Below are positions 1-25,265 of a DNA stretch of 25,265 nt, in pieces (the first letter of the stretch is position 1; each line of letters begins with the position of its first letter). The DNA comes from a virus, in the IMG/VR virus record IMGVR_UViG_3300030518_000122, positions 1 through 25,265 of that record; one strand, written 5' to 3'. The position numbers and the translations under genes were made by a program. The notes below the pieces were generated by a model. It worked only from the letters and a program-made list of their open reading frames with translations. It ran no database searches and was not told where the DNA came from.

Positions 1-1660
1 GGTATGGATCGCTGTCAGGGTCGAGATTAGGCATGAAGTACACGGCCTCATTGGTTCCAATGTACAAGGCATGGTCGCCAGTTTGCAGCGCGAGTATTTG
101 TTCAGAGTTCGTTTCGGATATATCAAAATACCAACCGTCGGATGGCTGTAGAGCGATGGCTGGAAAGAACGGAAAGGGGTCCGTTGTGGCCCCAAATGCC
201 AGATAGCTGCTAATCGTGAGTTGATTAGGGGCATTAGGATCGCCTCCACAAACAAGCCTGCCGTTGCACGCGGCCATAGCAACACAAGCAGGCGGCGTAC
301 CTGTTGCCTGCAAGAAGCTCAAGTTAGCCAGGGTATTCTGACCTTGATCGTCGGTTACAGTGATGGTAGTTGCGCCGGTAGAGTAAGTTACAGACTTCAC
401 AAGGCGCACGCCATTAGGGGTATTCTGCCACAAGTTAAACGTGTCAGCGAGCGGATATTGGTTCGCGGTCGGTATCGCAAATGTGAACGTAGCAAGTTCC
501 GAGAAGTCGGAGTTTTGCGGCGATGACTTTCCCGCTGCCGTGTTCCAAAGGCCCGACCTGCTGAAGTTCTCCGGGTTAGTACTCTGCGTACCTACTACCT
601 GTAGGTTGTTGTAATTCCACTGAAGCGCATAGTAAGTCGGCGCGTAGACATTTGCAGCCGTGTAGAATACGGGGAACGAAGGCGATAGGTCTCCCTGCTG
701 CCCGGTCGAAGAGTTCTCGTAGTTGACGTAATAATCCACCTCACCCACAGCAGGCGGCGTAGCGAGCGGCATGAACCCGGATACCGAAAACGGATCTGAT
801 GTAGGGCCAACTTGTCTAAACCTTATCTGAGTTATGGCGGCAATCGTCGCGGACGCTACAGGTAACAGCGAGCACCAGACGCCCCAAGGTGAACCGTTGG
901 TTCCTGGGTTGTCGGAGATCGTGTCAAGCGTTGTCCAGTTACCGCCCACGTCAGCAATCTCGATGGCGAATGAGCCGCCGCCGCCGGAGAGCGTTTCCGG
1001 TGAGCAAGCGACGAAAAGCCAGTTCGTCGATGTCCAATTATAGGTTGTGCCGAAACTCCATGTAGCTATTGCGCCGATCGGCCCTGCGATGTTGTACCAC
1101 ACGTTAGGAGACCCAACACCTGAAAGCGCACAGGTAGCTGAGCCGCTCAGCGTCGGGGAAGAGAGCGTGTCGAATAGCGTGTAAGCCGCAGGCGTGAACG
1201 TGGTTCCTGTCGGGATAGTTCCGGCCGATAATGTGGTGATGCTCTCGATGCCATAACTTGAGTTAAGACGCTTCCAGGTAGGCGTTGCGTTGTCCGAGGC
1301 TAAGTATAAATAGCGGCCAAGCTGTGCCGCGCTGATATTATCCGTAGCTCCGAACGCTGCGCTGATACTGGTAGCAGTCGCATCCTTTGCAACCTCGGTT
1401 GACGGGTCTGTAACCTTGTAGACAGTACCGCCCTGCACCGCGATGTCACGCGCCGTCGTTGCCAGCGGCCTGAAACGCCACAAGCCCTGTATCTGGCCGG
1501 AGCCGAAGGTACTCGTAGTCGTTGCGCGGTCGCCGTTGCGCGGTCGTATCGCTTCATCATCGATCACGCAGTCCTGTGCTACGATCGCTTGATTAAGCGG
1601 AACCTGCTCGGGTGCAAGCAACGTGTTCAGTCCGCCGAAAGGTATGGCTTCGAGTGGCAC
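1..1660 (-). CDS. Partial nozzle-like tail structural protein (runs off left edge)
   Basis: An open frame of at least 553 codons starts at GTG 1660-1658, directly after the TAA of the upstream gene, and runs off the left edge without a stop. AGGGAG lies about 7 bases before the GTG. The N-terminus (PLEAIPFGGLNTLLAPEQVP, then a segment with RPRNGDRA) has the layout of podovirus tail-tube B/nozzle proteins (T7 gp12-like, P22 gp10-like). So does the later segment from about residue 460: NGRLVCGGDPNAPNQLTISS, then TGDHALYIGTNEAVYF. In those families the protein forms the distal short-tail tube below the connector. The composition is beta-rich with many Thr, Ser and Gly. The reading frame is certain; the function is inferred from general pattern and context, and another large beta-structured tail protein is possible. 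Confidence 0.7.
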   Translation of the reverse strand, partial: MPLEAIPFGGLNTLLAPEQVPLNQAIVAQDCVIDDEAIRPRNGDRATTTSTFGSGQIQGLWRFRPLATTARDIAVQGGTVYKVTDPSTEVAKDATATSISAAFGATDNISAAQLGRYLYLASDNATPTWKRLNSSYGIESITTLSAGTIPTGTTFTPAAYTLFDTLSSPTLSGSATCALSGVGSPNVWYNIAGPIGAIATWSFGTTYNWTSTNWLFVACSPETLSGGGGSFAIEIADVGGNWTTLDTISDNPGTNGSPWGVWCSLLPVASATIAAITQIRFRQVGPTSDPFSVSGFMPLATPPAVGEVDYYVNYENSSTGQQGDLSPSFPVFYTAANVYAPTYYALQWNYNNLQVVGTQSTNPENFSRSGLWNTAAGKSSPQNSDFSELATFTFAIPTANQYPLADTFNLWQNTPNGVRLVKSVTYSTGATTITVTDDQGQNTLANLSFLQATGTPPACVAMAACNGRLVCGGDPNAPNQLTISSYLAFGATTDPFPFFPAIALQPSDGWYFDISETNSEQILALQTGDHALYIGTNEAVYFMPNLDPDSDPY

Positions 1661-2323
1661 TTAGCTACTCCCTATGAACAGGCCAGCAGTCGTGAAGTTA
1701 ATACTTCCGCTAACTTCGCCACTTGAGTTAAAAACGTGGAGCTTGTTCGCAGTCCAAGAAAATCTATAACTTGCCGTGTCGTTTATCCCGGCGTACTGGA
1801 CTCCTTGCAGTCCGATCTGAGCTGATGCAAGATCAAGGCCGCCACTAGGATACGTCCCGTTATAACTAAGACCAAGGATCACCGAAGGCTTTCTGTTTAA
1901 TGGGTTGAAATCGATCACCCAATAGACCGGAGGCGTCGGGCCTGACGGGGCCGCGTTCACCGTTACTACAGTAGTGCCTACGTTGGCGAGTACGAGCGAA
2001 TAACTTCCAGCCGATGGAAATGTGATGTGCCAGAACGCTTGCACCGCTTGTCCGGGCCCCAGCCAGAACGGAACATTGTCTGGCTTCCAGCCCATCCCGA
2101 CAGCTACGTAGCCAGTCAGTCCGTTGGTGTGCGTCGTGTTCTCATCCGATGTCGCGTCTATAGTCGCGCCGCTGCAAGTTAAAGCCGTCGAATATACCGC
2201 TGACGCGCCTGGACCGAACGCGACGTCGAAGGTACAAGGCTCTCCGGCGATAGGGTTTGCAAGCGTCCGTTCCTGGCTCGCCGGGTCCGCTATGAATGAG
2301 TAGGCCAGTACACCAAGTGACAT
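1661..2323 (-). CDS. Beta-rich tail protein of unknown function
   Basis: This 220-residue protein starts at an ATG that overlaps the stop of the large fibre gene (TAATG), so the two are probably translationally coupled. It is Ser/Thr/Gly/Val-rich. A segment around residues 95-125 (FWHITFPSAGSYSLVLANVG) resembles the strand pattern of Ig-like or carbohydrate-binding beta-sandwiches, and a Pro-rich linker (SGPTPPVYW) separates a second beta-rich half. I do not recognise a family. Its position between the fibre and the nozzle-like gene suggests a small fibre-associated or tail-accessory protein. That role is inference. Confidence 0.75.
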   Translation of the reverse strand: MSLGVLAYSFIADPASQERTLANPIAGEPCTFDVAFGPGASAVYSTALTCSGATIDATSDENTTHTNGLTGYVAVGMGWKPDNVPFWLGPGQAVQAFWHITFPSAGSYSLVLANVGTTVVTVNAAPSGPTPPVYWVIDFNPLNRKPSVILGLSYNGTYPSGGLDLASAQIGLQGVQYAGINDTASYRFSWTANKLHVFNSSGEVSGSINFTTAGLFIGSS

Positions 2324-5300
2324 TAGATGCCTATGCCTATCCCGATGTCCAGGTTCCTATTGCCGTCCGCAAGTGCGCCGCCTCCACCACCCGTCGTAGC
2401 GTTGAGCGTGATTGGCGTTGGAGACGTGATCGGAAATACGAAGCTGACAGACACAGTTCGATTTCCGGTTGTTGACGGCGTTAAAGTGAAAGTGTACGAC
2501 GAAGCGCCCACAATCGGGATACTGCTTGCAGATAAAGTGTCTCCGCCTACCGATGAGACCGGATACGCCATACCAGTGTATCTGGCAATCGATGTTGACG
2601 CAGAGGACGGAATCCCGATCGTGTATGTGATTGGATTGCCTACGGTCCCGCTCGAGGAGCCTGTCAGAGTTGCAGCCGGGATCGTGTAATCTAAGCTGTA
2701 CTGCATGTATCCCCGAGACACCTGTACCTGCGGGTTGTCCCCCGAATAGGCCAACGCACCGACTACGCTGTTAGTGTTGTTGAGGAATGGACCTTGAAAA
2801 TACCAGCGGTCTGCAATCCACACGTCCCCAACTGCTGGGATTTGGTAGATTCTCGTGCCCTGTGCGTTATAGACCGTTCCGGTCGGGGTGCCTGCAAATA
2901 GCTTTCCAGCGTAGGCATACGGGCCAGTCACAGAGCTGGAAGTAAATGACTGATTATCCTGGATGATTGCAGTGACTGAGAAGACAGCCCCCCCGTTCAA
3001 ACCCGCGCCCGAACCTGTTATGGGGCCAAGCAGTGCTCCCTGGAGCACCATAGTGTATACCCCTGCGGCGAGCGTGCTTCCCGTCACAAGACAGTTTCCT
3101 GCGCCAATCGAGGAAAGGCCCTGAAGCGCCGTCTGGACTTGTCCAGGGGTTGAATTGTAGGCAAGACCTGAAGTAGTCTGGCCGCCGTACGTAAGGGTAA
3201 ATGTCCCGCTTGTCGCCGTAACTCCAAGGCTCCAACCGTTCACTGGACCATACCCGATTACGTTGCTTTGTTGGATTATAAATTGAGATAATGCAGCATT
3301 CCAATAAGGTCCTCGTTGGCCTTCACCGTTCATAGATGCACCTGTGGCAGTTGCGCTTAGATTGGTAACAGTGCCTGAAAATCCTGTGAACCCTGCGTTG
3401 AGTTGACACAACCATGTTAAGAAACCGTTGGCAGTGAAAAGGGTATAACCGTTCCCAGTATTTGGGTCTATGGATAGGGTGCAATCGTTGTAGGCAGTCG
3501 GCCCACTCGGCAAAGTCAAGTTCATGTTGACCCATGACCATCCCGAGAACGGATTAGAACCTGATGTGGAAGCTACAGAACATTGGCTTGAACTAGATCC
3601 ACCAAGCCCATGCCCCCAAATCACGTAGTTGCTATTAGCCGCATTGTAGAGCATATGAGGCCGCTGTATCTGCGTACACGTTGCGCCGAGATCTGCGCCC
3701 ATGTCTACAAGCAATTCTGTTTCATATTTCCAGTTGTAGGCGTCAACGCTCGAATACATCACCATTCCGTAATTGTTGCCCGTGCCTCCGATCGCGTTGG
3801 TGTCGTAAGCGGTGTTGTAAGGGGTACCGAGCCAAATCAATTTCCCTGTGCGCGTCGTGTCGTCGAACCAACCACCTGCCGCCGCGTCTATCTTGATACC
3901 TCGGTTGATGTCGTACCAGACGCCGGATGGGAGATAAGGCTGTGCCAAAAACTGTGCAGTGTAGAACTTGTCGGTCGTACAGGAATAGTTTGTCTGACAG
4001 GTCGTATCGTACGCGACGGCTTTGACAATTAGAGGAGTTGAGCCCGTAGGCGTGACGGTGAACGGACCCGCATAGAGCGTCTTAGTGTTGTCTGGAGTTG
4101 TCCCGTCTGTCGTGTAGTAGATTGCCGCAGTTGTGGTTAGGCTCGTGATTGTGACGGTCGTACCGGACGGATAGAATCCACCTGTAGGACTGATTACGGG
4201 CATGACAGGGCGGCAGTTGACACCTGGAGTCGGCGCGCCGAATATCTCAAGTTCATTGAGCGTGGGCAACAGGCCGCCACTCGGAGTGGGGTTTGTCGGC
4301 TGGATGATACGCCACGCTGCGTTAGCCGTTGGGGATGTCGGTACGCGTTCCCATAGGATGCCGGGATAGTAATACTGGGTCGCGCCTGTTCCATAACAGA
4401 TCGGCAACGTATCAAAGGCTGTAGGCGAAGGAAACGAACCCGTCGCGCCCGTAGTCGCACCCTGGAATTGGGCATCCCCCAACCATAGGCCAATATCGTA
4501 AACAATACCTGTCAGGTTTTGCCATCCGAACCTATACCTCGTAGGCACTACAGGCTGATCGAACAGGTAGCCGACCCATTTGTTATTCTGAGCCGTACCG
4601 CCGCCGCCTGTTATGCTTGCGGCCCAATAAGTAGAGAGGTTGTCGTCTGCGATATTGGTGGCAGGAAACCCCGCTTGATTATCGGAGTCGATGATATTCC
4701 CGTTGGACGACACAAGGTATTGAACCTCGCCTGTTGGGTTGCCCGTAGTCGTGGTAAGGAGGACGTTCGCGCCGGTGCCTTGGTTGCTGCTAGAATCTGT
4801 TGCGACCACCTCATAGGAATACTCAGTACTCGCAGCAACGCCCGTGTCGAGGTAAGTTAAAGATGTGGAGTTAGGCCCGACATTGGCATACGTCCCTATC
4901 ACCCCGCCAGGGGCAAGCGCACGCCTGAACTGATAGTTGTAGGGGCCAAATCCGCCTGTAGCAGCAGTGGTGACCAGCAGTGCCGATGTACCCGCGTAAT
5001 CGGGTACTGTAGTCGCCTGTGCGGCCACAGTGAGGCCCGTATAAAGTGCGGCCAACTCTACGAACTGTTGCCCTGTCGACGTGGTAGGCGTGCCGCCTGT
5101 TGAGAAAATGCCAACGGACTGAGGCGTATAGTGCGTGTCAGAAGTGCCAGAGAACGAGGTGGAAATTGTATTCGTAGTCGCGATAGTTGCGGTAAACGTG
5201 TGAGACCCGGAACCCGTATACGTCAACGTCAGCAAAAATAAGGTGCCAGCGGTATACGACGGGGGTGCCGTTGCCGAAATAGTATTGGCTGTGTTGGTGG

Positions 5301-5925
5301 ATGATCTGTATTGGAAGTACCATCCGCCTCCCGCACCGGACATGCCGAACACGTATTGATTTCCAGAGGCGTCAGCCATCGATATGGCCGCAAACTCGCC
5401 AGCCACGTTTGACGGCATGTAAACCAGCATCGACGCTTTACACGCGCCACCTGGCACCGTGTTGGAGGAGAGGATCTGCGCGCCGTTTGTTCCGTTAGCG
5501 TTCTTGTATGCTTGCCCGTTCCCGTTGGTTGCTAACGTACCGTTGTATCCAGCCGCGGGAGAACCTACCCACGCCGCGCCTGCTTGTGGGCTAAGAGTTG
5601 TTATCGCAGTACCGGATGCACCCGCAAACGATGGAGAAACCACTTGAGGAGCCGAGGCAAATAGCATGATCTGCGTGTAGACAGTCTGTGCTCCTGTCGT
5701 CGCAAGAATCCACATCGAGTCGCCGGAAGCAGGTGTCGTGACCGTCAGCGTGGCCGCGCCGTTGGCGGTGATGTTGCTCGCCGTGACCGCGCCCGCTCCT
5801 GGGCCTGCCGTCCACACGGTGACGCCCTGAACCCACAGCGTGCCCGTACCGAGGTCGGAGACAGATATATTGTTACCCGACGTGTTTACCGTTAAGTAGC
5901 CAGGAGTGGATACGAATATTGCCAT
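2323..5925 (-). CDS. Multidomain tail fibre/receptor-binding protein with GH43-like propeller
   Basis: A 1,200-residue protein. Approximate order: N-terminal beta region (1-100), LamG-like region (100-300), FN3-like segment (300-395), F5/8-type C-like domain (400-565, with NIADDNLSTYWAAS), chitobiase-C-terminal-like domain (575-662, IYYTTDGTTPDNTKTLYAGP), then a GH43-like five-bladed propeller (665-900 and 985-1080). Propeller signatures are WYDINRGIKID, YSSVDAYNWKYE, RPHMLYNAANSNYVIWGH and VWIADRW. A separate small domain (about 899-986, LTYGGQTTSGLAYNSTPGQV) sits inside the propeller. The C-terminus is low-complexity: a run of glycines and then GIGIGIGI. Such proteins bind or trim surface polysaccharide. 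The segment that usually supplies the GH43 acid (R-E-A-P-like) reads RGPYW, with E868 three residues before R871, so activity is uncertain. It follows the spike-base-like gene. Confidence 0.85.
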   Translation of the reverse strand: MAIFVSTPGYLTVNTSGNNISVSDLGTGTLWVQGVTVWTAGPGAGAVTASNITANGAATLTVTTPASGDSMWILATTGAQTVYTQIMLFASAPQVVSPSFAGASGTAITTLSPQAGAAWVGSPAAGYNGTLATNGNGQAYKNANGTNGAQILSSNTVPGGACKASMLVYMPSNVAGEFAAISMADASGNQYVFGMSGAGGGWYFQYRSSTNTANTISATAPPSYTAGTLFLLTLTYTGSGSHTFTATIATTNTISTSFSGTSDTHYTPQSVGIFSTGGTPTTSTGQQFVELAALYTGLTVAAQATTVPDYAGTSALLVTTAATGGFGPYNYQFRRALAPGGVIGTYANVGPNSTSLTYLDTGVAASTEYSYEVVATDSSSNQGTGANVLLTTTTGNPTGEVQYLVSSNGNIIDSDNQAGFPATNIADDNLSTYWAASITGGGGTAQNNKWVGYLFDQPVVPTRYRFGWQNLTGIVYDIGLWLGDAQFQGATTGATGSFPSPTAFDTLPICYGTGATQYYYPGILWERVPTSPTANAAWRIIQPTNPTPSGGLLPTLNELEIFGAPTPGVNCRPVMPVISPTGGFYPSGTTVTITSLTTTAAIYYTTDGTTPDNTKTLYAGPFTVTPTGSTPLIVKAVAYDTTCQTNYSCTTDKFYTAQFLAQPYLPSGVWYDINRGIKIDAAAGGWFDDTTRTGKLIWLGTPYNTAYDTNAIGGTGNNYGMVMYSSVDAYNWKYETELLVDMGADLGATCTQIQRPHMLYNAANSNYVIWGHGLGGSSSSQCSVASTSGSNPFSGWSWVNMNLTLPSGPTAYNDCTLSIDPNTGNGYTLFTANGFLTWLCQLNAGFTGFSGTVTNLSATATGASMNGEGQRGPYWNAALSQFIIQQSNVIGYGPVNGWSLGVTATSGTFTLTYGGQTTSGLAYNSTPGQVQTALQGLSSIGAGNCLVTGSTLAAGVYTMVLQGALLGPITGSGAGLNGGAVFSVTAIIQDNQSFTSSSVTGPYAYAGKLFAGTPTGTVYNAQGTRIYQIPAVGDVWIADRWYFQGPFLNNTNSVVGALAYSGDNPQVQVSRGYMQYSLDYTIPAATLTGSSSGTVGNPITYTIGIPSSASTSIARYTGMAYPVSSVGGDTLSASSIPIVGASSYTFTLTPSTTGNRTVSVSFVFPITSPTPITLNATTGGGGGALADGNRNLDIGIGIGI

Positions 5926-5965
5926 GCGTTAATTGCCTACCTTATTGAGGTTAAGAGCCATAAGT

Positions 5966-6238
5966 TTAGTAGACCGCTACGATGTTGGTTGCAGTGGTGG
6001 CCGCTTGGACGCTTTTAACGCGGCCTGACCAATAGCCGACTGGCACATTAGAAATCGTGACCGCGGCGGTATCATCCATTCCAATTATGGACAGGTTGCC
6101 AGTGACGCCGATCCATAAGCCACGCGGATAGATCGCGGTGCCGGTGAGCGCGAGGCTCAAACCGTCGGTAGGTGTCACTACCCTGAACTGGGTAGGAGGC
6201 TCCGCAGTATGTGAAACTCTCAGATTACCGCTGTCCAT
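5966..6238 (-). CDS. Small spike-base protein, RcGTA Rcc01079-like
   Basis: This 90-residue protein has an ATG preceded by GGGAG about 7 bases upstream. Its layout, with a TPTDGLSLALTGTAIYPRGL start, a central WIGVTGNLSIIG, then VTISNVPVGYW and a C-terminal ATTATNIVAVY, matches my recollection of a small beta-barrel family. That family is known from the head-spike base of the Rhodobacter gene transfer agent and is widespread in phages beside fibres. In RcGTA it anchors a fibre on the capsid. Here it lies directly upstream of the 1,200-residue fibre, which agrees with a base-plus-fibre pair. The assignment is by eye and would need an HMM search. A generic decoration protein is the alternative. 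Confidence 0.6.
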   Translation of the reverse strand: MDSGNLRVSHTAEPPTQFRVVTPTDGLSLALTGTAIYPRGLWIGVTGNLSIIGMDDTAAVTISNVPVGYWSGRVKSVQAATTATNIVAVY

Positions 6239-6239
6239 G

Positions 6240-6980
6240 TTAAACTCCCATCACCATTATATCCGCGCCGAGACATGCTGCTCCCGGCGTCAATTCTGTC
6301 CCGTTGTTGTAGAGGTGCAACGTGCGCCCTACGATCACAGCAAGATTGTCGTCTCGGCTCTTCGCGCTCGCATACCGAATGTCCACGTTCCCAAGATACG
6401 GAGTTAAATCTACGCCGGTCCCATCATATCCGCCTATGTAAACCACGCTCAAGAAATGGTACTCGTGGTCATTATGAACGCTATGTTCTACGTAAGGATA
6501 GTTTCCATTTGGGTTACTACCTCCGGGGCCAGTCCCTTCCGGTCCGCCAATAACTGCCATGCCTGCCGTGCTTGTGTAGTTAAGCACGAAATTCATATAG
6601 TTGTAGGTGTCCTGCCAGGTTTTAGGATCGAATGAAAGTGGTAGCTCACTATTGTATTGATAGTTGGTCTCACCTGAGTTTATAGCCGCTAGAAGAGCAG
6701 GCCCTATCGTGTATGATCTGACAAATGTACCATTAGTCTCGCTCTGCCCCCCTTGCAAAAAAGATGAACTTCCTGGCAACGATTGCGATAAATATGGAGC
6801 AGGAAGCGGCGAAAAAAAGGGAAAGGGATATAAATTAGCAATAGTCCAGCTTATATTCCAAGTCCCTGAAGTATAAGTGTTAGCCGGTATTGGAAAGTTA
6901 ACGCCAATCGCGCCGGTCCACGTATTCACTACGCTGACAGTCCCGGTTGCAGGAAATGCGCTAACTGTCACACTGGGCAT
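6240..6980 (-). CDS. Uncharacterised beta-rich virion protein
   Basis: A 246-residue protein. Its ATG lies directly after the stop of the upstream gene, with AGGGA a few bases before. It is rich in Tyr, Pro, Asn, Gly and Ser. It has an aromatic/Pro run near residues 50-66 (LYPFPFFSPLPAPYLSQ), a Gly/Pro/Asn loop (GGPEGTGPGGSNPNGNYPY) and a His cluster (VEHSVHNDHEYHF). I do not recognise the family. Its place at the head of the adsorption module suggests a structural component of the tail or spike. It lacks the AAGTTA motif except near its start, like the fibre gene after it. Confidence 0.7.
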   Translation of the reverse strand: MPSVTVSAFPATGTVSVVNTWTGAIGVNFPIPANTYTSGTWNISWTIANLYPFPFFSPLPAPYLSQSLPGSSSFLQGGQSETNGTFVRSYTIGPALLAAINSGETNYQYNSELPLSFDPKTWQDTYNYMNFVLNYTSTAGMAVIGGPEGTGPGGSNPNGNYPYVEHSVHNDHEYHFLSVVYIGGYDGTGVDLTPYLGNVDIRYASAKSRDDNLAVIVGRTLHLYNNGTELTPGAACLGADIMVMGV

Positions 6981-7460
6981 TTATTCCCTGGGCTCCGCAT
7001 CTACAGGGAATGTGTCCGGCAACGTAATCAGGAACCGATCGTGTCCGCCTCTTGGCGCAGGTATCGATAGCTCTATCACGTTGGATTTAACTCTGCGAGC
7101 CACGTACCCCAACCGTTCCGCGTGGGCACCGGGTGCAAGATAAGCCTGCATGATTACGCCGAACGCATCCAGCGTAACGTGAGTTAAAATAGGTCGGTCT
7201 TCCTTCAGACGCCGCTCTTCGGGTACTTCTCCGATGCCTAGCTTCTCAAGCATGTCATCGACTTCGGCCTCGGATAGATCGGTCAGGCGGTCAACCTCGG
7301 CAAGAATATCCGCAGTCACCGGCTGAGGGTCGAGGCCCCGCGTCTTTGCCCTGGCTCGCGTCGATATGCTGACGTAGTATGTGCGCCCCTGGTTGTCGGT
7401 GCGCTGCTGAAGCAGAACACCGTCGAGGATATGCGTAGGCGTGATAATATCTATAGCCAT
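6981..7460 (-). CDS. Uncharacterised small phage protein
   Basis: A 159-residue soluble protein. Its ATG is preceded by GGAG with a 5-base spacer. The central region is charged and helical (DILAEVDRLTDLSEAEVDDM). The C-terminal half is strand-rich with RRVKSNVIELSIPAPRGGHD. I do not recognise a family. It lies between a probable structural gene and the adsorption module and is separated from the upstream gene by a strong 11-bp hairpin. A head-completion or tail-assembly role is possible but unsupported by any motif. Confidence 0.7.
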   Translation of the reverse strand: MAIDIITPTHILDGVLLQQRTDNQGRTYYVSISTRARAKTRGLDPQPVTADILAEVDRLTDLSEAEVDDMLEKLGIGEVPEERRLKEDRPILTHVTLDAFGVIMQAYLAPGAHAERLGYVARRVKSNVIELSIPAPRGGHDRFLITLPDTFPVDAEPRE

Positions 7461-7471
7461 AATTGCTCCAG

Positions 7472-7501
7472 GTTAGGGCCGCTTTAACTTGCGGCCCTAA
7501 C
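7472..7501 (-). repeat. Perfect 11-bp inverted repeat between genes
   Basis: GTTAGGGCCGC (7472-7482) and GCGGCCCTAAC (7491-7501) pair perfectly around an 8-base loop, filling most of the 48-base gap between 7509-8069 and 6981-7460. On the minus-strand transcript the loop reads AAGTTAAA, which contains the motif repeated across the window. No U-run follows the stem; CTGGAGCAATT and the next ATG come directly after. It is therefore more likely an mRNA processing, stability or attenuation element than a simple terminator. Confidence 0.75.
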
Positions 7502-7508
7502 TTACAAT

Positions 7509-8069
7509 CTAGTAGTCTATGACCTGTACCGCGTGAATGAACGCATAGTCGGTTAGCGTGTCTGCTGTATTCTCGGTTACTCGGCGGATCTGAAGCCGCA
7601 TGAAGTCACCGATCGCAGGAGCCGTGGTCTGTCCGTTCTGCGCCTGGGCGATTGTCACGTTAATTGTCGTGATGTTCAAGCCGCCCGCGGTCGTCGCGTT
7701 AATCGACGTGGTGGCAAGGATCTCATTGCTTGAGTTGTCAGCCGCGAAGTTATCCTGCGCGACCAAAGGAAGATCAGTCGCACCCGAAAGCTGGAACGCT
7801 GCACCCCAAACTACCGCGCCGGTCAAGCCGTTCGAGTTCGATGACCAAAGTATCTTGACCTTGAATCCCGTCGTTCCACTATATCCTGAAGCGGATGGCC
7901 CAGGGATTGTGAAGTCAAACCGAACGCGTTGAGAGTTCTTCGCGCCGACCTGCTGGCCCTGGAACTGCAAAACGGTGAGGCCGTTCTTCTTGTTAAGTGC
8001 AACGCCGCCGAAGGGCGCTTCTGCGTCCGCTGCGACGAAACACGCTAGTTGTGCTGCCGATGCTGCCAT
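7509..8069 (-). CDS. Putative beta-rich structural protein
   Basis: A 186-residue protein with an ATG and AGGAG about 8 bases upstream. It is Ala/Thr/Gly/Asn-rich and looks almost entirely beta-stranded, for example RVRFDFTIPGPSASGYSG and GGLNITTINVTIAQAQ, with DFMRLQIRRVTEN near the C-terminus. This pattern is seen in phage decoration, fibre-head or neck proteins with jelly-roll folds. I cannot name the family. It follows the two connector paralogues, so a neck or head-decoration role is plausible. Confidence 0.7.
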   Translation of the reverse strand: MAASAAQLACFVAADAEAPFGGVALNKKNGLTVLQFQGQQVGAKNSQRVRFDFTIPGPSASGYSGTTGFKVKILWSSNSNGLTGAVVWGAAFQLSGATDLPLVAQDNFAADNSSNEILATTSINATTAGGLNITTINVTIAQAQNGQTTAPAIGDFMRLQIRRVTENTADTLTDYAFIHAVQVIDY

Positions 8070-8084
8070 TGAAGTTAACTCCTA

Positions 8085-8804
8085 TTAGGGCTGGTAGCCC
8101 GAAAGTCTCAAGTAAACTCGCCGTCTGAACGGGCGCGATACGACACGTTGAACGTAGGGCGAGCGCCCTTGTGTTATGTAATCTCGGCAGGCTTCCACCA
8201 TGCCTTGATATTGGGTTCGATATTCCTGTATCGTCGCAAGGGCTTCGTCTTGCGCCCACTGCTCGCAGTACAGAAATGCGGCCCTCAGCGAGATCGCTTC
8301 GTGCCATGTGTCCGGGAACGAAGTGTAACTTGAACTTCCGCTAACTTGGCCTGGAACATCCGTATCGGCAACCATGAGCGGCGAGGCCCTGATGCCCCGA
8401 ACCACCATCGTATCGCCTGATGTGGCGGACGGCGGAACAAGCTGTATCACGTTCGGAGCCATTACCATGTATCGCATGGTGGTTCCTGCCGGTCTCGTGT
8501 ACCAGAGCGCGTCGTAATTGCGCTCGTCAATCTCCGTCGTTGGATATATGATGTTTGACACAAGGCCGACAGGAGTATAGGCTAGGTCCGTGATGCTCTT
8601 AAAGTAGGGTGTCGGTATCGTGTAAGTCGGCTGGTTTGCAACCGTAGTTACATTCACCTGTTCCCGGTTAAATTCGCTATCCCACGAAAAATCTGTGAGT
8701 CCGCGATTAACAAGGTCCACCCAATCAGGCCCCGGCATTGCATCTTGCCAACCGGCTTGCTTTGCCAGGAATGCGGCTCTATTTCTGAGTTGGAGGAAAT
8801 CCAT
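8085..8804 (-). CDS. Head-tail connector/adaptor-like protein, second paralogue
   Basis: A 239-residue protein. GGAGGT lies 8 bases before the ATG, inside the end of the upstream gene. It shares its layout with the neighbouring 8806-9420 gene. Both have an N-terminal M-x-F-x-x-L, a GW and a P-x-W-x-x-LVN segment, then FSWD, N-x-TTV, a YT strand, a later LxPP motif and a V-x-VRG-like strand. Here the residues are VDLVNRGLTDFSWD and VIQLVPPSATSGDTMVVRG. The helical C-terminus (AISLRAAFLYCEQWAQDEAL) resembles gp4/gp6-type adaptor proteins that sit under the portal. It is longer than its paralogue by an extra loop and a basic C-terminal tail. The adaptor role is inferred from size, fold pattern and position after the capsid gene. 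Confidence 0.75.
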   Translation of the reverse strand: MDFLQLRNRAAFLAKQAGWQDAMPGPDWVDLVNRGLTDFSWDSEFNREQVNVTTVANQPTYTIPTPYFKSITDLAYTPVGLVSNIIYPTTEIDERNYDALWYTRPAGTTMRYMVMAPNVIQLVPPSATSGDTMVVRGIRASPLMVADTDVPGQVSGSSSYTSFPDTWHEAISLRAAFLYCEQWAQDEALATIQEYRTQYQGMVEACRDYITQGRSPYVQRVVSRPFRRRVYLRLSGYQP

Positions 8805-8805
8805 T

Positions 8806-9420
8806 TTAACTTACCTCCGTCTCGAAGTTAGCGTATTTAACGGCATCTGCTACATATTGTTGATAGTCCTTGAGCATTGTTTCCATTCTCGTAGACGCAT
8901 CTCCAACCATGTAGACCTTGCCTTGAAGGTAGGCCGCGTAAATGCAGATTGCTTCTTGCAGCGGATCAGGGACGGGGGGAACGTCGGTAGAGTTAACCAG
9001 CGCCGTTCCCTGAACCAACCCCCTAACCGATACTGTGACAATAGCACTCGGCGGCGGAATTAATGTGATAGTTGAGAACGGGGCGAACGTGTACCGTGAT
9101 GACGGTGCGTTCGCCTGCGCTCTCCATGTCGGATTTGCCCATCGCTCATAGTCTTCATCCGATCGCAGAATGCCTGTGTTGGCACCTGCGGTGTCGTAGA
9201 CTACATCAATGACTTTCTTCCAAACCCCGGTCAGAGTGTAAGCGGCCTGCCCGACTACTGTAGTAATGTTCTGAGTTCCAATGATGCACTCGCCATCCCA
9301 CGAGAACTGATACCATGCCTCGTTAACGAGAGTGGACCAAGTTGGAGCGGGGCTTACATCGCTCCAACCTTCCAAGCTCGCCAATAGTTGCGCTCTCGCC
9401 TGTAGGTCGCTGAACTGCAT
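8806..9420 (-). CDS. Head-tail connector/adaptor-like protein, first paralogue
   Basis: A 204-residue protein following the major capsid gene. Its N-terminus has LQARAQLLASLEGW and WSTLVNEAWYQFSWDGE, then NITTVVGQAAYTL, ITLIPPPSAIVTVSVRG and a helical C-terminus (PLQEAICIYAAYLQGK). The same landmarks recur in the same order in the next gene, so the two are tandem paralogues. An AAGGACGG stretch sits about 10 bases before the ATG. Podoviruses commonly have an adaptor here that joins portal and nozzle. A paralogous pair could form two different rings or a mixed ring. Confidence 0.75.
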   Translation of the reverse strand: MQFSDLQARAQLLASLEGWSDVSPAPTWSTLVNEAWYQFSWDGECIIGTQNITTVVGQAAYTLTGVWKKVIDVVYDTAGANTGILRSDEDYERWANPTWRAQANAPSSRYTFAPFSTITLIPPPSAIVTVSVRGLVQGTALVNSTDVPPVPDPLQEAICIYAAYLQGKVYMVGDASTRMETMLKDYQQYVADAVKYANFETEVS

Positions 9421-9435
9421 CTGAACAGACCGTCC

Positions 9436-10530
9436 TTAGTTGCCGATGTTGGCGTGGCGCGCCATTGAGCGGCCCAGGAAGCCCGAAGTTATCTGGCCTA
9501 CCCAACGTGCCTGCCAGTTTACGATAGGTCGGTGCGGGTCCGGCTTCAACACGAACTTCGGAGCCATCGAAGCGCAGCGGAGCTTCAGGTAATTCGTGTT
9601 GATGAAGAATATCTGCTGTGCAGGGCAACGGTCATCGAACACTACATCCGCCCCACGGAACTTCATTGAAGAGAAGCCCGCGTCGGCAAGTCCGCCGCTT
9701 TCGTACCGCTGGAACGCCTGCTGAATCGCCATGAACGAACCGTAATTCTGTCGGTCCATGACAATCAAGTCAGGCTCATCGGTATCGCGGATCGCCAAAT
9801 TATAAACATAGTTGAGGCGGTCAACGGAGAGCGTGTCTGCGGAACCAGGGTTGTAGACCGGAGTACACCAGAACGCGCCGTTTGCGCCGTTTCGCTCGAT
9901 ACCACCTACGTTAGTAAGCGGGGTCGTACCGATCGCCGCGCCGCCTACAGTTGTCGAAGAGCCAGAAATGATGTCCGTACCGGCATAGGTCTGATGCGGC
10001 AGAATGATTGAGGTGTTGGTGTTGGTCGTAGAAGATCCGCCACGGTTTAGGTACGTTCGGATAGATCCGATGTAGCCCGCGCTCTGGCCGTTCGTTCCAA
10101 TTAAGCCTTCTGCTCTCCACAAGTCAGCCGCAAGCCCTTCCATGAATTTCTTCATGGATATGTCTTTTACCGTGTTGAGGTAGTTGATGCGCGAGGTCTC
10201 GCTGCCCTGCTGATCCATAATCATTTCGGATATGGAGACAGGAAGCAACTTCTCACACCACTGCCACTCCGCGTTAGTGAATCCAGTCGTTGCGGACGGG
10301 AGCACCTCGGCGTAAGGATCTAGGACGCCAGCGAGTTGCGGGCCTCCGGCGTCGGCGTAGTACAGCGGCTCAAGAGCCTTGATACCAAGACCGCCGGTGA
10401 CGATGTTGCCGTTCTTGCGGAGCAGATACCAGAGCGGGTTCTGCCCGGTAAAGTTGTCAGCGAACTTCTTTGACACCCACAGGTTAAGGGTGGTTGTCGC
10501 CAGTTCGTTAAAATTCGGGTTCTGTGCCAT
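9436..10530 (-). CDS. Major capsid protein (HK97-fold expected)
   Basis: A 364-residue protein placed directly after the scaffold-like gene, the normal site for the major capsid protein. Typical features are the N-terminal helix and loop region with FADNFTGQNPLWYLLRKNG, and a long central helix-rich part with WQWCEKLLPVSISEMI and MKKFMEGLAADLWRAEG. The C-terminal half has DLIVMDRQNYGSFMAIQQAF, FRGADVVFDDRCPAQQIFFI and a closing FVLKPDPHRPIVNWQARWV. That GADVVFDD-to-INTNYLKL stretch is common in phage capsid proteins, where a strand pair precedes the closing domain. AAGGA lies upstream of the ATG. It would form the procapsid shell around the scaffold. Confidence 0.9.
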   Translation of the reverse strand: MAQNPNFNELATTTLNLWVSKKFADNFTGQNPLWYLLRKNGNIVTGGLGIKALEPLYYADAGGPQLAGVLDPYAEVLPSATTGFTNAEWQWCEKLLPVSISEMIMDQQGSETSRINYLNTVKDISMKKFMEGLAADLWRAEGLIGTNGQSAGYIGSIRTYLNRGGSSTTNTNTSIILPHQTYAGTDIISGSSTTVGGAAIGTTPLTNVGGIERNGANGAFWCTPVYNPGSADTLSVDRLNYVYNLAIRDTDEPDLIVMDRQNYGSFMAIQQAFQRYESGGLADAGFSSMKFRGADVVFDDRCPAQQIFFINTNYLKLRCASMAPKFVLKPDPHRPIVNWQARWVGQITSGFLGRSMARHANIGN

Positions 10531-10559
10531 CGAAGTATGGTCCTTCCGAAGTTAGCGGG

Positions 10560-11405
10560 CTATCTCATGCCTGCCATCTTCTTAGCGTGTTTGAATAGGT
10601 CTATCAGGTTATCACCGTCAGGAACCTTGACTTCAGCATCGCTCTGCACACGTCCAGAACCAGTGCCTCGCGGGGTTTTTGGCGTTTCGACCTGAGCGGC
10701 CTTCTTCGCCGAAACTGTTGATTTGAGAGATTGCTTATAGGCTTCAAAGCCTTGAACAGTGAATGCGCTTTGGTCAGGCTCAGGAATATTCTCACCAAGA
10801 ATTTCCAGTATTGCGTTAAGCCTTGCCTCCGCAACATTCAATCGAGCAAGCGACTGCCCGATATATTGGGCGTGCTGTTGCAAGTTATTCGCAGTGTCCT
10901 GCGCGAAGGCCGGGATCTCGCTTATGACGCCACGGTTCTTCGCGACGAACTGTTCCGCTAAGGTCCAACCGCCTTGATCCGACTCAGCCTTAGCCCACGC
11001 CGCCTCATCTAATGCCGCAGCGGGAGCTTGCGCGGGCTGACCGATTGGAGCCAATCCAAGCTGCTGCAACTGTTGCTGATTGAGAAGGGGCAATAGGTTC
11101 GCGACGACTGCCGCCGGATTCGATTGGAGTTCCTTGACGATATTGTCAAGCTGCTCCGCCTTCGCCTTGTACTCGACCGTAGGGTCGGGCTTAGTTTCAT
11201 CGGGCTTGGCCTCTTCTTTAACTTCGGGTTTAACTTCAGCTTCGGCCTCGGCATCTGCCTTAACTTCGCCCGGTTTGCCCAATATCTCGGTAGGGACTTG
11301 TTCGTCCATATCGTCGAGAGCTACTTGCTCATCGATCTCGGGATCTTCCACTGCGTTCTCAGGTATGGGAGGCATCGCCTCTATCACTGCTTCATCTGCG
11401 GGCAT
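10560..11405 (-). CDS. Scaffolding-like protein
   Basis: A 281-residue protein between portal and major capsid. The first 90 residues are strongly acidic and rich in Glu, Asp, Pro, Lys and Ala, with alternating EAEAEVKPEVKEEAKPDETK. A helical segment follows (VEYKAKAEQLDNIVKELQSN), then Gln/Leu-rich helices (LLPLLNQQQLQQLG) and a second helical part (AQYIGQSLARLNVAEARLNA). The C-terminus ends in a basic LFKHAKKMAGMR. Acidic disordered N-terminus, helical middle and basic C-terminal hook are the usual scaffold arrangement, in which the basic end binds the capsid protein. The ATG follows the portal stop by one base, with GGAG upstream. Confidence 0.8.
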   Translation of the reverse strand: MPADEAVIEAMPPIPENAVEDPEIDEQVALDDMDEQVPTEILGKPGEVKADAEAEAEVKPEVKEEAKPDETKPDPTVEYKAKAEQLDNIVKELQSNPAAVVANLLPLLNQQQLQQLGLAPIGQPAQAPAAALDEAAWAKAESDQGGWTLAEQFVAKNRGVISEIPAFAQDTANNLQQHAQYIGQSLARLNVAEARLNAILEILGENIPEPDQSAFTVQGFEAYKQSLKSTVSAKKAAQVETPKTPRGTGSGRVQSDAEVKVPDGDNLIDLFKHAKKMAGMR

Positions 11406-13214
11406 TTATTTAACTCCAGCTTTTCCAGAACCGTTGTGTTGATGTATCGTCACAAGCGACGGGTTAATTGTCACCGGAGCCGCAGGTGGCGGAGGCGGCG
11501 GCGCAGACATAACTTGTCCAGGTTGTCCCGCCGAGTTAGGCGCTCCGCCGGGGTTCTGGACACCCGGCGGCATACCCGGCTGACCCGGCTGACCCGGAAG
11601 GGGTGAATTCCCAGGCTGACCCGGTTGTGCCATCGGTGCAGGCTTCAAGTATTTCCCGACGTCGCGCTTGCCAAACGATCTGAGAAGATCCGCTATGACA
11701 GGGGCCGGGTCTACTATTCCAGCCTGAATAAACGGCATTAACGCCTGCAACAGTTGCATATTGCTCTGTCGCTCTTGGCTAGGATCTTTATAACTTGTCG
11801 AGCTTTCAATGACTGCGACATCCTGCACGGCTCCTATCGCCTGCAACAGAAGCATGTCGTCGGGTGCGCCATCTCCCATGAGGCTCGGCGCAAACATTAA
11901 CGTGATCTCAAGCACGCGCTTGGCTATCAAGTCAATGAACTGCTCATACTCGATTTGCGCCTGGTTGCCGCGTGCGCCGCTCTTGTTGGCAAGCAATGCG
12001 GCCTCGGTAGCAAACTTGGCGGATTGATTGATTACTCCGCGCTCATACTCAGAAACGCCCGTCGCGCTATCAAGGCCCTGAGAAGTCATGCGGATCGCTT
12101 CAAGAAGTGCTTGCGACAACGGCTCTCCGGGAATAAATCCGAAGGCGTCTTCCGCGTCAGCCTTAAGTGCGACGAATCCTTGCGGCCTACCGTTGGCGAA
12201 CGCTTCCTTCGAGCTATCATCGAGCATCATCGGGTTAAACCACCCGATAGCGCCTCCGCTCTCAGCCTGGTTATTGAGCATGGACTGGTAACGCGTTAGC
12301 TGTTCTTGAATCTGCGCTGCAAGATCATAGTCCGACAGGCTAAACTCGCTCTCAGGTGCGATGTCGCCTTCCAGAAACAACACAGGAATACGCTTGTAAA
12401 GGTTTGGCCCCTTCTCAAGAACAGTCGATCCATGCAATATCGCTTCCGTGTTCTTGTCGTAATATAGCCACAACTCCACAGTGTTCTTCGTGATCGGCCC
12501 CGGAGCGTCCAAGTTAAGAATGTCGGAAGGCTCTGTTGTCGCAAGGTCGATCTTGTTTCCGAAACGCTCTCGGGCGTCATCGAACGGCAGCAAGATCCTA
12601 CGCGCAGCCCATCTAGGGTTATTCCAGTCCTTGATGTGCGGATCAATCGAAAGATCACGCGGCCTTACATGCTCGATCACGGGGCCAAGCGTGTCATGCC
12701 ACAAATACGCGATAATGCCGCACCCGCTGACCGAACGCTTCAAGAGAGCCTTTCGGCAGGTGCGCGCCCATCGCCGTTGCTTCCAGAGACCCTTCAAGTA
12801 AAGCCTGACAACTTCTGAGAAATCTGCGTTAGAGAACTGCGGGTTCACACCCATGCTGTCGGGATAGTCTTCGCCACAATTAACGTAGAAGTCCGGGTCT
12901 CCAATCGCTACAGATGCCGTCTTAGTGAGGATGTTGATAGCCAGGTAGTTTACGTTTCCTACCTCGGAGGCTTCCGGCAGTACGCCGACACCATCATAAT
13001 TATCATCATCATAAAGCAGAAACGCTGCTGACTCAGAGCCGTCAAGGAACCTCTTGCACGCTATGCGGTCACGCTCACCCATGCCGCGCTCAACGAAGCG
13101 TTGTCCTTCTTTTATGCGAGCGGCCATCGTTTCATCGTCAGTAGGCTTCGTGGACTTACTGCGCTTCGTGAGCGATGAGTTAGGCTTTTCAATTGGGACT
13201 TCGGCGTTATCCAT
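11406..13214 (-). CDS. Portal protein with collagen-like C-terminal tail
   Basis: A 602-residue protein. Size, position after the large terminase, and features such as RMGERD-like and DLSIDPHIKDWNNPRWAARR segments fit podovirus portals. So do LWLYYDKNTEAILHGSTVLE, RIPVLFLEGD, the long helix YDLAAQIQEQLTRYQSMLNN and the crown-like AKRVLEITLMFAPSL. The portal forms the dodecameric DNA gate at one capsid vertex. Residues about 526-575 are unusual: a Pro/Gly/Gln tract with repeated PGQPG followed by six prolines, encoded by imperfect 9-base repeats near 11570-11630. The start lies just after the FmdB-like gene stop with a weak ribosome site, suggesting coupled translation. Confidence 0.85.
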   Translation of the reverse strand: MDNAEVPIEKPNSSLTKRSKSTKPTDDETMAARIKEGQRFVERGMGERDRIACKRFLDGSESAAFLLYDDDNYDGVGVLPEASEVGNVNYLAINILTKTASVAIGDPDFYVNCGEDYPDSMGVNPQFSNADFSEVVRLYLKGLWKQRRWARTCRKALLKRSVSGCGIIAYLWHDTLGPVIEHVRPRDLSIDPHIKDWNNPRWAARRILLPFDDARERFGNKIDLATTEPSDILNLDAPGPITKNTVELWLYYDKNTEAILHGSTVLEKGPNLYKRIPVLFLEGDIAPESEFSLSDYDLAAQIQEQLTRYQSMLNNQAESGGAIGWFNPMMLDDSSKEAFANGRPQGFVALKADAEDAFGFIPGEPLSQALLEAIRMTSQGLDSATGVSEYERGVINQSAKFATEAALLANKSGARGNQAQIEYEQFIDLIAKRVLEITLMFAPSLMGDGAPDDMLLLQAIGAVQDVAVIESSTSYKDPSQERQSNMQLLQALMPFIQAGIVDPAPVIADLLRSFGKRDVGKYLKPAPMAQPGQPGNSPLPGQPGQPGMPPGVQNPGGAPNSAGQPGQVMSAPPPPPPAAPVTINPSLVTIHQHNGSGKAGVK

Positions 13215-13215
13215 A

Positions 13216-13488
13216 TTATTCGGTCAGGCTCGGCATTCGCTTATCCCATCGTTTGTTGTATTTCTTATCGTCAGCCTTGCGCCTTGCGTCGTTCTCAGCA
13301 TAGCCGCGCTTATTGCCTTCCGAAAGGTGCCTGGGTTCAGTCGTCAGATACGGAACCGTGATCTGCCGGACAGTCTTAACTTCATCGTCGCATGACCAAC
13401 AGAACATGTCCAGATCGCGCTCTTCCATCTTGCGCTGCTCGGAGAACTCCTCGCCGCACTCAGGGCATTTGTATAAATAGTAAGGCAT
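13216..13488 (-). CDS. FmdB-like zinc-ribbon protein
   Basis: A 90-residue protein beginning MPYYLYKCPECGEEF, the hallmark N-terminus of the FmdB/Zn_ribbon_8 family. Two CxxC pairs (C8/C11 and C30/C33) would bind one zinc ion. A highly charged tail follows (NDARRKADDKKYNKRWDKR). The ATG overlaps the stop of the large terminase gene (TGATG). Family members occur in many phage packaging operons but their role is not established. Nucleic-acid or protein binding during packaging or regulation is a guess from the zinc ribbon and basic tail. Confidence 0.85.
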   Translation of the reverse strand: MPYYLYKCPECGEEFSEQRKMEERDLDMFCWSCDDEVKTVRQITVPYLTTEPRHLSEGNKRGYAENDARRKADDKKYNKRWDKRMPSLTE

Positions 13489-15293
13489 CAGGCTGTAATC
13501 AGCTTTCTAATCGGTTTGTCACGTCGGTCATAGGCTGCAAGTTGCGACTCAGGAAAACTGAAGTTATAGACCATCGTGATGACGTATCGCAAACAGTCAA
13601 GGCAGTTGTGAACCAGTATGCCGTTGGCGAAAAACTCAGGCTCTCCGCCAACGGTCAAGTTATACACTGGGGAACTACCGGCTTCGTAAACTCCGACCAC
13701 ATAAACGCGAGCAAGTTTTGTTTTTCGCGTACTTATTGATAACGATATGATGCTATCATTGCACCTCAACGCGTCCAGTCTAACGAAACCTTTGTCGGCA
13801 TGGAAAACAGGATGGCCGCCTGTTCCAGTGATACTGCTTCCATCCGAGAACTTCACAGTATAGACACGCTCCATAGGGCTTGTTTGCCACGATCGCAACA
13901 CAGGACGCCAACCTTGCCGAGTTAAAACTTCGTCTCCTACCTGCACATCTTCAATCGGCTTGTCGCCTCCGCGAACCGTTACTGATGTTCCTGGTATCAG
14001 GCAGTGGTCCTCGCAGCCATCATCGATATCGTCTCCGGTGATATTACTGCCGGTAGTCTTATAAGCCGCGTCGGTCATCTCCGCCAGAAGTGCCGCGCAG
14101 TTTGGCGAGATCGTTAAAACGCCATGCGGGTATTCTTCTTCTCCGTAACCGGGAAGAGGTGCCAGGAACTCCCGCAAGAGCATCCATCCTGGCACTCTGC
14201 CCCGACGTTTGGCCGGAACTGTCACAAACGTCGGTCCGTTAGGCTTAAGCGAAGTCCGCGCCCACGTCTTACGCGTTGTCCGCGTCTGCTCATCATTCTC
14301 GCCAGTGATAAGCTTTCCTGTTGACGGGTCGGCAAATCGCATAGCGATATGACCTGGAATTCTCTCTTCGGTTTCCAATGCAGCCCGCGCCTGATCTGGA
14401 TCAAGTAGCCTATGTCTCTTGAGGTCAGCAAAAACATGGCATCTGTGATGGCCCGTAGACATATCTTGCCAGCAAGCCAACCATACTGTACCAAAAGCCG
14501 ACGGGTTGTACCCCCAGTCAACACCTGCGTACCATCTAGCCCACTGCGGGGGATTAACAAGCCGAACACATCCCGCCGGTATCGCGAAGTAGGAACTTTC
14601 GCCACTGTCCCAATCCCCATCCAGCCATTGCCGCTTCTTCCATTCCGGCAATCCGCGCGTGATGCGCTCGGCGTACTCGGGATCTTCGTTCGTCAGGTAA
14701 AAATTATCGGTTAACTTCGGCTGAAGGACAACAGTTTTCTTGTCCCGCGTCTCGGGCTTTACGAACCTGCGTCTCACCCATCCGTGCCCTATGCCGCCTG
14801 GGTTGCCGAAATAGAACTTCTTGCAGTTCGAGTATCCGCGTACCGATCCGCCGATAAGTTGCGGTATGATCTCCTCGAAGTGCGTGATCTCATCAAAGAT
14901 CGCCGTGAAGTATTCGAGTGACATATGCTTTTCGGCATGTTTCTCGTACTCCGCGAAGGCCAGAAACAGCCTGCTCTCGCCACCTCTCGGGCAACTGATC
15001 CGAAATACTTTGTGCGTCTGGTTGTAGTTGAACGGTATCCGCTGACCGTGGAAGTTAGCAAGCGCCTGACTGATAGGCTGCACATACTGCTTCTCAACGT
15101 CCGAGGATGTCCGCCGAAATATAATATTGTTGGACTGCGGCGCCTGTAAGGCCCTAATGATGCCTATTCGTCCAGCAATCCAAGATTTACCAGGGCCTCG
15201 CGAGCCTACGGCTGCCACCTGATCCACATCAGGATCTTCCATAGCTTCCAGCACGGCCATTTGCCAAGCGTAAGCCGGTATGACAATAGCCAT
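13488..15293 (-). CDS. terL: Large terminase subunit interrupted by an intein
   Basis: A 601-residue precursor. The ATPase domain has Walker A GSRGPGKS (30-37), Walker B IFDEITHF (132-139) and the coupling motif FGNPGG (162-167). The RNase H-like nuclease domain shows YAGVDWGYNP (D259) and MRFADPSTGK (D322). The third nuclease motif, DDGCEDH followed by CLDCLRY, is split by an intein at residues 431-563. Without the intein the protein is 468 residues, a normal TerL length. The enzyme pumps DNA into the procapsid through the portal and cuts concatemers. Its ATG overlaps the stop of the candidate small terminase (TAATG). Splicing is required for an intact nuclease motif. Confidence 0.95.
   Translation of the reverse strand: MAIVIPAYAWQMAVLEAMEDPDVDQVAAVGSRGPGKSWIAGRIGIIRALQAPQSNNIIFRRTSSDVEKQYVQPISQALANFHGQRIPFNYNQTHKVFRISCPRGGESRLFLAFAEYEKHAEKHMSLEYFTAIFDEITHFEEIIPQLIGGSVRGYSNCKKFYFGNPGGIGHGWVRRRFVKPETRDKKTVVLQPKLTDNFYLTNEDPEYAERITRGLPEWKKRQWLDGDWDSGESSYFAIPAGCVRLVNPPQWARWYAGVDWGYNPSAFGTVWLACWQDMSTGHHRCHVFADLKRHRLLDPDQARAALETEERIPGHIAMRFADPSTGKLITGENDEQTRTTRKTWARTSLKPNGPTFVTVPAKRRGRVPGWMLLREFLAPLPGYGEEEYPHGVLTISPNCAALLAEMTDAAYKTTGSNITGDDIDDGCEDHCLIPGTSVTVRGGDKPIEDVQVGDEVLTRQGWRPVLRSWQTSPMERVYTVKFSDGSSITGTGGHPVFHADKGFVRLDALRCNDSIISLSISTRKTKLARVYVVGVYEAGSSPVYNLTVGGEPEFFANGILVHNCLDCLRYVITMVYNFSFPESQLAAYDRRDKPIRKLITA
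13605..14003 (-). other. Mini-intein (133 aa, no endonuclease) in terL
   Basis: The insert starts at Cys1 in CLIPGTSVTVRGG, the usual block A of Hint domains, followed by IEDVQVGDEVLTRQGW. Block B is TGTGGHPVF, with the T-x-x-H pair. Block F/G is VYNLTVGGEPEFFANGILVHN, ending in His-Asn and followed by extein Cys+1, so all four standard splicing residues are present. Only about 30 residues separate the N- and C-terminal Hint halves, with no LAGLIDADG or HNH motif. The exteins join as CEDH-CLDCLRY, a normal terminase sequence. Its 133 residues are near the lower end of natural intein length. Presumably it is cis-splicing and no longer mobile by itself. Confidence 0.95.
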
Positions 15294-15793
15294 TACTCAG
15301 CCTCTCTTGGCACGAAATATTCTATCTGCTTCTGGACGTTGGCTTCTTCCGCCTCAGTTAACTCTTTCGGATGCGGCCTGACAATGATTACGTCAGCGCC
15401 GGGCCCGGCTTCGTTTAACTTGCGTTCATTCAGATCTTCGCCAGCAAGCATTGCCAGCACTCGAAGGGCTTGAGCATCGCCGCGCTCTACTGCATTATCG
15501 ATTAACTTCGTGAGCTTCTCGGCTGTAATCGTTCCCTTAACTTGCTGGAATACGTTATACAGGGCTTCCTTGGTGCTATCTTCACGCGTCCGTTTCGTTT
15601 CAATGATCTGTTTCTTTAACGCGGTCTCGTACTGAGAGTGCGCCTTTCGGATAACAGAAAATAGCTTGCGCTGGTTGACGCTTAGACCTTTAACGAAGTT
15701 AGGAAGCAGACCAGACGGCATGTAGGCGTCCGCGTTTTGTGGCAGATCCGCGTCTTCTACAGGTAGCGCCTCATCCTCATTAGATGCCGCCAT
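15293..15793 (-). CDS. Candidate small terminase subunit
   Basis: A 166-residue, mostly helical protein ending in the overlap with the large terminase start. An acidic N-terminus (NEDEALPVEDADLPQNADAY) is followed by a long basic helical part (QRKLFSVIRKAHSQYETALK) and another helix (TAEKLTKLIDNAVERGDAQA). I see no convincing helix-turn-helix. The call rests on size and on its place immediately upstream of TerL. Small terminases are poorly conserved, so lack of a motif is not strong evidence against it. Its leader holds a promoter and an inverted repeat. Confidence 0.5.
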   Translation of the reverse strand: MAASNEDEALPVEDADLPQNADAYMPSGLLPNFVKGLSVNQRKLFSVIRKAHSQYETALKKQIIETKRTREDSTKEALYNVFQQVKGTITAEKLTKLIDNAVERGDAQALRVLAMLAGEDLNERKLNEAGPGADVIIVRPHPKELTEAEEANVQKQIEYFVPREAE

Positions 15794-15800
15794 ATAGTTT

Positions 15801-15834
15801 CACCCCTACAGACAGTCTAATGTCCGTAGGGGTG
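15801..15834 (-). promoter_or_regulatory. Inverted repeat overlapping the terminase promoter (operator-like)
   Basis: CACCCCTAC and GTAGGGGTG form a perfect 9-bp inverted repeat with a 16-base centre (inner GAC/GTC can also pair). On the minus strand the first arm lies in the -35/-10 spacer. The second arm covers the expected transcription start and the GGGG ribosome site, 7 bases before the ATG at 15793. No U-run follows, so it is not a typical terminator. It could be a repressor site or, if transcription reads through from upstream, an RNA hairpin masking the ribosome site. Confidence 0.65.
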
Positions 15835-15842
15835 AGTGTCAA
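15814..15842 (-). promoter_or_regulatory. Sigma70-like promoter before the terminase genes
   Basis: On the minus strand TTGACA (15842-15837) is a perfect -35 box. After 17 bases comes TAGACT (15819-15814), four of six matches to TATAAT. A start about 7 bases later (near 15807) would give a leader of only about 14 bases beginning AGGGG. It lies in the only gap between the ejection genes and the packaging operon, where an internal promoter makes sense. Confidence 0.6.
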
Positions 15843-15867
15843 GGTAAAACATAAACGCCTAACTTGG

Positions 15868-18800
15868 TTACTTGGCGTTGATTTCGTTAGTCTTCTGCAT
15901 GTAGTAAGAGGATCGAGGGATATAAGTATGGATCTGAGGTTGTCCGCCGACGCGTAACAGGTCATTAAGTATGCGTGGCGTCATGCTTTGAGGTGCTGTC
16001 GAGGTGGCGTTATAGTCTCCGGCCCCCATTGCGTTAGCGAGAGGCGTAACATGCGCGGCCATCGCCGCCATGCGGTGCAGGCCGAATGTTGAGTTCTTCG
16101 GGCTAGCTGTTGGAGATGGCATCAAGTTAAAGCCGCCTTTATCTTCGTCACGAGTAAGTAGCGGCAACTTGCGAGCAAAGAAGTCAGACACGGTAGGCAA
16201 TCCTGGCCCTGAAGTTAAAGGCTCAAGTTGATTATTAACTTCCATAAGCCCTAATCCTTGGGCTGCTGATGCCGCCGACGCGCCTTCTGAAATATCCTTC
16301 ATAAGCGATTGTGCGAGCTGTGCGTTGTAGCCTTCCGTTCTATCGAATGCCTTGAAGAAGTTAAAGTAAATCGGCAGCCCGTTGGCGTCATAGCCGGTCC
16401 GTATGTCGCCAAGTGTGTATCCAGGGACTTCGGTAGGCCACTTGTGATCTTCTGAAGTTGCTTTGAACGCAAGGATTGCCGCGCCTACATATCCAGCGAA
16501 GCGAGCCATGAACTGCGCGGGACCGCCGATGTAGCCTGCGGCCCTGTTGCGCGCGCCGGTCTGATAGAATGTGCCGAAAAGTCCTGTCGGATCTTTGCCG
16601 AGTGCTTTGCTGATCCCCGATTGCAGGTACGGAATGTAGGTGTTCATGTTCCGCATCGCGTAGATTGCTTTGCGGTCAAGTTCCTTGTCGTAATTCGGTG
16701 CATCCGGGTTATCGATCTGAGTACCGGCCCTTGTCGCCATATCGCGGTAGGCGTTATTGATCTCCGTTAGGGCGGTCACGAGCGACCCGCGCTTCGGGTC
16801 ATAGATTATCTGGCCTCCAAGTTTGGTGACTTTCTGTATTGGCGTGTCACCGGGTTTAGATTTCAGATCTATATTGGACGGCAGCGCGCCGTTTTGCGCG
16901 GCCTTTTGCAGAGCCATCTCCTGCTCAGGTAAGGCGTCCCGTCCTATACCTGACATCTTGCCAACTTGTCGGAAGGCTGTAGAGACTGAGTTGGCAAACT
17001 CTAACGCACCGGTTTGCAACTTGCCGGAGGCTGTGTCGGCGTGACCGAACGTAGGTACGATTTTCGAAACGACCGAAGAACCTCTGACGCCGTGGGAGGC
17101 CCCTTCCCCTAGTCCAGCCAAATTCAGACCAATCGCTTTTCCACCTATTGCAGAGGCGACATCCGTAGTACGGGTGCTTGCATTTCGAGTGCTTAGCATC
17201 GGATGAATTTCATTCCACGCGTTCGCCTCCATGACGGCCTTCGCGGGCAAGTCAGGGTACTTCTCTCCGATCCGTTTACCGCCAAGGCCCCAAGTTTCAT
17301 CTTGCAAGTTAAATTCACTGCTTGCGGGATGCCATTGCCCGTTCACGTTAATTTCATTTCGCATTATAGGCTTGCCGCCGCGCGCGTCAGGCACTTCCAC
17401 CACGCGCAAGTTAGGGTTTGGCACGTAGGTTGTTTGACCGGTTGCCGGGTCCACCTGCTCTACATCGGATCGTTGGAGGAGTCCGTCAGCTTCAGTTTGC
17501 CTAACCAATCTCGCAAAGTTAGCCACCCTGTTACCCGCGATGAGTTGGCGGTTGACGACGTCCTTGTAGTCCGTGGCGTAGTTATTGCCGGTTCCGGTGA
17601 ACTCTCGGGCACCGGGAGTGTTGGGTATATCAGCAATGGGGGATCGCATACCCCCTCCACTCGACGCCAGCGACCGTAAAGGCGTTCCATCTTCGTTGAG
17701 CGCGACGGCGGGCTGGTATACACCTGAATACCGTCCTTTGTCACCCAATGCCGATTTGGTCTCAAGATAGTTTTTCTCCATCAGGGGTTCTATGAGTTGC
17801 TTGTGTGCAGCAACCATATCCTGCACCTGCGGATCTTGGAAGAAGGCCCTTGTCATATTCTCCGTGATCGGCCTTTTGGTCACAGGATCGACCATATCCG
17901 TAGGTATATCGGCCTCATTCTTGGTCAGGAAGTTATTGTCAACCTCAGCACGGCGGCTCTTTATCTGGCGGTTCAGGTCGGCGGCTGTTGCTTGTCGCTC
18001 TTTGATAGCAGTTTCCCACTGCCGCGCCCTTAGTGCTCGCTCTTGTGGCGTTAAAGATTGGTCCTTCGCGTCAGCGCGTGCGTTCTTCTGCATGTCCATG
18101 ACATCTTGAACTGTGCGCTTGAACTGCGCTTGATTCGCTGATATTTCACGGTCGGACATCACACGTTGTTGGGCCGCACGATCTGCGGTAAGGAATGTTT
18201 GGAAACGTGCCTGTGCGTTCTCATCTCCATGAGCAAGCACTTTAGGTACTAATTGCCTGGTAAGTTCGTTCGCATGGTTCGCGCTAGCCGAGTATCGAGC
18301 GGCTGCCAGATCGCTTTCAGGCGCAGTTCTCCGCAGGAACGATCCGCCTTCTAACTTCAAGTTACGGATGGCATCGGATATGGGAGCAAGTTTTTCTCTC
18401 GCTACATCCAGGGCGTCACCGATCGCCGCCGGGTTAATTCCTACGTTGAGAGTTGATAGATTCTTCGCAAGTTTAACGTCAGCGTTTGTCAGCCGCTTAC
18501 CCAATGCTGGGTCGCGTGAATTCGCCTTCAGTGTAGCAATATCATCGCGTGATAATTGCAGGTCTACTGTCTTGCGGCCTGATGCTTTACTATCCTGCCA
18601 GTTCTGAAATATATGCTCTTGCAGGTCGCTGTCTTGAGGTAAATAGTTGGCGAGTTTCTGCGCCTGCTCTGTCGTGACAGTCGTCGCTATCTTCCCGTCA
18701 GCCCCTCCACCGGCAGGGATGACGGGGCCTTTTTCGCCTTCTTGCGCTGCGACGGGGTTAGCGGCTGGTTCGGTAATTGCGACGGGGCGTTCAGGAGCGG

Positions 18801-20721
18801 GTTCGTTGTCAACGGATCTTGTGACGGCAGGTTCGGGTCCGCTTGTTGGTTCGGTTGCGATTCCCTGCGTGCTTGCCTGATTGCCATCGCTCGGCCTACT
18901 AGCTGGTTCACCACTTCCCCGCGAACTTGGGGAGATCCCGTTTCCATCTTCTATTCCCTTTATCTGGTTAGTGGCGAGCGCCATCTCCTGCGGGGTTGCG
19001 TCGGTTCCGCTCGCGGCCTGCATAACGTCGGAGTGTATTTCTGCTGTATGCGGGTCTGAGAAGTCTATAGTATATTGCGGATTGGCAACGGTTGGAACTG
19101 CCGCAGGCTCTTCGACCGGACGCGTCGGCGCAGCTCCGAAGTCAGGTTGAACCTTCGGTCCTTCCGGCGTGAGATTTAATTCTGCTTGTCGATTAACTTG
19201 CGTTAAATCGGGTCCAGATGCTACGTTAAGAGCATCTGGGTTTGTCGGTGCGCGCCCTATATCGGGAAGGCTACTGGCAGGAGGGCCTTCTATCGGCACT
19301 GCCTTGCTGCCCTTGACTGGGATTCTTCGCCCGTCAAGGTCGAAGTATTGGTTCCTGCCAGTAGATTGGTCTAACATAACAGGCGTATCGCCTATCATGT
19401 GCGTAGCTTTGAACCCTGTGTCGAGGTCAGGCTGCTGTCCCTGGAAACCCGGCGGCAGGTCTATCAGATGATTGTTTGGAGCGACTTGCGGCAATTCACC
19501 TGACATAGGAACGGGGACAGTTTCACCCGGAAGTGATATAGGTTGTTGACCGTACACAGTCGGCGGTGTCGAGACGACAGGTGATGGAAGCCTCTTGAAG
19601 CCTGTATATGGAGGAACTTCGGGTTCTGTATACGGTTCATACGACGACGGATAGCCATTCTGTGATGTTCTTTGAGGCGGCGCGGGAGCATATTCTGTCG
19701 GCAGTTCGGCAGGTATTTGCGGGAAGTTAGGAGGCGGTGACCCCGGCGGCAACTGCGGCTGCTGAGGCGCATATTGCGGATTGGCGTACCGTGCATTAGC
19801 ACCCGAGAAATCATCAACTCCAAGAATATCGGGGTTCATGAGTGTTGGAGTGCGGTTGCGGTAGGCGTCCATGATGCCCGCGCCATGCAAGGCGGCAGGA
19901 ATACCAAGTCCCATCGCTGCGTTAAAACCCAACGCGCCGTAGTACTGGCCTGGGTTAGAGTGCAACAGGTCCGTGTTCGCCGCGGCCTGCGCGGTGCCTA
20001 CTGCGCCCTGCGCCAAGAACGCTTTACCTAGCAGGTTGCTGATCCCTGCCACTTCTCCAGCCGCCGGAAGTGCGGCAAGCATTGCCAGTCCTACAGGAGA
20101 AGCCATAGGCAACGCGTGTTGCGCGACCCCTTGCCATATCGGGTTGTTGACAATGCTTCCCGGCATGGACGGATTACCCGACGTGACGATATCCTGGGCG
20201 GCTTGCGGATATTTCCACAGTTGGCTGAACGGTCCGCCGATGTAATCATCGAGACCTTCAGGCTGTTTACCTTCCTGCGATCGGTTAATTTCAGCTTGAC
20301 GCGCTGCCACCTGCTGACGCAGGATGGTGGGCGAAGGCGTGTTAGGTGACAACTGCATAGCACGCGTAGCGCTGCCTACGGGATCAAACATGCCGAGTTG
20401 CTGCGATCGATCGAGAGCCGAAGCTGCCTGTGATGCTTGGTCGGCCTGCTGCTGACCGTATACCTGCGTCTGGCCGGTTCCCATCGCCCGTATTTGAGGC
20501 GCGAGGTTGACGTTTCCAGTCACAGGGTCGGTAACTGTCGGGACCGGGCCACCGGGAGCGTTTGCAGCCGCCGCCGACAACGCGGCATTTGTGTGCTGCT
20601 GACCTATATCATGGCTCGCCTGCGCAAAAACGGTATCCAGGTCACTCTCGGAAGGCTGGGAGCCGTCCGGGGAGTTTATACCGAAAGTGACGCCGTTTCG
20701 ATTGTAGTATTGGGTAGGCAT
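15868..20721 (-). CDS. Giant internal virion (ejection-type) protein
   Basis: About 1,617 residues from ATG 20721 (MPTQYYNRNGVTFG), 4 bases after the upstream stop. An in-frame GTG at 20754 would add 11 residues inside the upstream gene and is less likely. From residue numbers counted from that GTG: Ala/Gln-rich N-terminus; hydrophobic stretches near 215-295 (VGLAMLAALPAAGEVAG, AAMGLGIPAALHGAGIM); a long Pro-rich, probably disordered tract 325-690; then helical charged regions from 700. A C-terminal part (1360-1530) has an AMRNMNTYIPYLQSGISKAL segment and a hydrophobic GYVGAAILAF stretch, as in large phage internal proteins and polyvalent proteins. Together with the SLT gene upstream it would enter the host envelope during DNA delivery. 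No enzyme motif is recognised. Confidence 0.8.
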   Translation of the reverse strand: MPTQYYNRNGVTFGINSPDGSQPSESDLDTVFAQASHDIGQQHTNAALSAAAANAPGGPVPTVTDPVTGNVNLAPQIRAMGTGQTQVYGQQQADQASQAASALDRSQQLGMFDPVGSATRAMQLSPNTPSPTILRQQVAARQAEINRSQEGKQPEGLDDYIGGPFSQLWKYPQAAQDIVTSGNPSMPGSIVNNPIWQGVAQHALPMASPVGLAMLAALPAAGEVAGISNLLGKAFLAQGAVGTAQAAANTDLLHSNPGQYYGALGFNAAMGLGIPAALHGAGIMDAYRNRTPTLMNPDILGVDDFSGANARYANPQYAPQQPQLPPGSPPPNFPQIPAELPTEYAPAPPQRTSQNGYPSSYEPYTEPEVPPYTGFKRLPSPVVSTPPTVYGQQPISLPGETVPVPMSGELPQVAPNNHLIDLPPGFQGQQPDLDTGFKATHMIGDTPVMLDQSTGRNQYFDLDGRRIPVKGSKAVPIEGPPASSLPDIGRAPTNPDALNVASGPDLTQVNRQAELNLTPEGPKVQPDFGAAPTRPVEEPAAVPTVANPQYTIDFSDPHTAEIHSDVMQAASGTDATPQEMALATNQIKGIEDGNGISPSSRGSGEPASRPSDGNQASTQGIATEPTSGPEPAVTRSVDNEPAPERPVAITEPAANPVAAQEGEKGPVIPAGGGADGKIATTVTTEQAQKLANYLPQDSDLQEHIFQNWQDSKASGRKTVDLQLSRDDIATLKANSRDPALGKRLTNADVKLAKNLSTLNVGINPAAIGDALDVAREKLAPISDAIRNLKLEGGSFLRRTAPESDLAAARYSASANHANELTRQLVPKVLAHGDENAQARFQTFLTADRAAQQRVMSDREISANQAQFKRTVQDVMDMQKNARADAKDQSLTPQERALRARQWETAIKERQATAADLNRQIKSRRAEVDNNFLTKNEADIPTDMVDPVTKRPITENMTRAFFQDPQVQDMVAAHKQLIEPLMEKNYLETKSALGDKGRYSGVYQPAVALNEDGTPLRSLASSGGGMRSPIADIPNTPGAREFTGTGNNYATDYKDVVNRQLIAGNRVANFARLVRQTEADGLLQRSDVEQVDPATGQTTYVPNPNLRVVEVPDARGGKPIMRNEINVNGQWHPASSEFNLQDETWGLGGKRIGEKYPDLPAKAVMEANAWNEIHPMLSTRNASTRTTDVASAIGGKAIGLNLAGLGEGASHGVRGSSVVSKIVPTFGHADTASGKLQTGALEFANSVSTAFRQVGKMSGIGRDALPEQEMALQKAAQNGALPSNIDLKSKPGDTPIQKVTKLGGQIIYDPKRGSLVTALTEINNAYRDMATRAGTQIDNPDAPNYDKELDRKAIYAMRNMNTYIPYLQSGISKALGKDPTGLFGTFYQTGARNRAAGYIGGPAQFMARFAGYVGAAILAFKATSEDHKWPTEVPGYTLGDIRTGYDANGLPIYFNFFKAFDRTEGYNAQLAQSLMKDISEGASAASAAQGLGLMEVNNQLEPLTSGPGLPTVSDFFARKLPLLTRDEDKGGFNLMPSPTASPKNSTFGLHRMAAMAAHVTPLANAMGAGDYNATSTAPQSMTPRILNDLLRVGGQPQIHTYIPRSSYYMQKTNEINAK

Positions 20722-20725
20722 AAGG

Positions 20726-22705
20726 TTACTGTCTAGCGTACACAGGTGGCACACCGGCAGCCGGAGGAGATACTAGGCGGTATTTGCTTGCCGTAGAACT
20801 TGCGCCCTGACCCGGTATCCGGATTGGTGCGCCCGGTCGAGTTGCGCTATCTCCCGGAGGTGCGATTTGACCAAGACCACCAGGAGTAGGAGTTGCCTGC
20901 GCTGTTTGCCGTTGTCCGAGTTGCGCTTGCAGGTCATCAGCATGGGCTTTTGCTTGCGAAGCAAGTTGGGATAAAAGCATCGAGGTGCTATCGAGTGGCT
21001 TGCCTGGTACTCCGTTATGCGTCGTGAAGTACTTCGTATAGGCATTGAACGCGTTATCGGAGTTCTTGCGGGCCTCTCTAACTTGAGCTGCGAGATCGCG
21101 CATTGCCGGAGAATTGTTCTGGTTCTGAGTACTTGGTCCCAAGTTAGAAGCCGCGCTTGACAGGTTAGTCAGATCGAATGGCGGTAAATGGCCTTGGCCC
21201 GACGCGGCAGATGTCGCGTCAAGTTGCGCGTATTGCATCTGAAGCGAAGCGAGCTTAGATGGATCGATCGTGCTCTTCGCCGCCTGCTGAATTTGCATTC
21301 CGAGAGCCTTCAGATCGATCTTCTGTTGGCCCTGCTGATCCATATTATTATAATGTTGGTCACGGCCTTGTATACCTTGGCCGTAATAGGCGGCACGTTC
21401 GATTGAAGCGAGCGGTCCCATGACCGCGCCGGACTTCCCAACCTCAGCGCCGTACTGCGCCAAAGCGTTCTGTGCAAGTTCAGGAACGGTGCTGTTGACC
21501 GTGTTGGCCGCGTTCATATTTCCAAGGGCTACGTTCTGTCCCTGCTGCAATCCGCCGAGAGCCTGTGTTGCCGGTATCTGCGCGTTAACTTGGGCGGAGC
21601 CTGCGACGGCAGGGTTCAGTAAGTTAGCGTAGTTTTCCTGCGCTTGCTGGTATATCGGAGCCTGCGCCAGGCGCATCTTCTCATTCAGTTCTTGCAGGTT
21701 AACGTCCTCATTGTGGTTTCGCAACCATTCCTGATACGCTTCCACATCCTGCTGATGCTGGAACGGATATTGCTGCATTGCATCTTGATACTGAGTGTTC
21801 GCTACACCTAACGCCGACTGGTACGGGACCGCGTTAACCGCGCCTGCCGCTTTCGGAACGGCAAGTCCGGCGATATTGCCGAGGATTTGCGCGAGCGGAT
21901 TCGCGTGAGGCGCAGGACGGGTCGGAACATCGGTATCATCAGAGCTATAGCCAGGAGGCTGAATAATGGGCCGTGCTTGAAAGTCGGCGGCGCTCGGGGG
22001 AGCCACCGCGCCTCTCAGGAAACCGAGGCTTGCATTCTGTCCGGCCTGATTTCCAAGCAGTGACGGCATAGCCTGATCCGCTGGCGTCACCATATTGTTT
22101 GCGTAGGTCCGCTGAGCGGCAGCGAACTGCCCGAGGGAGGAATTCGGGTCGATTTGGAGCGGATGGCTGACCGCAGAACCGTCCGGGTTGTATCCGGTCT
22201 GCATTGCCTGTTGTGTCGGCGGCAGTTGCGCGGACGCAATGCGGTTCAGGATATGGTTTATCAGGTCGCTTTGCTGATCGATTGGCCTGTTCGTGAGGTA
22301 ATTATTCTGCCCAGGCCCAAGCTGAAGCGGGTTGTAGACGGTCGAATTCGCCATGTTCTTAGATCCTAACGCCTGCATCGCCTGCGGCAGATATTGCTTG
22401 TATGAGTTGTTCGGTTGAGTGTATGTGGACCACGGCGTGAAGTCGGTCCAGTTCTTTGATATAGCCCGCGCCGCCGCCATGTTGTTGTTCGGGTCGAACA
22501 TGGCGGAATTGTCGTACTCAGGGTGAGCGAGGCCATTGATTTGCAGTAGTCCACGCGATCTGTCCACGTTAGACTGCGTGAAGTTGTTCGGATCGCCTCC
22601 ACTTTCGGCCATCGCTATAGACGCAATGGTGGGCAACACGCTAGGCGGAGCACCGTTATTTTGTGCGGCCTGTGCTATTTGTTGATAGCTATAGCTATTT
22701 GCCAT
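20726..22705 (-). CDS. Internal virion protein with N-terminal transglycosylase (SLT/lysozyme-like) domain
   Basis: A 659-residue protein with AGGAGG 5 bases before the ATG. Residues about 1-115 form a lysozyme-like domain. Catalytic Glu34 lies in SIAMAESGGDPNNF; then come RSRGLLQIN (50-57), FDPNNNMAAARAISK (70-84) and FTPWSTY (89-95), all in the order of SLT-type lytic transglycosylases. The rest is Gln/Asn/Ala-rich with a helical charged part (QQDVEAYQEWLRNHNEDVNL) and a Pro/Gly/Thr-rich C-terminus. There is no signal peptide. Virion-carried domains of this type make a local hole in peptidoglycan during DNA entry, as does T7 gp16. It is followed at once by the giant ejection-type protein. 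Confidence 0.85.
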   Translation of the reverse strand: MANSYSYQQIAQAAQNNGAPPSVLPTIASIAMAESGGDPNNFTQSNVDRSRGLLQINGLAHPEYDNSAMFDPNNNMAAARAISKNWTDFTPWSTYTQPNNSYKQYLPQAMQALGSKNMANSTVYNPLQLGPGQNNYLTNRPIDQQSDLINHILNRIASAQLPPTQQAMQTGYNPDGSAVSHPLQIDPNSSLGQFAAAQRTYANNMVTPADQAMPSLLGNQAGQNASLGFLRGAVAPPSAADFQARPIIQPPGYSSDDTDVPTRPAPHANPLAQILGNIAGLAVPKAAGAVNAVPYQSALGVANTQYQDAMQQYPFQHQQDVEAYQEWLRNHNEDVNLQELNEKMRLAQAPIYQQAQENYANLLNPAVAGSAQVNAQIPATQALGGLQQGQNVALGNMNAANTVNSTVPELAQNALAQYGAEVGKSGAVMGPLASIERAAYYGQGIQGRDQHYNNMDQQGQQKIDLKALGMQIQQAAKSTIDPSKLASLQMQYAQLDATSAASGQGHLPPFDLTNLSSAASNLGPSTQNQNNSPAMRDLAAQVREARKNSDNAFNAYTKYFTTHNGVPGKPLDSTSMLLSQLASQAKAHADDLQAQLGQRQTAQATPTPGGLGQIAPPGDSATRPGAPIRIPGQGASSTASKYRLVSPPAAGVPPVYARQ

Positions 22706-22730
22706 TAGTTCCTCCTGGCTAAGTTAAATA

Positions 22731-22766
22731 GGCCGGGGGTCCGTTAGCTACGTTTCAGTCCCGGCC
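22731..22766 (-). repeat. 7-bp inverted repeat upstream of the SLT gene
   Basis: GGCCGGG (22731-22737) and CCCGGCC (22760-22766) form a perfect stem with a 22-base loop. It ends about 25 bases before the ATG of the SLT gene and just ahead of its AGGAGG site. On the minus strand TATTTAACTT follows, which is AU-rich but not a U-run. It may protect the 5' end of an mRNA processed downstream of the tRNA-like gene. The role is unknown. Confidence 0.5.
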
Positions 22767-22820
22767 ATTACCCGTCTTTCCGGGCTGTCAGGCTGGCTTA
22801 TACGGAGTTGGCCATTCCGA

Positions 22821-22910
22821 TACAAGGAGAAGGACTCGAACCCCCGACCTGCCCCGGCAACAGTCTTAACCTGTGCATGGGGCCGCTCTGACCATCTGAG
22901 CTATCCTTGA
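22821..22910 (-). tRNA. tRNA-like gene with oversized anticodon arm
   Basis: Read on the minus strand: acceptor TCAAGGA pairs with TCCTTGT (six pairs, a T-T mismatch at 1-72), then A73; no CCA is encoded. T8-A9; D-arm GCTC/GAGC with loop AGATGGTCA; G26; stem GCCCC/GGGGC; variable loop AGGTC; T-arm GGGGG/CCTTC around TTCGAGT. Everything except the anticodon arm is canonical and spaced for a class I tRNA. The anticodon arm holds 23 bases between the stem halves instead of 7. These refold as GCACAG, loop GTTAAGA, CTG-T-TGC. The distal loop would have U33, UAA as 34-36 and a purine at 37, formally Leu(UAA), but the isotype cannot be assigned safely. It may be functional, processed, or a decayed or mimic tRNA. 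Confidence 0.65.
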
Positions 22911-22914
22911 ATAT

Positions 22915-22950
22915 GCGGGGGAGTCTGGAGCCCCCGCTTCAGACTCCCCC
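22915..22950 (-). repeat. Two mutually exclusive GC-rich hairpins
   Basis: GGGGGAGTCT (22917-22926) pairs perfectly with AGACTCCCCC (22941-22950), a 10-bp stem with a 14-base loop. GCGGGGG (22915-22921) pairs perfectly with CCCCCGC (22931-22937), a 7-bp stem with a 9-base loop. They share the G-run, so only one can form at a time. The element lies 5 bases upstream of the tRNA-like gene in the transcript. No U-run follows. It could be an attenuator, a processing signal or a leaky terminator. The remainder of the 22706-23002 gap shows only a weak TGGTG/CACCA repeat near 22972-22983. Confidence 0.65.
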
Positions 22951-23002
22951 TCTGGGTCATCGCAAAGGTACTGGTGTCCACCAACCTTCGCTCGCCATTA
23001 CG

Positions 23003-23281
23003 TTAATCATGCACCCTGATGAATTCATAGATGCGTGTTGCGAGATCAAGTACATCGTCGATCTCATCAATCCCTTCCACGTCAGCCGCCGCGCCGAGTG
23101 CATCAAGTCGTGTTTCTCGGTGCGCCAGGTCTGCTTCGAGCGTCCATTGAAGCATCTCGGACGCCTCAGTTGTGAACTGTTCGCCTTGTCCGCCTTCTTC
23201 CGGGTCAAGTCGATCGAGCGCGATCTGTGCTATGACCTTACGTGTTTCCGTGCTTGGCATTTCATCTCCAGATAATGTCAT
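23003..23281 (-). CDS. Small acidic protein of unknown function
   Basis: A 92-residue acidic, helical protein (KVIAQIALDRLDPEEGGQGE, then DEIDDVLDLATRIYEFIRVH). The ATG lies just after the stop of the upstream virion gene with GGGAG 7 bases before. An internal ATG at 23260 with GGAG 5 bases before is an alternative start giving 85 residues. I recognise no family. It is the last gene before the non-coding gap with the tRNA-like element. An overlapping frame at 22957-23208 is Arg/Ser/Lys-rich and looks like a shadow. Confidence 0.65.
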   Translation of the reverse strand: MTLSGDEMPSTETRKVIAQIALDRLDPEEGGQGEQFTTEASEMLQWTLEADLAHRETRLDALGAAADVEGIDEIDDVLDLATRIYEFIRVHD

Positions 23282-23284
23282 GCT

Positions 23285-24151
23285 TTATCTCCCGTAGAGT
23301 CCCGGATAGCGGGACATGTTTATTTGAGGCGGTGCGTAGCCCGCGTTACCTCCCAAGTTAGCGCCCTGGTTAATAGTGCCGTTCATCGGGGCCATGCCGA
23401 CGCGTGCCGAGTTCGCGCCCGTCGATGCCAAGTTAGATTGATTGGCAGAACCTATCGATGACGTGCTTCCGGGGCTTGCAAGCGATGACATCATTCCGAG
23501 CATCTGAGGCGAATAGGATGGAATACCTACCTGTCGGCTCATAAACGGGCTAGGATTAGCGGCGTTAGTCGGACCTTGCCAGTTGGTTGCCGACGGAATT
23601 GCGTTCTCAGAAGCAATGGGGTTGGTCTGACCCGAAGGCAGCTGGCTTCCAAGGTAGGTGCCGAGTGAACCCAGGTTAGAAGTTAAGCCTCCGAGAGACT
23701 GATTGTACTGTGCGTTGGACTGGTTATATAATGTATTAGCCTGTCCGAGTTTCATGGATGCCAGATTCTCTTGCCCCTGGTTGTACATCTGGTTCGCGTT
23801 GCGATAGTTCTGAGCCGCAGTGTTTGCCAATGCGTTCTGTTCATTCCTGTTCGCCATCGCGAGATCACCCGCGGTAGCGGAAGAGTTGTAAACGCCCGCC
23901 GCAGCATTGGCGGTACCCATCGTAGATCCATATTGGCGAAGGGCATCAGCCCCTTGGCCTGCCTCGCTGTTAAGCGTTTGGTTATTCCCGGATAGAAGCC
24001 CCAAGTATTGATTATTAAGCGCGGTTCCGTACTGCGATGTTGCCTGTTGCGCCGCTTGTTGTGCAGCCTGCTGTTGTGCGTTGCCACCGATTAACCCCGC
24101 TATCGACGAACCGACGCCGATTATTGGTGAGAGGAAGTCAAGAAATCCCAT
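23285..24151 (-). CDS. Ejection-type virion protein, Gln/Asn/Ala-rich
   Basis: About 288 residues from ATG 24151, which has GGAG 9 bases upstream. A TTG 15 bases earlier is in frame but less likely. The N-terminus MGFLDFLSPIIGVGSSIAGL is a hydrophobic glycine-rich helix, followed by QQQAAQQAAQQAT and long stretches rich in Asn, Gln, Ala, Tyr and Ser without enzyme motifs. Small phage DNA-transfer proteins (T7 gp14-like, P22 gp7-like roles) have this type of start and composition and insert into the host outer membrane. The C-terminal third is Gly/Asn/Pro/Ser-rich. It precedes the SLT and giant proteins, which supports a three-protein ejection set. Confidence 0.75.
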   Translation of the reverse strand: MGFLDFLSPIIGVGSSIAGLIGGNAQQQAAQQAAQQATSQYGTALNNQYLGLLSGNNQTLNSEAGQGADALRQYGSTMGTANAAAGVYNSSATAGDLAMANRNEQNALANTAAQNYRNANQMYNQGQENLASMKLGQANTLYNQSNAQYNQSLGGLTSNLGSLGTYLGSQLPSGQTNPIASENAIPSATNWQGPTNAANPSPFMSRQVGIPSYSPQMLGMMSSLASPGSTSSIGSANQSNLASTGANSARVGMAPMNGTINQGANLGGNAGYAPPQINMSRYPGLYGR

Positions 24152-24152
24152 G

Positions 24153-24374
24153 TTAATAGGCTCCAATCGAGCGTAGCTTTTGCCTCATGTTATCTATTCT
24201 AGCACGCTTCTCGGCCTTTTCTGGATTATCCTCCCTCCATTTTTGCATACGGATCTTATGACAGTCCTTGCAGTACGGGAAGAGGACTCCTGTCGCCGGA
24301 TCTTTAACGTAGAAATCCGACAGGTTTAACTCAGAGCTGCAAACAGAACAGATTTTAACTTCAGGATTTGACAT
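24153..24374 (-). CDS. Mini zinc-finger protein, endonuclease VII-like zinc site
   Basis: A 73-residue protein from ATG 24374, which overlaps the previous stop (TAATG). A GTG at 24398 would extend it by 8 residues into the upstream gene and is less likely. It has KICSVCSSELNLSDFYVKD (C9, C12) and YCKDCHKIRMQKW (C35, C38), followed by a basic helical tail. This four-cysteine arrangement is seen in the N-terminal zinc site of phage endonuclease VII-type and small HNH-related proteins. The catalytic part is absent, so nuclease activity is unlikely; DNA binding is possible. Confidence 0.75.
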   Translation of the reverse strand: MSNPEVKICSVCSSELNLSDFYVKDPATGVLFPYCKDCHKIRMQKWREDNPEKAEKRARIDNMRQKLRSIGAY

Positions 24375-25051
24375 TACTTCTTTCCAGGAAGACTCCACGA
24401 AGCATTATCCCAATTTACACCATACCAATCTTTATCCTGTTCCTGTTGCGTGCGCTGTTGTTTCGGAGCCTTGTTTTCCTCTATAGCACTGCCGCAGGTT
24501 TGCAGTTCAAGAGCGACTTTGCGTAGCACTTCATCATCAGGAGTTTTGCTTCCGATATTACTAATATAGTGCTCATGAATCCACGCATCATCAATCGGTT
24601 TATAATTCGCGCCCTTCCAATCCTTTGAGAACACAACCTCAACCTGTGCGATGGTCATAGCCCCGTAAATCGGAGTGCATTCTTCCAGGGCGCGGATCAC
24701 GTCATCGCACACCTCAGATTTCTGTAGCTTCTCGAAGGTGCAGAACTCAATCACCCTCCTTATTATATTGATATTGTCGATGCAGCAATGGATCGGCGCG
24801 GGAGACTCGATGTCTACATCATACTCACAGAGCAGCAGGCTGGAACTGCGCCTGTTATGCCGGTACTCAACTCCTTTGAAGTGCGGGTGTTTACTGGGCC
24901 GTTCTGGGACAAGATTGCGATAGACCGTCATGAACGCATGGTCAGTAGTTCCACAGAGCGGAACGGCGGTATTGTCGGCTTTCATCCAGAACAGCATGAT
25001 GCCATCGTGCTTGTATTGACCTCGGGACTCAATCGGATTATTTAGAGCCAT
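24374..25051 (-). CDS. Cysteine-rich protein of unknown function
   Basis: A 225-residue protein whose ATG lies inside the end of the upstream gene with GGAG 9 bases before it. It contains eight cysteines, including a CC pair (PIHCCIDNINIIRRVIEFC). The N-terminal half has LFWMKADNTAVPLCG and HKHNRRSSS-type segments (read HNRRSSSLLLCEYDVD). A charged Gln-rich tail follows (APKQQRTQQEQDKDWYGVNW). I recognise no family. The high cysteine content suggests a cytoplasmic, possibly metal-binding protein rather than a capsid component. It is co-transcribed with the small zinc-finger gene. Confidence 0.7.
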   Translation of the reverse strand: MALNNPIESRGQYKHDGIMLFWMKADNTAVPLCGTTDHAFMTVYRNLVPERPSKHPHFKGVEYRHNRRSSSLLLCEYDVDIESPAPIHCCIDNINIIRRVIEFCTFEKLQKSEVCDDVIRALEECTPIYGAMTIAQVEVVFSKDWKGANYKPIDDAWIHEHYISNIGSKTPDDEVLRKVALELQTCGSAIEENKAPKQQRTQQEQDKDWYGVNWDNASWSLPGKK

Positions 25052-25265
25052 CCCCTATCACTCCGTTCTCCATGTACTGAAACAGTTTCTCGGCCTGGAT
25101 TATCACGTCATCAATCGTAAGATCCTTCTCACGAATCGTGTAGCTTCCAGGCTTCATCACAAATTCAAGAGCACGTGTTCGGAGCAATTGCTGTCTGTTT
25201 TCAGCCTTAAAGTTCCGCATATCATCAGCCACGTTATTAACGTGGCTATTTAGGTTGAGGTACGC
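25038..25265 (-). CDS. Small protein of unknown function, probably 5'-truncated by the window edge
   Basis: The frame ends at 25038 and is open to the right edge. The first possible start inside the window is GTG 25232, then ATG 25220; neither has a purine-rich ribosome site, so the gene probably begins outside the window. Visible sequence includes VADDMRNFKAENRQQLLRTR, FVMKPGSYTIREKDLTIDDV and EKLFQYMENG. It is charged, mixed alpha/beta, and I recognise no family. It overlaps the start of the next gene by 14 bases. Confidence 0.55.
   Translation of the reverse strand, partial: AYLNLNSHVNNVADDMRNFKAENRQQLLRTRALEFVMKPGSYTIREKDLTIDDVIIQAEKLFQYMENGVIGDGSK
25227..25247. repeat. Perfect 9-bp inverted repeat at right edge
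   Basis: AGCCACGTT and AACGTGGCT flank a 3-base centre (ATT). It overlaps the first possible start codon (GTG 25232) of the partial gene. It may be an operator-like or RNA hairpin site if that GTG is the start, or an incidental feature inside the coding region if the gene begins outside the window. Confidence 0.5.

Follow-up and report, generated by a model that had tools for sequence, protein, structure and literature searches.

A terminase mini-intein bearing the apparent remnant of an endonuclease gene overprinted in another frame

The large terminase subunit (TerL) gene in the stretch of viral DNA analysed here (a virus fragment of 25,265 bases, hereafter the window) contains a 133-residue mini-intein that is predicted to splice and that appears to descend from a class of phage inteins with an HNH endonuclease gene read in frame +2, which is the -1 frame relative to the intein frame. 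In the window, this nested gene would have been deleted down to a short fossil, and we place the probability of this account as a whole at about 0.88. More generally, it is highly probable that phage terminases worldwide host inteins with an endonuclease overprinted in the -1/+2 frame, which home as a unit, recently so in Acinetobacter phage Highwayman, and decay by in-frame deletion to fossil-bearing mini-inteins like that of the window. Inteins are usually described as a splicing domain and an endonuclease domain that are translated in one frame. A search of the open-access literature returned no description of a true intein whose endonuclease is encoded in a different frame, and this widespread intein type is apparently undescribed.

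The mini-intein and its site in TerL

The features of the terL gene discussed below are as follows, in window coordinates.

15293-13488, minus strand: TerL precursor ORF, 601 codons (Pfam Terminase_6N; phrog_2/phrog_979, terminase large subunit)
15180-15206, minus strand: Walker A of TerL
14508-14525, minus strand: TerL nuclease motif I, GVDWGY
15293-14004, minus strand: N-extein, whose last residues (...GCEDH) are at 14004-14018
14003-13605, minus strand: class-1 mini-intein (Hint splicing domain), 133 residues
13986-14003, minus strand: start of block A, Cys1-LIPGT
13812-13823, minus strand: block B, TGGH (T61, H64)
13678-13758, minus strand: HNH fossil, 27 codons in frame +2, matched by the HMM of free-standing HNH proteins
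13605-13667, minus strand: blocks F/G, VYNLTVGGEPEFFANGILV-H132-N133
13604-13488, minus strand: C-extein with stop, beginning with Cys+1 (LDCLRY follows, the remainder of nuclease motif III)

The intein corresponds to TerL residues 431-563, and its removal is predicted to leave a ligated protein of 468 residues. A first-pass annotation, made from the sequence alone, had placed it at exactly these coordinates and with these lengths, and had described it as an endonuclease-free true mini-intein that divides the TerL nuclease motif. This description is well supported. The full set of catalytic residues (Cys1, T61-x-x-H64, H132-N133 and Cys+1) is present, as had been claimed, and Cys1, T61 and H64 are invariant in alignments. 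The Pfam Intein_splicing profile matches at 41.6 bits against a cut-off of 35.8, and NCBIfam intein_Cterm also exceeds its cut-off. The AlphaFold2 model adopts a Hint fold (pLDDT 97.0, pTM 0.89), for which Foldseek returns the Mtu RecA mini-intein (3ifj, TM 0.88), gp41-1 and NpuDnaB, with TM values up to 0.89, while the top matches of a PDB sequence search are the Spl DnaX mini-intein and gp41-1. The assignment of an intein in the window TerL far exceeds chance, and since every sequence feature of a mini-intein is in place we class the element as one and predict that it splices. It contains no in-frame homing endonuclease domain. BIL domains are found in variable secreted proteins and not in conserved essential enzymes, whereas this element lies in TerL and is followed by the standard C-extein Cys+1. 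Its small size, which had been thought remarkable, proves to be ordinary, as relatives measure 127, 128, 130, 131, 132 and 134 residues and gp41-1 measures 128.

The insertion point (DH/CLDCLRY, the slash marking the insertion) falls close to where the TerL nuclease domain ends, and it is also where the Pfam Terminase_3C (RNase H-like) match stops in the relatives L004 and L006. A PDB sequence search with the ligated TerL gave no match, and the residues of motif III are therefore assigned from the Pfam and PHROG profiles and from general knowledge of these enzymes. Among relatives from IMG/VR, phages and genomes, at least three neighbouring intein positions occur in this motif (DH/C, DHx/C and DA/C), and with these adjacent insertion points motif III looks like a hot spot for inteins within the nuclease domain. 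Some relatives instead have their inteins near the Walker B region of TerL.

The first-pass annotation had missed that the site is shared with named phages and with prophages. The same kind of intein occupies this position of the nuclease motif, or one adjacent to it, in Tetrasphaera phage TJE1, archaeal virus vir335, Rhodobacteraceae phage LS06-2018-MD07 and Acinetobacter phage Highwayman, whose records are annotated only as 'terminase large subunit' or 'large terminase'. Unlike the window, TJE1, LS06-2018-MD07 and Highwayman retain the +2 HNH gene; the intein of vir335 is a mini-intein. Bacterial genome records with this intein include Frankia sp. AgB32, Glycomyces amatae and Bacteroides mediterraneensis, and we take these carriers to be prophages.

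As regards the surrounding DNA, a 40.7-kb IMG/VR contig (IMGVR_UViG_3300029922_000147) is identical to the window across 11,800 bases, with zero mismatches. Between terL and the portal gene lies a 90-residue ORF (13216-13488, minus strand) that begins with MPYYLYKCPECGEEFS and resembles a small zinc-ribbon protein. A 1200-residue ORF (2323-5925, minus strand) contains a chitobiase/Fn3-associated domain (Pfam CHB_HEX_C_1) and weakly matches a PHROG major tail protein, and a 1628-residue ORF (15868-20754, minus strand) matches nothing in Pfam, NCBIfam or PHROGs.

An HNH reading frame overlapping the intein in larger relatives

Larger relatives of the window intein carry roughly 150-210 extra codons at the canonical endonuclease position, a site that is highly conserved among inteins with endonucleases (PMC6801210). 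Read in the intein frame, this extra stretch matches nothing, and in the L008 intein it is modelled by AlphaFold as a disordered segment (residues 91-303, pLDDT about 33) flanked by two confident Hint halves. Read in frame +2, it encodes an HNH_3 and zinc-finger endonuclease, with Pfam HNH_3 scores of 54 bits in L008 and 72 bits in L050 (cut-off 24.8). Three free-standing phage HNH proteins, none of them overlapping an intein, were the sole source of an HMM that matched 65 of 84 inteins in a six-frame scan; all 65 matches fell in frame +2 and none in the other five. The HNH frame is the better conserved of the two (identity 0.327 versus 0.185 for the intein frame), and this holds for each pair, a comparison biased toward the HNH frame because the alignment was built in it. 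In the close pair L018/L023, nucleotide changes number 15, 14 and 36 at HNH codon positions 1, 2 and 3, respectively.

In the phages BP10, CL2 and PAE1, free-standing homologues adjoin terL or terS, and genes of this kind are a plausible source of the gene nested in the intein. Free-standing homologues immediately beside terL or terS in phages have the following coordinates.

L166:4031-4672: free-standing HNH homologue next to terL/terS
L167:1967-2590: free-standing HNH homologue next to terL/terS
L168:2265-2882: free-standing HNH homologue next to terL/terS

One TerL intein (L045:641-1597) has a +2 nuclease with a different N-terminal nuclease region (YGARGITVCDRW...NCRWAT) and the same C-terminal zinc fingers, which suggests that nuclease modules have been exchanged within the overprinted region.

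How the +2 frame is translated can be approached from its 5' end. An ATG lies no more than 12 codons past the upstream +2 stop in 36 of 59 loci, compared with 8 of 59 in the third frame, and the start of the ORF coincides with the N-terminus of the free-standing homologues. A Shine-Dalgarno match of at least 5 is found in 18 of the 59 loci against about 9% of random positions, a modest enrichment of signals that are weak on average. An alternative is that the endonuclease is produced by programmed -1 frameshifting from the N-terminal half of the intein, given that +2 is the -1 frame and that a slippery heptamer stands in register at 13 of the 59 loci. We regard this as unlikely, as most loci lack such a heptamer and both the position of the ATG and the agreement with the homologue N-terminus speak against it. 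The clustering of start codons and the small number of slippery heptamers point to internal initiation as the likelier mode.

The intein frame remains open across the HNH gene. Synonymous resampling of the HNH codons predicts 3.1 intein-frame stops per locus, and none is observed at any of 39 distinct loci (39/39), although the loci are related and the stop-codon probabilities are accordingly not independent; the third frame, used as a control, contains 12.9 stops versus 12.5 expected. Further HNH-bearing loci inspected outside these 39 are likewise open through block F/G in the intein frame. The stop-free frame at every HNH-bearing locus inspected led us to reject, as scarcely credible, the reading of the HNH region as an RNA intron lying within the gene for the intein, with the intein frame there never translated: phage introns commonly hold HNH genes, and a self-splicing intron is known in terL of phage ICP1 (PMC10448857), but an excised intron would need no open host frame.

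The fossil in the window and probable decay to mini-inteins

The window intein itself matches the HMM of free-standing HNH proteins in frame +2 (E 1.9e-5), at profile positions 175-201 of 207 and at the canonical endonuclease insertion point of the intein. There, frame +2 reads HH-IVINKYAKNKTCSRLCGRSLRSR followed by a stop, which corresponds to the C-terminal zinc-finger tail of the nested HNH protein, and the tail reads ...INKYAKNKTCSRLCGRSLRSR-stop. Longer or different remnants occur in L019 (E 1e-19), L087 (E 4e-7) and L145 (E 5e-5), in each case only in frame +2. With the same HMM, the mini-inteins L009, L010, L012, L013 and L082 show no significant HNH remnant.

The nearest relative, L008, has its intein at the same site, is identical to the window at 84 of 133 residues of the splicing blocks (63%) and carries about 210 extra codons at the endonuclease position. 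The exteins of the two are 61% identical over 163 residues. This similar divergence of intein and extein fits an intein that was already present in the common ancestor. In a tree of the inteins, built on 129 columns and resolving few of the deep forks, mini-inteins and HNH-bearing inteins are interspersed, and same-site pairs of a mini-intein and an HNH-bearing intein are joined as sisters with support of 93 (window and L008), 99 (L004 and L050) and 90 (L012 and L081).

The +2 tail in the window and the graded remnants elsewhere indicate, on sequence grounds, that the window intein arose by deletion from the class with an overprinted endonuclease, a relic status with a still readable fossil that the first-pass annotation had overlooked. 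It is very improbable that this is an ordinary mini-intein that never had the endonuclease and that resembles it in frame +2 by chance. The fossil is short, at 27 codons, and five mini-inteins lack a significant remnant; however, the HMM derives from proteins that overlap no intein, the match has the expected frame and corresponds to the expected end of the protein, a complete gene is present in the sister L008, and L019, L087 and L145 hold fossils of graded extent. As a deletion derivative, the window intein together with these three relatives forms a graded fossil series that would show how mini-inteins originate.

The first-pass annotation had also raised the possibility that splicing, and with it DNA packaging, is switched by redox state or some other condition, an idea that is not borne out by comparison. 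Cys1, Cys+1 and a Cys at -4 are all present in the window, but the Cys at -4 is private to it among 14 inteins whose N-extein ends in His, being absent from all 13 others, the nearest relative included. With no further sign of control, such a switch is most improbable.

Mobility, proposed course of events and comparison with known systems

Empty sites in phage Acba_21 and in WCHABP12 show that intein-free alleles of the family exist; none was found in the close lineage of the window itself. Highwayman carries the intein with its +2 HNH gene, and the corresponding site in Acba_21 is empty. The flanks of the two are approximately 99.5% identical, and the Highwayman insert amounts to exactly 327 codons. 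All 15 of the TerL differences between them lie within -163 to +12 nt of the site (Fisher p 3e-14), and only one of the 42 matching Acinetobacter phage records spans the full-length gene. At the +1 codon, Leu in Acba_21 is replaced in Highwayman by Cys, the Cys+1 that is required for splicing. This tract is the trace to be expected of break repair with co-conversion, and we read it as a putative signature of homing. Highwayman and BP10 had been considered as an intein-plus/minus pair and were set aside in favour of Acba_21, as their TerL proteins are only distantly related.

A further pair consists of L004, with a mini-intein of 132 residues, and L050, with a 345-residue intein that includes the +2 HNH gene, at the same terL site with flanks 99.4-99.6% identical. 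Simple deletion was rejected for this pair, because the two differ by replacement of the middle part, where the mini-intein has an unrelated stretch in place of the one in L050. An exchange, and not a plain deletion, thus occurred.

The following course of events is proposed. In the ancestral class, a gene for an HNH/zinc-finger endonuclease, presumably a homing enzyme, occupies the canonical insertion point in the +2 (-1) frame. A ribosome translating TerL would cross this gene in the intein frame and add a disordered loop that connects the halves of the splicing domain, while a second, internal initiation would yield the endonuclease. The endonuclease would then cut intein-free terL genes, and repair of the break would carry the intein, the overlapping HNH gene and neighbouring codons (that for the +1 Cys among them) into the cut gene. 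In the lineage of the window, an in-frame deletion would have removed nearly all of the HNH gene and left approximately its last 27 codons as the +2 fossil. The 133-residue intein would still have to splice from TerL to restore the CEDH-CLDCLRY nuclease motif, and its splicing domain would persist because terL is essential.

On this account, splicing and homing would be carried out by separate proteins from overlapping genes. Searches with proteins of the intein frame are blind to an overprinted endonuclease, which, if this holds, would account for some of the long intein inserts in which no endonuclease can be recognised; some inteins filed as 'endonuclease-free' may thus be misfiled. With its known empty site, the Highwayman/Acba_21 pair offers a direct test of homing.

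The nearest report to this family in the open-access literature is that of the ShiLan element and the Pacc40 insertion, in which an out-of-frame HNH gene lies in a phage methylase without a splicing domain (Arsenault et al., 2025, PMC11855218). Like the larger intein relatives, these have an HNH/zinc-finger ORF that is out of frame with a phage host gene, whose own frame stays open, show no obvious ribosome-binding site and are patchily distributed; in the window, this arrangement of an out-of-frame HNH ORF in an open insertion survives only as the fossil. Unlike the inteins described here, whose HNH ORF lies inside a complete Hint domain, the ShiLan and Pacc40 insertions lack a splicing domain and are believed to remain part of the methylase. 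Inteins have also been described in the TerL of mycobacteriophages, at sites a-g, all of which are in the ATPase domain (Kelley et al., 2016, PMC5050341), and active endonucleases and LAGLIDADG motifs were shown for TerL inteins there (PMC5050341). These are inserts in a phage large terminase, as in the window; in contrast, the window site lies in the nuclease domain, past nuclease motif I and within the DHxxDxLRY motif, and the endonuclease of its family is an out-of-frame HNH protein. Finally, the window intein shares the Hint fold, Cys1, TxxH, His-Asn, Cys+1 and a similar length with the gp41-1, Spl DnaX, NpuDnaB and Mtu RecA mini-inteins, and differs from them in its site in TerL nuclease motif III and in its frame +2 fossil of an overprinted HNH gene.
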